A DNA stretch of 64,000 nt, from positions 3,375,001 through 3,439,000 of the forward strand of contig NZ_CP034783.1 in NCBI RefSeq assembly GCF_006094435.1, read 5' to 3'. The translations under genes and the position numbers were made by a program. Within the stretch, counting starts at the first letter, position 1, and each line of letters opens with the position of its first letter. Below the pieces are notes generated by a model that was not told where the DNA came from, searched no databases, and saw nothing but the letters and a program-made list of their open reading frames with translations. Below are positions 1-64,000 of the stretch, piece by piece. This stretch comes from Pseudomonas sp. MPC6. Its GTDB lineage: Bacteria; Pseudomonadota; Gammaproteobacteria; Pseudomonadales; Pseudomonadaceae.

Positions 1-118
1 GTATGGCTGTGAGCTTTAGATCAAACCCAGCCTCTTGGCACAGGCGGTCGACATCCAATCCTTGCTCCGACAGTGTGTTCACCAGCACGCGGGCATAGCC
101 TGTAGTAATTTTATACAT
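1..118 (-). CDS. AraC-family regulator, N-terminal part (cut by window edge)
   Basis: The reverse strand from an ATG at 118 encodes MYKITTGYARVLVNTLSEQG and onward. This closely matches the first 40 residues of the complete AraC-type regulator at 36889-37944 (MYKMSAGYACVLMKMLSAQG). Family knowledge: this N-terminal region is the ligand-binding half of OruR/ArgR-like AraC proteins. Only about 39 codons are inside the window, so it cannot be said whether the gene is intact. The small gene at 137-250 precedes it, the same order as at the second locus. Confidence 0.75.
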   Translation of the reverse strand, partial: MYKITTGYARVLVNTLSEQGLDVDRLCQEAGFDLKLTAI

Positions 119-136
119 AACGATCCAATCCTCTGT

Positions 137-250
137 TCAATCAGACGCCCATGACCGCTCAAGCAAAATCGATGCCCGGACGTTATTGGAGGGTTTGAGA
201 TCCAGGTTGAGACTGGTTATGCGTTGAGGGGACTTTCCCGTGTCATTCAT
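137..250 (-). CDS. Small protein (37 aa), degenerate paralogue of the gene at 38001-38264
   Basis: A short reverse frame starts MNDTGKSPQRITSLNLDL and stops 19 bases before the AraC start. Its first residues and position match the 87-residue protein MNDTRKSHRPLACLNQAL at 38001-38264, which also sits just upstream of an AraC gene. It is less than half as long, so it may be a truncated relic. No function is recognisable. Confidence 0.4.
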   Translation of the reverse strand: MNDTGKSPQRITSLNLDLKPSNNVRASILLERSWASD

Positions 251-334
251 TGCAGCACCCTTTGGCTTGATCTTTTTTATTCTTCAGGGCCTCATTTCGA
301 CCACCAGAAAAAGGTAGTTAAAATGCGCTATTAG

Positions 335-420
335 CAGGCATCAAATGTCGAAACGCACCGTACTGGTGATCGACCCTGGCCATGATGCCCTGGCAATGTG
401 AATTATTTGTGTATCGAAGA
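335..420. repeat. Degenerate third copy of a dispersed repeat
   Basis: This stretch resembles the better-conserved repeats at 35011-35135 and 38520-38620: a GCAGG start, GTGATCG in the middle, CATGATG, and a shared end reading AATGTGAATTATTTGTG against TATGTGAATTTTTTGTG. The match is partial and was made by eye. The rest of 251-468 shows no supportable gene. Confidence 0.35.
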
Positions 421-468
421 AGCTGGCAGGGAGGGCAGCTTCAGATCAAGCATGACGCGGGTTATGGA

Positions 469-672
469 TTACCGAATTGCCACTGCGAAGCTGTGCCGCA
501 ATGCGCAGAGTTGATCATCCAGTTTTTTTGAGGCTGCTTGTATGGAGTCAGCGGCGCTTGAAAGTTCCAACCAGATTTCGCCGGTGAAGAGGCACTTGTC
601 CGAACGGGATTTGCTACGGCGAATGGCGTGTTTCTGTCTTCTCGGACGACCTGCAGTCCTCGCCGTCGTCAT
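469..672 (-). CDS. Small conserved protein (67 aa) with AIRRSKSRSD motif
   Basis: The start at 672 overlaps the stop of the DUF1206 gene in an ATGA arrangement, suggesting translational coupling, so the longer upstream reading (to 720) is not preferred. The protein starts MTTARTAGRPRRQKHAIRRS, is basic at the N-terminus, and contains CLFTGEIWLELSSAADSIQ. A broken paralogue lies at 39074-39225 with the same frame preserved at protein level, which supports this being a real coding sequence. No domain is recognised; the function is unknown. Confidence 0.55.
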   Translation of the reverse strand: MTTARTAGRPRRQKHAIRRSKSRSDKCLFTGEIWLELSSAADSIQAASKKLDDQLCALRHSFAVAIR

Positions 673-1490
673 TTCCTGGAGCTCGATACTCCAGGTACAT
701 CCATGTTGATCTTGCGCCAAGCAGCTTCGGAAAAGCTGTAGACCGAAAAGGCGATCATCCCCAGGGCCATCACCATCAAGATCAAACCTCCCGCCGGCAG
801 GTTCTGGAGAGCATCGAGCGCCTCCTTCATGCCCGGCGGATCCATGGCTTTGTATTTCGAGCCGCTGATCATCAGCAGCAGAGCAATTTCGATGAAGACG
901 ACGCCACGGGCGATCAGGCCGAATTGAGACACCGGTCGGACGTACCGCATAACGTCTTCGTCAGCTTCGAAATATTGCTCGAATGTCGCCTTCCAGCCCT
1001 TGATGATGTGAGCGATGCCTACGCCAAGTGGTACGAGTGCGACCAGGTACACCAGTAAATTCGAGTGTTCCCAGGACAACAGAAACGCGAGTAAATCCTT
1101 GGTTTGCCCACCTCCGGAATTGCCCGAGCTTCTGATGCCGCTAATGAGCAGGCCCAAGGCAAAAAACGCCAGCGCGCCGTTGACTACACCACCCGCCAAC
1201 AAACCTGCACGGATGACCAACCCCTTCATTTCGTTACCGTGATGATCAACGTCGCGTGTTGCCTGCAACACTCGCCAAGCGGCGAAGGCGAGCAGACCAG
1301 CCACCACCAGTCCGACCAGAACGTAGCCGAACGGCTGGCTGAGCAACGCTTCCAGGCTCCTGTGACTATCCTTTGGTTTGGTCGAGTCGATAGCCGCCAG
1401 CAGAGCGAAAATACCTATGATCAGATAAAGAGCGCCTCGAGCGGCATAACCACCTCGTGCGACTACGACAAGGCTCTGTTGCACAGACAT
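669..1490 (-). CDS. DUF1206 family membrane protein
   Basis: A 273-residue integral membrane protein with three internal repeats of a two-helix unit. Each begins with a similar motif: ARGGYAARGALYLIIG, IRAGLLAGGVVNGALAFFAL and SQFGLIARGVVFIEIALLLM. This three-fold two-TM layout is the DUF1206 signature. Start chosen at the ATG of MSVQQSLVVVARGG; a TTG five codons upstream is possible, but a GGA-containing site fits the ATG. It is probably co-transcribed with the small downstream gene it overlaps. The molecular role of DUF1206 is not known. Confidence 0.85.
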   Translation of the reverse strand: MSVQQSLVVVARGGYAARGALYLIIGIFALLAAIDSTKPKDSHRSLEALLSQPFGYVLVGLVVAGLLAFAAWRVLQATRDVDHHGNEMKGLVIRAGLLAGGVVNGALAFFALGLLISGIRSSGNSGGGQTKDLLAFLLSWEHSNLLVYLVALVPLGVGIAHIIKGWKATFEQYFEADEDVMRYVRPVSQFGLIARGVVFIEIALLLMISGSKYKAMDPPGMKEALDALQNLPAGGLILMVMALGMIAFSVYSFSEAAWRKINMDVPGVSSSRK

Positions 1491-1598
1491 AGGGTCTAAT
1501 TCCAAAGAAGGTATACAGGAACAGACCTATCTGGTCGGGAGGGGTTCGATTGAAGGTCAGGACAGCGTAGCGGCCAATCGGGTTGTCCCGCCCATTCA

Positions 1599-1733
1599 TT
1601 ATCGATCAGCGACGGTTGCTCGGCGGTTGATTGCGAGCCGTTCAAGGCCTGCGGATGCGAGCATTTCGGCCAATGCCAGCAGGGTATCGCGATGAAAGTT
1701 GCATCGGATCGAGAAGTCGCTCAGGCCACCAGG
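1599..1733 (-). pseudogene. C-terminal scrap resembling FMN-binding glutamate synthase family
   Basis: An open reverse frame after a TAA reads NFHRDTLLALAEMLASAGL and then stops. This resembles, from memory, the C-terminal NFHRNT-ALAE-AAAGL pattern of GltB-like FMN-binding glutamate synthase family proteins. Only about 44 codons remain and there is no start codon, so it would be a relic. The flanks 1491-1598 and 1734-1950 hold no other gene I can support. Confidence 0.35.
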
Positions 1734-1950
1734 TTAAAAAGAGCGGGACATGTGTATCGCTGTGTATCTGAACCCCCTGTACGGATGCTGGCGTACAAAT
1801 GCCCCTCGATCCGGATACATCCGGGATACATGGCGGCAGTCAAATAGCCTGGCCTCAGCGAGAAAGCAAACGCACCTCGCACCACGGCTTATCGCCCTGG
1901 CGGCATGACCCTGAGCGGCCTCACCGCACACAGTATCCGGAGAAATATCC

Positions 1951-2412
1951 ATGTCCTCTATCTCGAACAAATCCCGTATCGGCCTGATCGCTGTCGCACT
2001 GGTCGGCAGCATGAACCTCGCATCGTCCGTCTTCGCCGCTGACGCACTGCCCCAAGGCTACCAACTCGCCGTGGCGGAAAAGACCAGTGAAGGCAAGTGT
2101 GGCGAAGGCAAGTGCGGCGCCAGCGAAACCGGGGCCAAGGTCACCAAGGCCGGCGAAGGCAAGTGCGGTGAAGGCAAATGTGGCGACGCGTCCTTCGCCC
2201 GTACCGACACCGACGACGACGGCCGCGTGTCCCTGAAAGAGTTGCTGACCGTGGCCCCCCAGGGCGCCGGGGAATTCAAGGCGATGGACACCAACAACGA
2301 CGGTTTCCTCTCCGAAGGCGAGGTCTACAAATTCCGCACCAACCAGTTCACCAGCAACGGCAAGAAAGTGCCGACCGAACTGTTCACCAAAATGAGCAAA
2401 GCCCAGGGCTGA
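1951..2412 (+). CDS. Exported EF-hand protein with four EGKCG motifs (HvfA/bufferin-like precursor)
   Basis: 153 residues. A signal peptide ends near residue 29 (SSVFA|AD). Four EGKCG motifs lie at about residues 47-56 and 69-78 as two tandem pairs. Two canonical 12-residue EF-hand loops follow: DTDDDGRVSLKE (86-97) and DTNNDGFLSEGE (113-124). EGKCG cysteines are the modified sites in HvfA/bufferin-type RiPP metallophores, where an MNIO (DUF692) enzyme with a partner makes copper-binding oxazolone/thioamide groups. No MNIO or partner gene lies next to it or elsewhere in the window. The EF-hand tail suggests a calcium-binding domain fused to a metallophore-like segment. RBS: ATCCGGAG upstream of the ATG. 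Confidence 0.8.
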   Translation: MSSISNKSRIGLIAVALVGSMNLASSVFAADALPQGYQLAVAEKTSEGKCGEGKCGASETGAKVTKAGEGKCGEGKCGDASFARTDTDDDGRVSLKELLTVAPQGAGEFKAMDTNNDGFLSEGEVYKFRTNQFTSNGKKVPTELFTKMSKAQG

Positions 2413-2438
2413 TAGTGGGTGGCGCCGACACCCGTGTG

Positions 2439-2464
2439 GCGAGATAGGGTTTTCTCTATCTCGC
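2439..2464 (+). terminator. Stem-loop after the EF-hand gene
   Basis: A perfect 9-bp stem, GCGAGATAG paired with CTATCTCGC around an 8-base loop, lies 27 bases after the stop codon. No U-run follows, so it may be a weak terminator or an mRNA-stabilising hairpin. Confidence 0.45.
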
Positions 2465-2659
2465 ACACAATCATTTCAGGCTCCTTGTTCGCGATTTTTG
2501 CGCACGCCGTCTGCACGGCGCGCAACTATTGCTGGAAGTGATAGTGACCATTACGAAACACAAGTTCTGCTTTGTCGGTAATAGTTGGAGAATCGCGGCC
2601 ATCGAATGATGCAGTTCCGTTGCGGGATGAACCGAACCTTTTTTTTCAGGATGAGACCG

Positions 2660-3001
2660 ATGCGCCCTTTAATCGTACCTGCCATGGCGTTTGCCTCTGT
2701 GTTGCTTGCCGGTTGTGCCTCCGCGCCGAACGATCCGACACTGACCTTGCAGACCAGCAAGACGCCCGCCCAATACGCCGACTGCGTCGTACCGAAATTG
2801 CAGGGCAGTGCGTTGAACCCGACTGTCTCGCAGACCCCGCGCAGCTACCGGATCGTGGTGCCGAGCAAAATTTCCGCGGACAACGTGCTGGAAGCCTACA
2901 AAGCCGGGAACGGCGGCAAGGTGTTCATCTACGAGCGGCATTTGCTGGCCACGAACTTCCTGCCTTCAAGTTTCGAGCGTGCCGCCCAGGATTGCATCTG
3001 A
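2660..3001 (+). CDS. Small outer-membrane-type lipoprotein (113 aa)
   Basis: Start chosen at 2660, where AGGA sits eight bases upstream; earlier in-frame ATGs lack a good site. The N-terminus MRPLIVPAMAFASVLLAGCA is a lipoprotein signal peptide with lipobox LLAGC. The mature part is short and polar, with cysteines near the middle (YADCV) and the end (AAQDCI) that could pair in the periplasm. No family is recognised with certainty. A strong terminator follows, so it is probably monocistronic. Confidence 0.75.
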   Translation: MRPLIVPAMAFASVLLAGCASAPNDPTLTLQTSKTPAQYADCVVPKLQGSALNPTVSQTPRSYRIVVPSKISADNVLEAYKAGNGGKVFIYERHLLATNFLPSSFERAAQDCI

Positions 3002-3062
3002 CCCCGCAACGTAAAGGCTTTGCATAGAGCTCCTTTGGTTGGCCGCAACCAACCCATCCTTG

Positions 3063-3096
3063 CCCCGCACCGCATTCGGTTGCGGGGCTTTTTTTT
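3063..3096 (+). terminator. Rho-independent terminator
   Basis: Stem CCCCGCA with TGCGGGG followed by a run of T; it ends the lipoprotein transcript. Confidence 0.85.
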
Positions 3097-3105
3097 GTCT
3101 GCCCT

Positions 3106-3684
3106 TCAGGAGGCGGGCAGCACGCCTTTCTGTTTGGCGACATGAGTCGCCAGAGCATCCATCAAGTCCGGCGACAGGCAGTCATAGGGCTCCAGGCCGA
3201 TCGAGCGCAGGCGTTCACGGATCGCCTTCATTTGCGCTGGCGGCGTGCCGGTCTCGATGATGGAGGACACGAACGCCGCGAAGCCCGGCGCCGCCCATCC
3301 GCTTTGGGGAGAGAGCTCGGTGTGGACGAAGTCCAGGCCATAAAACGCATGGTTCTTGTTCTCGATGCGCCCGAAGAGATGGGCATGGCACTGCTTGCAG
3401 GCGTGGCGCTGGATGGTGGCGGCTTCGTCGACGATTTGCAGTTTTTCACCATGGGCCGTGACGCTGACCTTATCCCGAGGGACGACGGCAACGACGGAGA
3501 ATATCGCGTTTTGCGGTTTCCAGCATTTACTGCAGCCGCACGCATGGTTATGCAGGGTTTGTGCGTCGATCCTGACCTCGACCTTGTCGGTCGCACACAG
3601 GCATTGGAGGGTGCCACCGGTGAAGTTCGCGGCAGCGGGTTGGAGACCATTGTCCAGTGCAGGGTGAAGTTTCAAGGTGCTCAC
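3106..3684 (-). CDS. gfa: S-(hydroxymethyl)glutathione synthase (formaldehyde-activating enzyme)
   Basis: 192 residues. The GTG start at 3684 has AAGGAG eight bases upstream; longer readings do not. Gfa promotes condensation of formaldehyde with glutathione, the first step of glutathione-dependent formaldehyde oxidation. The zinc-binding cysteines expected of the family are visible: CLCATDK near residue 28, CGCSKCW near residue 50 and [12 protein letters not shown] near residue 95. The length fits the family. The usual partner, S-(hydroxymethyl)glutathione dehydrogenase, is not in the window. It lies downstream of the ClpP-like gene with a gap of about 90 bases. Confidence 0.88.
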
Positions 3685-3776
3685 GTTGGCTTCTCCTTTC
3701 TTCAAATCGTTTTTATATGAACATTTAGCGGAGCGGTTCGACACGTCCTCTGAGTCAGGAGCGAAATGGGCTCGGT

Positions 3777-4334
3777 TCATCCACCGCTGACTTTCCAATG
3801 TTTGACATCATCTGCAAACATCATCTGCTTCATCTCATGAGCAATGCCATAAGCCAGAGACTCATGTGCTGCGATGACTTTTTCCTCCGCTGAAAGGCAA
3901 TGAAAAATATCGAGCTTGGTCTCTGCGTCAGCTGTTTCGAGTGTGAAAATCTGCACGTAACGCGCGAGGTCGTTGTCCAGGCTCGACAGGTATTCACGCA
4001 GGCGCTGATGGTCGACTGATTTTTGGCTGAAGTACCAATTCATCGGGTGAATCAGGAAGCGTGAGTGGGGCGAGGTGATACGTCGGCCTGCCGCCAAAAA
4101 CATGATGATGCCCATGGACTCGATGTTGCCCGCGTTGATCGCGCATAGCGGTACCGGCAATGACTTCAGGAACGTGTAGAGGGTGAAGCCAAAGTTAGTG
4201 CTACCCCCGCTTGTAGAAAGATTGAGGAGCAAGGAGGTGGCGCCTTGATCGATGGCTTCCAGGCAACAGTCCCGGAAGCGCTCGGTCGTTCCCTGATCGA
4301 TCTGGCAATGGAAATGCACGATGTGTTCAGTCAT
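3777..4334 (-). CDS. ClpP-like serine protease
   Basis: 185 residues, close to the size of ClpP. The catalytic triad can be placed by motif: Ser73 in NIESMGI, His96 in RFLIHPM, and Asp142 in [12 protein letters not shown], matching ClpP order. Sequence around the N-terminus ([14 protein letters not shown]) departs strongly from housekeeping ClpP, so this is an accessory paralogue. There is no ClpX/ClpA-type ATPase nearby; it could work with the housekeeping ATPases or alone. Gfa follows on the same strand about 90 bases on. Start ATG with AGGAGGT about six bases upstream. Confidence 0.75.
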
Positions 4335-4596
4335 CGATTGACCTCCTGGGTGTGATGCATGGAGGACTCTACGAGTTATTCAGTGTAGTAAAACATCGAT
4401 CATTTGATCCGAAATCCGACGTAAGCAGCCTCTCCATGACGCTCCCGCCGTCCATCGAATGCGCGCATTTGCAATGGAACCAAATGCCCGAATCCACTCG
4501 TCGCGAGTCCAATATTTCCGTTCAAACTTTCTGTTTTGTGCGTCCTCCGAACTAGACGAGCCCATGCTCGTGCCAACGATGTAGAGGTGAACGAAA

Positions 4597-5028
4597 ATGG
4601 CCAATACAGGAAACAAAAATCCAGGCAATTTTTCCAATGACCCAGACAAGGCTTCCGAAGCCGGTAAGAAAGGTGGAGAAGCCTCTGGCGGAAATTTTGC
4701 CAACGATCCACAACGCGCGTCTGAAGCAGGCCAGAAAGGTGGTCAGGCTTCCGGCGGACAACAATCGCGCGATAGCGATCGCATGTCTGGAGGCGGGCAG
4801 GGTACGAATCGCGGAGGGGAATTTGCCGACGATAAAGAAAACATGTCCAAACCAGGCCAAAAAGGTGGCCAGGCTTCCGGCGGACAACAGTCCAACAAGG
4901 CTGACCAATCGTCCAGCGGTGGGAAAGGAAGCGGGAGCGGCGGCAATCTCGCCGATGACCGCGATAATTCCTCTGAAATGGGACGCAAGGATGGTGGGAT
5001 GAGCGACGGTGGAGGACGCAAGTCCTGA
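4597..5028 (+). CDS. KGG-repeat stress-induced hydrophilic protein
   Basis: 143 residues, almost entirely Gly, Ser, Asn, Asp, Lys and Gln. KGG motifs recur at KKGGEASGGNFAN, QKGGQASGGQQS and again QKGGQASGGQQS, each preceded by a short acidic stretch (NDPDKASEAG, NDPQRASEAG, DDKENMSKPG). This is the GsiB/YciG-type KGG family, hydrophilin-like proteins induced by stress or starvation. The third and fourth units are eroded (GGGQG, GGKGSG). It is likely disordered and cytoplasmic. A terminator follows directly. Confidence 0.85.
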   Translation: MANTGNKNPGNFSNDPDKASEAGKKGGEASGGNFANDPQRASEAGQKGGQASGGQQSRDSDRMSGGGQGTNRGGEFADDKENMSKPGQKGGQASGGQQSNKADQSSSGGKGSGSGGNLADDRDNSSEMGRKDGGMSDGGGRKS

Positions 5029-5043
5029 TGCCGTCTGACCCTA

Positions 5044-5070
5044 TCAAGCCCCGAATCTTTCGGGGCTTGA
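5044..5070 (+). terminator. Terminator of the KGG gene
   Basis: Perfect inverted repeat TCAAGCCCCGAA / TTCGGGGCTTGA with a 3-base loop, followed by TTTC. From here to 5354 there is no gene; the last 100 bases resemble 39350-39428, upstream of the paralogous small gene. Confidence 0.75.
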
Positions 5071-5354
5071 TTTCGATATTGCCGGCCAATATTGAGATCC
5101 GGGTGTCGAGCCCTTCCGATGATGGGCATTCAGGTACGTGCTAACCGCCATTCATAGGGTCGTCAAGGCAAGCCGGGTACAAGAACAGCTATTTACGCAT
5201 CTGTGTTTTTCATGTGCCGTCGAGGCCATATGCGCAAGCTCGAGCTATTCATCGGATCAGCAGGGACATTACTTGCTGTAGTTGCCCGTAGCCGCTAATA
5301 GTTATTAGTTAGTAGTTAGAGTAACTCGACGGTGAGTTCGAAGAGGACGTGAAG

Positions 5355-5594
5355 ATGGCCTTGAGATTCGGTGTTGTTCCTGCATTGCCCACGGATACGG
5401 AATCCATGCGAAACGGAACGCGCTCTTACTGTAAAAACGCGAGCGTAGGTTTTAACCTCTACGACAATGAGAAAAAGCTGCGGCTGCAGACCACCTATCA
5501 GACCCGAGCAGAGGCGGAGTATGAGTGCCAGCGGCGCAACATGGAACGACTGCAAATCGTCCATTGCGAACCGGAGGTGCAACTCGATCGATAG
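5355..5594 (+). CDS. Small conserved protein (79 aa), paralogue of 39429-39647
   Basis: The start ATG at 5355 has GAGG at good distance; the GTG at 5349 is too close to it. The protein reads MALRFGVVPALPTDTESMRN and shares GFNLYDN, KLRL and TYQTR.EA...CQR.N.ERLQ with the 72-residue protein at 39429-39647. The spacing of aromatic and basic residues is kept, so both are likely real, diverged genes. No domain is known to me. Confidence 0.65.
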   Translation: MALRFGVVPALPTDTESMRNGTRSYCKNASVGFNLYDNEKKLRLQTTYQTRAEAEYECQRRNMERLQIVHCEPEVQLDR

Positions 5595-5834
5595 GCGCTC
5601 ATTGCCATGAGTAGCCTTCCAGCGCCCAATTCAGGGCCACTTCACCATCCGAGATCGAATGGATGAAGGCGACCTATGCGTTGCCTGCATCGTCCACGCC
5701 ATCAAGCTATGTCTCGTCGCATTAGTGATGAGCCGGGCTACGATAGTCGGCGCCGTCTTATCTGCGCACGAGCCGCCGAGGCCCGGCTCGGCGTGACGCC
5801 GGACACTCCGCGGATTCCCGAAACGCTACTGCAG

Positions 5835-6800
5835 CTACTTACAGTTGCCCGCTTTCCGATACCCCGCCGCCTGGGCTGCAGGTTCAGAATCAAAAGCTAT
5901 CTGGTTTTTCGCCGACACCTGAGCATAACCAGGGCACCCCATTGAAAGGTGATAGATCTGGCTTTTCCGATTGCCAATGATCGAACCTGCTCCGCTCGCG
6001 CTCGCCAGGGATGGCTGGGCCGCTGCTCGCGGGGGCTTGACAGGAATGGCGCTAACCATTCCATCACCCACCGTCTTGTATCCTTGCGTCCATCGACGGT
6101 CACCGGTTACGAACGGGTTGGAATACCCCATGATTGCCGCAATGCGCCGGTCACGCTCTTTCTCCCAAGCCGAAACGGGGTGCTGTTTGTCCCAGGCCAT
6201 CAGGAGCTGTTGCTGCTGACGAGACATGTTCAGATCGTATCGGTCGAACATGTAAAAGGTTGTCCTGGCGACCAGCCCCTTGACCTCGTCACGCGGTTCC
6301 GCCGATCGTTGGTCGAAATCGACTCGTGTTTTGCACTGCCCATACTGCGGCGCCACGCCGGAAGCCATACCGTAGTTGAAATTGCTCCGGTCGCCGTTCA
6401 CCTCGCCAACGGATGGATAGAGGTTGAACAGGTCGGCCTCCATTGCCCGAAAAACCGGATCATCGTCTACGCAGTGCTCTCGACCACCGTTCTGCCAGCA
6501 TTGGCGTTGATGACCGAATGTCCAGGCAGGAACGATGTGTTCCCACTCAGTGCGTTCAGCACGGCTCTGTTGTTTCCTGGTTTGATAGCCGCAGGATTCA
6601 GCGTCAATCCGGCCACCCGACTTACCTACCCATGTCCACTTGCAGCCACAATACAACTCGCCAAAGGCACTGTTCGCCTGGTCGAGGTAGATCTTTTGCT
6701 TTGCGACGACCTTGGCTTCGGAAAAGGTCGATGGAGGGCTTGAAAAAGCGGGGGTGATGATCGAGAGGGTCAGTGCTAATACGGCAAGCAGTTTTTTCAT
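5835..6800 (-). CDS. Exported endonuclease I with C-terminal Ada-like zinc-binding tail
   Basis: 321 residues from the ATG at 6800; MKKLLAVLALTLSIITPAFS is a signal peptide. The central part is endonuclease I (EndA/Dns family): TEWEHIVPAWTFG carries the catalytic His, and paired cysteines (LYCGCKW, ESCGYQ, RQCW, EHCVDD) suit a secreted, disulphide-bonded enzyme that degrades DNA outside the cytoplasm. An extra tail of about 50 residues, IIGNRKSQIYHLSMGCPGYA and a final GNCK, resembles Ada-type or nuclease-associated zinc-binding domains. The Shine-Dalgarno sequence is weak. Confidence 0.85.
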   Translation of the reverse strand: MKKLLAVLALTLSIITPAFSSPPSTFSEAKVVAKQKIYLDQANSAFGELYCGCKWTWVGKSGGRIDAESCGYQTRKQQSRAERTEWEHIVPAWTFGHQRQCWQNGGREHCVDDDPVFRAMEADLFNLYPSVGEVNGDRSNFNYGMASGVAPQYGQCKTRVDFDQRSAEPRDEVKGLVARTTFYMFDRYDLNMSRQQQQLLMAWDKQHPVSAWEKERDRRIAAIMGYSNPFVTGDRRWTQGYKTVGDGMVSAIPVKPPRAAAQPSLASASGAGSIIGNRKSQIYHLSMGCPGYAQVSAKNQIAFDSEPAAQAAGYRKAGNCK

Positions 6801-7037
6801 TGGACAGCTTAAGCGATTGAAAGGAAACGCATTATACGCACGAGTTGACGGCTGCCGATGGAGAACGGGGGAGCTGGGATGGCATGTCGCATCCAGCAAT
6901 CGCTGGAAGGGCGTGCCTTCAGGTTAGAATGTTCATCATCGTCTGTTCATAAGAGCCCTCCCTCCTGGTTAAGGAAACAAGATGCTATCGAACGAATCGA
7001 GTCTTGGTAAAACCCTATGCCAATCGTTGTTTGAAGA

Positions 7038-7715
7038 ATGAATCGCCCGCTGTTTGTTTCCCTGGATGGGCCCAAGGGAACCGGCAAAACCACACTGTTG
7101 GAGGCCGTTACCAAAGTTCTGAGGGCAGACAACAACAAGGTGATCCGCCTTTGCGAGAGTAAAAGCGATCCCTTTAGGGGTGAAACAATGGCCCTCGTCA
7201 ACACACTCGTCAGAAATCCCACCCGGGCGTTGGAGTTGAGAGTTTGTGAGCGCTTTGCTGATAGCCGTGCCTGGATTTCCCAGCGCGTGTTGGTTAAACA
7301 GCCAACGGACAGCATCATCCTGATCGATCGCTGGTACCCGTCTGATGCCGCGTTTCGCCGGATAGTCCCGTTCGCAGAGATCCTGCAGTTGAACATCGAT
7401 CGAAACGTGCGAGTGCCAGACCTGCATGTCGGGGTTGTCACCGCCCCTGAAATATCATGGGCGAGGGCCACGGCACGCTCTCGTGGGTTGGGCAGTACGG
7501 TGATCCATAACCTGGAAGAACAGGTCGCTTGTACCGAGGCGTTCGAGCGAGCGATTGCAGATCACGGCTGGGTTTTATGCCGTAATGAGGGCACGATCGA
7601 AGACGCAACGATGCAGGTGGTTTCCGAGATCTATAAAGTGCTTCGCTGCCCTGTAGGCGAAGTTCGCTGCGCCGGCCTTGATGCGGTTGAGATAGCCGTA
7701 GATATAGACCGTTAG
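7038..7715 (+). CDS. dTMP-kinase-like P-loop nucleotide kinase
   Basis: 225 residues. The Walker A motif GPKGTGKTT lies at residues 11-19, and the DRWYPSDAAF motif near residue 90 matches the DR(W/Y) substrate-binding motif of thymidylate kinases. A basic lid-like stretch (RATARSRGLG) follows. It is not the housekeeping tmk, judging by its divergence and its isolated place, so substrate identity is open; it may phosphorylate a nucleotide or another small molecule. The C-terminal 25 residues look unrelated to the family. No Shine-Dalgarno is obvious. Confidence 0.7.
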   Translation: MNRPLFVSLDGPKGTGKTTLLEAVTKVLRADNNKVIRLCESKSDPFRGETMALVNTLVRNPTRALELRVCERFADSRAWISQRVLVKQPTDSIILIDRWYPSDAAFRRIVPFAEILQLNIDRNVRVPDLHVGVVTAPEISWARATARSRGLGSTVIHNLEEQVACTEAFERAIADHGWVLCRNEGTIEDATMQVVSEIYKVLRCPVGEVRCAGLDAVEIAVDIDR

Positions 7716-7843
7716 CAGGATCGAAGGGGTGATTTGTCGCCGTAGCGTCGCCGACATCCCGTTCAAGCGCCTGCAGCACTTCGTCCGGAATGCCTCCGGG
7801 GCAGGGTGGAGAGGCGCCCAACCACGGCTGGGCGCCAATTGAC

Positions 7844-9667
7844 TCAGCCAGTGTGGTGACTCTCGGCAAGGCCGTAGACGGATGTGTCGATGCCTTCGAA
7901 GCGTGCCTTTAACTGCAGCGCCAGATACAGCGAATAATGCCGTGACTGATGCAGGTTGCCACCGTGGAACCAGAGGTTTTCCTGCTGTGTCGGCTTCCAC
8001 ATGTTCCGCAGTTCGCCCTCGTAGGGGCCAGGGTCATTCGTGGTTCCAGAGCCCAAGCCCCAGCAGCGGCCGACCTTGTCAGCCACTTCCTGGGAGATCA
8101 GCTTCGCCGCCCAACCATTCATTGAGCCATAGCCCGTGGCGTAGACGATCAAATCTGCCGGCAGTCGGCTGCCATCGTTGAGTACGACGGCATCGGCTTC
8201 GATGCGTTCGACTCCCAGGCCAGGCGCGCTCTTGAGCTTGATCGTGCCGTTGGCGATCAGTTCCGAGGCCCCGACGTCGATGTAGTACCCAGAGCCACGG
8301 CGTACGTATTTCATGAAAAGACCCGAGTCGTCGTCACCGAAGTCGAGCATGAAGCCGGCCTCGGACAAGCGGCCGTAGAAGTCCTTGTCACGCTCCTTGA
8401 TCGCTTCAAAGACTGGTTGATGAAAGCTCGGCAATACCTTGTAGGGGATTGAGGCGAACAGCATGTCGGCCTTGTCCGTGGTCAAACCCGTCTCCAGGGC
8501 GTCTTCCGAGTAGAGCCCGCCGAAGACCAGATCCATCAAACTGTCGGAACGCACGATGTGGGTGCTCGAGCGTTGCACCATGGTCACCTCGGCGCCGTTC
8601 TCCACCAGGTCGGCGCAGATATCGTGAGCCGAATTGTTCGCACCGATGACCACCGCGCGCTTGCCACTCCAGGCGTCTCCGCCGGGATGGCGACTGGAAT
8701 GATGCTGCTGGCCATTGAATACCTCGGCACCCGGATAAGCGGGAACATTGGGTACACCGGACATGCCGGTGGCGAGAATCAACTGGGTCGGCCGTAAAGT
8801 CACACGCTCGCCATCGCGCTGCACTTCAACCTTCCAGGTGCCGCTTTGATTGTCAAAGCTGGCGCTCACGCATTCGGTACGCGGCCAATAATTGAGCTCC
8901 ATGACTTTCGTGTACATTTCCAGCCAGTCGCCAATCTGGTCCTTTGGGGTGAAGACAGGCCAGTGATCGGGGAAGGGCAGGTAAGGCATATGGTCATACC
9001 AGACAGGGTCGTGCAGACACAGCGACTTGTAGCGACCGCGCCACTGATCGCCCGGACGCTCGGCCTTGTCGACGATCAGGGTTGGCACGCCCATTCGCTT
9101 GAGTCGCGCAGCGAGCCCCAACCCCCCTTGGCCGCCGCCCACGATCAGGCAGTAAGGTTGGGTGGTGATGCCCAGCGAAGCTTCTTCGTCGCGTCGACGC
9201 TCCAGCCAGTTGCGTTTGTCGGCGTGGGCGTGACCATGACTGGCACCCATCGGCCTGCGGCGGCCACTAGGTTCTTCAAAACCTTTGAGTTCACGCATGG
9301 TCGTCAGCAGCGTCCAGCACAGGCCTTCCTTCAGGCGCACGTAGCCTTTACCTCGCGCCGCTTCGGTTTCCAGGCTGATCCAACCTTCGAGCACACCGTT
9401 ATTCAGCGTCGCCTCGCCTTCCACCTTCCACTGCTCGGGACGAGTCTGGTCCAGGCGTGTTTCGAGCATGTCCCGGATGGCAGGCTTGCCTTCCAAGGTC
9501 ACCAGGTTCCAGCTGAAAAGTAGCAGGTCGCGCCAGTAACACTCTTCGGCAAATAGTTCGAGTGCGCCGTCCAGATCACGTTGGGCGAGACACGCGTTGA
9601 GGTTTTCGACCCAAGCCGAGAGCTGATCAGTTGGCGTTTGCAGAGGAGTTTCGATAGCGATGTTCAT
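7844..9667 (-). CDS. Flavin-dependent monooxygenase with N-terminal NTF2-like domain
   Basis: 607 residues. The N-terminal 130 resemble a SnoaL/NTF2-like fold (LAQRDLDGALELFAEECYWRD). A FAD-binding Rossmann motif GGGQGG lies at 177-182, and a second dinucleotide site (VVIGANNSAHD) near residue 345. ATGYGS near the C-terminus matches the ATG motif of flavin-containing/Baeyer-Villiger-like monooxygenases. Such enzymes oxygenate a small substrate using NADPH and O2; the substrate is unknown. It is divergent from a sigma54-dependent activator, and a sigma54 promoter precedes it, so it is probably induced by the activator's ligand. Confidence 0.85.
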   Translation of the reverse strand: MNIAIETPLQTPTDQLSAWVENLNACLAQRDLDGALELFAEECYWRDLLLFSWNLVTLEGKPAIRDMLETRLDQTRPEQWKVEGEATLNNGVLEGWISLETEAARGKGYVRLKEGLCWTLLTTMRELKGFEEPSGRRRPMGASHGHAHADKRNWLERRRDEEASLGITTQPYCLIVGGGQGGLGLAARLKRMGVPTLIVDKAERPGDQWRGRYKSLCLHDPVWYDHMPYLPFPDHWPVFTPKDQIGDWLEMYTKVMELNYWPRTECVSASFDNQSGTWKVEVQRDGERVTLRPTQLILATGMSGVPNVPAYPGAEVFNGQQHHSSRHPGGDAWSGKRAVVIGANNSAHDICADLVENGAEVTMVQRSSTHIVRSDSLMDLVFGGLYSEDALETGLTTDKADMLFASIPYKVLPSFHQPVFEAIKERDKDFYGRLSEAGFMLDFGDDDSGLFMKYVRRGSGYYIDVGASELIANGTIKLKSAPGLGVERIEADAVVLNDGSRLPADLIVYATGYGSMNGWAAKLISQEVADKVGRCWGLGSGTTNDPGPYEGELRNMWKPTQQENLWFHGGNLHQSRHYSLYLALQLKARFEGIDTSVYGLAESHHTG

Positions 9668-9710
9668 GGGGCTTCTCCGTTCTTGTTGTTTTTGTCACAA
9701 CTTGCCCTAG

Positions 9711-9726
9711 AGCAAAGCCCGGGCCA
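9711..9726 (-). promoter_or_regulatory. Sigma54 (-24/-12) promoter of the monooxygenase
   Basis: On the reverse strand the sequence TGGCCCGGGCTTTGCT fits the RpoN consensus TGGCACG-N4-TTGC(A/T), with GG and GC exactly ten bases apart. It lies about 45 bases upstream of the monooxygenase ATG, and the neighbouring regulator has the GSFTGA motif that contacts sigma54. Confidence 0.85.
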
Positions 9727-9790
9727 TGTTCGTGAAAGCCCTGTTGCAGAGCGGCTGCGGCAGTACTGCTCAGGCTATGACTCGGATCTG

Positions 9791-9828
9791 TGTCACGATT
9801 CCGAGAACGGCGGGTGACAGAGTGTCAC
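9791..9828. promoter_or_regulatory. Probable upstream activator site (TGTCAC / GTGACA repeats)
   Basis: Three half-sites occur: TGTCAC at 9791-9796, then the palindrome GTGACAGAGTGTCAC at 9814-9828. The cluster is about 65-115 bases upstream of the sigma54 promoter, a normal enhancer distance, and lies just before the regulator gene. Binding by the regulator is inferred. Confidence 0.65.
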
Positions 9829-9911
9829 GCAGCGCAAAGAGCGCTCCTTGCAGGTTTTTCATATAAGCTGCGAACAGCCCCGTGTCCTGACCGTAGCGGA
9901 GAACAAGAACC

Positions 9912-11807
9912 ATGAAGCCGGCCTTGATCAACGCCCATGCACAACAAGTGCTGCAAGCCGTGCAGGGCACTCTCGCCAGCCATGGCCATACGACCGATCT
10001 GGCCATCACACGGTCCTGGCGCCGTTGCCTGGATCAGCATCAGCTCGATCCCGCCAGCCGCCGCGCGCCTAATGTAGTTGAGCACCCACGCTTACAGGAT
10101 CACCGCGCGCCACTGGAACACATCATCTCCGTGGCGCACTGGCAGATGAGCAGTTTGCACCAGCAACTCGGGCGTGACGGCCACGTGGTGCTACTCACCG
10201 ATGCCCGCGGTGTGGCGATCGACAGTGTGTTCAACGAATCCGAACGCGCCGAGTTCCAGCGTTCCGGACTGTGGCTTGGTTCGGTATGGAGCGAGGATTG
10301 CGAGGGTACCAACGGTGTCGGCACCTGCCTGGTCGAGCGACAGCATGTAACCATCCGACGTGATCAACATTTCCGTGGCAAGCACGTCGGCTTGACGTGT
10401 TCGGCCAGCCCGATATTTGATGCGAGCGGAGAGTTGCTTGCGGTACTCAACCTCTCTTCTGTGCGAGAGGAGCAAAGTCTGCAGCAGCACTTCAAAGCCA
10501 TGGCGTTGACCAACCTGACAGCCAATTTGATCGAGAGCTGTTATTTCCTGGGGCATGATCCGCAGCGGTACTTGCTGCGCTTCCACCCGGAGGCCGGCTT
10601 CGTCGGGCTGTTGGGCGAAGGTCTGCTCAGTTTTGACGAGAGCGCCCGTATCTGTTCAGTCAATCATGCTGCGCTGAGTCTGCTGGGCCTCAGCCGTGAC
10701 CAGTTGGTTGGGCAATCTCTGACGATGCTGCTGGAAACACCTATCGATCAAGTGATCAGTCAGGCCAGCGCTCAGCCGAGTGTCTGTTGGCCAATGCGGC
10801 TGGTGGACGGACGCCTGCTCTACGGCCAGTTGCGAGAACCCTTGCGCCAGGTGCCTTCAGTCGCGCCCGCAATCCCCAAAATCAACGACGTGCACGTGTG
10901 CCTGGAAGACCCGCGCCTGCAACGCGGCTTTGCTCGCGCATTGCGCGTCCTGGAGCGTGACGTCCCGGTGTTTTTACAGGGCGAAACCGGTACCGGCAAA
11001 GAAGCTTTCGCTGCGGCGCTGCATCGCGCCAGCTCCCGAGCGAGCCAGCCGTTTGTGGCGATCAATTGCGCGGCCATTCCAGAAACGCTGATCGAGAGCG
11101 AGCTGTTCGGCTATCGCGGCGGCAGCTTCACCGGCGCACGCAAGGACGGGATGATCGGCAAGCTGGAGCAGGCCCATGGCGGCATTTTATTTCTCGATGA
11201 GATCGCCGATATGCCACTGGCGTTACAGACTCGCCTGCTGCGTGTGCTGGAGGAACGTGAGGTGGTGCCGTTAGGCGGCGCGACGGCCCGTCCGCTCGAC
11301 GTACGCCTGATCAGTGCCAGCCACCAGGATCTGCACGCCTGTGTGGCCGAAGGGCGCTTTCGCGAAGATCTGTTCTATCGCATTGCCGGGTTCGCCGTGC
11401 AACTCCCGCCGCTGCGTGAGCGTTCAGACAAGGGCCGTTTGCTCGACCTGTTGCTGCGCGAGGAGGCAGCAGGGACCAGGGTTCGGCTGGAGGCGGGCGT
11501 CAGAGAGCGCTTGCTGGCGCAGCCTTGGCCAGGCAATGTCCGGCAGCTGCGGACGTGTCTGCGCACACTGGTAGCGTTGGCGTTGGAGGGGCGTGTCACG
11601 CTGGATGACTTGGCAGAGTTGCTGCCGGCAGCGCCAGCGACAGCCGCGCAGGCCGAGAATCCGCTTGGCGTATCCGAGCGGCAGACGCTGCTGACGTTGA
11701 TTGAGGCTGAGCATTGGCATATTGCCCGTGTTGCCGCTCGACTGGGGATCAGCCGCAATACGCTGTATCGCAAACTGCGGCATCACGGTATTTCACGGCC
11801 TGGTTGA
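9912..11807 (+). CDS. Sigma54-dependent transcriptional activator, AcoR type
   Basis: 631 residues. Layout: an N-terminal helical part and GAF-like sensor (about 60-200, with SVWSEDCEGTNGVGTCL), a PAS-like linker, then a AAA+ sigma54-interaction domain. This has Walker A GETGTGKE (357-364), GSFTGA loop (404-409, usual form GAFTGA) and Walker B GGILFLDE (423-430). A Fis-type HTH (IARVAARLGISRNTLYRKL) ends the protein. It is expected to activate the divergent monooxygenase in response to a small ligand. Ala-to-Ser in GAFTGA is tolerated in some family members. Start ATG at 9912 has GGAG about ten bases upstream. Confidence 0.88.
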   Translation: MKPALINAHAQQVLQAVQGTLASHGHTTDLAITRSWRRCLDQHQLDPASRRAPNVVEHPRLQDHRAPLEHIISVAHWQMSSLHQQLGRDGHVVLLTDARGVAIDSVFNESERAEFQRSGLWLGSVWSEDCEGTNGVGTCLVERQHVTIRRDQHFRGKHVGLTCSASPIFDASGELLAVLNLSSVREEQSLQQHFKAMALTNLTANLIESCYFLGHDPQRYLLRFHPEAGFVGLLGEGLLSFDESARICSVNHAALSLLGLSRDQLVGQSLTMLLETPIDQVISQASAQPSVCWPMRLVDGRLLYGQLREPLRQVPSVAPAIPKINDVHVCLEDPRLQRGFARALRVLERDVPVFLQGETGTGKEAFAAALHRASSRASQPFVAINCAAIPETLIESELFGYRGGSFTGARKDGMIGKLEQAHGGILFLDEIADMPLALQTRLLRVLEEREVVPLGGATARPLDVRLISASHQDLHACVAEGRFREDLFYRIAGFAVQLPPLRERSDKGRLLDLLLREEAAGTRVRLEAGVRERLLAQPWPGNVRQLRTCLRTLVALALEGRVTLDDLAELLPAAPATAAQAENPLGVSERQTLLTLIEAEHWHIARVAARLGISRNTLYRKLRHHGISRPG

Positions 11808-12041
11808 ATGCACAGCAGCGTTTCTCCGGTCGGGGTAGGGCGGCATCCAGGAAACCCAGGTATTGCGTGTTGGCGGTGAAGATTCTGAACTAATGTGTCA
11901 CGTAACCCCGGTAGGTAACTTCAACAGCTAACATCCCCTCGTGAGGGAATTGCCAGCACGGTAAAGCGAGTAGAGCACTAGAGATCGGGGCAGGCGATCC
12001 ATGACTCATTTCAAACTCAATAAATGTGAGGGAGTCGTGTT

Positions 12042-12584
12042 ATGAACAAGCTGGCAGCGATCTTTCTTCTACTGGTAGCAGGTACTGTCCAATCTGCTGA
12101 ACGCCTGACCACCGTCCAGGTTTCGGGGCTCTTTGTCCCCGGTACCCAAACTCTGGGGAAATCGCTAGGATTCACAGAGTGCGTTGATTTCTTTAACTAC
12201 CTGTCCTGCACGCGCAGCAAGCCAATGGACATTTTTGGCGCAACGGCCAGTAGTGCGGAAATAACACTGGATGTCACAGATAACTTTTCCAGCGAAGCAG
12301 ATCCTATGGGAGGCGGCAAGATCGCGGGTGTGGCACTGGAGAAACTGACCTACCGATCCATTCGCATGGAATTTGAACCTGAAGAGCGAGAGGCCCTGGA
12401 GAAAGCATTGCTCTCCGATGGATGGTTCGCAGTAGGTAATGAAAAACGCCTCGAGTTTTATAAGGTGGGCGTCCCCGCAACTTTCCGCGTCGGCAGCGCC
12501 TATACCACGTTGAGTCCTGTCGATATCAACGAGGTTAGAAAAATGGCTTCCAGACTGGAGGCCTCTAACCATTCTCTGCGTTAA
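12042..12584 (+). CDS. Exported hypothetical protein (180 aa)
   Basis: A signal peptide MNKLAAIFLLLVAGTVQSAE is followed by about 160 residues with two cysteines (TECVDFF, LSCTRS), probably disulphide-linked in the periplasm. A GAGGGAG Shine-Dalgarno site supports the start. I do not recognise the family. The region is visibly more AT-rich than the regulator gene upstream, and the space 11808-12041 holds no gene that I can see. Confidence 0.65.
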   Translation: MNKLAAIFLLLVAGTVQSAERLTTVQVSGLFVPGTQTLGKSLGFTECVDFFNYLSCTRSKPMDIFGATASSAEITLDVTDNFSSEADPMGGGKIAGVALEKLTYRSIRMEFEPEEREALEKALLSDGWFAVGNEKRLEFYKVGVPATFRVGSAYTTLSPVDINEVRKMASRLEASNHSLR

Positions 12585-12709
12585 AACATAATTAGGTTGT
12601 GTCGTGCGATGCTATTAAGTTTATCGTGATTTATTATAATGTCGGCCTATCGCCTGTCTAGTATCAAACCTGCATTCATATTGTTTTCACGATAAAAAAG
12701 GTGAAGGTT

Positions 12710-13108
12710 ATGAATAAGCTGATCCTTTCCGCAGCGGTCATGCTATGTATGGTTGGTTGCTCATCTTCTGGTAACAAAGCTGCCATTGACGCCCATGCCG
12801 ATGCGCCTGCAAACGCAAAACAACTAAGTGGCAGCGAAATAAGCTCAACGGTCATAGGTCGAAAACACTCCAGCGTAACGTCGACCGGGTATCCTTTTTC
12901 TGAAACATTAAGCGCCGACGGAACTGCAAAGATACAGATTTCCAGCGAGTCCATGCAATCAGGTAATTGGGTTATCACAGAGGACATAATCTGCATTACT
13001 TATCAAAAATACGGTAAGGAATGCAATAAAGTACTGAGTGACGGCAGCACAATTTGGTTTGTTGATAGTATGACAAATAAAACCAACAACAAATTTACCG
13101 CTAATTAA
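12710..13108 (+). CDS. Small lipoprotein, DUF995-like
   Basis: 132 residues from the ATG at 12710. MNKLILSAAVMLCMVGCSSS is a lipoprotein signal with lipobox MVGC. The mature part, LSGSEISSTVIGR then GNWVITEDIICITYQKYGKEC and DGSTIWFVD, follows the pattern (start LSG.E, GxW, two cysteines) of small DUF995-like secreted proteins; this is from memory and tentative. The codon usage is AT-rich, unlike the right half of the window, consistent with acquired DNA. Confidence 0.6.
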   Translation: MNKLILSAAVMLCMVGCSSSGNKAAIDAHADAPANAKQLSGSEISSTVIGRKHSSVTSTGYPFSETLSADGTAKIQISSESMQSGNWVITEDIICITYQKYGKECNKVLSDGSTIWFVDSMTNKTNNKFTAN

Positions 13109-13656
13109 AGGTGCATCACTGTAGGGATTCCAGTGCTGGTGTGGTGAAAATATTTGGGATGGGACAGGCGGGCGAGCCATGCCAGCAATCTAGGCCAGAG
13201 ATTGGTGATATGCATTCCAGGTTTGGGATGAGGTATGAGCGGTAAGCCGATGATCCAACTGAAGGCGGCTACTAACAGTGTAGGTACGCTTCTACATACA
13301 CAATTTAACAAGTGGGCGATGTCATATGTTCATAAGTAGCTCATGACCTTAAAACTGCTGAGCATACGACCTTGATCTGGCTAGCCCTGAAGTGGTGGCT
13401 GCTCCAGGCACCCACGTCATGCGCTTCATCGGTGAGTATCCAAGCCAAATCTGGTATTAAACAGGAAGAAACAACGCCTCAGGCGCATGGCATTTGGGCG
13501 CGCCTCAAAAATTGATTCAGTGGTAACGGCAACAAGTGATCGGCTAGGCATGAGATCAAGAGCGACCATATATAGGTAATATAGCTCTCGCATATGTAGA
13601 CTATATACAATGTCCATGAGAGCATAAAAGCCAACAAAAAAAAGTAAACATACCAA
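13109..13656. other. Mostly non-coding AT-rich stretch with an orphan hydrophobic frame
   Basis: No complete gene is supportable. On the reverse strand a strongly hydrophobic frame (GGWAVFFLLALFMSFG and further membrane-like segments) runs from about 13740 to 13479. It overlaps the end of the TspO gene in another frame. It lacks a start site and looks like the out-of-frame tail of a different membrane protein joined here by rearrangement. Confidence 0.4.
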
Positions 13657-14124
13657 TTATTGCCCAGCATGAGAGTACCAAAAGACATGAATAACGCCAG
13701 CAGAAAAAAAACTGCCCAACCACCTGACACACAGCCAAGCAACGTAAGGAAAGAGGATCAGGCCAGTAATGACGTCAAGCTGCAGCGCCATCACCATCAT
13801 TGCTACAACCACCAGCCAAAGCAGCGTTAGGATCACCATAGCGGCGAAGAGGTGATGCGCGCCGAAAAACACGGGAGTCCACAGTGTATTAAGTGCAATC
13901 TGTGCCGCCCATAAAGCCAGCACCGCCTGACTTCCAGGTATCAGCGTTAACCGGTACCCGGCCCAAGCGAGCAGCAGATAAATCGTCGACCAAGCGATGG
14001 GGAAAACCCAATTGGGCGGAGTAAAGCCGGGCTTAACTAGAGATTCGTACCACTGGCCCGGTTTGAACAGGATGCCGGTGCTTGCGGCAGCAGCGCAAGC
14101 GAGAAGAAAAATGAGAAACGTCAT
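13657..14124 (-). CDS. tspO: TspO/MBR family tryptophan-rich membrane protein, altered C-terminus
   Basis: 155 residues from the ATG at 14124 (MTFLIFLLACAAAASTG). Five-helix TspO landmarks are present: WYESLVKPGFTPPNWVFPIAW, LLLAWAGYRL, LALWAAQIALNTLWTPVFFG and ILFPYVAWLC. TspO proteins bind porphyrins and related ligands in the membrane. After PYVAWLCV the usual FA..LN..I ending is absent and an unrelated tail of about 22 residues follows, so the last helix is probably replaced at a recombination joint. It may be non-functional. An upstream open frame to 14394 has no support. Confidence 0.75.
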   Translation of the reverse strand: MTFLIFLLACAAAASTGILFKPGQWYESLVKPGFTPPNWVFPIAWSTIYLLLAWAGYRLTLIPGSQAVLALWAAQIALNTLWTPVFFGAHHLFAAMVILTLLWLVVVAMMVMALQLDVITGLILFPYVAWLCVRWLGSFFSAGVIHVFWYSHAGQ

Positions 14125-14490
14125 ACCCAGTCCTTGGCTGAGGTCAGCTGTCCAAGGTTGTGAAGCCACGTCGGCAGTCTTAAAGAAAAGACCCTCAATG
14201 AAACGAAAAATTTGGAATGAGGGATGACATTTCACTGAAAGCCGTTTTTGTGGCTTACATTGGCCGAAATACCAGTCGCCACCAGCAATGAAAATTTGTG
14301 TCGAAGATGGTGGAGGCGTTCTGCTAGAAGTCGTGTAATTTATGTTTAGATGCAGTTGGATTGACGAGAATCGAAACGATTGCAATGGACGCACCCAGAT
14401 TTGTAATTAAGGGCTTTCTCTTTCGTCAAATTTTTATGTTTATTGGTGGTTTCGTGTGATGTTAATGCACTGATTACATCTAGATAATTC
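14125..14490. other. Intergenic region between tspO and mvaT
   Basis: 366 bases between divergent genes; no gene seen. It is AT-rich toward mvaT (ATTAATTAAG-like runs) and must contain promoters for both neighbours. Confidence 0.5.
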
Positions 14491-14856
14491 ATGTCCATTC
14501 TCGCAGAATACCGCCAACTCGAAAAACACCTCGCCGAGCAACTCCAAGCGCTCGAAGCCCTGAAAGGTGATGCTGGCCTGAAGCAAGAAATTGAATTTGA
14601 ATCGAAGTTGCGCGCATTGCTCGCTAAGTACGGTTATAGCCTGCCGAACGTGATCAACCTGCTTGATCCTCAGGCTGGCCGTCGCGCTCCTGTCGACTTG
14701 TCCAATGCCGGCACTCGTAAGCCTCGCGAAATGAAGGTCTACAAAAATCCAGAGACCGGAGAAGTCATTGAGACGAAGGGCGGCAACCACAAAATTCTGA
14801 AGGAATGGAAAGCGAAATACGGTTCCGACACCGTGGAGTCGTGGCTCGCCAAGTGA
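14491..14856 (+). CDS. mvaT: MvaT-family H-NS-like xenogeneic silencer
   Basis: 121 residues. An N-terminal coiled coil (ILAEYRQLEKHLAEQLQALE) serves dimerisation and oligomerisation. The C-terminal DNA-binding part has KVYKNPETGEVIETKGGNHK and ends LKEWKAKYGSDTVESWLAK, the MvaT/MvaU signature. These proteins coat AT-rich, often horizontally acquired DNA and silence it. A terminator follows. A decayed second mvaT lies at 16835-17055. Pseudomonas usually carries two or more paralogues, so this may be mvaT or a relative such as mvaU or mvaV. Confidence 0.9.
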   Translation: MSILAEYRQLEKHLAEQLQALEALKGDAGLKQEIEFESKLRALLAKYGYSLPNVINLLDPQAGRRAPVDLSNAGTRKPREMKVYKNPETGEVIETKGGNHKILKEWKAKYGSDTVESWLAK

Positions 14857-14874
14857 TTTTGGTTTGAGTACAAG

Positions 14875-14900
14875 AAAAGGCCCATCAGGGCTTTTTTTTT
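14875..14900 (+). terminator. Terminator of mvaT
   Basis: AAAAGGCCC, loop ATCA, GGGCTTTT followed by a long T run. Confidence 0.85.
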
Positions 14901-14916
14901 GTTATCGGTTTTTTAG

Positions 14917-15300
14917 TCAGTCTGAGGGCGGCGGCTTTCCATTTACCATTTGAGATCCTTTAAAGCGGCGCCTCCGGATTACGCCCAAACACTCGACTGT
15001 ATTCGGCCTCGCAATCTGTTCGGTAAACTCCCCCCAACCACTGCGCCCCACCACCGTCGCCACGCTGTCTCCGATGGTGTCGCAGGTGGCAATGGCCATG
15101 ACCATGGACATAAAACTGTATACGCCAAACAGTAGGGCTAGGCCTTCCAATGGTAGTACACCAATTGCTGTCACTGTAGCGGCGAACACGACGAAGCTGC
15201 CGCCGGACACCGCTGTTGCGCCCTTGGACGTCACCAGCATGATGGCGCTGGTGCGTGCGGTGCTGAAACCGGCAAAACCCCCATACCCTCAATTAAAGCT
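14917..15300 (-). pseudogene. Dicarboxylate/amino acid:cation symporter, C-terminal remnant
   Basis: The reverse frame carries MLVTSKGATAVSGGSFVVFA, LPLEGLALLFGVYSFMS and IGDSVATVVG. These match the last three conserved blocks of DAACS transporters such as DctA/GltP (LTSKGAAGV.G..F.VLAAT, GLALILG...FM, GNGVATVV). The frame is closed upstream by TGA at about 15288, and only the C-terminal quarter of a 440-residue protein is present. An IS element begins 55 bases further on. It is non-functional. Confidence 0.75.
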
Positions 15301-15391
15301 AAAAGACTTCCTCTGAACCTATGCAGAATTTCTAGCCGTGTATAGGAATCGCGGTGGACTTGCCCCTACAAAACCGGACACCAACTCCCTG

Positions 15392-16267
15392 TTAAATTGA
15401 TGCTACTGCCAAACGCCTGAATTCCCTCGGCGAGCGATAGTTTAAGGCGCTGTGCGGATGCTGCTCGTTGTAATGTTCAAAGGCAATTGCCAGGTTACGC
15501 AGCGCTGTTTTTCGATCCGGCTTGGGCATGTGCGCCACGTAATCACGTTTGATCGTCTTCACGAAGCTCTCTGCCATGCCGTTGCTCTGCGGGCTGCGTA
15601 CTGGGGTGGTCACCGGCTGCAAGCCGATCTGACGAGCAAACAGGCGCGTCTGTTCAGCCGTGTATGCCGAGCCGTTATCGCTTAGCCACTGCACCGGCGT
15701 TGTCGGCAGTTGATCACCAAAACGCTTCTCCACGCTTTCCAGCATCAAGTCGCGGATATCATCGCCGCTGTACCCGGTCGGGCTCGCGACCCAGCCGATG
15801 GCTTCGCGGTCGCAGCAGTCCAGGGCGAAGGTCACGCTCAGTTTGGCACCGTCCTCACAACGGAACTCAAAGCCGTCCGAGCACCAACGTGTATCACTGG
15901 TCTTCACGGCAATACGGCCTTCGTGCCGACGCGGCACACCGGGCTGTTTGATCCGCCGCTCAAGCAGCAAGTTGTGATCACGCATGACCCGGTAAACCCG
16001 CTTCACGTTGATCGCTGGCAGCGACTGGGTTTCACGTTCGCGGCGCAGTAATCCCCAGACACGACGGTAGCCGTAGCTGGGCAACTCGCTGACCTGTTGC
16101 TGGATCTCAACCACCAACTCAGCGTCGTCCACAGGTCTGCTTCGCCGTACTTTGGGCGATACCGATTGTTTGATTCGAACCGTTAATTGCGAGCGCGCCA
16201 CACCGAGACATTCGCTGACCAGCTTCACTGGTCGTCCCCCGGCAACAAGGGTGAGTGCGCAATCCAT
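15392..16267 (-). CDS. IS3-family transposase OrfB (copy 1)
   Basis: 291 residues, integrase catalytic core of the rve type. DDE residues can be placed in [23 protein letters not shown] and [18 protein letters not shown]. It overlaps orfA by 43 bases in another frame, so an OrfAB fusion by programmed frameshifting, usual in IS3 elements, is likely. The reading frame is intact. Confidence 0.93.
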
Positions 16268-16617
16268 TTTCGCGACCGGGCGATCTCCACGGCCTCTTTG
16301 AGGATTTCCGCTTCCATCGTCTTTTTGCCCAGCATCCGTTGCAGTTCACGGATTTGCTTGAGCGCATCGCTCAACTCGGAAGCAGGCACCACCGCTTCAC
16401 CGGCACTAACCGCCGACAAGCTGCCGTCCTGATACAGCTTGCGCCACAGGAACAGTTGGTTGGCATTGATGCCGTTGCGCCGAGCCACAACCGAAACACT
16501 TTGTCCTGGCTCAAGACTCTCGCGAACCATGGCCAGTTTTTGCTCTGGGCTCCAGCGGCGCCGCCGCTCTTGGCCCAAAAGCTCCCCACTCTTATCGTTG
16601 CTGTTAGTCATAAACAT
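16225..16617 (-). CDS. IS3-family transposase OrfA (copy 1)
   Basis: 130 residues. It starts with a helix-turn-helix of the IS2 type ([40 protein letters not shown]), then a leucine-zipper-like segment ([20 protein letters not shown]). It binds the terminal repeats. It is intact and identical in appearance to the copy 2 protein. Confidence 0.92.
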
Positions 16618-16791
16618 AACCGTTTGCCTATCCCTTATCGTAAGGGGGAAACGGTGTCCTGTCTTTCATGGGGCTCGTTCATCGACCTTGCTCGCGCTTT
16701 TCACTCTAACAGGAGTGATGTTGGCGCTTACGCATCCCGAATAATTGTTGGCGTGCCGTCTTGCTACACTCCTAGCCTCAGGGCCCAGAGC

Positions 16792-16819
16792 AAAAAAGGG
16801 CCCTCTCAGGGCCCTTTTT
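16792..16819 (-). terminator. Bidirectional terminator beside the mvaT remnant
   Basis: AAAAAAGGGCCC, loop TCTCA, GGGCCCTTTTT. It follows the stop codon of the mvaT remnant on the reverse strand. Confidence 0.85.
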
Positions 16820-16834
16820 GTACTCAAACAAAGA

Positions 16835-17055
16835 TCACTTGGTCAGCCAGGACTCAACGGTGTCAGAGCCGTATTTTGCTTTCCATTCCTTCAGAATCTT
16901 GTGGTTGCCGCCTTTGGTTTCGACCACTTCGCCGGTGTGCGGATTGTTGTAAATCGTCACCGGGCGAGGCTTAAGGTTGCGGTTATGGAATCAACAGCTG
17001 GAGCACGACGGCGGCCAATTCTGTGGATCGAGTAGGTTGATCACATACTTCATAT
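16835..17055 (-). pseudogene. Second mvaT-family gene, frameshifted C-terminal remnant
   Basis: Reverse-strand frames read VINLLDPQ, then after a frameshift GRRRAPAVDS, then after another RNLKPRPVTIYNNPHTGEVV, followed by ETKGGNHKILKEWKAKYGSD and a final SWLTK and stop. This is the C-terminal 70 residues of an MvaT homologue, distinct in sequence from the intact gene at 14491. The N-terminal oligomerisation half is gone. The DNA-binding domain alone is in one open frame of about 49 codons, but no start is evident. Confidence 0.85.
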
Positions 17056-17089
17056 GACGACCACCCCCAACCAAGCTGCAGATGTGGGT

Positions 17090-17380
17090 CTAGGCAACAT
17101 GTCTTTCAGTAGGTTTGAGACCAATCGCGAGTCGCCTTGCACACCCCACGCCCCATGCTAAAGCACGAGTCATTGATTCACCTGGCCTGGAATCCAGCAC
17201 CTCTTCATGCAAAGCCATGCCGCTCGCTGCATACACTCCAATGAACATCTGCGTGTTTCCAGAGGGCGACAGCCTCACTTGGACATCAATGACGGTTCCC
17301 TCGTCTAACGTTTCATCGTGTGTTCGATGGTGAAGCGCCGGATCAACCCATTGCCAAAACACATCCCCTCGAATACGCAT
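17090..17380 (-). CDS. Hypothetical protein (96 aa)
   Basis: The start ATG at 17380 has GGAGGG six bases upstream, a strong ribosome site. The protein reads MRIRGDVFWQWVDPALHHRT and ends with ALAWGVGCARRLAIGLK; it has no signal peptide or membrane helix. A middle section (TVIDVQVRLSPSGNTQMFIG) is beta-rich. The family is not recognised. It lies within the flipped segment, so its neighbours have changed. Confidence 0.6.
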   Translation of the reverse strand: MRIRGDVFWQWVDPALHHRTHDETLDEGTVIDVQVRLSPSGNTQMFIGVYAASGMALHEEVLDSRPGESMTRALAWGVGCARRLAIGLKPTERHVA

Positions 17381-17559
17381 GCCACGCCCTCCTACGACTT
17401 TAGTCTTATATGTCGGAAAACTCACCATAGCGCAGAGATATGCGGAGGCCACGGGTTGCTTCAAGTTTGAATGCTAAATCGGACGATTGGCCGCGTGAAC
17501 GAGCCCCATGAAAGACAGGACACCGTTTCCCCCTTACGATAAGGGATAGGCAAACGGTT

Positions 17560-17952
17560 ATGTTTATGACTAACAGCAACGATAAGAGTGGGGAGCTTTT
17601 GGGCCAAGAGCGGCGGCGCCGCTGGAGCCCAGAGCAAAAACTGGCCATGGTTCGCGAGAGTCTTGAGCCAGGACAAAGTGTTTCGGTTGTGGCTCGGCGC
17701 AACGGCATCAATGCCAACCAACTGTTCCTGTGGCGCAAGCTGTATCAGGACGGCAGCTTGTCGGCGGTTAGTGCCGGTGAAGCGGTGGTGCCTGCTTCCG
17801 AGTTGAGCGATGCGCTCAAGCAAATCCGTGAACTGCAACGGATGCTGGGCAAAAAGACGATGGAAGCGGAAATCCTCAAAGAGGCCGTGGAGATCGCCCG
17901 GTCGCGAAAATGGATTGCGCACTCACCCTTGTTGCCGGGGGACGACCAGTGA
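17560..17952 (+). CDS. IS3-family transposase OrfA (copy 2)
   Basis: 130 residues, the same sequence as the OrfA of copy 1: IS2-type helix-turn-helix ([17 protein letters not shown]) and a C-terminal zipper. The frame is intact. Confidence 0.92.
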
Positions 17953-18785
17953 AGCTGGTCAGCGAATGTCTCGGTGTGGCGCGCTCGCAATTAACGGTTC
18001 GAATCAAACAATCGGTATCGCCCAAAGTACGGCGAAGCAGACCTGTGGACGACGCTGAGTTGGTGGTTGAGATCCAGCAACAGGTCAGCGAGTTGCCCAG
18101 CTACGGCTACCGTCGTGTCTGGGGATTACTGCGCCGCGAACGTGAAACCCAGTCGCTGCCAGCGATCAACGTGAAGCGGGTTTACCGGGTCATGCGTGAT
18201 CACAACTTGCTGCTTGAGCGGCGGATCAAACAGCCCGGTGTGCCGCGTCGGCACGAAGGCCGTATTGCCGTGAAGACCAGTGATACACGTTGGTGCTCGG
18301 ACGGCTTTGAGTTCCGTTGTGAGGACGGTGCCAAACTGAGCGTGACCTTCGCCCTGGACTGCTGCGACCGCGAAGCCATCGGCTGGGTCGCGAGCCCGAC
18401 CGGGTACAGCGGCGATGATATCCGCGACTTGATGCTGGAAAGCGTGGAGAAGCGTTTTGGTGATCAACTGCCGACAACGCCGGTGCAGTGGCTAAGCGAT
18501 AACGGCTCGGCATACACGGCTGAACAGACGCGCCTGTTTGCTCGTCAGATCGGCTTGCAGCCGGTGACCACCCCAGTACGCAGCCCGCAGAGCAACGGCA
18601 TGGCAGAGAGCTTCGTGAAGACGATCAAACGTGATTACGTGGCGCACATGCCCAAGCCGGATCGAAAAACAGCGCTGCGTAACCTGGCAATTGCCTTTGA
18701 ACATTACAACGAGCAGCATCCGCACAGCGCCTTAAACTATCGCTCGCCGAGGGAATTCAGGCGTTTGGCAGTAGCATCAATTTAA
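17910..18785 (+). CDS. IS3-family transposase OrfB (copy 2)
   Basis: 291 residues, the same as copy 1, with the DDE catalytic residues present and 43 bases of overlap with orfA in a different frame. Having two intact identical copies suggests recent transposition and provides the substrate for the observed inversion. Confidence 0.93.
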
Positions 18786-18822
18786 CAGGGAGTTGGTGTC
18801 CGGTTTTGTAGGGGCAAGTCCA

Positions 18823-19656
18823 GTCGAGGCCGGCAACAACCAGCAAGGCACCCTTTATCAGTGGGTGGCAATTCTCACCAGCTCGAAGAACGCGCTCAAA
18901 GGCGTGGGTTTCTTCCTGGGCGGTGCGCTGCTGGCATTGCTGGGCTTTACGCTTGCCGTGCTGGCGATGGCCGCAACTCTGGCGCTCATATGGATAGCCA
19001 GCCTATTCCTGCTGAAGAAAGATCTGGGTAAAGCCAAGGCCAAACCGAAGTTTCGCAACATTCTCTCCAAGAGCCGGGCGATCAATATCCTCTCGGCGGC
19101 GCGGATGTTCCTCTTTGGTGCCCGAGACGTGTGGTTCGTGGTGGCGTTGCCGGTCTACCTGAGCACGGTGTTTGGTTGGGACTTCTGGTTGGTTGGCGGC
19201 TTCTTGGCGGCCTGGGTCATCGGCTATGGCATCGTGCAGTCGTTGGCCCCGAACATCACCGGAAAGAAGCGCGGCCACGTCCCCGATGGGCGAGCTGCCT
19301 TCGTTTGGGCGGCATTGCTGGCAGGTCTGCCTGCGGCAATCGCCCTCGGACTCTCGGTGGGTTAGTCGCCTCACGTTGTGCTGCTGGGTGGATTAATGGT
19401 GTTCGGCGTGCTGTTCGCGGTGAATTCCTCGCTGCACAGCTATCTCATCGTCTCGTATGCCAAAGAAGATGGGGTATCGCTGGATGCAGGGTTCTACTAC
19501 ACGTCCAACGCCTTGGGCCGACTGCTCGGCACCGTGCTGTCCGGCTGGATCTATCAGAGTTACGGATTGGAGGCCTGTTTGTGGGTTTCCACTGCCTTAG
19601 TGTTGCTGGCTGCCCTAATTTCTATCGCCTTACCCAGGCATACCGAGACGATATGA
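18823..19656 (+). pseudogene. arsJ: arsJ, organoarsenical efflux MFS transporter (5' end lost, amber stop)
   Basis: The frame from the IS edge reads VEAGNNQQGTLYQWVAILTS, SKNALKGVGFFLGGALLALL, LFGARDVWFVVALPVYLSTV and, after a TAG at 19363-19365, LLGGLMVFGVLFAVNSSLHS to the end at 19656. These blocks are ArsJ, which exports 1-arseno-3-phosphoglycerate and normally pairs with an arsenate-linked GAPDH (absent here). The N-terminal third is missing beyond the IS. The TAG replaces a codon in the loop before GLMVFGV. The gene is doubly inactivated. Confidence 0.85.
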
Positions 19657-19662
19657 AGCAGT

Positions 19663-19824
19663 ATGAAGGTGATGCTTACTGCATATTTAGTTATGGCATC
19701 ATTGCCGGATAGTGATCAGTTGCAGGATATAGCTGAAGAATTACGCGAGCACTTCGAGATCACTCATTGCACTCTACAACTGGAGCGCGATCTAGGCAGT
19801 TCGTTTGATTGTAGCGGATTATAG
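19663..19824 (+). pseudogene. Cation diffusion facilitator (CzcD-like), C-terminal remnant
   Basis: A 53-codon frame MKVMLTAYLVMASLPDSDQL continues to AEELREHFEITHCTLQLER and stops. This matches the end of the cytoplasmic domain of CDF metal efflux proteins (LTAH.V.......L..L...L...FGI.H.TLQLE). The six-helix transport domain is absent. It directly follows arsJ, so a deletion probably joined the two. Confidence 0.65.
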
Positions 19825-19884
19825 GGGCTGAGCTGTTATTTACGCTCAGGTTTGAGTTTACCTGAATGATTGTCTGTCTATTCG

Positions 19885-20870
19885 TCAACCTGCTGTTTGT
19901 GGGCCTGGATACACAGGGGCGAAACCGCCGCCCAATGTGCGGAAATTGGTTGTCTGGCCTTGGTAAAGCCGGGCGGCCACCGACAGTACCTCCCCAGCAT
20001 AGGCGTAGTTACGAACGTCGAATTTCAGTACTTGGGCCGTAGTTTCGGCTGATAGCGTTCGTTGACCAGGCAAGATCAAGGCTTGGGCAACATAATCACC
20101 GGCGATAATCTCCTTCCAGACCCGCTGAGTGAGCTTGTCACCACGGTAGGCAGCCCGGCTGCCAAATCCGGTGCAAGGTTTGAAGAACAGCCCCCGGCGC
20201 TCCCGCCACAGCCGTTCGGCATTTCCCGAAGTTACTATTTCGGTATGCGGAATGCTGCTCAGTAATAAATCTTGGATAGCTTGTGGCACCTTCCATGCCT
20301 CCAGTCGCTGGACATCGCAGAGTAGGGCCAGATTGCGCTTGTCTGCGTACAAGGCGTGAGCTTGCGGGTATGGCGTGAGTAACGTTGCTCGTTCAAGGTA
20401 GGCCTGGCGCAGCGTGGCGTTGCCAACGGCCTTAAGGGAAAAGTCGGTCAAACGGTTGTAGACCATGTCGATGGCCAACCGGTTATGCCAAAGCAGACCA
20501 TCCCTCAGGCTGAGGGATCATGTCGTGCGATAGCGGGAGAGTGAGCCAGCACTTCCTCACGGTAATCAGGGAGTGAAACGACTGCTTCGACCGCGCGCAC
20601 TACCTGCGCCATGCGATCCAAGTGGGCCGGTGCGATGAAGACCGGATGGGCTGCGAAGAGATGAGGGCAGCGTTGCTGCACAAGCTCAAACAAGCCTGGC
20701 TGACCGAGCGTCGACTCCAGAGTTTCGCGCAGGGCATCTTTATCCAGGCTGATGCAAAAGCACTGGCTGTTGAGGGTTTCTATAGGCACCCCTGCCAGAG
20801 CCGCCGCAGCGGCTGCCGTCGAAAGAAACGCCGCGTCATTGTCGGACAAGGGCATAACCAACTTAGGCAT
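19885..20870 (-). pseudogene. ATP-grasp-like protein, frameshifted
   Basis: Two reverse frames form one protein: 20870-20505 (MPKLVMPLSDNDAAFLSTAA to IARHDPSA) and, after a frameshift, 20515-19885 (LRDGLLWHNRLAIDMVYNRL to the end). The N-terminal start has GGGG eight bases upstream. The second part has FFKPCTGFGSRAAYRG, GDYVAQALILPGQR and LKFDVRNYAYAGEV, which resemble an ATP-grasp nucleotide-binding and acidic metal-binding region. An exact family is not recognised. It lies downstream of the arsP/thioredoxin fusion on the same strand, as if once in an operon. Confidence 0.55.
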
Positions 20871-20995
20871 CGCTATTTCCCCTAGGGCTATGAGACTTGA
20901 CGGGCAGAGTCCCGAGCCCGAAGCCTGTAATTGTTTGAGGCGGGCAGTTAGGCCTCTCACCACCGAGTCTGGTTGGGTGTGCAGGGGCCCTTGTC

Positions 20996-21322
20996 TCAAG
21001 CGCTAAGCCATTCTTCAACCTTTTCACGGCTCGGGATGCCCCCTGAGTGAACGACTTTTCCATCAATCACGACGCTGGGCGTGATCATACCCATCAAGAA
21101 CACGATGCCGGTCAACAGCATCAGCACTTTGGGCGTGTCGTAGAAAAAAAACTGTAGGGCGCCTCCAAGGTGGCTATTACGATCCACAGGAAGCGCTGCG
21201 ACCAAAGCCTCTGAAACAGGAATCAGGGCTTCATACAATCCGAACCAGACAAGCGTTGCTACCGCTAAAAACATGCGGGGATTGCGCTCAGGCCAGCGCA
21301 CGATCATTTCGTTCATGTCCAC
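20996..21322 (-). pseudogene. arsP-type permease head fused to thioredoxin-like tail
   Basis: 108 residues. Residues 1-78 (MIVRWPERNPRMFLAVATLV, FFFYDTPKVLMLLTGIVFLM) are the N-terminal helices of an ArsP-like permease of about 340 residues. Residues 80-108 (TPSVVIDGKVVHSGGIPSRE, KVEEWLSA) are the C-terminus of the small redox-active thioredoxin-family protein commonly found beside such permeases. An in-frame deletion has fused the two genes. The product has one or two membrane helices and no CxxC site, so a function is unlikely. Confidence 0.75.
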
Positions 21323-21343
21323 TACTCCTATGCTGGCGGCGCA

Positions 21344-22423
21344 TCAGGCCACGGACGGATCACCAAGAAAGGTTGCAATCTCATGGACTGTGCTGCGGGC
21401 TGTGCGTGTTACACCGATCAGCGTGGCGGAAGCCGAACCCGTCCACTCGCCATAGCCCACCAGCCATAGTCTTGGCTCTTGGATCGAGTGAGTGCCTTCG
21501 ACCTCAACACGGCCTTCGGTGTTGATCACCCCCAACGTATCCAGATGCTGAAGTGCCGGCCTGAACCCGGTACACCAGATGACCGCGTCCACTGCGGATT
21601 CGGAACCATCGGCCCACATCACGCCATCGCGAGTGAAACATTCAAATGGGCGTACAGATTTGAGTGCATCACGCTCACGGGCTTCTACAACTGGTGGCAC
21701 CATGACAATGTCTCCCTACCCGCCGACGGGCTGATCAATGACACGCCCCTCCTGCTGAGCTTTCAAGCGCTGAGTGGCACGCTCGAACAGCACCCGTCCA
21801 TCCACTTCATCAGGCAAAAACACCGGCTCAGTAGGAGTTACCCAAGTGCTCTCAGCGACCTTGGATACCTCTGCCAAAATCTGCGCTCCTGAATTGCCCC
21901 CACCCACCACCAAAACCTTCTTGCCAGCAAACGCTTGTGCATCGACATAGTTCGCGGAGTGCAATTGCCGACCGGCGAATAACTCGGCATTAGGGTAGTG
22001 AGGGATATACGGATTGCTCCAGGTGCCGGTAGCGCTGATTACAACCTTGGCATCCCAACATTTGTCGTCAGAACGTACTCGTAAGCCAGACTCTAGACGT
22101 TCCACAGAAACGACCCGAACCGGGCGCTCAACCGGAAATTGGTAGCGCTGTTCATATTGGTTGAGGTAGTCGACCACATGATTTCGTGTGGGGTAACCCT
22201 CTTGCGCGGGTGGCATCATCCAGCCGGGGATCGAACTCCAGGTGGACGGCGAGAATAAACGCAGCGAGTTCCAGCTATGCCGCCAGGCACCACCGGGCTC
22301 TTCCTCTGCGTCGAGGATGACGAACGAGAGTTGAGTTCGACGCAGGAAATACGCTACCGCCAAGGCTGACTGACCCCCACCGATAATAACTACATCTAGT
22401 TGGTCACTGGCCGAATGAGTCAT
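21344..22423 (-). pseudogene. arsO: arsO, flavin-dependent monooxygenase with in-frame amber codon
   Basis: The protein would have 359 residues: a FAD motif [17 protein letters not shown] at the start, a second dinucleotide site [17 protein letters not shown] near residue 165 and [10 protein letters not shown] near residue 280, as in ArsO-type monooxygenases of arsenic clusters. A single TAG at 21716-21718 interrupts it between QPVGG and GDIVMVPPV; the frame is otherwise open. The downstream part could only restart at ATG 21703, giving an incomplete enzyme. It is divergent from nothing obvious; the hupE remnant follows. Confidence 0.85.
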
Positions 22424-22489
22424 GGTGGAAGCCTTAGGTCGATGCAGGGCGGTATCCAGTATAGCGACCCAAGTCTGAATCCAACTGAT

Positions 22490-22735
22490 CTAGCTCATAT
22501 GTTGAGGATGCTGATCGTAGCTCGTCATCATGTTTTTGGCGCCCATGTAGCTGTAGGGCTGCAACATGACGCCGGAGCTTTCCTGGATGAAGCCCTTGTC
22601 ACCTCCAGCGAAGGCATGAGCCATCGCCTCGGGCCTTGCGAGGAAAAGTGATGTGATGAATAGAAACAACAGCAGTAGCAGGCGACGGTAAGGCGCAGTA
22701 AATGCGTCGACGCCGCTCATCGAATGCGAATGCAT
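22490..22735 (-). pseudogene. HupE/UreJ-type membrane protein, 3'-truncated
   Basis: The frame starts MSGVDAFTAPYRRLLLLLFL and includes HAFAGGDKGFIQESSGV then YMGAKNMMTSYDQ. This is the beginning of HupE/UreJ_2 proteins (GDKG.IQE..GV...P..YLGAKHM.TGYDH). Normally several further helices follow; here the sequence ends after ten unrelated residues. The Asp/His after GYD, probably metal-binding, is altered to DQH. Likely a remnant of a nickel/cobalt-type permease. Confidence 0.7.
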
Positions 22736-22782
22736 AGGTCAATCCTACGTTGCAGGAATCAAAGACCGAAGCGCGGCCATGG

Positions 22783-23115
22783 TCAGGATGCAAACGAAGG
22801 ACGGGGTGGCCGTTCGATCAAGAAAATTTGCGGACGAGGAACAGAGTATTGAGGGGCATCAACCCGCATGGAGCGCTTTGGTTGTGCAGCCAAACTTAAC
22901 GCGGAGGTGAGTTGCGGCGTTTCGTGCTGATAGTCAGGGGGCAACGGGGAATGGTAGTAATCCGAGCAGCTCACGTTCGACATTTCTGCCTGTTCGTCAT
23001 GCGCGAGCCACTCTGGAGTTTCCTGCTGATTGTCGCCGTGGCCAAGGGCGCGCATTACTCCTGCTGACCTCGTCACGCTTGGGTGGGCATGACGACTGCT
23101 CATACGGCCGAGCAT
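22783..23115 (-). CDS. Uncertain small protein (up to 110 aa), CzcI-like ending
   Basis: The C-terminus PQYSVPRPQIFLIERPPRPS resembles, loosely, the ERP-ending tails of small CzcI-type proteins of cobalt-zinc-cadmium clusters. An internal stretch HGDNQQETPEWLAHDEQAEM is acidic and His-containing. There is no signal peptide and no clear start; a relic is as likely as a gene. Confidence 0.3.
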   Translation of the reverse strand: MLGRMSSRHAHPSVTRSAGVMRALGHGDNQQETPEWLAHDEQAEMSNVSCSDYYHSPLPPDYQHETPQLTSALSLAAQPKRSMRVDAPQYSVPRPQIFLIERPPRPSFAS

Positions 23116-23119
23116 TCTT

Positions 23120-23198
23120 CGTTCAAGAGTCCAGCCTGGATCTGATCAAGTGGCTGGCGATGCAGACCAAGGTCATCGACCACTTGCGTTTGGTGTGA
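23120..23198 (+). pseudogene. Possible TraX-family N-terminal scrap
   Basis: A short forward frame reads SSLDLIKWLAMQTKVIDHLR and stops. It resembles the first helix of TraX-like membrane proteins (LDLLKWLAL..MV.DH.R). Too short for certainty; the rest of 23199-23272 is empty. Confidence 0.3.
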
Positions 23199-23272
23199 CC
23201 GAAGATGAGCAATCTATTCATTCTCGAATGGCTTTCTTTTCCGCTGTTTGATGTATCAATCTACAGCGACAA

Positions 23273-24088
23273 CTACCCAAATACTGAGGCAAGGATCGCC
23301 CGAGTGACTAACCCGATCGCCACCATTATCAACACGACTGCGAAGCCTCGTTGTACATAGCACTCTGAAAGGCGGGACACCAGTTGTCGTCCAGTGGCCA
23401 TGCCCATGGCTGTGGCTATTGCAAACAGAACCGTGGCCTGGATAGGCATCTCCGCGCCATGCGCCAGCGCGACCATAATGCCCCCAGTGCCGACCAGCGC
23501 GATCACCATCAAGGACGTGGCAACAACGCCATGCATTGAAACATTGGTAAACCTGCGGAGCATGGGGGCGATGACGAAACCTCCGCCCACCCCCAGCAAT
23601 CCCGTAAGAAAACCCGTCAGCGCGCCAATGCTGCCCAACAGCAACCCTGTCCCCCAGCACCATTGAAATCGCCCGGTTTGCGGGTCGAGGCGAGCCATGG
23701 TGCGCATCTTCGTTTCAATGCTCATGGCGGTCGAGCCCTGATTCTGCAGCAGCAGGCGAACACCCACGATCAACATAATGACGCCGAACAGCCCCATCAA
23801 CCAATGTTGTGGAATTGCCTGTGCAACGTGCAGCCCCACAAGGGTAAACGGCACGCCGGTGATTGCCATCAACATCGCCGCCCGATAACGCACCAATTTT
23901 TTGCGTAACCCTTCCAGTGCGCCCAGCACTGCGCTACCTGCGACCGCAACCAATGCCATCGGGGCAGCCTGCTGCATGGACAAGCCCATTCCAGCAACCA
24001 GAGCCGGTACCGCCAGTATGCCGCCACCGGCGCCTGTCAGGCCCAGTATGGCCCCCACCAATATGCCCAGGATGAGCGAGATAACCAT
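23273..24088 (-). CDS. TauE/SafE-family sulfite/anion exporter
   Basis: 271 residues with about eight membrane helices. It has the duplicated glycine-rich motifs of the family: GAILGLTGAGGGILAVPAL near residue 12 and GFLTGLLGVGGGFVIAPML near residue 157. Members export sulfite or other sulfur oxyanions. It is the last gene of the bigR-yeeE-yeeE run on the reverse strand, where removal of sulfite made by sulfide oxidation makes sense. Start ATG with AAGGAGT upstream. Confidence 0.88.
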   Translation of the reverse strand: MVISLILGILVGAILGLTGAGGGILAVPALVAGMGLSMQQAAPMALVAVAGSAVLGALEGLRKKLVRYRAAMLMAITGVPFTLVGLHVAQAIPQHWLMGLFGVIMLIVGVRLLLQNQGSTAMSIETKMRTMARLDPQTGRFQWCWGTGLLLGSIGALTGFLTGLLGVGGGFVIAPMLRRFTNVSMHGVVATSLMVIALVGTGGIMVALAHGAEMPIQATVLFAIATAMGMATGRQLVSRLSECYVQRGFAVVLIMVAIGLVTRAILASVFG

Positions 24089-24108
24089 GGTCGACTCCTT
24101 GGTTAGAT

Positions 24109-24570
24109 TCAGGTGGGTTTATTCACGGAAGCGGGAGGCGATGCCCTACGGTGTTTTTGTCGCTCAAACCATTCAAACAGCGCCATGCCGGCCAGCATAG
24201 CCACGACAAACGCCGCGCCCTTGAGAATACCCGAGCCCAACAGCACCAGAGCTGGGCCAGGGCAAATCCCGGCCAATCCCCAACCGACCCCAAATAGCAG
24301 ACTGCCGATGATCAGTCGCCGGTCGAGGTGTCGAGCTGTGGGTAGATTCATCGGCAAACCAAGTAGTGATCGTCTTCGGTTTTTTGCCACCCAAAAGCCC
24401 AGCGTAGCCACGGCAATGGCCCCGACCATGACTAATGCCAGCGAGGGATCCCACGTCCCGGCCAAGTCCAGGAACCCCAGCACTTTGGCGGGGTTTGTCA
24501 TGCCAGAAACCAGTAAACCGACCCCAAATATGAGCCCGGCAATCCAGGCGAAGAAGAGCACCATGGTCAA
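24109..24570 (-). CDS. YeeE/YedE-family transporter half (second subunit)
   Basis: 153 residues, four helices. Family motifs: GLIFGVGLLVSGMTNPAKVL (with the conserved SGM.NP) and GVGWGLAGICPGPALV (the Cys-containing GxCPGPA motif). YeeE/YedE proteins move thiosulfate or sulfur species; the cysteine takes part in transport. It overlaps the preceding half by four bases (24567-24570), so the two are translationally coupled and probably form one transporter (the PmpA/PmpB arrangement). Confidence 0.87.
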   Translation of the reverse strand: MTMVLFFAWIAGLIFGVGLLVSGMTNPAKVLGFLDLAGTWDPSLALVMVGAIAVATLGFWVAKNRRRSLLGLPMNLPTARHLDRRLIIGSLLFGVGWGLAGICPGPALVLLGSGILKGAAFVVAMLAGMALFEWFERQKHRRASPPASVNKPT

Positions 24571-25010
24571 TTCCCTCCCAGCAGGTGGCGAACCACAAAG
24601 ACGGTGATAAACCCAGCACTCATGAACACTACAGTCGCCACCCCAGAGCGCGCCGACAAGCGCGACAGGCCGCAGACACCGTGACCGCTGGTGCAGCCAG
24701 CGCCATAGCGCGTGCCGATGCCGACTAAAACCCCGGCGACAATCAATAGCGGATAACCGGCATCGATTTGCAGCTTAGGCAGAGGCGCAATCAGGCGGTA
24801 AAGCAGCGGAGCCATGAGCAGCCCCAACACAAATGCTATGCGCCAGGCGACATCACCGGCCAGCGGGCGCAGTACACCGCCGACAATGCCGCTGATGCCA
24901 GCGATGCGCCCATTGAACAGCACGAACAGGACAGCGGCAGTGCCTATCATTAGGCCGCCGACCACAGCGCTCAGCGGTGTGAAATGGTTCATATCGATCA
25001 TGGCGAACAC
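24567..25010 (-). CDS. YeeE/YedE-family transporter half (first subunit)
   Basis: 147 residues, four helices. It has FNGRIAGISGIVGG near residue 32 and GIGTRYGAGCTSGHGVCGLS near residue 98, the Cys-bearing half-transporter motif. It starts three bases after the bigR stop codon and overlaps the second half, forming a tight operon of regulator, two transporter halves and exporter. Confidence 0.87.
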   Translation of the reverse strand: MFAMIDMNHFTPLSAVVGGLMIGTAAVLFVLFNGRIAGISGIVGGVLRPLAGDVAWRIAFVLGLLMAPLLYRLIAPLPKLQIDAGYPLLIVAGVLVGIGTRYGAGCTSGHGVCGLSRLSARSGVATVVFMSAGFITVFVVRHLLGGN

Positions 25011-25013
25011 CTA

Positions 25014-25334
25014 TTAGCCTTTGGGGCAGTACAGTTCATACAGGGTAGCGAGAAGGGTGAGTACCTTCGGATCGGCAACCGAATAATAGATACGCTTGCC
25101 ATCACGTCGGGTCGTTACCATGCCCTCTGTTCTGAGCACCCCCAACTGCTGTGAAAGCGTCGGCTGGCGTATATCCAGCGAATTTTCCAGTTCGCCAACC
25201 GACATCTCGCCCTGACTCATCTGACAGAGCAGGAGCAGACGATCTTCGTTGGATAGAGCGCGCAAAACTGAGGTTGCCTCACCAGCAGCGATGCGCATCT
25301 GAGGAATCGATAGAGGTGATTCAGCTGTTTTCAT
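25014..25334 (-). CDS. bigR: BigR/SqrR-type ArsR-family sulfide-responsive repressor
   Basis: 106 residues from the ATG at 25334, which has GGAG six bases upstream. Winged helix with ELENSLDIRQPTLSQQLGVL as the recognition region. The two cysteines used by BigR/SqrR to sense persulfides are both present (RLLLLCQMS and ELYCPKG), and the metal-binding motif of classical ArsR is absent. It probably represses itself, its operon and the divergent hydrolase from the AT-rich operator in between. Confidence 0.88.
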   Translation of the reverse strand: MKTAESPLSIPQMRIAAGEATSVLRALSNEDRLLLLCQMSQGEMSVGELENSLDIRQPTLSQQLGVLRTEGMVTTRRDGKRIYYSVADPKVLTLLATLYELYCPKG

Positions 25335-25356
25335 GCTTGGCTCCAATACGTCAATA

Positions 25357-25393
25357 CAATATATTGAATTATATTATATTGTGCAATATATTG
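25357..25393. promoter_or_regulatory. Probable BigR operator between the divergent genes
   Basis: Two copies of the self-complementary decamer CAATATATTG (25357-25366 and 25384-25393) lie 27 bases apart with an AT-only stretch between them. This overlaps the likely promoters of both genes. AT-rich palindromes of this kind are known for BigR; the assignment is inferred. Confidence 0.75.
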
Positions 25394-25416
25394 ATTGGAC
25401 GTAATTGGAGATGGCC

Positions 25417-26277
25417 ATGACGCCCTTTATCGAAGGTTTCTATGACGAGGTGACCGGCACGGTGACCTATGTGGTGTATGACGAAGTGGGAGGGCACGCT
25501 GCGATCATTGACCCCGTGCTGAATTTTGACCCGAAGGCCGGTCGTACACAGACACATTCAGTCGATCAGGTCATTGCGTTTGTAGGTGCTAAAAATCTGA
25601 CGGTAGATTGGATTCTGGAGACCCATGCTCACGCAGATCATCTGTCCTCAGCGAGTCACCTGAAGGAGCAACTGGGTGGGCGGATAGGGATCGGCGAGCA
25701 CATCAAACAGGTTCAGAGCGTGTTCAGCAAACTGTTCAATCTGGAGATGGGCTTCCAGCTGGATGGCTCGCAGTTCGATCATCTGTTTACCGAGAACGAA
25801 ACATTTCAGGTCGGACGACTGGAGGGGCTGGCACTCTCGGTGCCCGGCCACACACCGGCTGACATGGCGTACCAATTTGGTGATGCAGTATTTGTCGGGG
25901 ACACGTTGTTCATGCCCGATGTCGGCACCGCCCGCTGTGACTTCCCAGGTGGGGATGCCAATACCTTGTACCAGTCGATCCGTCGGCTTCTGGCGCTTAC
26001 GGGGGAAACGCGGCTTTTCATGTGCCATGACTACCCTCCGGCCGGTCGCGCTCCCGCCTGGGAAACCACCGTCTCCCAGCAACGCAGCCAGAATATCCAT
26101 GTTCACGATGGCATTAGCGAAGACGAATTTGTCCATATGCGGCATGCCCGAGATGCAGTCCTGGAAATGCCCGCGCTGATCATTCCAGCTATCCAGGTCA
26201 ATATTCGGGCGGGCAATATGCCGCCACCCGAAGACAACGGAGTGCGCTACCTTAAGATTCCGCTGAATGTGCTTTGA
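25417..26277 (+). CDS. blh: Blh/ETHE1-like metallo-beta-lactamase-fold hydrolase (persulfide dioxygenase type)
   Basis: 286 residues from the ATG at 25417, with GGAG six bases upstream. The metal site is THAHADHLSSA near residue 70, then VPGHTPADM, GDTLFMPDVG and MCHDYPP. This arrangement, one-iron persulfide dioxygenase-like, is the Blh protein linked to BigR in other bacteria, oxidising glutathione persulfide to sulfite. That fits the exporter and YeeE halves opposite. The final 70 residues (from VSQQRSQNIHVHDG) are also typical of Blh. Confidence 0.87.
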   Translation: MTPFIEGFYDEVTGTVTYVVYDEVGGHAAIIDPVLNFDPKAGRTQTHSVDQVIAFVGAKNLTVDWILETHAHADHLSSASHLKEQLGGRIGIGEHIKQVQSVFSKLFNLEMGFQLDGSQFDHLFTENETFQVGRLEGLALSVPGHTPADMAYQFGDAVFVGDTLFMPDVGTARCDFPGGDANTLYQSIRRLLALTGETRLFMCHDYPPAGRAPAWETTVSQQRSQNIHVHDGISEDEFVHMRHARDAVLEMPALIIPAIQVNIRAGNMPPPEDNGVRYLKIPLNVL

Positions 26278-26505
26278 GTGTTATCGATACATTTTATGGT
26301 GGGTATGCCAGCCAGTCGATGCGCAACAGTTGATCATTCAACCACTTAAAAAACGCCATGGAGCTTCTTTACTTATATTTGTGTCAGACCATACTCATAC
26401 TGAGCGCAGCTGTTGTTGATCACATATCTGATCAATCCCCACGCATCAAGGCAATTTAGGACAGATTCCTAATCCGCGAAAAAAGCCAAATCAAAGGATG
26501 AGTCA

Positions 26506-27039
26506 ATGAAAGCTCTCATCGCAAAAACTTCAATACTGTCTGCTGTGATCATGATCATGATCTTGGTGGGCCTGCCTCTGCTATCGAGTGCGGCTAACGA
26601 CCAGCGGCAAGCTGAAGTCGTCGAGCGGGGTAAGGACATCATGCCTTTTAACCTCAAGGCGACGACTCATGTTTTCACTAAAACCCCTGAGGGCGGTATT
26701 CAGCGGGTCATGGTCAAAGACTTGTCCGACGTGAGTCAAACCAAGCTGGTGAGAGAGCATCTTCGAGCAATAAATCAACAGTTTCTCAACGGTGATTTTT
26801 CCGGCCCATCTCATATCCATGGCCAAGACATGCCAGGCTTGGCGGAGTTGGACTCAGCAAAGCCCGGTCAGATTGTCATTGACTACAGAGAAGTAGAGGG
26901 AGGGGGTGAGCTCGAGTACAAAACGGCTGACGCCACGATGGTGGTGGCGTTGCGTCAATGGTTCGACGCACAGCTTTCAGACCACAGTACAGACGCTATG
27001 GAAGGTCACCAGCATCATGATGGCGATATGAGCCAGTAA
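26506..27039 (+). CDS. Periplasmic protein with His-rich tail, often misnamed aspartate carbamoyltransferase
   Basis: 177 residues. The N-terminus MKALIAKTSILSAVIMIMIL and LPLLSSAANDQ is a signal peptide. The conserved core reads IMPFNLKATTHVFTKTPEGG, FLNGDFSGPSHIHGQDMPGL and ELEYKTADATMVVALRQWFD. It has none of the catalytic motifs of aspartate carbamoyltransferase, a label I recall for such proteins. SHIHGQDM and EGHQHHDGDM at the end look metal-binding. Before the Met-rich gene at 27520; a role in copper handling is plausible, not shown. RBS: AAAGGA. Confidence 0.65.
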   Translation: MKALIAKTSILSAVIMIMILVGLPLLSSAANDQRQAEVVERGKDIMPFNLKATTHVFTKTPEGGIQRVMVKDLSDVSQTKLVREHLRAINQQFLNGDFSGPSHIHGQDMPGLAELDSAKPGQIVIDYREVEGGGELEYKTADATMVVALRQWFDAQLSDHSTDAMEGHQHHDGDMSQ

Positions 27040-27519
27040 TGTCGCCGAGTGACTGTTTTTAATCGCTTATGGTCTCAGAGAGACATCTGAATGATTGTTT
27101 CTGGCCGACCCTGTTGCAAAAGTCCGAGTGTGCAAACTCAACTCGCGCCGAGCATCGAAACATCCAGTTTGCACGTGGCTATACGCGAAATCTGATCCGG
27201 TTAGCGTCTGCACTATGTTCAGATTTCAATCGCAGGTGGAAATTTTGCAGTCGTCGGAACCATGGGTGACTTTTTGAACAGAATGGGCCGGTTTCTGCAT
27301 GTTACAAATGGCAATTCATCGCGATTGCTGTGCTTAACGATTGGCAGAAGCCGACCCAAAGCTGTCAAGCGCTCCCAGGCAACGGCTGAAAGGTAAAGAA
27401 CGACTTTTCGGCCACTTGACCTACATCAACTAAACATTATGGGGCTGACCTACATTGTGAAAAATGCATCTCCCACTGCATAAATTCTGCGCAAGCGATT
27501 ACCGGAAGGATTTTTCGTC
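27040..27519. other. 480-base non-coding gap
   Basis: No credible gene on either strand. It contains the direct repeat noted at 27417-27455 and the promoter of the Met-rich gene. An AAGGAT ribosome site precedes 27520. Confidence 0.5.
27417..27455 (+). repeat. Direct repeat TGACCTACAT, possible regulator site
   Basis: TGACCTACAT occurs at 27417-27426 and again at 27446-27455, 29 bases apart (nearly three helical turns), about 65-100 bases before the Met-rich gene. The first lies in a TTGACC that could be a -35 box. Function inferred only from position. Confidence 0.4.
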
Positions 27520-28017
27520 ATGAAATCGACCCAGATAGCCGCAATCTTGATCACACTGTCTCTCGCGCCATTGTGGGTGCAAGCAGCCCAAAGCTCCGAC
27601 TCAGGCAACACAACCCAAGCCCATCAGCCCACAGTCAATGTGAATGAGTTCGATAAGCAAATGGCTCAGGCTCAAGAAAATCTGAAGAAGATGCAGGAAC
27701 AGATGATCAAAATTCATCAAACAACCGACCAGAAAGAACGCCAGAAACTCTTGCAAGAGCATCAGGTCATGATGCAGAGCGCTATGGGTATGATGAACAA
27801 CATGTGGGGCGGCGGGATGATGGGGCACAACATGATGAAGGGTGGAATGATGGGTGGCGGCCACATGATGAGGTGGAAAGACATGGGTAGCACCTACTCG
27901 AACATGACGCCTGAGCAAATGAAGCAGCGCCAGTACATGATGGATCAGTACATGGGCATGCAGCAGATGATGATGGATCAGATGATGCAGCATCAGATGA
28001 GTATGCAGCCTCGCTGA
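27520..28017 (+). CDS. Exported Met/His-rich protein, probable copper-binding
   Basis: 165 residues. Signal peptide MKSTQIAAILITLSLAPLWV ending at QAA. Residues 45-80 form a coiled-coil-like Lys/Gln-rich helix. The C-terminal half is packed with methionine (GGGMMGHNMMKGGMMGGGHM and MGMQQMMMDQMMQHQM). Methionine- and histidine-rich periplasmic proteins of this kind chelate Cu(I) in copper-resistance systems such as CopA/CopB/CueO Met-loops. No copper oxidase or efflux gene is nearby. Metal binding is inferred. Confidence 0.75.
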   Translation: MKSTQIAAILITLSLAPLWVQAAQSSDSGNTTQAHQPTVNVNEFDKQMAQAQENLKKMQEQMIKIHQTTDQKERQKLLQEHQVMMQSAMGMMNNMWGGGMMGHNMMKGGMMGGGHMMRWKDMGSTYSNMTPEQMKQRQYMMDQYMGMQQMMMDQMMQHQMSMQPR

Positions 28018-28067
28018 ACTACCAAGGTGAGGAAGGCATGCACCGAGCTTCAGGTCGTCCCATAAAC

Positions 28068-28283
28068 ACCTCGATCAAAGGTGTTGCGACGACCGGTTGA
28101 ATTCGCCCTGGCTGCCTTGGTCGGAGTGAATCATCACCCCTGTTTCGGTTTCCGCCTCCAAACCGCCATCAATAATGCATTAATGGCAAAGTCACTGGTC
28201 ATCTGCGATTTCATTGACCAGCCAACGACATGACGAGAAAATAGATCCAGCACCACTGCCAAATACAGCCAGCCCTGCGGCAG
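28068..28283 (-). mobile_element. Remnant of an IS3-family transposase (OrfB), frameshifted
   Basis: The reverse strand reads [40 protein letters not shown] then WRRKPK, and after a frameshift [13 protein letters not shown]. This is the D...(HSDQGSQ) core of IS3-family OrfB, unlike the two intact copies at 15-19 kb. Both ends of the IS are lost. It abuts the diguanylate-cyclase fragment directly. Confidence 0.75.
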
Positions 28284-28744
28284 GGTCTGAAAGCAATGTA
28301 TTTTCTACGAAGACCGAGCAAGCGGGTTTCCTGGATCACCTATTCTTACCGCGTTTGACTGATCGTGTCGAAATCAGAAATGCTTCACAACCAATCACGT
28401 TGTTGTTTGAGCGTCAGTTGCATTTAGGGGATGTTTTGACTGCGGAAAAAATGATAATCCTTGCGCTTCTGGCAGGGGTACTTGTGCTGATGCCAGTGGT
28501 ATTGATTCGGCATTTCAAGGAGATTGAAAGGGCAGAGGTCGAACACGAACGCTCGACCTATCTCGCAACTCATGACGTGCTCACGCATCCCGAAGATTAT
28601 CCTTCACCATCATCCATCGATCTCAGGGAGTGGCGAGCCTTGGCGGCGTCGCGGATCGATGGTCGTCCCCTGTTGGCTTTGATTGTTGGTCGTAAGGGAT
28701 TACATCTGGAGTTTATGAGGGGAACGGAAAACGGTCATCGCTGA
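28281..28744 (+). pseudogene. Fragment of a CHASE-GGDEF protein joined to an unknown tail
   Basis: Residues from about 28281 to 28590 ([68 protein letters not shown]) match the end of the sensor domain, last membrane helix and start of GGDEF of the protein at 35218-36774, about 80 percent by eye. After DVLT the sequence switches to HPEDYPSPSSIDLREWRALA and RKGLHLEFMRGTENGHR, of unknown origin, in frame. There is no GGDEF core, so no cyclase activity is possible. Confidence 0.75.
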
Positions 28745-28774
28745 AGGTTTTGATGCCGAAAGTTAAGCGACAGT

Positions 28775-28803
28775 GCCGCCCTTTCGACTAGGGCGGCTTT
28801 CTT
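28775..28803 (+). terminator. Rho-independent terminator
   Basis: Stem GCCGCCCT with AGGGCGGC, followed by TTTCTT. Confidence 0.75.
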
Positions 28804-28840
28804 CACCTTCGGGCGGTATCCATTGGATATCGCTTAACTA

Positions 28841-29251
28841 TCAATTTCCTCGGTATGTGGAGAAGCCGTAAGGGCTGAGAAGCAACGGGATGTGATAGTG
28901 AGGAACGGTACCGTCCACCTCAAAAATGACTGGTACCTCCGGAAAGAAGCTGGACGTTTGGTGCAACTTGAACCACTCACCGGTCTTGAAAGTGACACGG
29001 TAGGTACCTTTCTCCAGGCCCCGACCTTCTGGATACAGCCCGGTGATACGACCTTGCTCGTTGGTTGCCGCGCTGTTGAGCATGTCCCAGTTTTTCCCAT
29101 CCTGTTTTTCCAACGTGACATTGACTCCAGGGGAAGGCAGGCCATCCTGCAAGTTGAGTACATGCACGCTCAATGGGTTTGCCGCCGCTGATGCAAGGGC
29201 TGAAAGGGCACTCAATACAGCGCCAGCGAAGAAACTTTTCAATACAGCCAT
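28841..29251 (-). CDS. hiuH: Exported 5-hydroxyisourate hydrolase (transthyretin-like)
   Basis: 136 residues from the ATG at 29251. MAVLKSFFAGAVLSALSALA is a signal peptide, placing the enzyme in the periplasm. The transthyretin fold is identified by LSVHVLNLQDGLPSPGVNVT at the start of the mature part, PHYHIPLLLSPYGFSTYRG at the end (family form YRGS) and FYLPV-like strand. HIUase converts 5-hydroxyisourate to OHCU. A periplasmic form next to a CopR/HprR-type sensor mirrors E. coli hiuH-hprRS. It is ten bases downstream of the HbpS-like gene. Confidence 0.88.
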   Translation of the reverse strand: MAVLKSFFAGAVLSALSALASAAANPLSVHVLNLQDGLPSPGVNVTLEKQDGKNWDMLNSAATNEQGRITGLYPEGRGLEKGTYRVTFKTGEWFKLHQTSSFFPEVPVIFEVDGTVPHYHIPLLLSPYGFSTYRGN

Positions 29252-29261
29252 GGTGATGTCC

Positions 29262-29765
29262 TTAATTTTTAACGGCAGGTAGAACTTTGTTGATAGCGAC
29301 CTCTGCACAACCTTCATCGTGTGCAGCGCCGCCTGCACCGGCCACACCGATGGCGCCGATGACTTGGTCATCGAATTTCAATGGCACGCCTCCACCCAGC
29401 AGCAACAACTCATCAAGGGTGTTGAGGTTTTCAGCATCTGGATTAGCGCGAGCGCGTTCAGCTAACAACCGAGTCGAAGTCTTGGTAGACAAGGCGGTAT
29501 AGGCTTTGCGTTGCGCGGCTAACGTGTTGTGCGGGCCGACATTGTCATCGCGTTGCACGGCAACCAGATTGCCGCCACGGTCGACAACTGCGGCAACGGC
29601 TGTGCGGCCATCGGCGTGACAGGCCGTCAGCGCGGCATTTAGCAAATCGTTGGCCATTGCAAGTGACAAGTCCTTGCGCTGCGCAACTTGATCCGGGGCT
29701 GCAATGGCGAATGCAGAGCTCATTGCGAGTGTGATCAGCAATGAAGTCGATAGGCTTGTACGCAT
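29262..29765 (-). CDS. Exported heme/cofactor-binding GlcG/HbpS-like protein
   Basis: 167 residues. Signal peptide MRTSLSTSLLITLAMSSAFA. The mature part is the GlcG/HbpS (PduO-C-like) fold: CHADGRTAVAAVVDRGGNLV, DNVGPHNTLAAQRKAYTALS and GGGVPLKFDDQVIGAIGVAG. HbpS in Streptomyces binds heme and senses peroxide for a two-component sensor; a similar role with the divergent sensor is conceivable. First gene of the hiuH operon, followed 10 bases later by hiuH. Confidence 0.85.
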   Translation of the reverse strand: MRTSLSTSLLITLAMSSAFAIAAPDQVAQRKDLSLAMANDLLNAALTACHADGRTAVAAVVDRGGNLVAVQRDDNVGPHNTLAAQRKAYTALSTKTSTRLLAERARANPDAENLNTLDELLLLGGGVPLKFDDQVIGAIGVAGAGGAAHDEGCAEVAINKVLPAVKN

Positions 29766-29851
29766 GCTGTTTCCTTGGTTGGTTGGTTGAGTCTGTCTGA
29801 GTCATTGCCAGACATCATGACCCGCCCACCCCGTCAGAATGATTGCCTCCT

Positions 29852-29869
29852 GATTACCAATATGTAATG
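29852..29869. promoter_or_regulatory. CopR/HprR-type operator
   Basis: GATTACCAATATGTAATG has arms ATTAC and GTAAT around six bases. It resembles the CATTACAAAATTGTAATG box bound by HprR, CusR and CopR. It lies between the divergent operons, about 50 bases upstream of the response regulator start and 85 bases upstream of the HbpS-like start. Confidence 0.75.
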
Positions 29870-29919
29870 TGAGAAATCTGCGAAGCGGGCTAGCCTGTGC
29901 TCCAGTCCTGGAGGAAAAA

Positions 29920-30591
29920 ATGCGTATCCTGGTGGTTGAAGATGAAACGAAAATGGCGGATTACCTGCGCAAAGCCCTGACTGAATCGGGCTATGCGGTA
30001 GAGATCGCCCTTGATGGGCTAGATGGCCAGCATTTGGCACAGGAGAGTGAGTTCGATCTGATCATTCTGGATGTTATGCTGCCGGGGTTGGACGGCTGGC
30101 AATTGCTGCAAATCATCCGGCGTAAATGGCAGACCCCAGTATTGTTTCTTACCGCACGTGATTCGGTTGATGATCGGGTCAAAGGGCTGGAGTTGGGGGC
30201 CGATGATTATCTGGTGAAACCCTTTTCCTATGCCGAGTTGTTGGCACGCGTACGCACTTTGTTACGCCGTGGCCCTCCTCGAGAGGTTGAGCATTTTGTG
30301 GCTGGCGACCTGAGCCTGGACTTGTTGCGACGCAAGGTAACGCGCAATGGAGAGCGCCTCACCCTGACCAACAAGGAGTTCGCGCTACTGCATCTGCTGC
30401 TCAGTCGTGAAGGGGAGGTGTTATCGCGCTCGCTGATTGCCTCCCAGATCTGGCAGATGAACTTCGACAGTGACACCAATGTGGTCGATGTTGCCATCCG
30501 TCGACTGCGGGCCAAGGTTGACGATCCTTACGCGGTGAAGTTGATACACACAGTGCGTGGAATCGGTTACATGCTTGAGGTGCAATCCTGA
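29920..30591 (+). CDS. OmpR/CopR-family response regulator
   Basis: 223 residues from ATG 29920, preceded by GGAGG six bases upstream. Receiver domain: EDETK at residues 7-11 for metal, phosphoacceptor Asp in [13 protein letters not shown] near residue 51, and KPFSY near residue 101. C-terminal winged helix: [20 protein letters not shown] and [16 protein letters not shown]. Closest by feel to CopR/IrlR/HprR, responding to copper or oxidants. The box at 29852 would be its site, controlling both itself and the hiuH operon. Confidence 0.9.
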
Positions 30592-31949
30592 AACTGTTTC
30601 CGCGCACCCTGAGCCTGCGCCTGGCGATCATGTTCGCAATGGTCAGCACGCTGTTACTGGGCTCCATCGGTTTTTATCTTTATCAATCGTTGCAGCGAGA
30701 GATTGCCTGGCGTGATGACCAGGCGCTGCTGGGGCGCCTGGAGCGAATGCAAGTCTTGATCAGTGATAGCGACAGCATCGAGCAACTGCGAGGTCGGCCC
30801 AAGCTCTACGAAAACATGTTGGGCAATCGCGACAGTCTGCTATGGATCGTCGATAACACTGGCAAGGTGTTAATCGAAATCAACCCAGTGCGAATGACTT
30901 TGCCAAAGTTGCCAGCTGCCCCCCACGCGCGCCTCGTTGACGATCACTCTTCCGAGCCAGTGCGGCTTGCCTGGCAGGATGTAACACAGGGTGATCGCGG
31001 TTTGACCTTGATTGCTGGCAAGTTGTTGGGGGAGCGCGACCAGATGCTGGGGGCTTACCGGCTCAAGCTCTGGCTGGCCATGTCAGTCGGTGCACTGCTG
31101 GCTTTCGCATTCGGCTGGTGGGTCAGTCAACGAGGCTTGCACCCTGTGCGCTTGCTGGCCAAGCGCGCTGCCGGAATTGATGTGCAGAATCTGCATCTGC
31201 GGCTGGATGAGTTCAATGACCTGAATGAGCTGAAACTGCTCTGTAGTGCCCTCAACCAGATGCTTGCACGCCTTGAGGACGGATTCGCCCAGTTGTCACG
31301 CTTCTCGGAAGATCTCGCCCATGAGATGCGAACCCCGCTTGGCAACCTGATGGGACAAACCCAGCAAGCCCTTAGGCACAGTCGCTCTATCGAGGACTAT
31401 CAGAACCTGCTGGTTTCCAATCAGGAAGAGTATGAAAGGCTGGCGCGAATGATCGACAGCATGCTTTTTCTCGCTCGCACCGAGCAGCCAAACGCTTGCG
31501 TAACATTCGAGCAAATCAGCCTGCATGATCTGATTGAGCAACTATGTGAGTATTTCGAAGGGGTGGCGCAAGAGCGAGATGTGCAACTGATAAACCAGGC
31601 CCAGGATCAGTTGCTGGGTGATTCAGGCATGATCCGTCGAGCATTGGCTAACTTGCTAGCCAATGCGCTGCGCTACGCAATTCCCGGTTCTGCAGTGACG
31701 GTCAGCAGCGAGATTTCTGAGGATAGGCTCGAAATCACGGTGCACAACCACGGCGATCCGATTGCTGCAGAACATCTACCGCGATTGTTTGAGCGCTTTT
31801 ATCGGTGCGACCCATCACGTAATCAGCCCGACGACTCTGGTGGTCTGGGATTGGCCATTGTCCGCTCAATTATGCAACTGCATGGCGGTTGTGTAACCGT
31901 TGATAGCGCTGAAGCAGGTACGAGCTTTCATCTGGAGTTTCCCCTTTAA
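30588..31949 (+). CDS. Heavy-metal/oxidant sensor histidine kinase
   Basis: About 453 residues if started at the CTG at 30588, which overlaps the regulator stop as CTGA and has GAGGTG five bases upstream. That start gives the usual N-terminal [16 protein letters not shown] and first membrane helix; the first ATG (30630) would cut the helix. Second helix [20 protein letters not shown] near residue 165, HAMP, then the H-box [19 protein letters not shown]-box [13 protein letters not shown] and G-box [17 protein letters not shown]. Heavy-metal sensor kinase (CusS/CopS) family, periplasmic sensor of about 125 residues. Confidence 0.88.
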
Positions 31950-32552
31950 ATCGCTTGAACGGATTTCTCTGGTATCGGCTTCGAATTGCCCAATGAATTG
32001 GGCGAGGTGTGCGAGGGCGTTCACTTTACTTGGTAGCACCCAACGAGGCACTCACGGGAAATTTGGACATGATGTAGCTGGAAAAACGTATTCAAGCTAG
32101 AGTGCCAAGCTGGTTTCATAAGGTTACAGGTCGTAAAGATTCTTCACGCGCTCTCGATCCTTCTGCCAAGTGCCAAACGCGTTCATTCAACTCCACGATA
32201 TGCCTGGCCTGATCTTTGCTGGTAACTGATCATTCATAGGATAAGTAAATTTCAACCTGAAGGTATTGCACCCGACACAGCGAATGCTGGCAAATCGCCC
32301 TATAGTGAGTTTTGTTGAAGTGGTGACCGAAAACCTACTGCGCCATTTTTGGTGGGGTATAGCCTTGCCCAGCATCATTTTTTAATCACAAGTATGAGCG
32401 TGCAAGTGAGATTGATTATTACATCAGCGCCGCAGCCGCTTCGTTATTGGCGGCTACAGAGTCAAGTATTTAACGTGAGTTTTCTGCTGATCGGTTCACT
32501 TCAGCAGCCTTCATAAATAGGGGCTACGCGCTATTTCGGCTTGCGGTAGAAA
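31950..32552. other. 603-base region without a supportable gene
   Basis: Short frames exist (for example one on the reverse strand around 32187-32378), but none has an initiator with ribosome site or a family pattern. Composition is AT-rich. I see no hairpin strong enough to be called a terminator. Confidence 0.45.
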
Positions 32553-33098
32553 TTATTTACCTTGCACCACTTGAACATGTGCCTGGCTGATTGCTTTGTA
32601 GACGCGAATCGATCTTAAAATCGGCCACCAGTCATATAGAAAAATCTGTAGCGGTCGCCACATTGCCACCCAGCCAACGATCATCAGACTTTCGCGCGCT
32701 ATGCCGACTACGGCGCTAGCACTAAGTTGGCCGATGACATCGGCTGCAACCAGGCAAAGGGTAACAAAGCCGATGCCGATCAACAGGCTAATGCGGCCTT
32801 CTCGAAGGAGGCGTTTCAACTCGCTGCGCGCGAGACCTGCTTTATGATCAAAGTAGTTGTGGATTGCCTCGACCATGATCGTACTTGGATCGCCTTCTGC
32901 TGGCAGGTGCTCAAGGTGAATTGTGATACGAAGCAGGCTATCTGACGGAAACTCTGCTGCCCAGGTCTCGATGAACGCTTCAGCTTCGCGATCAAGATCC
33001 TTGTTAAGAAAAGGTGTCGGATCCATCGAGTTAAACAACTGTCCAAGTTCGCTTACCCGGAGTTGAAGGTGATGCTCATGGTGATGTTTTTTTTTCAT
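32553..33098 (-). CDS. Hypothetical membrane protein with His-rich N-terminus (181 aa)
   Basis: It starts MKKKHHHEHHLQLRVSELGQ, so the N-terminus is dense in histidine. A soluble part to residue 90 (NSMDPTPFLNKDLDREAEAF, ITIHLEHL) is followed by two helices: LLIGIGFVTLCLVAADVIG and, after IARESLMIVGWVAMWRPLQI, the second. It ends with a basic tail. The family is not one I can name. AT-rich flanks on both sides suggest a solitary accessory gene. Confidence 0.6.
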   Translation of the reverse strand: MKKKHHHEHHLQLRVSELGQLFNSMDPTPFLNKDLDREAEAFIETWAAEFPSDSLLRITIHLEHLPAEGDPSTIMVEAIHNYFDHKAGLARSELKRLLREGRISLLIGIGFVTLCLVAADVIGQLSASAVVGIARESLMIVGWVAMWRPLQIFLYDWWPILRSIRVYKAISQAHVQVVQGK

Positions 33099-33612
33099 GG
33101 CACTGCTCGATTATCATGCATTGACAGTTTCGAGTCGCGCGACTCGTTTGCGCTGCGCCTCTGTTCTAGCACAGCGCACTGACCGCCGCTGGCATCACCC
33201 TCAAATTCCAACTCCAATTTACACTACAGCCTGCAGGTGAACGGCGAGCTAGAGAGAACGTGATGGGCGCGGGCGGATTATCGATGAGGACAAACATGAA
33301 CGAGGAATTGAGGGGGATTGTACGAGTATTCAGTGGCTGGAAGCGTGGTGGTTGAAGGCCAATTGCTGCCTGTTAGGAAGGGCATCAATCGACCCTTTTC
33401 TGTCCTTCACTCGCAGTAGCTATCAGCATTTTGTTGCCAGTTTAGGAAGACTGCAATCGGGATAGGCGCGAAAGCCACCGGATGCTGTGATCCACCAGCT
33501 GTCGCTTGATAGCCGGTTCATTAACCAGGCTGCCATCCATCTCCATACGTCGTCCACGCTATAAACGGGCACGCGTAGAACCACGGTAAACGACGATCAT
33601 TGAGGTACTGGT
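33099..33612. other. 514-base region without a supportable gene
   Basis: No complete gene. A reverse frame near 33460-33570 (MEMDGSLVNEPAIKRQLVDH) could be the tail of a lost gene, but no family or start is evident. Confidence 0.4.
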
Positions 33613-34356
33613 TTAGATCAGGTGGCGATTACAGCCCGCTACCAGTTGCTTAAGTCCCTCCATGTTCAAGATTTTGACGTCCCGTCCTGCCACAATCACC
33701 AAGTCCTGTTCCCGCAAGTGAGCAAGACCCCGGCAGACGGTTTCCAGGCGAAGACCCAGATAGGAGGCGATTTCTTCGCGACGCATTTTCAAGACGAACT
33801 CTCTGGGTGAATAACCACGCATACTCAATCGTTGCGACAGATTCAGCAGAAAGGCCGCCAGGCGCTCATTGGCGTTCATGTTGCCCAGCAGCATCAGCAT
33901 GTCGTGATCGCGTACGATTTCTCGACTAAGTATCTTGTTCAGATTGTGCTGCAGTGATGGCAGCTCCCGGGCGAGTCTCTCCAGTTGAGCGAAGGGGATA
34001 GGGCAGACTTCGCTGTCCTCCAACGCAAACGCATTGCAGGAATGCACGTCTGTGCTGATGGCATCCAGGCCGAGTGTTTCCCCGGGCATCTGGAATCCGG
34101 TGACTTGCTCACGTCCATCGATCGAAAGAGCGTTGGTCTTGAATGAACCTATACGCACCGCATACAGCGAACGCAAAGGATCGCCTGTGCGGTATAGAGC
34201 GGCGCCTTTTTTGACCTTGAAGCGCTGGGCGATAAGCTTGTCCAATCGCTCGGCTTCCTCGTTAGTCAACCCAAGTGGTAGGCAGAGCTCCAGTACGGTG
34301 CATTTGGAGCATGACACGGTAAGACGATTAATTAGATACAACTGGTTGACTGACAT
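33613..34356 (-). CDS. Anr/Fnr-type CRP-family regulator with iron-sulfur cysteines
   Basis: 247 residues. The [4Fe-4S] ligands of FNR/ANR are present: CSKCTVLELC (Cys16, Cys19, Cys25) and a fourth in DVHSCNAF near residue 106. The cyclic-nucleotide-like beta-barrel follows, then the HTH EEIASYLGLRLETVCRGLAHL. In FNR the recognition helix is ETVSR; here Ser is Cys (ETVCR), so binding specificity or redox behaviour may differ. It should act as an oxygen sensor. It is an extra copy, probably not the housekeeping anr. Confidence 0.85.
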   Translation of the reverse strand: MSVNQLYLINRLTVSCSKCTVLELCLPLGLTNEEAERLDKLIAQRFKVKKGAALYRTGDPLRSLYAVRIGSFKTNALSIDGREQVTGFQMPGETLGLDAISTDVHSCNAFALEDSEVCPIPFAQLERLARELPSLQHNLNKILSREIVRDHDMLMLLGNMNANERLAAFLLNLSQRLSMRGYSPREFVLKMRREEIASYLGLRLETVCRGLAHLREQDLVIVAGRDVKILNMEGLKQLVAGCNRHLI

Positions 34357-34702
34357 ATTAGGCCGCCTTCCGGTTGGGGGGATGTTGCTAAATCAGCCTC
34401 CTCAGTGTCAGGCGACCAACGCCACGTAAACGATGATTCGCGAATATCAATTCGATTGTATTGTAATTCGCCAGCCTGGTTAATGCGGCTTATTGTTCTG
34501 GGTTAAATGCTCCACTGGTCTTATAAATATTTAACATAAGAAAGACGAAAGTTGGATACTTCGAAGGAGTTCGGAGTTCGGAGTTTGAGCTTGTTGAAGT
34601 CATACTATACGTCTAATCATCTAAGTCACATACAAAAAACGATGCAGCAAAGTTAAATTTGTACAAGTCACGTAGAAGTTTGCTCGCGGATGCGCACCCC
34701 GG
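34357..34702. other. Non-coding stretch upstream of the fnr-like gene
   Basis: 346 bases, AT-rich, containing the upstream region of the fnr-like gene. I find no complete TTGAT-N4-ATCAA box and no gene. Confidence 0.4.
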
Positions 34703-35062
34703 TCAGCTGGAATTCCGTGTGGCGTTTTCGCGGTTTTGCCTGCAACCACCGTCCGATTTTGGCTGATGGCTGCCTATCGAAATGGCGTGTACCCGCACGT
34801 TCTGGCCCATGGCGCCGCTGACAAAACTGCCCTCCAGTAAGATAAACAGCCCCTCAGCAACTACGTCAGGGTCACTTATACCGGCGCTCACGGCCAAGGC
34901 AGTAAGATTGTCGCGTATCCCTTGCTTATGCTTGCTCACTGCTAAATGCACAGGGTGGCTAAACTGGGGGAATTCGGCCGCACTGTTGACGAACAGGCAC
35001 CCGCGCCCGCTATCTGCTGAAAATGCGCTGCCGGCAGGTCGTCCAACACTCATCGATGTCAA
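34703..35062 (-). pseudogene. TetR-family regulator, C-terminal remnant
   Basis: The reverse frame contains GRGCLFVNSAAEFPQFSHPV, HLAVSKHKQGIRDNL and DVVAEGLFILLEGSFVSG, which is the ligand-binding C-terminal half of TetR/AcrR proteins (GC.F.N...E.......HK). The N-terminal HTH is missing: the frame begins inside the dispersed repeat at 35011-35135. The last 25 residues look like scrambled extension. Non-functional. Confidence 0.65.
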
Positions 35063-35135
35063 AACACGTTGTGTGGGCTATCGTCTGACCATGATGACCA
35101 ATCTATGTGAATTTATTGTCACACCGCACACATAG
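35011..35135 (+). repeat. Dispersed repeat, copy at 35.0 kb
   Basis: It shares CTGAAAATGCGCTGCCGGCA (against CTGAAAATACGCTGCTGGCA) and ATGATGACCAATCTATGTGA (against ATGATGACCCATCTATGTGA) with 38520-38620. In one forward frame the translated match is also good (SAENALPAG and MMTNLCEFIV against VAENTLLAG and MMTHLCEFFV), so it may derive from a coding sequence. Confidence 0.55.
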
Positions 35136-35217
35136 GCTTCGTCCAGGCCCCAAACTCCCGCCTGTTTTTTAAGAGGCTGGCCAAGGGACTACGCACTCTG
35201 CGCACTGGAAAATCAGG

Positions 35218-36774
35218 ATGATGTTGACTACGCGGCGCAGCTCCTTGATTGGATTCATTATTTTGGCCGTTGGCCTGGTTGGGTTTTCGGCCTTGTTACT
35301 CCTGAAGTCCGAGACTCAACGCAGAGAAACGCGTTTCTCTGAATACGTGCAGAATATTTCCGGCATTGTGCACAATCGGCTTGATACCAATGAAGCCGTG
35401 TTGGCGGGTTTTTCAGCGTTTCTACAGGCCGTCGATCAGAGCGATACGGATGCTGCAGCCCGTTATGCGGCAGCCGTTTTATCAGCTTATCCACATATTT
35501 ACATGCTCGAGGCGGCGAGGGCAGTACCTCTTGCTGAGCAGGCTGCCTTTGAAAATCTGCTGCGCCGCACCTGGCGGCCAGACTTTGAACTCAAGGATTT
35601 TCCGAGCCTCACTCAACAATCTGCCCAACACCAGGCCTATCTCACCGAGACTTGGCCTGTGCTATTCATGTACCCGTTACTCCCGGAATCCAGTTCGATC
35701 TATGGCGTCAGGCTGGAAACCGTCGCCTATCTTTCCTATGCGCTGGCTCGAACCCAAAATAATCAGAAGCCCGTCGTATCACCTGTTTTCTCAATGTATG
35801 AGGGTGGCAACGCTTACATTTTGATGCAGTCAGTCATTCGGCCTGAACAGGCACGAGAGAACACCCGCCCCAATTTTTTTGGAAGCACAATGGTGTCTTT
35901 GCTATTGATCAAGACGGGCTCGCTATTGGAGGCAGTGAATAATGCGAACGTGGATCCCCTCGTACACATCAGCGCTGTCCTGAAAACCGCTGCAGGGACT
36001 GAAAGTAACGTGTTTTCAACGCAGGCCGCGCAAGCCGGTTTCCTGGATCGCTTATTCTTGCCATTACTGACTGACCGGGTTGAGATCAAGAGTGTTTCAC
36101 AACCGATGACCTTATCGTTTGAGCGTCAGTTGCGCTTAGGCGACGTTTTGACTGGAGAAACGTTGATCATCCTTGCGGTTCTGGCAGGAGCGCTTGTGCT
36201 GATGCCGGTGGTACTGATTCGGCATTTCAAGGCGATAGAAAGAGCGGAGCTCGAACACGAACGTTCGGCCTATCTCGCAAGCCATGATGTGCTCACCCAG
36301 CTACCTAATCGCTACCTCTTTGCCGATCGTTTTGATCAGGCCTTATCCGATTGGAAAGAGAATGGTGTTTCGTTTGCCGTGATGTTGATCGACCTGGATC
36401 ACTTCAAGAAAATCAATGACAAATACGGCCATGAGGTCGGCGATCAGGTTCTCTGGGCGGTCGCCAATCGCATGCTTCAGGCCACTCGTTCGTGTGACAC
36501 CGTCGCACGCTACGGCGGGGATGAATTTGTCGTGTTGATCACGAATATCACCCAGAAAGAATGTGCTGAAATCAGAGCTGAGCGAATGCTGGCAGCTATC
36601 TCCCAGTCGGTCGAAACGACGGTGGGAGAGCTTACACTCTCGTGCAGTATCGGAGTTTCGCTATGTCCTATTCATGGCCAGAGTCTCGATACGTTGCTCA
36701 AGGCTGCGGATCAGGCCATGTATGGCGTCAAGGAACTGGGTCGAAAGGGCGTGGCGATAACTGAAACGCGTTAG
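35218..36774 (+). CDS. CHASE-GGDEF diguanylate cyclase
   Basis: 518 residues. N-terminal helix LIGFIILAVGLVGFSALLLL, then a periplasmic CHASE sensor (YVQNISGIVHNRLDTNEAVL to LLEAVNNANVDPLVHI), a second helix LIILAVLAGALVLMPVVLI near residue 315, and a GGDEF domain. The active site RYGGDEFVVL is complete, and the inhibitory site RSCD lies five residues before it, so it should make cyclic di-GMP and be product-inhibited. Its first part has a decayed near-duplicate at 28281-28590. Confidence 0.9.
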   Translation: MMLTTRRSSLIGFIILAVGLVGFSALLLLKSETQRRETRFSEYVQNISGIVHNRLDTNEAVLAGFSAFLQAVDQSDTDAAARYAAAVLSAYPHIYMLEAARAVPLAEQAAFENLLRRTWRPDFELKDFPSLTQQSAQHQAYLTETWPVLFMYPLLPESSSIYGVRLETVAYLSYALARTQNNQKPVVSPVFSMYEGGNAYILMQSVIRPEQARENTRPNFFGSTMVSLLLIKTGSLLEAVNNANVDPLVHISAVLKTAAGTESNVFSTQAAQAGFLDRLFLPLLTDRVEIKSVSQPMTLSFERQLRLGDVLTGETLIILAVLAGALVLMPVVLIRHFKAIERAELEHERSAYLASHDVLTQLPNRYLFADRFDQALSDWKENGVSFAVMLIDLDHFKKINDKYGHEVGDQVLWAVANRMLQATRSCDTVARYGGDEFVVLITNITQKECAEIRAERMLAAISQSVETTVGELTLSCSIGVSLCPIHGQSLDTLLKAADQAMYGVKELGRKGVAITETR

Positions 36775-36888
36775 ATAGCGAGAGCGCTTCCAGTGCACTG
36801 CAGGCCTGGGATTTTCCCGCCGGATTATTTCGCCTGGCGTAAACCAAGATGAGCACCGAGGCGCTCACCTCACGGCAAAAAACCTCCC

Positions 36889-37944
36889 TTAATGGGCTAG
36901 AAGAATCTTGTTTTCCTTGGGCTCGAGCGATTGTTGACAGGCTCGATACTGACCGGGCGTCATGCCGAACCAACGCAGGCAAGCCTTGTGAAAACTGCTG
37001 TGATCGTGGAAGCCGAGCAGGTAGGTCACGTGCTGCATATTGAAATGGGAATGGCGCAAGTAGAAGTCGGCCAACTGCTGACGCATGTGGTTCAGGATAT
37101 TCGTGAACTGCGTGCCTGCCTTCTCCAGTGCCCGTTGCAACGTTCGTTTGCTGATGCTCAGCGCGGCCGCAATCGATTCCATATTACATTGGCGCTGTGT
37201 TTGCGCTTGGCTTAGGCGTTCGGCAATCAGCGCACGAATCCTGCACACCACCGTGGAGTCATTTAGCAGGTCAAGCTGACCGTTGGCATAGCTTTCATGG
37301 AGCTTGGCCAATGATTCGTTGCCCATGCGCAGCGGACGCAGTAGCTCCTCTCCGTCGAACAGGATGCTGTCATTGGCTGCCCCGAAACGTAGCTCGCAGC
37401 CAAACAGCTGCTTATGCTCATGGATGTCTTTAGGTTGGGGATAGCTGAATTCCACACTCAGCGGTCTCAGCGATTTGCTATCACTCAGCCAGCGGTAGAC
37501 ACCTAGCAGGGCTCCGAGGTTGGCATCGGTGTACTGGCGGGGTTTGATCGAGCCGCGTTGATGGTGATCGAACGTGGCCAGGCGGTAATCCTGTTGTTCC
37601 TGGACAAACAACATGGTGAAACCTGTGCCGATCAATGGGCTGAAATGAGCCAATCGTTCGAATGCACTTTTCAGGTTGGAACTGGACATCATGGTATAGC
37701 CAACGATCTGAAACATGCCGGGATGGAAGTGCTCGGCCAATTTCAGACCGATGTCTGGATCGCCGGACGCCTGAGCCGCCAGATCCAACAGACGGTAGAT
37801 AGTGCTTCGTTCGCAGAAGGATCCCGGTAGAGCTGCGAGCTTCCCATCAAGCCCAGACTCCTGGCACAGAAGGTCGACATCCAATCCTTGCGCCGACAGC
37901 ATTTTCATCAGCACGCAGGCATAGCCTGCACTCATTTTATACAT
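36889..37944 (-). CDS. AraC-family transcriptional regulator
   Basis: 351 residues. An N-terminal Arabinose_bd-type domain (MLSAQGLDVDLLCQESGLDG, GDPDIGLKLAEHFHPGMFQI) is followed by two C-terminal HTHs: AAALSISKRTLQRALEKAG and YLLGFHDHSSFHKACLRWFG with the FGMTPGQYR ending. This is the OruR/ArgR-type AraC class. The start is ATG at 37944. A near-copy of its N-terminus occurs at 1-118. The small gene at 38001-38264 lies just upstream on the same strand, as in the other copy. Confidence 0.88.
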   Translation of the reverse strand: MYKMSAGYACVLMKMLSAQGLDVDLLCQESGLDGKLAALPGSFCERSTIYRLLDLAAQASGDPDIGLKLAEHFHPGMFQIVGYTMMSSSNLKSAFERLAHFSPLIGTGFTMLFVQEQQDYRLATFDHHQRGSIKPRQYTDANLGALLGVYRWLSDSKSLRPLSVEFSYPQPKDIHEHKQLFGCELRFGAANDSILFDGEELLRPLRMGNESLAKLHESYANGQLDLLNDSTVVCRIRALIAERLSQAQTQRQCNMESIAAALSISKRTLQRALEKAGTQFTNILNHMRQQLADFYLRHSHFNMQHVTYLLGFHDHSSFHKACLRWFGMTPGQYRACQQSLEPKENKILLAH

Positions 37945-38000
37945 AACGATTCATCTCCCTGTTGAATCAGACATCCATGACTATTAAAGGCGTCCTTAAT

Positions 38001-38264
38001 TTATCGGAAATGCTGGGTGTGCCGGGGAAGCTGGTGTTTCGTCATCAGCGATCGCAGGTGCTCGATGGCATCATCATATTTAAGATCGGCATGCCGTCGT
38101 TTTTCCTGGTACTGGCTGAAAGCGATCGTGTCCAGGTAGGGCCGATCAAGAATATCAAGCGCGGCGCAGCGCAAGCTTTGAGCTTCGCTGAAAAGCTGGT
38201 TGTTACGTTCAAGAGCCTGGTTGAGACAGGCTAGGGGTCGATGAGACTTTCGTGTGTCGTTCAT
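38001..38264 (-). CDS. Small hypothetical protein (87 aa), upstream of AraC
   Basis: MNDTRKSHRPLACLNQALER leads into AQSLRCAALDILDRPYLDTI and RRHADLKYDDAIEHLRSLMT; helical, charged, cytoplasmic. A shortened relative at 137-250 shares the N-terminus and the position before an AraC gene. No known domain. Confidence 0.55.
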   Translation of the reverse strand: MNDTRKSHRPLACLNQALERNNQLFSEAQSLRCAALDILDRPYLDTIAFSQYQEKRRHADLKYDDAIEHLRSLMTKHQLPRHTQHFR

Positions 38265-38749
38265 TGCAAAACCCTTTTGATCGATCTGTTTTTATTTTTT
38301 TAGCTCAACCTGCTATGTCGCGTTCGCAGGCCAGCTCGGGTTAGTAACGTCACCGCATAATTACTTCAAGGCGATGCCATCCGGCAATTCTTCCCATGGC
38401 GATGTCCTTGGGCTGATCGGCTCCAACAAGACCCCAGATGGCAGAGATTCGTTAGCTCAGTGCACCGGTAGCTTCGCTCTTTGCAAGAGCACTGCGACAG
38501 GGCCTCATGTTCTTCCATCATCAATCGTAGCTGAAAATACGCTGCTGGCAGGCCGTCAAACGCACTCGTGGGTGATCGTCCTGACGATGATGACCCATCT
38601 ATGTGAATTTTTTGTGTAACGACGAAGTGGGCAAGCGATGCTGCTCAGTGAATCACACCTCATAGGGATATGAATCAGATATGAGGCAGACGGCCAACTA
38701 AGCTGAGCAGGCCATTACCAAGCTCCACTGCGAGCGAAATCAGATGAGT
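38265..38749. other. 485-base non-coding stretch including a dispersed repeat
   Basis: No supportable gene. The repeat copy is at 38520-38620. The rest is AT-rich. Confidence 0.5.
38520..38620 (+). repeat. Dispersed repeat, copy at 38.5 kb
   Basis: Counterpart of 35011-35135 and, less clearly, 335-420. Ends in ATGTGAATTTTTTGTGTAA. Confidence 0.55.
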
Positions 38750-39019
38750 TCAATGACGTCCCGATCTGTCCTGCTGGGCCTCTAGCTCCGCGCTTAGCAT
38801 TTGAGTCCGGGTATGTTCGTGCTTCTGGACAAGGGAGAGATACTCGTCGACGTCTTCCTGCGTCCGATGCTCCTGCCCCAAGAGCGACTCGCTCAAACAG
38901 TTGAATCGCATAGATTCCTCGAGCGTCAGGCCAGCAAAGACTTCGTTGCCCTGTTGGTCTTCACTGAGGGCTCGTATTTTCCTGAGGTACGCGCGCTGCA
39001 TGTCCGTGAGCACAAGCAT
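38750..39019 (-). CDS. Small hypothetical protein (89 aa)
   Basis: MLVLTDMQRAYLRKIRALSE, then FAGLTLEESMRFNCLSESLL and EDVDEYLSLVQKHEHTRTQM. It is Glu/Arg/Leu rich and helical throughout, without membrane segments, likely a small cytoplasmic protein. AGGAGA lies about seven bases before the ATG. No family known to me. Confidence 0.5.
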   Translation of the reverse strand: MLVLTDMQRAYLRKIRALSEDQQGNEVFAGLTLEESMRFNCLSESLLGQEHRTQEDVDEYLSLVQKHEHTRTQMLSAELEAQQDRSGRH

Positions 39020-39073
39020 TTGGATCTCCTGTCAATTGCCACTGCGGAGCTGTGCCGCAATGCGCAGAGTTGA

Positions 39074-39225
39074 TCACCCGATCATTTTGAGGGCCTTTTG
39101 TATGGGGTCAGCCGCGCTTGAAAGTTCCACCCAGATTTCACCCGTGAAGAGGCACCTATCCGAACGGGATTTGCTTCGGCGAATGGCTTGTTTCTATCTG
39201 CCTCTGTCGGGCATCCACGCACAAT
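39074..39225 (-). pseudogene. Broken paralogue of the 67-aa protein at 469-672
   Basis: The frame QAIRRSKSRSDRCLFTGEIW and ELSSAADPIQ is conserved, but a TAG at 39194-39196 replaces the codon (CAG) for a Gln near the start of the other copy, and the end is truncated by a stop after KMIG. No start codon remains downstream of the TAG. Confidence 0.65.
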
Positions 39226-39428
39226 CGTAGACAACTATTGGAAACTTCACTGAACGTAGGGGGGGAGGTGATGCGCAGGTACTAGATAGAAAAACGACGC
39301 ATCTACCTTTTTAAGATGCTGCCTGCCTTTGAAGGGCGCTCGTGCTTCTCATTGGAAACCACGGAAGATTGCTTGCTGTGGTGGCCAATAGCCGCTAATA
39401 GTGATGGAGGCTTGGAGAGGGCGTCTCA

Positions 39429-39647
39429 TTGATTGCGAGATTTGTTGTTGTTCCTGCGATCCCAACAGAAACTGGCTGGATGCGTAACGGGTCGCGTTAC
39501 TACTGCCAGACAGCACCTATAGGCTTCAACCTCTATGACAATGACGGAAAGCTTCGGCTTAAGCCAACCTATCAGACCCGAGAGGAAGCTCAGCGTGAGT
39601 GCCAGCGGGTTAACCTGGAGCGGTTACAAAGCGTCCTGTCAGAGTGA
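39429..39647 (+). CDS. Small conserved protein (72 aa), paralogue of 5355-5594
   Basis: TTG start with GGAGAGGG about nine bases upstream. MIARFVVVPAIPTETGWMRN continues with YYCQTAPIGFNLYDNDGKLR, matching the first copy closely. Upstream about 70 bases also match the region before 5355 (TAGCCGCTAATAGT). Confidence 0.6.
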   Translation: MIARFVVVPAIPTETGWMRNGSRYYCQTAPIGFNLYDNDGKLRLKPTYQTREEAQRECQRVNLERLQSVLSE

Positions 39648-39732
39648 GGATCCATTCCGATCCTCTAGACGTTGACCAATGCCAGGCGGTTACTCGACGT
39701 TAGGCATTCTGGCCCCCAGCAGATCAGCGGGG

Positions 39733-39930
39733 TCAAGCGGTGCCGTAACGTACGCTCCTCTCCCGTGGATGCTCGGCGTTCAATAGCGAGCAAACCGCCT
39801 CTGCATCAGCCCTGACTTCGAATACGCCATGCTTGCTAGCCGAGCCTCCTTCCACGAGATCTACGACCCTGTATTGCTTACTGCCATCGTCCAGTCTGGT
39901 GGTCTTGATGACCTTGAATCGTGGCTGCAT
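39733..39930 (-). CDS. Small hypothetical protein (65 aa)
   Basis: From the ATG at 39930 (GGGA upstream): MQPRFKVIKTTRLDDGSKQY, then VVDLVEGGSASKHGVFEVRA and AVCSLLNAEHPRER. Beta-rich, with a short helical end. No known family. Confidence 0.5.
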   Translation of the reverse strand: MQPRFKVIKTTRLDDGSKQYRVVDLVEGGSASKHGVFEVRADAEAVCSLLNAEHPRERSVRYGTA

Positions 39931-40112
39931 GGAGGCGTTCCCTGCTAAAGAATGGTGCTCTACAAGTACCGGCATGACTCCATGATTTCAACCGCTGTGC
40001 AGGACTGAGCTGAGACAATTTATGACAGCGCATGATGCTTTGCCCTTGGGAGGGACGGTGCCTCATATACGTTCGTACGGATCAAGGCGGCTCGTCTTGA
40101 TTTCTTTAAGTG

Positions 40113-40433
40113 CTAGATATGTTTCTTTGTCAAAGCCCAATATTCCTCGATTACAGATGCTTTGAAAGCCGTTACCGGCGCATATTTTTCCAGTGCATAG
40201 GCCACGAACGCTTTGGCGATGTGCATGAGATGAGGATTTAGGTGAAGCGCGGCCCAATCGATTTTCATAGCCTTTCCACCGTCGTACCACGTCCAGACGC
40301 TCAATCGGGTATCGACGTATCGTGGCTGGTCATTAGTTCGAGTTCGAATAGCAACCTGAGCCGGGCCCTCGAATACGTAAGCCGGTGAAGAGGAGGAGGG
40401 TGAAGCCTGTTCTTGATCGGCTGATTTGGTCAC
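40113..40433 (-). CDS. Hypothetical protein (106 aa)
   Basis: MTKSADQEQASPSSSSPAYV is a disordered start; the rest (RYVDTRLSVWTWYDGGKAMK, HIAKAFVAYALEKYAP, VIEEYWALTKKHI) is aromatic and helical. It begins 12 bases after the end of the integrase remnant on the same strand. No family known to me. Confidence 0.45.
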   Translation of the reverse strand: MTKSADQEQASPSSSSPAYVFEGPAQVAIRTRTNDQPRYVDTRLSVWTWYDGGKAMKIDWAALHLNPHLMHIAKAFVAYALEKYAPVTAFKASVIEEYWALTKKHI

Positions 40434-40444
40434 GATGAACCTCC

Positions 40445-41552
40445 TTAACTGTCAAGTCGGCTCCAGGCTGCCGAGGCGCGCTCGGCGTTATGGCGGTTGG
40501 CTGACTCGGCTAGATAACGACTTGCATAACGGCGTGGCATCGCCGAAGTATCAGACCAGCCGCAGACTCGTCGGAGTTCGTCCGTGGCGCGCTCGAGGTC
40601 ATGTCCACGCTTCTCGACCAGGTAAGCCAAAAACCGGTCGGCAAAGGTGTGGCGAAAGTCATACGCGGAAAGTGTAGGCAACAAACCCGGGTGAGCCAGT
40701 TCAATGGTCAGAAACAGCCGATCAAGGACGTTAGACAATGCGCGAATCGACAGCGGGCGGCCTCGGTCAGAGATGAACAGATAGCGGTACAGCAATTTCA
40801 TCGGTTTGCCGTCACGCAGAGGGCGCCGTTCGCCCTGGATATAGTGCTCGTAGACCTCATACAACTGTGCGGAGATACCTACTGTCCGTCCGTGGGTTTT
40901 CAGCGCAGGCTCTTCAGCGCGCGGGTCACCTGGATCATGTTCGCGATCATTGATGCTGACATAGGCATGCTGAGATCCCTGATTGATATCCGTGGTGTAG
41001 AGCTTCAGAAGCTCTCCGCGACGGATACCGGTCTCCAGCAGCAATTCAATCATTAGCCAATTGCGTAACTGCAATCGTTCCGGAAACGGATTCTCCGCAG
41101 CGCCCGGGCGAATCAGTGTGCGAATGATCGTATCTGTCAGACTGCGGTAACGAGCGTGGTCGGGACGTACATTGATGATATGACGCTCAAAGCGTCGTTA
41201 AAATGACGTCGGCGACATCTGCAAATACCCCCTCGATGTTAGCCAGGTTGGTTGAGTGTTGACGATCGCGCGGGGATCGCGCGCAGGTGCGCTGCGGCAG
41301 TGTCGTATGCGAGGTGTCTGAGTTTGAGTTGTTCGTAGATGAACGGAACGAGTATGGGCAACGTCTCAGCTGCACACGCAGACCTGAAGAGAAACGGCTC
41401 TGAATCAGTTTCATCGGCAGCCACATCATTGATTGACTTGCCATGAACTCGAAGGACATGGCCCGTTGAGAGAGTGGACGTCAGAAACGGATTTGTTGAT
41501 TCAGTGGCTTAGGCAGCTTATGAGCGTCTATGACTAGTACATGATTTAACAT
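40445..41552 (-). pseudogene. Tyrosine recombinase/phage integrase, multiply frameshifted
   Basis: Four pieces in different reverse frames form one integrase. They are VLVIDAHKLPKPLNQQIRF (from an ATG at 41552), then STLSTGHVLRVHGKSINDVA through LPILVPFIYEQLKLRHLAYD, then NLANIEGVFADVADVILTTL. The catalytic part follows (41199-40445) with TGIRRGELLKLY (Arg), YDFRHTFADRF (His-x-x-Arg) and a Trp/Tyr region GWSDTSAMPRRYASRYLAES. At least three frameshifts and a middle deletion make it inactive. It sits at the boundary between sparse accessory DNA to the left and dense core-like DNA to the right. Confidence 0.8.
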
Positions 41553-41621
41553 AATATACATTACACGTAATGCTGTATTTCAGGATCAGCCCGGTTGCAC
41601 GCACATTTCGAGGAGATGATT

Positions 41622-41676
<55 letters not shown>

Positions 41677-41684
<8 letters not shown>

Positions 41685-42198
41685 GTGCCAGCTTCTCGAA
41701 CACCATCAAATGCTCCGGAAACTGTTCGCCAAGCTTGCGCCGACTACCCATCTCCATATCCGCATAATCAAACCCTGGTGAAACCGCTTCACTGATCAAT
41801 CCGTATCCCGTCGGCCCATCCAGCAGCTGCGAAGCTTTCCAGATTCCGCCAGGCACGTGCAGCTGCAGACATTCGCCTGCGATAATGTCGCTGCCCATCA
41901 CCACAGTTTTCAACGTGCCGTCCGGATAGATCAGGCTGTACTGAATCGCGTCGCCCAGATGGTAGAAATGCACGATGTCGGACCGGTTCAGATGAAAGTG
42001 TCCGATCGGCGCATCGCGGGTCAGCAGATAATAGATGGAGCTCATCAAATAACGTTGACCGGCAGCAGTCTCGAGTATCGAATGATCGGTCTGGAAGGTT
42101 CTGCGGTAGAATCCACCTTCCATGTGGAGCTCCAGGTTGAGTGCGGCGACCACGGCTTGAGCGTTGGGGTTTTGGTTGTCGCGTCTGTTTTGCGCCAT
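41677..42198 (-). CDS. DUF985-type cupin protein
   Basis: 173 residues. Cupin pattern: LELHMEGGFYRRTFQTD (start of barrel), FHLNRSDIVHFYHLGDAIQY (His residues of the metal site region) and CLQLHVPGGIWKASQLLDGP. DUF985 proteins are single-domain cupins related to sugar-nucleotide epimerases; the function is not established. The start is ATG at 42198. The stop codon lies in the heptamer repeat. Confidence 0.8.
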
Positions 42199-42385
42199 GG
42201 GACAAGCCGCCTCTCAGTGATCAGAAATATAACCAGTAATTATAATTAAACTAAACATCTATTTAGTTGAGTTATATATCCACCCATTTATTCCCCTGTA
42301 CCAGATTCAACTCCCCTACCCAATCCGAGCACTCGTTTCACGTTGAATGTAGTGCATCGACTGACTGATCCAGGCCCCGGAACTT

Positions 42386-43600
42386 CTACTTACGCATACG
42401 CGCACTACTCACCGCGGCGCGCGCCATCTGCAATTCTTCGCCTTGCAACCACTGGGCGTAATAGTCTTTCAGCTCCTCCTCCCAGCCAATCACTTCATCC
42501 AGCAAGTGCTCGGCGTGTTCGCGGGTCAGCGCAAAGTGGCTGTGATGACTGAGCATATTGCCCCGGCTGATTTGATTGCCATCCCGGCCCACTGCCATGG
42601 CCAGGGTCTGGGCCGGACCTTCATCGACAATCGGCAGCACGTCGTACATCGGCGACAGGCGCCACTGCCCTGCGAGCCAGATGATCGAGTGGTTGCGCGG
42701 GTGGTCGTCGCTGTTGCCCGCCAAGGCGTTGTAGCACATGCGTTTGAACAGCTCTTGCAGGTCCACGTCCGGCACTCCGCGCCGGCGCATCTCATCGGCG
42801 ACCGCCGCGTAGCGCCAGTCACGGTGGTATTGCTCGTTCCATTCCGCATCGAGCAAGGTCAGTGCGCTGAGCATCGGGATGCGCCTGGCGCCTTCGGCCA
42901 AGGGTGTGCGGTCGAAGCGTTCGATCAATAACGTCGAGGGCGTTTCGGCATGCAAGGCGGTCTTGGCCACGTTCATCCCCTTGGAGGCGGCGAAGGTCAT
43001 GCAGGCATATTCGATGGCCGGGAAATCATACTGGTCGAATCGGTCTCGGGGCTTGGCCAGAATCAGCATCCCGTGGTCCTGCAATGTTCGCTTTGGTCGC
43101 GCACCGCCTAGCGAAGAGCGTTGCTGGCGGATGTTCAGCATCGCGACAGACTGTTCATCCAGTTGGCCGTCATAGACCGCTTCGCAGGCTTCGATGAATT
43201 TGGCCAAACCTTTTAAAGTCGGGACCGAACTGTCTCCCAGGCCATGGGCAGGAGCAGTGGCAGTCCCTGCCATGAGATTGCCGACGCGGTCGTTGTTCGG
43301 CGACTTGAGCAAGAATTCGATGGGTGCCAGCACCTGGCCGAAGGCGCGTTGGAGCAGGCGCTCTCCCCAACCGTCCGGCATGGCGTCGTTGATAAAGCCC
43401 GGTATGCCTCGGTTCTTGGCAATGCCGGTATAGGCTTCTGCGCGTAACGGATAGTTGATCGGGTCGGGCACCCAGTTGCCACGCTCTACATAGTCAGGCG
43501 CATAAATGAATTCGCCGAACCGCCCCTGCAAGGTCAGTCTGCCAAGGGTCAGGATCTCTCCGCTGTCCGGGTGCTCCATGTAGATATAGGCACGGGACAT
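42386..43600 (-). CDS. hipA: HipA-family kinase toxin
   Basis: 404 residues. HipA kinase core: GRLTLQGRFGEFIYAPDYVE at the start, RSSLGGARPKRTL (the ATP-binding region), TLLIERFDRTP and the catalytic FKRMCYNALAGNSDDHPRNH (Asn and two Asp) followed by LSPMYDVLP. HipA proteins phosphorylate a target such as an aminoacyl-tRNA synthetase and block growth unless bound by HipB. It overlaps the upstream antitoxin gene by one base, so they are translated together. Confidence 0.85.
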   Translation of the reverse strand: MSRAYIYMEHPDSGEILTLGRLTLQGRFGEFIYAPDYVERGNWVPDPINYPLRAEAYTGIAKNRGIPGFINDAMPDGWGERLLQRAFGQVLAPIEFLLKSPNNDRVGNLMAGTATAPAHGLGDSSVPTLKGLAKFIEACEAVYDGQLDEQSVAMLNIRQQRSSLGGARPKRTLQDHGMLILAKPRDRFDQYDFPAIEYACMTFAASKGMNVAKTALHAETPSTLLIERFDRTPLAEGARRIPMLSALTLLDAEWNEQYHRDWRYAAVADEMRRRGVPDVDLQELFKRMCYNALAGNSDDHPRNHSIIWLAGQWRLSPMYDVLPIVDEGPAQTLAMAVGRDGNQISRGNMLSHHSHFALTREHAEHLLDEVIGWEEELKDYYAQWLQGEELQMARAAVSSARMRK

Positions 43601-43944
43601 CAGAAGTCCTCCGCTTTGGATTTGCGCAACCGCACCCGTTTGGAGGCAATGCTCTGGTGCGCGTCCTCATCAGTGACATACCGGGTGATCTGCGAGGTGG
43701 TTTCGATCCCGTCCAATGAGGCGAAAATCGACTCGTTGAGCCCAAGGCGCCACAGGACCAGCATAAAAGATCGCAGGTCGACGGATTCCGAGCCGTTCTC
43801 GATTTTGCGCAGCGTGTGCTCGGAGATGCCGAGCGTCGACTTGAAATCCGCTTGGCGCATGCCCGACGTCAAGCGCCTGGCTTTGACCAGAAGCCCGATT
43901 TTGCTGAGGGTGTCGGCACAGGCAACCGGGAAAAAGTCTTTCAT
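43600..43944 (-). CDS. hipB: HipB-like XRE-family antitoxin
   Basis: 114 residues from the ATG at 43944 (an ATG at 43956 is possible). The XRE helix-turn-helix is MRQADFKSTLGISEHTLRKI, after GLLVKARRL. A C-terminal extension of about 45 residues (VTDEDAHQSIASKRVRLRKS) is unusual for short HipB and may wrap the kinase. It should bind and repress its own promoter; CCTTCATAAGG at 43969-43979 is a small palindrome there. Confidence 0.8.
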   Translation of the reverse strand: MKDFFPVACADTLSKIGLLVKARRLTSGMRQADFKSTLGISEHTLRKIENGSESVDLRSFMLVLWRLGLNESIFASLDGIETTSQITRYVTDEDAHQSIASKRVRLRKSKAEDF

Positions 43945-44051
43945 AATACGCACCATGATGAGCGTTATCCTTCATAAGGTTCACCATAGCACGTATTAAG
44001 TTTGAGTCTTAGGTTTTAATAGCGACCGCGGTGAGTATTATTCTGGAAAAG

Positions 44052-44073
44052 GCTCACCTGGGTGAGCTTTATT
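44052..44073 (-). terminator. Terminator after the AraC regulator
   Basis: GCTCACC / GGTGAGC with a 2-base spacer; T-rich runs on both sides, so it could act for either strand. Confidence 0.65.
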
Positions 44074-44979
44074 TTAGCGGCAGCTTCGCTTGAGCGTCTC
44101 ACTCGGCAACTCTTGAAACAACGCCCGATAGCTGCTGGAAAACCTGCCCAGATGCCAGAACGACCACTGCATCGCTACTTCGGCCACCGTGGTCTCCATG
44201 GGCGAGCGCTTGAGCAGTTCACGGTGTGCGCTGTTGAGCCGGCGCAAGCGTAGCCAATGGGTGGGCGTCATGCCGGTGTAGGCCTTGAACGCCTGTTGCA
44301 ACTGACGCAGGGAAACCCCGGCCACCTGGGAAAGCTCCAGCAGGTTGAGGGTTTCTTCGGGAACGTCGGCGGCCCATTCACCGATACGCTTCATGACTGC
44401 GCGTTCTTCGGCGCGGCGCCGCAGGCCTCCGCGATCGAGGCAGACGCAGGCGTTGTCGAGGATGTACAGGCAGTCCTCCAGCAACTGCTGGGTCAATGCC
44501 TCCTTGCTCGGCGGATCGAGTGTCTGTGTCAGCCGGGTCAGGGTCCCGCTCAGCCAGCGGCTGAACAGCGCGTTCTGCCCCGAGTTCAGCGGCGCCATGA
44601 ACAGCCCTTCGAGCCGGGCAACATTCAGGCCGTGACGCTGAACGAACGCCGGGCCGAACACCACGGCGATTTCCTGGTAGTTCTCCGGGGTGATCCAGAT
44701 GTTGCGGCTCTCTTCATTCAACACATACAGCGCGTTGTCGCTGCGATCGAAACAGAATGCCAGCGAGCCCTCGGGCGCACTGAAATTCTGCTCGACCCGG
44801 GTGTTCATGTGTTCCTCGTAGATCTCCACGCCTTGCAGGTCCAGGTAGCGCACGCGCCCGGCGAAATGCCCCGGGGACATCTGCTGGTAGTGCTGGACCC
44901 AACCGGGTGTGGCGCGGATCTGTTCGGCCACGTCGGCGGTGTTGAAGGCTTGGACTTGTAACGGATTGCACGCTGTCAT
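44074..44979 (-). CDS. AraC-family regulator, divergent from the polyamine operon
   Basis: 301 residues. The C-terminal AraC double HTH reads LSQVAGVSLRQLQQAFKAYT and EVAMQWSFWHLGRFSSSYRA with FQELPSETL. The N-terminal sensor (GHFAGRVRYLDLQGVEIYEE) is of the EutR/FeaR-like class. It is divergent from glutamine-synthetase-like gene 45141 and probably its activator; the inducing molecule, possibly a polyamine or amine, is not known. Confidence 0.85.
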   Translation of the reverse strand: MTACNPLQVQAFNTADVAEQIRATPGWVQHYQQMSPGHFAGRVRYLDLQGVEIYEEHMNTRVEQNFSAPEGSLAFCFDRSDNALYVLNEESRNIWITPENYQEIAVVFGPAFVQRHGLNVARLEGLFMAPLNSGQNALFSRWLSGTLTRLTQTLDPPSKEALTQQLLEDCLYILDNACVCLDRGGLRRRAEERAVMKRIGEWAADVPEETLNLLELSQVAGVSLRQLQQAFKAYTGMTPTHWLRLRRLNSAHRELLKRSPMETTVAEVAMQWSFWHLGRFSSSYRALFQELPSETLKRSCR

Positions 44980-45140
44980 CGGTGACCTTACGCACTCGTT
45001 TGGTGCGTTTTGGTGCTGCTGAAAGTGGATAGATGGAACCGCAAGGCTCGCCCAAGATAGTCGTCAACGCGCCACAGGGGAAGTGTGTGGTGGATGAAAC
45101 CACCCTCCCCGGCGTTTACAAAACCAATAACGAGGTCTTT

Positions 45141-46499
45141 ATGAATGCCCCTTTCGATCAGCTGTTCACTTGGCTGAAAGATCACAAGATTACCGAAGTC
45201 GAGTGCGTCGTCAGCGACCTGACCGGCATTGCACGCGGCAAAATCGCACCGACCAACAAGTTCCTGCATGAGCGAGGCATGCGCCTGCCGGAAAGTGTGC
45301 TGCTGCAAACGGTAACCGGGGACTTTGTCGACGATGACATCTACTACGACCTGCTCGATCCGGCCGACATCGACATGGTGTGCAAGCCGGTTTCTGACGC
45401 GGTTTACGTGATCCCGTGGGCCATCGAGCCGACGGCGATCGTGATCCACGATACGTTCGACAAGTTCGGCAACCCCATCGAACTGTCGCCGCGCAACGTG
45501 TTGAAGAAAGTGTTGCAGCTGTACACCGACAAAGGCTGGAAGCCGATCGTCGCGCCGGAAATGGAGTTCTACCTGACCCAGCGCTGCGAAGACCCGGACT
45601 TGCCGCTCAAGGCGCCGCTGGGCCGTTCGGGGCGTGCGGAAAGTGGCCGGCAGTCGTTTTCCATCGACGCCGCCAACGAATTCGATCCGCTGTTCGAAGA
45701 CGTCTACGACTGGTGCGAACTGCAGGGCCTGGACCTCGACACCTTGATCCACGAAGACGGCCCGGCGCAGATGGAAATCAACTTCCGTCATGGCGACGCA
45801 CTGGATCTGGCGGATCAGATCACCGTGTTCAAACGCACAATGCGTGAGGCAGCGCTCAAGCACAATGTAGCGGCGACCTTCATGGCCAAGCCGATCGGCG
45901 ACGAGCCCGGCAGCGCCATGCACATCCACCAGAGCGTGGTCGATATCGCCAGCGGGCAACCGATCTTTGCCAATGCCGACGGCAGCATGAGCGAGCTGTT
46001 CCTGCGCCATATCGGCGGTCTGCAGAAGTACATCCCTAAAGTGCTGCCGATGTTCGCGCCCAACGTGAACTCCTTCCGCCGGTTCCTGCCGGACACTTCG
46101 GCCCCGGTCAACGTCGAATGGGGCGAAGAAAACCGCACCGTCGGCCTGCGCGTACCGACCTCCACGCCGGATTCGATGCGGGTGGAGAACCGCTTGCCGG
46201 GCGCCGATGCCAACCCTTATCTGGCGATTGCGGCGAGTTTGTTGTGCGGGTACCTCGGCATGGTCGAAGGCATTGAACCCAGCGCTGCGGTCCAGGGCCG
46301 TGCCTACGAACGGCGCAATCTGCGCCTGCCGATCACCATCGAAGACGCCCTGACGCAGATGGAGGAATGCGCAACCATCGGGCGCTACCTGGGCAGCAAG
46401 TTTGTACGTGGGTATGTCGCGGTCAAGCGCGCCGAGCACGAGAACTTCAAGCGGGTGATCAGTTCCTGGGAACGGGAATTTCTGATGCTCAGCGTCTGA
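45141..46499 (+). CDS. Glutamylpolyamine synthetase (glutamine synthetase family, PuuA/SpuI type)
   Basis: 452 residues from ATG 45141 (GAGG five bases upstream); a longer frame to 45033 is not needed. Landmarks of the glutamine synthetase fold: APEMEFYL near residue 142, EDGPAQMEINF, GSAMHIHQS, NVEWGEENRTVGLRVP and RVENRLPGADANPYLAIAAS. PuuA/SpuI-type enzymes glutamylate putrescine or other polyamines with ATP. It is followed by a polyamine-binding protein and an FAD oxidase, so it probably starts a polyamine utilisation pathway. Confidence 0.87.
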   Translation: MNAPFDQLFTWLKDHKITEVECVVSDLTGIARGKIAPTNKFLHERGMRLPESVLLQTVTGDFVDDDIYYDLLDPADIDMVCKPVSDAVYVIPWAIEPTAIVIHDTFDKFGNPIELSPRNVLKKVLQLYTDKGWKPIVAPEMEFYLTQRCEDPDLPLKAPLGRSGRAESGRQSFSIDAANEFDPLFEDVYDWCELQGLDLDTLIHEDGPAQMEINFRHGDALDLADQITVFKRTMREAALKHNVAATFMAKPIGDEPGSAMHIHQSVVDIASGQPIFANADGSMSELFLRHIGGLQKYIPKVLPMFAPNVNSFRRFLPDTSAPVNVEWGEENRTVGLRVPTSTPDSMRVENRLPGADANPYLAIAASLLCGYLGMVEGIEPSAAVQGRAYERRNLRLPITIEDALTQMEECATIGRYLGSKFVRGYVAVKRAEHENFKRVISSWEREFLMLSV

Positions 46500-46527
46500 G
46501 ACCTCGCTCCCTGGAACCATACCCCTC

Positions 46528-49047
<2,520 letters not shown>

Positions 49048-49071
49048 CATTCGAATGAACACCGCATTCCT

Positions 49072-49160
49072 CCTGTAGGAGCCGGCTTGCTGGCGAAGGC
49101 GTTTTCAAGGGCGGTGCAGGGCCCCAGGCCGCCTTCGCTGGCAAGCCGGCTCCTACAGGG
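49072..49160. repeat. REPIN after the oxidase gene
   Basis: CCTGTAGGAGCCGGCTTGCT paired with its complement about 35 bases further on. Confidence 0.88.
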
Positions 49161-49297
49161 ATTATCGGCGGCTTGATTATCTTCGTTACGGCATCACGCC
49201 CCCAACGCCTCGTTCAACCTTTCGATTTGCTCAATCGCAAGGCACTTCTATATTGAGGGGGTGCTCTGAATTTCCTGTCTCCTGGCGAGTGCGGCCT

Positions 49298-49894
49298 ATG
49301 GCTACGACTGACCACCTGATCATCTGCGAGCACTGCGACTGCGTGTATGAAAAAGTCACGCTCGCCAAACATCAGAAAACCCTGTGCATGCGCTGCGGCG
49401 GCGTGCTTCAGCGCTATAACGGTCTGTCGGTGGAACAGCGCCTGGCGTTGACCTTCACGGCGGCTGTCCTGTGGACGTTCGCCAATTTCTATCCGGTCAT
49501 GAGCATCAGTCTCAAAGGCCTGAAAAACAGCGCGACGCTCTGGGATTCGGTGCTGGCCCTCAGCCAGGGCCCGATCACCTTCATTGCGTTGGTGGCGGCG
49601 GTTTCGATGATCATCGCGCCGGTGTTCCAGCTGTTGTTGCTGATCTGGGTCCTGAGTTACGCCCTTGCGAACCAGCGCTCGCCCGGTTTCCGGTTCTGCA
49701 TGCGCTGGCTGGAAACCCTGCGGCCCTGGAGCATGCTCGAAGTCTGCCTGTTGGGGGCCATGGTCGCGGTGTTCAAACTCGCCGGACTGCTCGATGTGTT
49801 GCCCGGTATCGGTCTGTTCGCCCTGGCGGTGCTCAGCTTGATGATGATCCGCATTGCCGGACGCGATATCCGCGAACTGTGGGACATCTTATGA
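49298..49894 (+). CDS. pqiA: Paraquat-inducible protein A, first half (PqiA family)
   Basis: 198 residues. Zinc ribbon ICEHCDCVYEKVTLAK and LCMRCGGVL at the N-terminus (two CxxC pairs) precede four helices (TFTAAVLWTFANFYPVMSI, ITFIALVAAVSMIIAPVFQ, WSMLEVCLLGAMVAVFKLAG, FALAVLSLMMIRI). In E. coli PqiA the two such halves are one protein; here they are separate genes overlapping by ATGA. PqiA sits in the inner membrane with PqiB in a lipid-transport assembly. Confidence 0.9.
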   Translation: MATTDHLIICEHCDCVYEKVTLAKHQKTLCMRCGGVLQRYNGLSVEQRLALTFTAAVLWTFANFYPVMSISLKGLKNSATLWDSVLALSQGPITFIALVAAVSMIIAPVFQLLLLIWVLSYALANQRSPGFRFCMRWLETLRPWSMLEVCLLGAMVAVFKLAGLLDVLPGIGLFALAVLSLMMIRIAGRDIRELWDIL

Positions 49895-50556
49895 CTACGC
49901 CACCGCTCGCCAGCGAACTCGACCTGTGCCTGTGCCACAGCTGCGGCCTGGCCTGTGACATCACCCATGACCCCCATGAATGCGAACGCTGCGGCGCCCC
50001 GCTGCACCGGCGCAAGACCGACTCGCTGACCCGGACCTGGGCGTTCCTGCTGGCGTCGCTGATATTTTATGTGCCGGCCAACCTGCTGCCGGTGATGAAC
50101 ACCACCATGCTCGGTTCCGGTTCCGAGAGCACCATCATGGGCGGCGTGCTGGAGTTCTGGCAGCACGGCGCCTGGGACATCGCCCTGATTATCTTCATCG
50201 CCAGCATCGCGGTGCCCGGCGTCAAGTTCGTCGCCCTGACGATGCTGCTGGTGACGGTCCAGCGCGGGAGTTCCTGGGCGCTCAAGGAACGCTCGAAGCT
50301 GTACCGATTCGTCGAACTCATCGGCTACTGGTCGATGCTCGACGTGATTGTCGTCGCCCTCGTGGCGGCGCTGGTGAAGTTCCAGGCGCTGGGCGATATC
50401 GAGCCGCGCCAGGGCATTTTGTTCTTTGGCCTGGTGGTCGTGTTCACCATGCTGTCGGCGATGAGTTTCGACCCGCGCCTGATCTGGGACAAGCAGGATA
50501 AAGCACGCAACAACCCACCCAACGAGGAGGTCATGGATGAAGTCGCAAGCCACTGA
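49891..50556 (+). CDS. pqiA: Paraquat-inducible protein A, second half
   Basis: 221 residues. A second zinc ribbon (CLCHSCGLACD and CERCGAPLHRR) and four helices (LASLIFYVPANLLPVMNTT, ALIIFIASIAVPGVKFVALT, IGYWSMLDVIVVALVAALVK and the last ILFFGLVVVFTMLSAM). Signature PANLLPVM matches PqiA. The start overlaps the previous stop; it runs 20 bases into pqiB. Confidence 0.9.
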   Translation: MTTPPLASELDLCLCHSCGLACDITHDPHECERCGAPLHRRKTDSLTRTWAFLLASLIFYVPANLLPVMNTTMLGSGSESTIMGGVLEFWQHGAWDIALIIFIASIAVPGVKFVALTMLLVTVQRGSSWALKERSKLYRFVELIGYWSMLDVIVVALVAALVKFQALGDIEPRQGILFFGLVVVFTMLSAMSFDPRLIWDKQDKARNNPPNEEVMDEVASH

Positions 50557-52192
50557 CGGGCCGCAAGCCCCCGGCCCGGCCCCGGTCAAGACCCGCCGAT
50601 TCAGCATCTCGCTGGTGTGGATCGTGCCGATCGTCGCCGTGCTGGTGGGGATTTCGCTGGTGGTGCACTCGGTCATGCAGGAAGGGCCGACCATCACCGT
50701 TACGTTCAAGACCGGCAGCGGCCTGACGGCCAACAAGACCGAGGTCAAATACCGCAATGTGGTGATCGGCGTGGTGTCCGACGTCGAATTGAGTGCCGAT
50801 CAGAAGAGTGTCAACGCCACCGTCAAACTGTCCAAGCAGGCAGAAAGTTTCACCCGCCAGGATTCGCAGTTCTGGGTGGTGCGTCCGCGTATCGGTGCCG
50901 GTGGGGTTTCGGGTATCGACACCTTGCTGTCCGGGGACTACATCGGCGCCGATATCGGCCAGTCCAACTCCCGTGCGAAGAATTTCACGGGGCTGGAAAA
51001 CCCGCCGCCCATCACCTATGGCGAACCGGGCAAGCGCTTCATGCTCAATACCCAGGACCTCGGTTCGCTGGACATCGGCTCGCCGGTCTACTACCGCAAG
51101 ATTCCGGTCGGCCAGGTGGTGGCCTATGCCCTGAACGCCGACGGCAAAGGGGTGAATATCGAAGTGTTCATCCACGCGCCCAACGATGCCTACGTCACCG
51201 AGAACACCCGGTTCTGGAATGCCAGCGGGATCGACGTCAGCGTTGGCGCCAACGGCGTTGCGGTGAAGACCGAGTCGCTATCGTCCTTGCTGGTAGGCGG
51301 CATTGCCTTCCGCGCCCCGGAATACAGCCCCAACGATCAGCCGGCCAGCGAGGATAAAGCCTTCGACCTGTTCGACGACCAGCAAACCGCCCTTGCCCCG
51401 CCCCACGGCAAGGCGCAGTACCTGAGTTTGCGTTTCGACCAGGCCTTGCGTGGGCTCAAAGTCGATGCGCCAGTGGAGTTTCTCGGCGTCGAGTTCGGTA
51501 AAGTGGTGTCGATCAACCTGGATTACGATGCGAAAAAGCGCAGTTTTCCGGTCAATGTCGGCATTCTCATCTACCCGCAACGCCTCGGCACGGCCCACTC
51601 CAAAATGCTCAAGGCCTTGAATCATGATCCCAATGATGAAGCCGCCGGCGTGCGGTTGATGGGCAGCTTTATCGAGAACGGTCTGCGGGCCCAGGCCCGC
51701 AGTGGCAATCTGTTGACCGGCCAGCTGTACATCGCGCTCGATTTTTACCCCAAGGCGGAGAAGGTCGTGTTCGATCCGAGTGCCCGTCCCGTCATCATTC
51801 CAACGATTCCCGGTAGCCTCGAGCAATTACAGGAAAAACTCGAAGGAATGGTCAACAAGATCAACCAGCTGCCGATCGAGCGCATCGCCGGCAACCTCGA
51901 CAGCAACCTCGTCGAACTGCGCAAAGGCCTGGTCCAATTCAATGCCAGGACCCTGCCCGGCGTGCAAACCACCCTGGCGGACGTCAGCAAAACCCTGCAA
52001 TCGGCGAGTTCGACCCTGGCCGAAGATTCACCGCAACGTGAACAACTGACCCAGACCCTGGACGAACTGGGACGCATGTCGCGCTCCTTGCGCGAGCTCT
52101 CGGATTACCTGGGCCGACATCCGGAATCGCTGCTGCGCGGGCGCCCCAACAATGCCGCGCCAATGGATCTGCAAGCGCCACCGCGCAATTGA
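50537..52192 (+). CDS. pqiB: MCE-domain intermembrane transport protein PqiB
   Basis: 551 residues. N-terminal membrane anchor FSISLVWIVPIVAVLVGISL, then three MCE domains (ITVTFKTGSGLTANKTEVKY near 50; SPVYYRKIPVGQVVAYALN near 180; LRGLKVDAPVEFLGVEFGK near 305) and a C-terminal coiled coil (LEQLQEKLEGMVNKINQLPI and later). These form the periplasm-spanning tube for lipid traffic between the membranes. A good RBS (GAGGTC) lies in the end of pqiA. Confidence 0.9.
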   Translation: MKSQATDGPQAPGPAPVKTRRFSISLVWIVPIVAVLVGISLVVHSVMQEGPTITVTFKTGSGLTANKTEVKYRNVVIGVVSDVELSADQKSVNATVKLSKQAESFTRQDSQFWVVRPRIGAGGVSGIDTLLSGDYIGADIGQSNSRAKNFTGLENPPPITYGEPGKRFMLNTQDLGSLDIGSPVYYRKIPVGQVVAYALNADGKGVNIEVFIHAPNDAYVTENTRFWNASGIDVSVGANGVAVKTESLSSLLVGGIAFRAPEYSPNDQPASEDKAFDLFDDQQTALAPPHGKAQYLSLRFDQALRGLKVDAPVEFLGVEFGKVVSINLDYDAKKRSFPVNVGILIYPQRLGTAHSKMLKALNHDPNDEAAGVRLMGSFIENGLRAQARSGNLLTGQLYIALDFYPKAEKVVFDPSARPVIIPTIPGSLEQLQEKLEGMVNKINQLPIERIAGNLDSNLVELRKGLVQFNARTLPGVQTTLADVSKTLQSASSTLAEDSPQREQLTQTLDELGRMSRSLRELSDYLGRHPESLLRGRPNNAAPMDLQAPPRN

Positions 52193-52209
52193 GCACAGGA
52201 GCATTACCC

Positions 52210-52770
52210 ATGGCTTTACCGCTGAAGATCACCCTGGTCGCCGCGCTGCTGCTGCTCACCGCTTGTCGCAGTGATCCTATTCAATTTCACACCCTGGTCC
52301 CGACCCAATCGGGCAACCACTCGAAGTCCGCCATGGCGGACATCCAGATCGAAGCGATCAGCGTACCGCCCCAAGTCGATCGCCCGCAGATCGTCATCCG
52401 CCAGGGCAACAGTGGCCTGGCGATCCTGGAAAGCCAGTGGTGGGCCGCGAGCCTGGTGGATGAGTTGAGCAGCGCGTTGAAGGATCAACTGGTCAACAGC
52501 AATTCCCAACGCAAGATGTCGGTACGCCTCGATGTGCAGCGCTTCGACTCGATTCCCGGGCAGTACGGGCTGATCGACGTCAAATGGCGCCTGCGCAGTC
52601 CGGGCGAAAGCGATAGCGCGCTGGTGACGTGCCGCAGCACCTTACAGACGCCTTCAGGGCCGAGCATCGATGATTTGGTGGCGGCCCATCAGAACAACGT
52701 CAAACGGCTGGCCGCGCTGATCACCCAGGCCGCGAATGGAACACCAAGAGGTTGCCCGCCCTCCCAGTGA
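52210..52770 (+). CDS. pqiC: Outer-membrane lipoprotein PqiC
   Basis: 186 residues from the ATG at 52210 (GGAG eight bases upstream; an upstream TTG has no site). Lipobox LLTAC. The mature protein (QFHTLVPTQSGNH, IQIEAISVPPQVDRPQIVIR, WWAASLVDELSSALKDQLV) is ABC-type PqiC/YmbA. It connects PqiB to the outer membrane. It completes the pqiA-A-B-C operon. Confidence 0.88.
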   Translation: MALPLKITLVAALLLLTACRSDPIQFHTLVPTQSGNHSKSAMADIQIEAISVPPQVDRPQIVIRQGNSGLAILESQWWAASLVDELSSALKDQLVNSNSQRKMSVRLDVQRFDSIPGQYGLIDVKWRLRSPGESDSALVTCRSTLQTPSGPSIDDLVAAHQNNVKRLAALITQAANGTPRGCPPSQ

Positions 52771-52819
52771 CTTGACGATTTTTCTCATCCGGCGCAGGAC
52801 ATTTTCCACGCTTAAACCT

Positions 52820-52838
52820 GCAAATGATTCGTATTGAC
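52820..52838 (+). promoter_or_regulatory. Possible Fur box upstream of the iron ABC operon
   Basis: GCAAATGATTCGTATTGAC matches 11 of 19 positions of the Fur consensus GATAATGATAATCATTATC, including the core AATGAT. It lies about 70 bases before the ATG, in promoter position. Weak evidence. Confidence 0.4.
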
Positions 52839-52905
52839 CTACAATAATTGACGACCGCCCCGGTCACGTCTGCGTGCACGATTCTAAAAACAGGAGCTGC
52901 CCGGC

Positions 52906-53919
52906 ATGACCCCCCCTATCCCGTCTTTTCTTAAACTCGCCGTGCTGACGGCCGCGCTGATGAGCGCCGGCCATGGGTATGCCGCCGATGCCGACGGCAT
53001 CGTGGTCTACAACGCCCAGCACGAAAGCCTGACCAAAGCCTGGATTGCAGGCTTCACCAAGGAAACCGGGATCAAGGTCACCGTGCGCAATGGTGACGAC
53101 ACCGAGATGGGCAATCAGATCGTGCAGGAAGGCGCGTCCTCCCCGGCGGATGTGTTCCTGACCGAGAACTCCCCGGCCATGGTACTGGTCGACAACGCCG
53201 GGCTGTTCGCGCCCGTGGCACCGGCGACCCTTGAACAAGTCGACGCGGCCTACCGTCCGGCCCACGGCAAATGGGTGGCCATTGCCGCGCGCTCCACGGT
53301 CTTCGTCTACAACCCGGGCAAACTGCCGGAAGCCGAATTGCCCAAGTCACTGATGGACCTCGCCGGTCCGGACTGGAAGGGCCGCTGGGGCGCTTCGCCG
53401 GCCGGCGCCGACTTCCAGGCGATCGTCGCCGCCGTGTTGGCACTCAAGGGTGAAGCCGCGACCCTCGAGTGGTTGAAAGGGATGAAAAGCAACTTTACCG
53501 CGTACCGGGGCAACAGTGCCGTGCTCAAGGCGGTCAATGCCGGCCAGATCGACAGCGGCGTGATCTACCACTATTACCGCTTCGGCGACCAGGCCAAGAC
53601 CGGTGAAAACAGCAAGAACACCGCCCTGCACTACTTCAAGCACCAGGATCCCGGTGCCTTTGTCAGCCTGTCCGGTGGCGGCGTCCTGGCGTCCAGCACA
53701 CACAAGGATCAGGCTCAGGCCTTCCTCAAGTGGGTGACCGGCACAGACGGCCAGGCCATCCTCAAGACCGGCAATTCGTTCGAATACGCGGTGGGCAAAA
53801 ACGCCGAATCCAACCCTAAACTGGTGCCTTTGCAGCAGCTTGACGCGCCGAAAGTCGACGCTTCAACACTCGACAGTAAAAAAGCCGTGGAGCTGATGAC
53901 TCAGGCCGGACTGCTTTAA
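52906..53919 (+). CDS. Ferric iron ABC transporter substrate-binding protein
   Basis: 337 residues. Signal peptide MTPPIPSFLKLAVLTAALMS to GYAAD. FutA/FbpA family motifs: IVVYNAQHESLTKAWIAGFT, TGIKVTVRNGDDTEMGNQIV and SPADVFLTENSPAMVLVDNA. The tyrosine pair YHYYRFGD near residue 220 would bind Fe(III). It is the first gene of a binding protein-permease-ATPase operon for ferric iron uptake. Confidence 0.9.
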   Translation: MTPPIPSFLKLAVLTAALMSAGHGYAADADGIVVYNAQHESLTKAWIAGFTKETGIKVTVRNGDDTEMGNQIVQEGASSPADVFLTENSPAMVLVDNAGLFAPVAPATLEQVDAAYRPAHGKWVAIAARSTVFVYNPGKLPEAELPKSLMDLAGPDWKGRWGASPAGADFQAIVAAVLALKGEAATLEWLKGMKSNFTAYRGNSAVLKAVNAGQIDSGVIYHYYRFGDQAKTGENSKNTALHYFKHQDPGAFVSLSGGGVLASSTHKDQAQAFLKWVTGTDGQAILKTGNSFEYAVGKNAESNPKLVPLQQLDAPKVDASTLDSKKAVELMTQAGLL

Positions 53920-53922
53920 TTG

Positions 53923-55521
53923 ATGCCTGAAACACTACCGGCGGCTGTCGCAGAGGCGATCCCGCCCCATTTACACCGACGCTCCCGTGGTCTTTTTGCG
54001 GGACTCGGCGGTGCGTGGGTGATCGGCTTGTCGGTGCTGGTGTCGCTGCTGGCCCTGCTGCCGATCGCTTTTGTCATCGGAGTGTCCTTCGAGACTGGCT
54101 GGTCGAGCCTGGTGCCGCTGATCTTCCGGCCACGGGTCGGCGAGTTATTGATCAACACCCTGTTGCTGGTGGTGATCACGATTCCCTTGTGTGTAATGCT
54201 CGGCGTGGCCCTGGCCTGGCTCACCGAGCGTACCGATCTGCCGGGGCGGCGCTGCTGGTCGTTGTTGGCCACGGCGCCGCTGGCAGTCCCCGCCTTCGTC
54301 CACAGCTATGCCTGGGTCAGCCTGGTGCCACCGATTCACGGCCTGTTTGCCGCCGTTCTGGTGTCGGTGATCGCCTACTTCCCGTTCCTGTACCTGCCCA
54401 TTGCGGCCTCCCTGCGGCGGATCGACCCGACCATCGAAGATGTCGCAGAGTCTCTGGGGCTCAAGCCCTGGGCGGTATTTTTCCGGGTGGTGCTGCCGCA
54501 ATTGCGCCTGGCCATCTGCGGCGGCGCCTTGCTGGTGGGGCTGCACCTGCTGGCCGAATATGGCCTGTACGCGATGATCCGCTTCGACACCTTTACCACG
54601 GCGATCTTCGATCAGTTCAAGTCAACCTTCAACGGGCCCGCCGCCCATATGCTGGCCGGGGTGCTCGCCTTGTGTTGCCTGGCGATGCTGACCGTCGAAT
54701 CGGCCGCGCGTGGCCACGCACGCTATGCCCGCGTCGGGTCGGGCAGCCCCCGCGAACAGCGGATCGTGCGCCTGTCTGCCGGGCCAACCGTACTGGCGCT
54801 GACCTTGCAGATCGTGACCTGCGCCCTGGCGCTGGGGGTGCCGTTGATCACCTTGGGCAAGTGGCTGATCGCTGGCGGCACGCAAGTCTGGCAATTGTCC
54901 GAGCTGCTGCCGGCGCTGCAACAGACCGTGCTCCTGGGCATCAGCGGCGCGCTATTGACCACTTTGGCGGCCATCCCGATTGCCTGGCTGTCGATTCGCT
55001 CGCCGGGCCGGCTGCAGCGCGTGCTGGAAAGCTGCAACTACATCACCAGCTCGTTGCCGGGGATTGTCGTGGCCCTGGCGCTGGTGACCCTCACGATTCA
55101 ATTCGCCCGGCCGATTTACCAGACCACCATCACGGTGCTGCTGGCTTATCTGCTGATGTTCTTGCCCCGGGCGCTGGTGAGTTTGCGTGCCGGTATTGCC
55201 CAGGCACCGATCGAGTTGGAAAACATGGCCCGCAGCCTCGGTCGCTCGCCCGCCCGGGCGCTGTGGCTGATCACCTTGCGCCTGGCCGCACCGGGCGTTG
55301 CCGCGGGGGCCGCGCTGGTGTTCCTGGCGATTACCAATGAACTGACGGCCACCCTGCTGCTTGCGCCGAACGGTACGCGCACCCTGGCGACCGGGTTCTG
55401 GGCGTTGACCAGCGAAATCGATTATGCCGCCGCGGCGCCCTATGCCCTGCTGATGATCGTGCTGTCATTGCCGCTGACCGGCATTCTTTATCATCAATCC
55501 AAGCGAACGGCGGGCCGATGA
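53923..55521 (+). CDS. Ferric iron ABC transporter permease (FbpB/SfuB type)
   Basis: 532 residues from the ATG at 53923, four bases after the previous stop. It has two tandem permease domains of about six helices each, with an EAA loop in each: [20 protein letters not shown] near residue 170 and [20 protein letters not shown] near residue 430. Fused permeases are typical of Fbp/Sfu importers. It overlaps the ATPase start by ATGA. Confidence 0.9.
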
Positions 55522-56588
55522 ACGCTCTCGATCTGCACTCGATCTGCAAATCCTATGGTGCCCAGACGGCCCTGGAAAACGTCAGCCTGTCGGTGCCCGC
55601 GGGCAGCCGCACAGTGATTGTCGGCCCTTCGGGCTCGGGCAAGACCACCTTGCTGCGCATGATCGCCGGCTTCGAATTCCCCGATTCGGGCCGCCTTCTG
55701 CTCAATGGCCGCACGCTGGTCGACAGCACCCATGAGGTGCCCGCCCACCAACGATTGATCGGCTATGTGCCTCAGGATGGTGCCCTGTTCCCGCACATGA
55801 CCGTCGCCGCCAACATCGGCTTCGGGCTGTCGACCCGGGGCCTGGAAAAACAGGCGCGTATCGCCGAACTGATGGACAGCGTGGCGCTCGACGCCAGCAT
55901 GGCCAAACGTTGGCCCCACGAGCTTTCCGGCGGCCAGCAGCAACGGGTGGCACTGGCGCGCGCCCTGGCCCAGCAGCCGCGGCTGATGCTGCTGGACGAA
56001 CCGTTTTCGGCACTGGACACCGGCTTGCGCGCCGCCATGCGCAAATTGGTCGCGCGGCTGCTGGCCGATGCGGGCGTCACCACCATTCTGGTCACCCATG
56101 ACCAGAGTGAAGCGTTGTCGTTTGCCGATCAGCTGGCGGTGATGCGTCAGGGCCGACTGGTGCAGTCGGGCCATCCGCTGGACCTGTACCGCTATCCCGA
56201 CGATGAACAGACCGCCCTGTTTCTCGGCGATGCGGTGGTCATGCCGGCACGGATCGAAGCGGGCTGGGCCCATTGCGACCTGGGGCGGATTCCGGTCAAC
56301 AATCACCGCAACAACCAATGCGCGCAGATCATGTTGCGGCCCGAGCAATTGCACCTGGTCAGCATCCAGACCCATTCGAAAGAGGCCCTCGGCTGCCGTG
56401 CCGTGGTGACCGAGCGCGATTTCAGCGGCAATACCTGCACCTTGACCGTGGAGTTGCAGTCGCACAAAAGCGCGCAACAGCCAGGCCGAACCTTGATGGT
56501 GCGCAGTTCCGGGTTGTATGCGCCCCCCATGGGCAGCGCCGTTCATGTCTCGATGATCGGCCACGCCCACGTGCTGAGCGAAGCCTGA
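55518..56588 (+). CDS. Ferric iron ABC transporter ATP-binding protein (FbpC type)
   Basis: 356 residues. Walker [10 protein letters not shown] (36-44), Q-loop [13 protein letters not shown], signature [19 protein letters not shown], Walker [13 protein letters not shown], and H-loop [14 protein letters not shown]. The C-terminal 110 residues form a TOBE-like regulatory domain ([14 protein letters not shown]). Terminates the operon; no terminator is obvious before the integrase gene ending at 56599 on the other strand. Confidence 0.92.
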
Positions 56589-56598
56589 ACCCCTGCCC

Positions 56599-57537
56599 TC
56601 ACAGATCGAAGCGATCAACCGCCCGACGCCGCTCGTTGTCATCGCGCACATCGTAGTTGGCGGTGGTTTGAATGTTGCTGTGATGCGCCAGCTTCTGGGC
56701 GATCGACAAGTCATGCTCCTCGATCACCCGGGTAATGAACGAGCGCCGAAAGTCATGGGGCATGATCTTCACCCCGACTTGCGCGCCGCGCTGGCGGGCA
56801 ATGTAATAGATCGCGTGCTTGGTGATGCGTTCGCGGGTGATGTGACTGCCGCGGCGGATGCGATTGAACAGGAATGGATCGTCGGTTTCGCCTTCCTTGA
56901 GTTGCGAGCGGCGCAGCTCCAGCCAGGCATCCAGTTTGGCGAAGGCCCAGGCCGGTGCGTACTTGATTAACTGCTTGTTGCCCTTGGCGGTGACCCGCAG
57001 GCTGCGTTCGGCGAAGTCGACCTGATTGAGGTCCAGGTTCACCGATTCCGACTTGCGCATCCCCGAGCCGTACAGAATCCCGATGATCGCCGCGTCCCGC
57101 AGGCCTTGTGGCCGAGGATCGGCGGCGCAGACCGCCATCATCTCCTGGATCAGCGAGCGCCGCAGATTGCGTCCCTGGGACAGCCGGGTGCCGGAGATGC
57201 CCTTGACCGAGCGCATTTTCAGCAGGTGTTCCTGACTGATCAGGCTCATGCGCCACGCCTCGTTCATCACCCCGCGCACGGCGTTGACGTACAGCGACGA
57301 GGTGTTGGGCGCGTAGCCATCCGCGCGCAAGGTGGCCACCAGCGCGATGACATCTTCGGGCTGCAACTCATGCCAGGGGATCTCCTCGACATTCATGTCT
57401 TCGAAACCCAGGCGGTCGGCCGCGTCCTGCAAGACGTAGCGCATGGTCAACTGGCTGGACGGGGCCAGTCGCGCCAAGTACAGGGTCAGCGGATTGATTT
57501 TTGGCGTAGGGGCAACAACAGCGGGTAAGTCAGTCAA
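56599..57537 (-). CDS. Tyrosine recombinase, intact
   Basis: 312 residues if it starts at TTG 57537, with AAGG about nine bases upstream; upstream frame is not conserved. The catalytic residues are in ILYGSGMRKSESVNL (Arg), KIMPHDFRRSFIT (His-x-x-Arg), KLAHHSNIQTTANYD (His and Tyr). The N-terminal SAM-like domain spans about 1-115. It stands alone, convergent with the iron operon and divergent from ugd, with no other mobile genes, so its target is unknown; it could be a conserved chromosomal recombinase. Confidence 0.85.
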   Translation of the reverse strand: MTDLPAVVAPTPKINPLTLYLARLAPSSQLTMRYVLQDAADRLGFEDMNVEEIPWHELQPEDVIALVATLRADGYAPNTSSLYVNAVRGVMNEAWRMSLISQEHLLKMRSVKGISGTRLSQGRNLRRSLIQEMMAVCAADPRPQGLRDAAIIGILYGSGMRKSESVNLDLNQVDFAERSLRVTAKGNKQLIKYAPAWAFAKLDAWLELRRSQLKEGETDDPFLFNRIRRGSHITRERITKHAIYYIARQRGAQVGVKIMPHDFRRSFITRVIEEHDLSIAQKLAHHSNIQTTANYDVRDDNERRRAVDRFDL

Positions 57538-57605
57538 ACGAAACGGCCTTGAATGAAAAGTCCAAAGGAAAAGCACAACGATAGATGAAAAACTGGCGGT
57601 TACGC

Positions 57606-57645
57606 TGCCGGGCGTGGCCGGGAATGTGAATTGTCGCGCCCGGCA
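57606..57645. repeat. Inverted repeat between the divergent integrase and ugd genes
   Basis: TGCCGGGCG (57606-57614) and CGCCCGGCA (57637-57645), 22 bases apart; a candidate operator, attenuator or recombination site. CGATAGATGAA occurs on both sides (57579 and 57660) as a direct repeat. Confidence 0.5.
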
Positions 57646-57726
57646 GGTCAAGGTTAACGCGATAGATGAACTGAAACATGGCGCTGCTACTCCTGAATGG
57701 GTGTCGATCAGGACAGGAGAGCCTCC

Positions 57727-59109
57727 ATGAAAATCAGTGTGTTCGGTAGCGGTTACGTGGGCCTGGTGCAAGCCGCCGTCCTGGCTGAAGTCGGCCACGA
57801 CGTGGTGTGCATGGACATTGACCCGCAGAAAGTCGAGTTGTTGCAGCAAGGCCATGTGAGCATTTTCGAACCGGGACTGGCCGGCCTGGTGCGGGAAAAC
57901 CTGGACGCCGGGCGGCTGCAGTTCACCACTGACGAGAAACGCGCGGTGCAACATGGCCAGGTGCTGTTCATTGCCGTCGGCACACCGTCCCGGGCCGATG
58001 GCTCGGCGGATTTGCGCCAGGTGATGGCAGTCGGTGAAGCCGTGGCGCGTCATCGCGAACTACCGGTGATCCTGGTGGAAAAGTCCACGGTCCCGGTGGG
58101 CACCGGCGATGCCTTGCGCGCGCATATCGACAAGTACCTGCTCAAGGTCGGCCGGCTGCTGCAGTTCGATATCGTCTCCAACCCGGAGTTTTTGAAGGAA
58201 GGCTCTGCGGTCGCCGATTGCCGGCGCCCGGACCGGATCATCATCGGCTGCGAACGCGATGACATACGCGAGGTGATGCGTGACCTCTATGGGCCGTTCA
58301 ACCGCAATCACGACCGCATCATGTTCATGGACCTGCGCAGCGCGGAACTGACCAAGTACGCCGCCAACTGCATGCTGGCGACCAAGATCAGCTTCATCAA
58401 CCAGATCGCCGAACTGGCCGAACACCTGGGCGCCGACATCGAATCGGTACGGCTGGGCATCGGTGCCGACTCGCGCATCGGTTACCACTTCATCTACCCC
58501 GGCTGCGGTTACGGCGGCTCGTGTTTCCCCAAGGACATGCGTGCCTTGATCCACAGCGCCGCACAAGCGCATTGCTCCAGCGACCTGCTGCAAGCGGTGG
58601 AGGCCATCAACCAGCGGCAGAAACACAAGCTGTTCGAGCGGATCAACGCGTTCTACCAGGGTAACTTGCGCGGCAGGACCTTTGCCCTGTGGGGCCTGGC
58701 GTTCAAGCCCAACACCGATGACATGCGCGATGCGCCGAGCCGGGTGCTGCTGGAAGCGCTGTGGGCCGCCGGGGCCAATGTGCGGGCGTTCGACCCGGAA
58801 GCCATGCCGGAAACACGGCGGTTGTATCCCGATCAATCGAAGTTGATGCTGATGGGTACCCCGGAAGCGGTTTTGGTCGGTGCCGACGCGTTGATCATCT
58901 GCACGGAATGGCAGCAGTTCAAGGCGCCGGATTTCAACCTGATCCAGCAGCGGCTCAACCGGCCTGTGATCTTCGATGGCCGCAACCTGTATGACGCCGA
59001 ACGCCTGGCGCGGGCCGGTTTCATGTACTTCCCGATGGGGCGCGGTGAATCGCGCAAATTGCCGATTCCGCTGCAACAATGGCCCGTGGCGCACGTCGTC
59101 GCCCAATAA
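57727..59109 (+). CDS. ugd: UDP-glucose 6-dehydrogenase
   Basis: 460 residues from ATG 57727, with AGGAGAG upstream. NAD site GSGYVGLVQAAVLAE (8-22), substrate region NPEFLKEGSAVADCRRPDRI near 155, KYAANCMLATKISFINQIAE and the catalytic Cys in YGGSCFPKDMRALI near 260. It makes UDP-glucuronate for surface polysaccharides from UDP-glucose. No neighbouring polysaccharide operon is visible. A REPIN array follows. Confidence 0.92.
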   Translation: MKISVFGSGYVGLVQAAVLAEVGHDVVCMDIDPQKVELLQQGHVSIFEPGLAGLVRENLDAGRLQFTTDEKRAVQHGQVLFIAVGTPSRADGSADLRQVMAVGEAVARHRELPVILVEKSTVPVGTGDALRAHIDKYLLKVGRLLQFDIVSNPEFLKEGSAVADCRRPDRIIIGCERDDIREVMRDLYGPFNRNHDRIMFMDLRSAELTKYAANCMLATKISFINQIAELAEHLGADIESVRLGIGADSRIGYHFIYPGCGYGGSCFPKDMRALIHSAAQAHCSSDLLQAVEAINQRQKHKLFERINAFYQGNLRGRTFALWGLAFKPNTDDMRDAPSRVLLEALWAAGANVRAFDPEAMPETRRLYPDQSKLMLMGTPEAVLVGADALIICTEWQQFKAPDFNLIQQRLNRPVIFDGRNLYDAERLARAGFMYFPMGRGESRKLPIPLQQWPVAHVVAQ

Positions 59110-59122
59110 CCAAACACGCCCC

Positions 59123-59596
59123 CCTTGTAGGCGCTGGCTTGCCAGCGAAGGCGGCCTCAAGCCCTGCATCGCCCATGCAGACGCCTTCGCCAGCAAGCCG
59201 GCTCCTACAGGGATTCGGCGTAGACCACCATTCATTTGTACACCGGTGATCCTTGTAGGAGCTGGCTTGCCAGCGAAGGCGGCCTCAAGCCTTGCAGCGC
59301 CCATGCAGACGCCTTCGCCGGCAAGCCGGCTCCTACAGGGTTTAGCGTTGACCATATCTATCGGTACACCGGTAATCCCTTGTAGGCGCTGGCTTGCCAG
59401 CGAAGGCGGCCTCAAGCCCTGCATCGCCCATGCAGACGCCTTCGCCGGCAAGCCGGCTCCTACAGGGTTTAGCGTTGACCATATCTATCGGTACACCGAT
59501 GATCCCTTGTAGGAGCTGGCTTGCCAGCGAAGGCGGCCTCAAGCCATGCATCGCCCATGCAGACGCCTTCGCCAGCAAGCCGGCTCCTACACAGGG
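59123..59596. repeat. Tandem array of four REPINs
   Basis: Units of about 90 bp at 59123-59212, 59251-59340, 59378-59467 and 59505-59596. Each is CCTTGTAGG(C/A)GCTGGCTTGCCAGCG followed by a near-complement ending GGCTCCTACAGGG. They are separated by 37-38 base spacers (several reading GTTGACCATATCTATCGGTA), giving a period of about 127 bases. This is an amplified array, not isolated REPINs. Confidence 0.9.
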
Positions 59597-59689
59597 TTCG
59601 GCGTTTTTCACAAACCATCAGCAATCAAGCTGGCACTTTCAAATCGACGCCCAACGCCTGGGCAAACGCTTTCACCAGCGGACTGCGCA

Positions 59690-59862
59690 CGGTGGTTCGC
59701 CACCTGCCGCGATGTCGCCCGCTGGTGGCTCAAGGAGCATCACCATGGCTGATTCCACCGTCTGGCCCAAGGGCTACCGCTGCGCCGTGGTGCTGACCGT
59801 CGATTACAACGATGTCCACGGCATCCTGACGCAAGCCCCTGAAGTCGCCGGACGCGACAATC
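59690..59862 (+). pseudogene. Polysaccharide deacetylase tail and head (two fragments)
   Basis: The frame WFATCRDVARWWLKEHHHG with stop at 59752 is the end of a polysaccharide deacetylase. It overlaps the start (59745) of MADSTVWPKGYRCAVVLTVD, YNDVHGILTQAPEVAGRDN, the beginning of a second deacetylase, which is cut at about 59862. Neither is complete, so an older pair of genes has been deleted here. Confidence 0.7.
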
Positions 59863-60078
59863 TTCGTCGATACCCTGGCGCCAGAGGAACTGCGCGGCAG
59901 TTACTACGGCGCACAGAACCTCGCTGCCCTCGGCGGGGCCTTGAGTCCGGTAATCTGCGGTTACCTGCTGCTGCACTCCCCTGCGCCTACCATGTTCTAT
60001 GCCTTGAGCGCGCTGACGGCCATGGGCGGGTTCCTGTGTTTCATGAGTGGGCGTCGGGTCGCCATACTTCAGAAATAA
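59858..60078 (+). pseudogene. MFS transporter, C-terminal fragment
   Basis: The frame FVDTLAPEELRGSYYGAQNL, LAALGGALSPVICGYLLLHS and FYALSALTAMGGFLCFMSGR runs to a TAA at 60078. It is the last two or three helices of a major-facilitator transporter. It joins the deacetylase head directly, in another frame. It is non-functional. Confidence 0.75.
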
Positions 60079-60167
60079 TGAATTGAAGCTTCATTAATAT
60101 GAATTTGTCAGCATCAGGATTGAACGGCACACTGTGCCGGTTCCTCCCCCAATAGTTGGAACACCTT

Positions 60168-60203
60168 CAAGGGCTTTCTGGGTATCCCAGCTAAGCCTTT
60201 TTT
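60168..60203 (+). terminator. Terminator before the HPP gene
   Basis: GGCTTTCTGGG, loop TAT, CCCAGCTAAGCC followed by T8. Confidence 0.65.
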
Positions 60204-60236
60204 TTGCCTCGATTTTTTCTACGGATCCTGTGCCTC

Positions 60237-60944
60237 ATGCTTGCTCGCTGGTTACCCGCTGCCATCAATACCCGTCCTTCCGAATGGAGCCGCGCCGCCA
60301 TCGGCATGTCCCTGGGCACGATGTTCAGCGTCTGGGTCTGCAGCCAGGTATTCGGCATGCCAGTAGCGCAGCATCTGATCGGCCCGCTGGGTGCCTCGGC
60401 CGTGTTGCTGTTCGCCGTGTCCTCTGGCGCGCTGGCCCAGCCCTGGTCGATTCTGGGCGGGTATTTGAGCGCCGGGGTGGTTTCGTTGCTGGTCGCGCAT
60501 GTGCTCGGACGGACCCTTGGCAGCGCATGCCTGGCAGCGGGCATGGCGCTGATTCTGATGTGCTGGCTGCGTTGCCTGCATCCGCCTGCCGGAGCGCTGG
60601 CGTTGCTGATGGTGCTGGCGGACCCGGCGACCATCGCCCTGGACTGGAAAGCCCTCGGCCCGGTGATGCTCAGCGGCTCGACCATGCTGCTCTGCGCCCT
60701 GGCCTATAACAACCTGACACGCATCCGTTACCCCAAGCGTGCCAGCGAACCGGTTGCCGTGGTGCCGGCCGATCACTCGCCGATTGACAACCAGGCCATC
60801 ACTGCCCAAGACCTGAAACTGGCCCTGGCGGAGATGGAAGCGTTCTTCGACGTGACCCCCGAAGATCTGGAACAACTGATCCATATCAGTGAGTTGCACG
60901 CCAAACGTCGCAGTATTGGTGAAGTGTTTTCCAAGAAAGGTTGA
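60237..60944 (+). CDS. HPP-family membrane protein
   Basis: 235 residues from ATG 60237. Four or five helices and the LHPPAGALALLMV motif that names the HPP family near residue 120; LIGPLGASAVLLFAVSSGAL also fits. Some HPP proteins (NitT) transport nitrite; in bacteria the role is largely open. The C-terminal 65 residues (AEMEAFFDVTPEDLEQLIHI) are cytoplasmic and charged. Confidence 0.85.
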   Translation: MLARWLPAAINTRPSEWSRAAIGMSLGTMFSVWVCSQVFGMPVAQHLIGPLGASAVLLFAVSSGALAQPWSILGGYLSAGVVSLLVAHVLGRTLGSACLAAGMALILMCWLRCLHPPAGALALLMVLADPATIALDWKALGPVMLSGSTMLLCALAYNNLTRIRYPKRASEPVAVVPADHSPIDNQAITAQDLKLALAEMEAFFDVTPEDLEQLIHISELHAKRRSIGEVFSKKG

Positions 60945-60950
60945 AGTTCA

Positions 60951-60994
60951 AAAGATCGCAGCCTCTGCAGGAGCTGCCGCAGGCTGCGATCTTT
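60951..60994 (+). terminator. Long hairpin terminator/REP-type repeat
   Basis: AAAGATCGCAGCCT and AGGCTGCGATCTTT form a perfect 14-bp stem with a 16-base loop, just after the HPP stop. Confidence 0.8.
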
Positions 60995-61131
60995 GGATCT
61001 GGCGTTAAGGCAAAAACGCAAACTGACCCTGCACATATCCCGGTTGTAAATCACAAATTTGCACTGGTACGATCCAGCATCGCTCGCGTGCGAGCTTGTC
61101 TGTAAAGAACAATAAAAGCAGGGAGTTACTG

Positions 61132-62238
61132 ATGACTGCTCAGGTTTATTCTCCGGGGACTACGTCCATGGATGCCACGCAAAACGAAGTGCTGGCCGAA
61201 GTTCGCAACCATATCGGTCACCTGACTCTCAATCGCCCCGCCGGCCTCAATGCCCTGACCCTGGACATGGTGCGCACGCTGCAGCGTCAGCTCGACGTCT
61301 GGGCGCAGGACTCGCAGGTGCATGCGGTGGTATTGCGCGGTGCGGGCGAGAAGGCTTTCTGTGCCGGCGGCGATATTCGCTCGCTGTACGACAGCTTCAA
61401 GAACGGCGACACCCTGCACGAGGACTTCTTCGTCGAGGAGTACGCCCTCGACCTCGCGATTCACCACTACCGCAAACCGGTCCTGGCGTTGATGGACGGT
61501 TTCGTCCTGGGCGGCGGCATGGGCCTGGTGCAAGGCGCCGACTTGCGGGTGGTCACCGAGAAAAGCCGTCTGGCGATGCCCGAAGTCGCGATCGGTTATT
61601 TCCCGGACGTCGGCGGCAGCCACTTCCTGTCGCGGATTCCTGGCGAACTGGGCATTTACCTCGGCGTCAGCGGCGTGCAGATCCGTGCGGCGGACGCGCT
61701 CTATTGCGGCTTGGCCGACTGGTATCTGGACAGCAGCAAGCTAGGCACCCTGGACGAGCAGCTCGATCGGCTGCAATGGCAAGACTCGCCGCTCAAGGAC
61801 CTGCAAGGCTTGCTGGCGACGGTTGCGGTGCAACAACTGCCTGACGCGCCGTTGAGCGTATTGCGCCCGGCCATCGATCACTTCTTCGCCCTGCCCGATG
61901 TGCCGAGTATTGTTGAGCAACTGCGTGAAGTAACGGTCGCCGACAGCCATGAGTGGGCCGTGGCCACCGCCGACCTGCTGCAAAGCCGTTCGCCGCTGGC
62001 CATGGCTGTGACCCTGGAAATGTTGCGCCGCGGTCGGCACCTGAGCCTGGAAGACTGCTTCGCCCTTGAGCTGCACCTGGACCGGCAGTGGTTCGCGCGC
62101 GGCGACCTGATCGAAGGCGTGCGCGCCTTGCTGATCGACAAAGACAAGAGCCCGCGCTGGAACCCGCCGACCTTGCAGGCGCTGGACGCCGGGCACGTCG
62201 CGAGTTTTTTCAGCGGGTTCGACCCAAGCCGGAGCTGA
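61132..62238 (+). CDS. 3-hydroxyisobutyryl-CoA hydrolase-like enoyl-CoA hydratase/isomerase
   Basis: 368 residues from ATG 61132 (GGGAG upstream). Crotonase fold with the extended C-terminus of the hydrolase subgroup: LNRPAGLNALTLDMVRTLQR, GAGEKAFCAGGDIRSLYDS, ALMDGFVLGGGMGLVQGADL and MPEVAIGYFPDVGGSHFLSR. In valine degradation it cleaves 3-hydroxyisobutyryl-CoA. It lies just before an acyl-CoA dehydrogenase, spaced three bases apart. Confidence 0.85.
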   Translation: MTAQVYSPGTTSMDATQNEVLAEVRNHIGHLTLNRPAGLNALTLDMVRTLQRQLDVWAQDSQVHAVVLRGAGEKAFCAGGDIRSLYDSFKNGDTLHEDFFVEEYALDLAIHHYRKPVLALMDGFVLGGGMGLVQGADLRVVTEKSRLAMPEVAIGYFPDVGGSHFLSRIPGELGIYLGVSGVQIRAADALYCGLADWYLDSSKLGTLDEQLDRLQWQDSPLKDLQGLLATVAVQQLPDAPLSVLRPAIDHFFALPDVPSIVEQLREVTVADSHEWAVATADLLQSRSPLAMAVTLEMLRRGRHLSLEDCFALELHLDRQWFARGDLIEGVRALLIDKDKSPRWNPPTLQALDAGHVASFFSGFDPSRS

Positions 62239-62241
62239 GCC

Positions 62242-63393
62242 ATGCACGATATCGAATTGAGCGAAGAACAAGTCATGATCCGCGACATGGCCCGGGACTT
62301 TGCCCGCGGCGAAATCGCGCCCCACGCCAAGGCCTGGGAAAAGGCCGGCTGGATCGACGATGGCCTGGTCGCGAAAATGGGCGAACTGGGCCTGCTGGGC
62401 ATGGTGGTGCCCGAAGAATGGGGCGGCACCTATGTCGACTACGTCGCCTACGCCCTGGCCGTGGAAGAAATCTCTGCCGGCGACGGCGCCACCGGCGCGC
62501 TGATGAGCATCCACAACTCGGTGGGCTGCGGACCGGTGCTGAACTACGGCAGCGAAGAACAGAAACAGACCTGGCTGCCGGACCTGGCGAGCGGCCAGGC
62601 CATCGGCTGCTTCTGCCTGACCGAACCCCAGGCCGGTTCCGAAGCCCACAACCTGCGCACCCGCGCCGAATTGCTCGATGGCCAGTGGGTCATCAACGGC
62701 GCCAAGCAATTCGTCAGCAACGGCAAACGGGCGAAACTGGCGATTGTCTTTGCGGTGACCGATCCGGATCTGGGCAAACGCGGCATTTCGGCGTTCCTGG
62801 TGCCCACGGACACGGCAGGTTTCATCGTCGACCGCACCGAACACAAGATGGGCATCCGTGCTTCCGATACCTGCGCGGTGACCCTGAACAACTGCACGAT
62901 CCCCGAAGCCAACCTGCTCGGCGAACGCGGCAAAGGCCTGGCCATCGCCCTGTCGAACCTCGAAGGGGGCCGCATCGGGATTGCCGCGCAGGCGTTGGGG
63001 ATTGCGCGTGCGGCGTTTGAAGCGGCGCTGGCCTATTCGCGGGATCGGGTGCAGTTCGACAAACCGATCATCGAGCACCAGAGCATTGCCAATATGCTGG
63101 CCGATATGCACACGCGCCTGAACGCGGCGCGGTTGCTGATCCTGCATGCCGCGCGCCTGCGCAGTGCCGGCAAGCCTTGCCTGTCGGAGGCCTCACAGGC
63201 GAAGCTGTTTGCCTCGGAAATGGCCGAGAAGGTCTGTTCGTCGGCGATGCAGATTCACGGCGGGTATGGGTATCTGGAGGATTACCCGGTGGAGCGTTAT
63301 TACCGGGATGCGCGGATCACGCAGATTTATGAAGGGTCGAGCGAGATACAGCGGATGGTGATTGCCCGCGAACTGAAAAATTATCTGGTGTGA
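62242..63393 (+). CDS. Acyl-CoA dehydrogenase (isobutyryl-CoA type)
   Basis: 383 residues. N-terminal helical domain [20 protein letters not shown], substrate-binding [20 protein letters not shown] near residue 125 and [15 protein letters not shown]-terminal helical domain with catalytic Glu in [19 protein letters not shown] near residue 365. It would oxidise isobutyryl-CoA or a similar short acyl-CoA. Together with the hydrolase and the enoyl-CoA hydratase at the right edge it forms a valine-type catabolic run. Confidence 0.88.
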
Positions 63394-63401
63394 TGCCCTA
63401 A

Positions 63402-63471
63402 AGCTTCGCTGGCAAGCCAGCTCCTACAGGGGAATGCGTACCCCTGTAGGAGCTGGCTTGCCAGCGAAAGC
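63402..63471. repeat. REPIN between convergent genes
   Basis: CTTCGCTGGCAAGCCAGCTC and its complement, short spacer of about 15 bases; may serve as a terminator for both sides. Confidence 0.85.
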
Positions 63472-63489
63472 GTCCGCAAGAACGCTACA

Positions 63490-64000
63490 TCACTTCCCTT
63501 TGAATTCAGCCTCACGCTTGGCAATAAACGCCGCCATCCCTTCCTTCTGATCCTGCGTCGCAAACGCCGCATGGAACACCCGACGCTCAAAGCGCACGCC
63601 TTCCGACAGGCTCACTTCAAAGGCGCGGTTGACGCTCTCCTTGACCATCATCGCAATCGGCAGCGACTTCGCGGCAATCTTGGCCGCGACTTTCAGTGCT
63701 TCTTCCAGCAGTTCATCCGCCGGTACGATCCGCGCGACGATCCCGCAACGCTCGGCTTCCACCGCGTCGATCAGGCGGCCGCTGAGGCACATTTCCATGG
63801 CCTTGGCCTTGCCCACGGCGCGGGTCAGGCGCTGGGTGCCGCCCATGCCCGGGAGCACGCCAAGGTTGATTTCCGGTTGACCGAACTTCGCGTTGTCACC
63901 CGCCAGGATGAAATCGCACATCAACGCCAGCTCACAACCACCGCCCAAGGCAAAACCGTTGACCGCGGCGATGATCGGCTTGCGGCGGTTGGCCACGCGG
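63490..64000 (-). CDS. Enoyl-CoA hydratase, C-terminal part (cut by window edge)
   Basis: The reverse frame runs open to the window end ([59 protein letters not shown]). The two catalytic glutamates of crotonases are expected in CELAL and GQPEIN. About 170 of 257 residues are visible. Convergent with the acyl-CoA dehydrogenase, probably the hydratase step of the same branched-chain acyl-CoA pathway. Confidence 0.88.

What the first reader, a model, noticed from the sequence alone, without database searches (positions are those of the whole stretch)
15350..18827. Segment flipped between two inverted IS copies, shown by crossed target-site duplications
Two apparently identical 1327-bp IS3-family copies lie in opposite orientation, 814 bp apart. 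Neither has matching 5-bp flanks, but the two left flanks are complements (CGCGG/CCGCG) and so are the two right flanks (TCGAC/GTCGA). Turning the inner segment around gives perfect duplications for both. It also extends the arsJ frame with codons that fit the ArsJ pattern (KSASKVEAGNNQQG). Chance agreement of two 5-mers is about one in a million. So an inversion by recombination between the copies is well supported, and the ancestral order can be reconstructed.
Basis: seen in the sequence. Interest (0 to 1): 0.72.

Follow-up and report, generated by a model that had tools for sequence, protein, structure and literature searches.

The report
Small inversion between two IS copies
A 0.8-kb piece of a Pseudomonas chromosome has been turned around between two identical, oppositely facing copies of a mobile element; relatives without the element still carry the older order, so the event is real but of a familiar kind.

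Summary
Two identical 1327-bp IS copies lie in opposite orientation 814 bp apart. Neither has its own 5-bp duplication, but the crossed flanks match over exactly 5 bp on both sides. Ends and length are right: 22 of 31 full-length copies of this IS type in other Pseudomonas genomes have perfect 5-bp duplications. On the right, only the flipped segment end is in register with arsJ codons, though arsJ is a broken remnant.

The enzyme is not shown. No other full copy was found in the 7.2-Mb genome, which suggests local origin. A wrongly oriented assembly or a live polymorphism is not excluded. This is a well-documented new instance of a known kind of rearrangement.

The parts
15355..16681 (-). IS copy 1 (IS3 family, near IS2 group), transposase 5' end (IRL) facing inwards
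17496..18822 (+). IS copy 2, identical and inverted, IRL facing inwards; OrfA 17560-17952, OrfB 17910-18785
15350..15354 (.). CGCGG, left outer flank of copy 1; one copy of the left target duplication
   Evidence: single copy in IS-free G263 and G317
17491..17495 (.). CCGCG, inner flank of copy 2; the other copy of the left duplication, now inverted
16682..16686 (.). TCGAC, inner flank of copy 1; one copy of the right duplication, now inverted
18823..18827 (.). GTCGA, right outer flank of copy 2; the other copy of the right duplication
16687..17490 (.). inverted inner segment (without the 5-bp flanks)
   Evidence: relatives carry it in the opposite orientation relative to the left outer arm
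16687..16701 (-). tail of the segment in register with arsJ codons KSSIK when read in the older orientation
16792..16980 (-). C-terminal mvaT-like remnant inside the segment
   Evidence: (78% to 14711-14899)
17090..17464 (-). 124-codon ORF inside the segment, no family match
15230..15354 (+). left outer stretch matching the first part of a 69-codon ORF that is whole in IS-free relative G263; the site of the left IS lies inside it
   Evidence: L061:1510-1719
18828..19656 (+). arsJ remnant: about the first third missing, in-frame stop at 19363-19365

Best explanation
An IS3-family element near IS2 inserted at two sites 0.8 kb apart in a decaying stretch of a Pseudomonas chromosome: CGCGG inside a small ORF beside a dctA remnant, and GTCGA in an arsJ remnant. 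The copies faced opposite ways, and recombination between the identical 1327-bp copies turned the 814 bp between them. Shown: the copies, their ends, 5-bp duplications as the rule for this IS type, the crossed flanks, the older order on the left in relatives, and register with arsJ on the right. Inferred: that RecA-type recombination and not the transposase made the flip. I put the inversion itself at about 0.93 and this mechanism at about 0.5. If recombination made it, the segment can flip back and the assembly shows one of two states.
For: Crossed 5-bp flanks on both sides, chance about 1.1e-6. 22 of 31 other full-length copies have own 5-bp duplications at these ends. G263 and G317 lack the IS and join left arm and flipped segment with exactly the 5 bp shared; 38 of 40 nt before the site are identical in both, 28 of 40 in G307 and G288, while 0 of 6000 random stretches reach 22. 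Flipped segment tail in register with arsJ: mean score 6.31 against 0.31 for the end now facing that way; 5 of 6000 random tails reach it. The long identical inverted repeats are good substrates for recombination (established knowledge, recalled).
Against: Two separate insertions of a rare element within 819 bp have a chance of about 2e-4 if sites are random (two full copies found). No genome with two unflipped copies was found. The right junction has no IS-free relative. G262, the most diverged of the five relatives, gives no clear left match (8 of 40 nt ungapped). 9 of 31 other copies lack a duplication.
Confidence: 0.5

Rival explanations
1. One step by the transposase. A single insertion, or a tandem IS dimer with an active IR-IR junction, attacked a second site on the same chromosome in the inverting orientation. 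The two copies end up at the two ends of the turned segment, in opposite orientation and with crossed duplications. As both IRL ends face inwards, the dimer version makes the arsJ site (GTCGA) the older insertion and CGCGG the attacked site (my derivation).
For: Only two full copies found in 7.22 Mb, both here and identical. Passages of PMC9333248 say that copy-out-paste-in elements including the IS3 family are of this type, that dimers were shown for IS2, and that IR-IR junctions gave inversions for IS30. PMC7986276 passages describe inversion by intramolecular replicative transposition for the IS6 family.
Against: No tandem dimer or single-copy precursor seen; the tandem look in G190 has an N letter at each border of the full copy. 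Simple insertion is held to be the usual product (recalled). A local hop followed by recombination explains the clustering equally well.
Confidence: 0.38
2. The segment is not fixed in this orientation: the assembler chose the wrong order between two identical 1.3-kb repeats, or the culture holds both orders.
For: Arms identical over 1327 nt with only 814 nt between, which short reads cannot span; no reads are available here.
Against: The genome is in 4 contigs, which suggests long reads that would span the 3.5 kb (inference). This rival concerns the flip's state, not the two insertions.
Confidence: 0.08
3. Two unrelated insertions whose own duplications decayed; the crossed match is chance.
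For: 9 of 31 other copies lack a perfect duplication.
Against: Chance about 1.1e-6, and the relatives show the predicted order.
Confidence: 0.01

Closest known systems
Rearrangement by recombination between identical IS copies, seen as loss of matching duplications
   Same: Described as a frequent cause of missing duplications (PMC11708052, abstract and introduction); same outcome as here.
   Different: The cases in that paper are deletions and duplications in laboratory lines; here it is a 0.8-kb inversion in a wild chromosome, checked against IS-free relatives.
IS30-type dimer (IR-IR junction) intramolecular inversion
   Same: Would give two inverted copies at the ends of a turned segment with crossed duplications (geometry derived by me; inversions and dimers from passages of PMC9333248).
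   Different: No dimer or precursor seen here; this element is IS3 family, not IS30.
IS26/IS6-family intramolecular replicative inversion
   Same: Inversion between IS and target within one replicon (PMC7986276 passages).
   Different: Another family with 8-bp duplications (same passages); this element has 5 bp.
IS2 (IS3 family)
   Same: Nearest NCBIfam models are IS2 TnpA and TnpB; two overlapping frames.
   Different: Below the cut-offs of both IS2 models (177.5 of 229 and 387.3 of 597 bits), so a relative, not IS2.

Membership tests
IS3-family insertion sequence | Two overlapping frames, the second in -1 frame | tested here: met
   OrfA 17560-17952, OrfB 17910-18785, frame difference -1
IS3-family insertion sequence | OrfB matches the IS3 transposase model; D-35-E spacing | tested here: met
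   NF033516 201.4 bits against cut-off 160; 35 residues between D197 and E233
IS3-family insertion sequence | TG...CA ends and short constant target duplication | tested here: met
   TGAAC..GTCCA; 5 bp in 22 of 31 other full-length copies
IS3-family insertion sequence | Programmed frameshift making OrfAB; circle or dimer intermediates | not tested
   needs experiment; slippery site not examined
IS2 itself | Passes the curated cut-offs of IS2 TnpA and TnpB models | tested here: not met
   177.5 of 229 and 387.3 of 597 bits
Inversion by homologous recombination between inverted IS copies | Crossed duplications and the opposite order in IS-free relatives | tested here: met
   (left side); right side only by arsJ register. 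Shared with the transposase route, so not decisive between them.
Inversion by homologous recombination between inverted IS copies | A state with two unflipped copies; dependence on RecA | not testable with these tools
   no sister strain held; needs experiment
Transposase-made intramolecular inversion | Second copy and flip arise together from one copy or a dimer | not testable with these tools
   two full copies found in the genome, both here, is suggestive and no more

The most novel reading that the evidence does not exclude
An IS3-family element made its second copy and the inversion in one step, by attack of a tandem-dimer IR-IR junction on a site 0.8 kb away in its own chromosome: a natural trace of the dimer pathway, which crossed duplications elsewhere may be hiding under the label of homologous recombination.
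Probability: 0.35. Interest if true: 0.35.

Novelty: new member of a known kind. Interest (0 to 1): 0.2.

Why it matters
It is a small, clean example in which an inversion read from crossed duplications alone was borne out by IS-free relatives. It also shows the limit of the method: crossed duplications orient an inversion but do not name the enzyme, and the copy number in the whole genome is a useful extra clue. Functional weight is slight, as the sites lie in a broken arsJ and a small ORF.

Tried and rejected
Compound transposon carrying the segment: rejected, since the outer flanks (CGCGG, GTCGA) are not a duplication of each other and the left site is sequence shared with IS-free relatives.

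Chance match: rejected.

arsJ extension as strong proof: weakened. The segment tail is in register; 5 of 6000 random window tails reach the mean score. Register 0 was best or equal best in 26 of 26 relatives used (tied with another shift in L075 and L076). These 26 of the 83 arsJ loci in hand are related to one another, so they are not 26 independent tests. The similarity is about 20 nt.

Tandem copies of the IS in G190 as support for the dimer route: dropped, because an N letter stands at each border of the full copy in L162.

Right junction in an IS-free relative: not found. The 111 bp 16682-16792 gave no match in plasmids with 119 bp queried and only chance matches elsewhere in the own genome; no listed match covers it (144 genomes each, largely the same ones, lists capped). 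(398 genomes) did not query it. It is not in the stretches of G317, G263 and G307 that I took.

I saw no close inverted pair among the full-length copies listed.

Fifth relative G262: counted as unclear. Not checked: a second 83% copy of the segment in G263 (C6), and the matches of 77% or less.

Papers: PMC11708052 abstract, outline and introduction read; passages of PMC9333248, PMC7986276 and PMC3299598 seen; all others seen in listings only.

Full report
Observation. The window holds two inverted arms, 15355-16681 and 17496-18822, of 1327 nt, 100% complementary and 814 nt apart, without a mismatch. The flanks are CGCGG and TCGAC for the first and CCGCG and GTCGA for the second. No copy has matching flanks of its own. 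The left outer flank equals the reverse complement of the second copy's inner flank, and the right outer flank that of the first copy's inner flank; both matches are exactly 5 bp and the sixth base differs. At the window's base composition the chance of both is about 1.1e-6.

The element. It has two overlapping frames, 17560-17952 and 17910-18785, the second in the -1 frame, and a D and an E with 35 residues between them. The nearest models are IS2 TnpA and TnpB, both below their curated cut-offs, while the general IS3-family model passes its own with OrfB. So it is an IS3-family member near IS2. I fetched 38 stretches around copies from other Pseudomonas genomes; they hold 31 full-length copies, 78-94% identical. 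Of these, 22 have perfect 5-bp duplications at the same ends; 9 have not, one of these with N letters at its borders.

Relatives. Of 398 genomes of the genus searched with 501 bp of the segment, 55 (the own one included) had some match. I examined the five best others: G263 (98% in that search), G317 (93%), G307 (90%), G288 (85%) and G262 (81%). In G263 and G317 the window's left outer arm (from 14482 and 14490 to 15354; 83.5% and 84.2%) runs straight into the flipped segment (17495 back to 16793; 95.0% and 91.2%), and the two alignments overlap by exactly five bases, CGCGG. Over the 40 nt before the site, 38 are identical in both. In G307 and G288 28 of 40 are identical; 0 of 6000 random window stretches reach 22. 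G262 has 8 of 40 without gaps and a local score of 24, which 6 of 2000 random stretches reach, so it counts as unclear. None of the five has an IS at the site. In G263 the site lies inside a 69-codon ORF, so the left IS falls within the matching stretch here.

The right side. arsJ at 18828-19656 is a remnant: its match to the ArsJ model starts at position 123 of 392 and there is an in-frame stop at 19363-19365. A second arsJ, 78% identical, lies elsewhere in the genome. All 80 arsJ loci encode MSAKS, followed mostly by a motif of the type SIKLLVPDS before QQG. Read in the older orientation the segment ends with codons KSASKV in register with KSSIKL. The mean right-anchored score over 26 relatives is 6.31, against 0.31 for the end that faces that way now and 0.0 for the left outer end; 5 of 6000 random window tails reach it. 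So the right side favours the flip too, but the similarity is short, VEAG does not fit the motif, and no IS-free relative with this junction was found. Beyond it, the 111 bp up to the mvaT remnant matched nothing in the searches that included it (lists capped in 8 and 30). An older break had probably joined arsJ to this stretch already (inference).

Mechanism. The inversion is about 0.93 likely. What made it is open. In the rival, the transposase made second copy and flip together. For a tandem dimer inserted at one site, cleavage of its IR-IR junction leaves one free end on each copy; attack on a site in the same chromosome in the inverting sense puts the copies at the two ends of the turned segment, with crossed duplications. 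This geometry is my derivation. The dimer pathway, its citation for IS2 and inversions from IR-IR junctions of IS30 are from passages of PMC9333248; inversion by intramolecular replicative transposition in the IS6 family is from passages of PMC7986276. The inward IRL ends would then make the arsJ site the older one. The own-genome search found only these two full copies in 7.22 Mb (40 of 53 candidates scored); a second random insertion within 819 bp either way has a chance of about 2e-4. This asks for a local event, but a local hop followed by recombination meets it as well. I put recombination at 0.5, the transposase at 0.38, and an assembly or mixed-state effect at 0.08.

What is known. Recombination between identical IS copies is described as a frequent cause of missing duplications (PMC11708052, abstract and introduction). 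The find is a new instance of a known kind. Its interest lies in the clean check against IS-free relatives and in the caution that crossed duplications do not name the enzyme. Interest 0.2.

Noticed in passing
window 18828-19656; G000 C4:3080315-3081131: arsJ here is a remnant (first third missing, in-frame stop at 19363-19365); a second arsJ, 78% identical, lies elsewhere in the same genome.
   Followed up: partly
window 14491-14856 and 16792-16980: A whole mvaT-type gene and, in the inverted segment, a C-terminal mvaT-like remnant; G263 and G317 carry both in the same older order.
   Followed up: partly
window 14917-15300: Decayed remnant of a C4-dicarboxylate transporter (dctA) beside the left IS; the genome has a 79% relative of this stretch at C4:2667228.
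   Followed up: no
window 21344-22423: A flavin monooxygenase-like gene on the - strand appears split into two frames (21716-22423 and 21344-21703).
   Followed up: no
window 59123-59631 and 49072-49168: Four 127-bp repeats in tandem with a related inverted copy 10 kb away.
   Followed up: no
L162 (G190 C5:208850-210774): A full copy of a 93% IS relative between pieces 1-298 and 1030-1327 of the same IS in the same orientation, with a single N letter at each border; nested copy, tandem copies or scaffolding artefact.
   Followed up: partly
window 16682-16792: 111 bp between the mvaT-like remnant and arsJ (in the older order) for which no relative was found in the searches that included it.
   Followed up: partly
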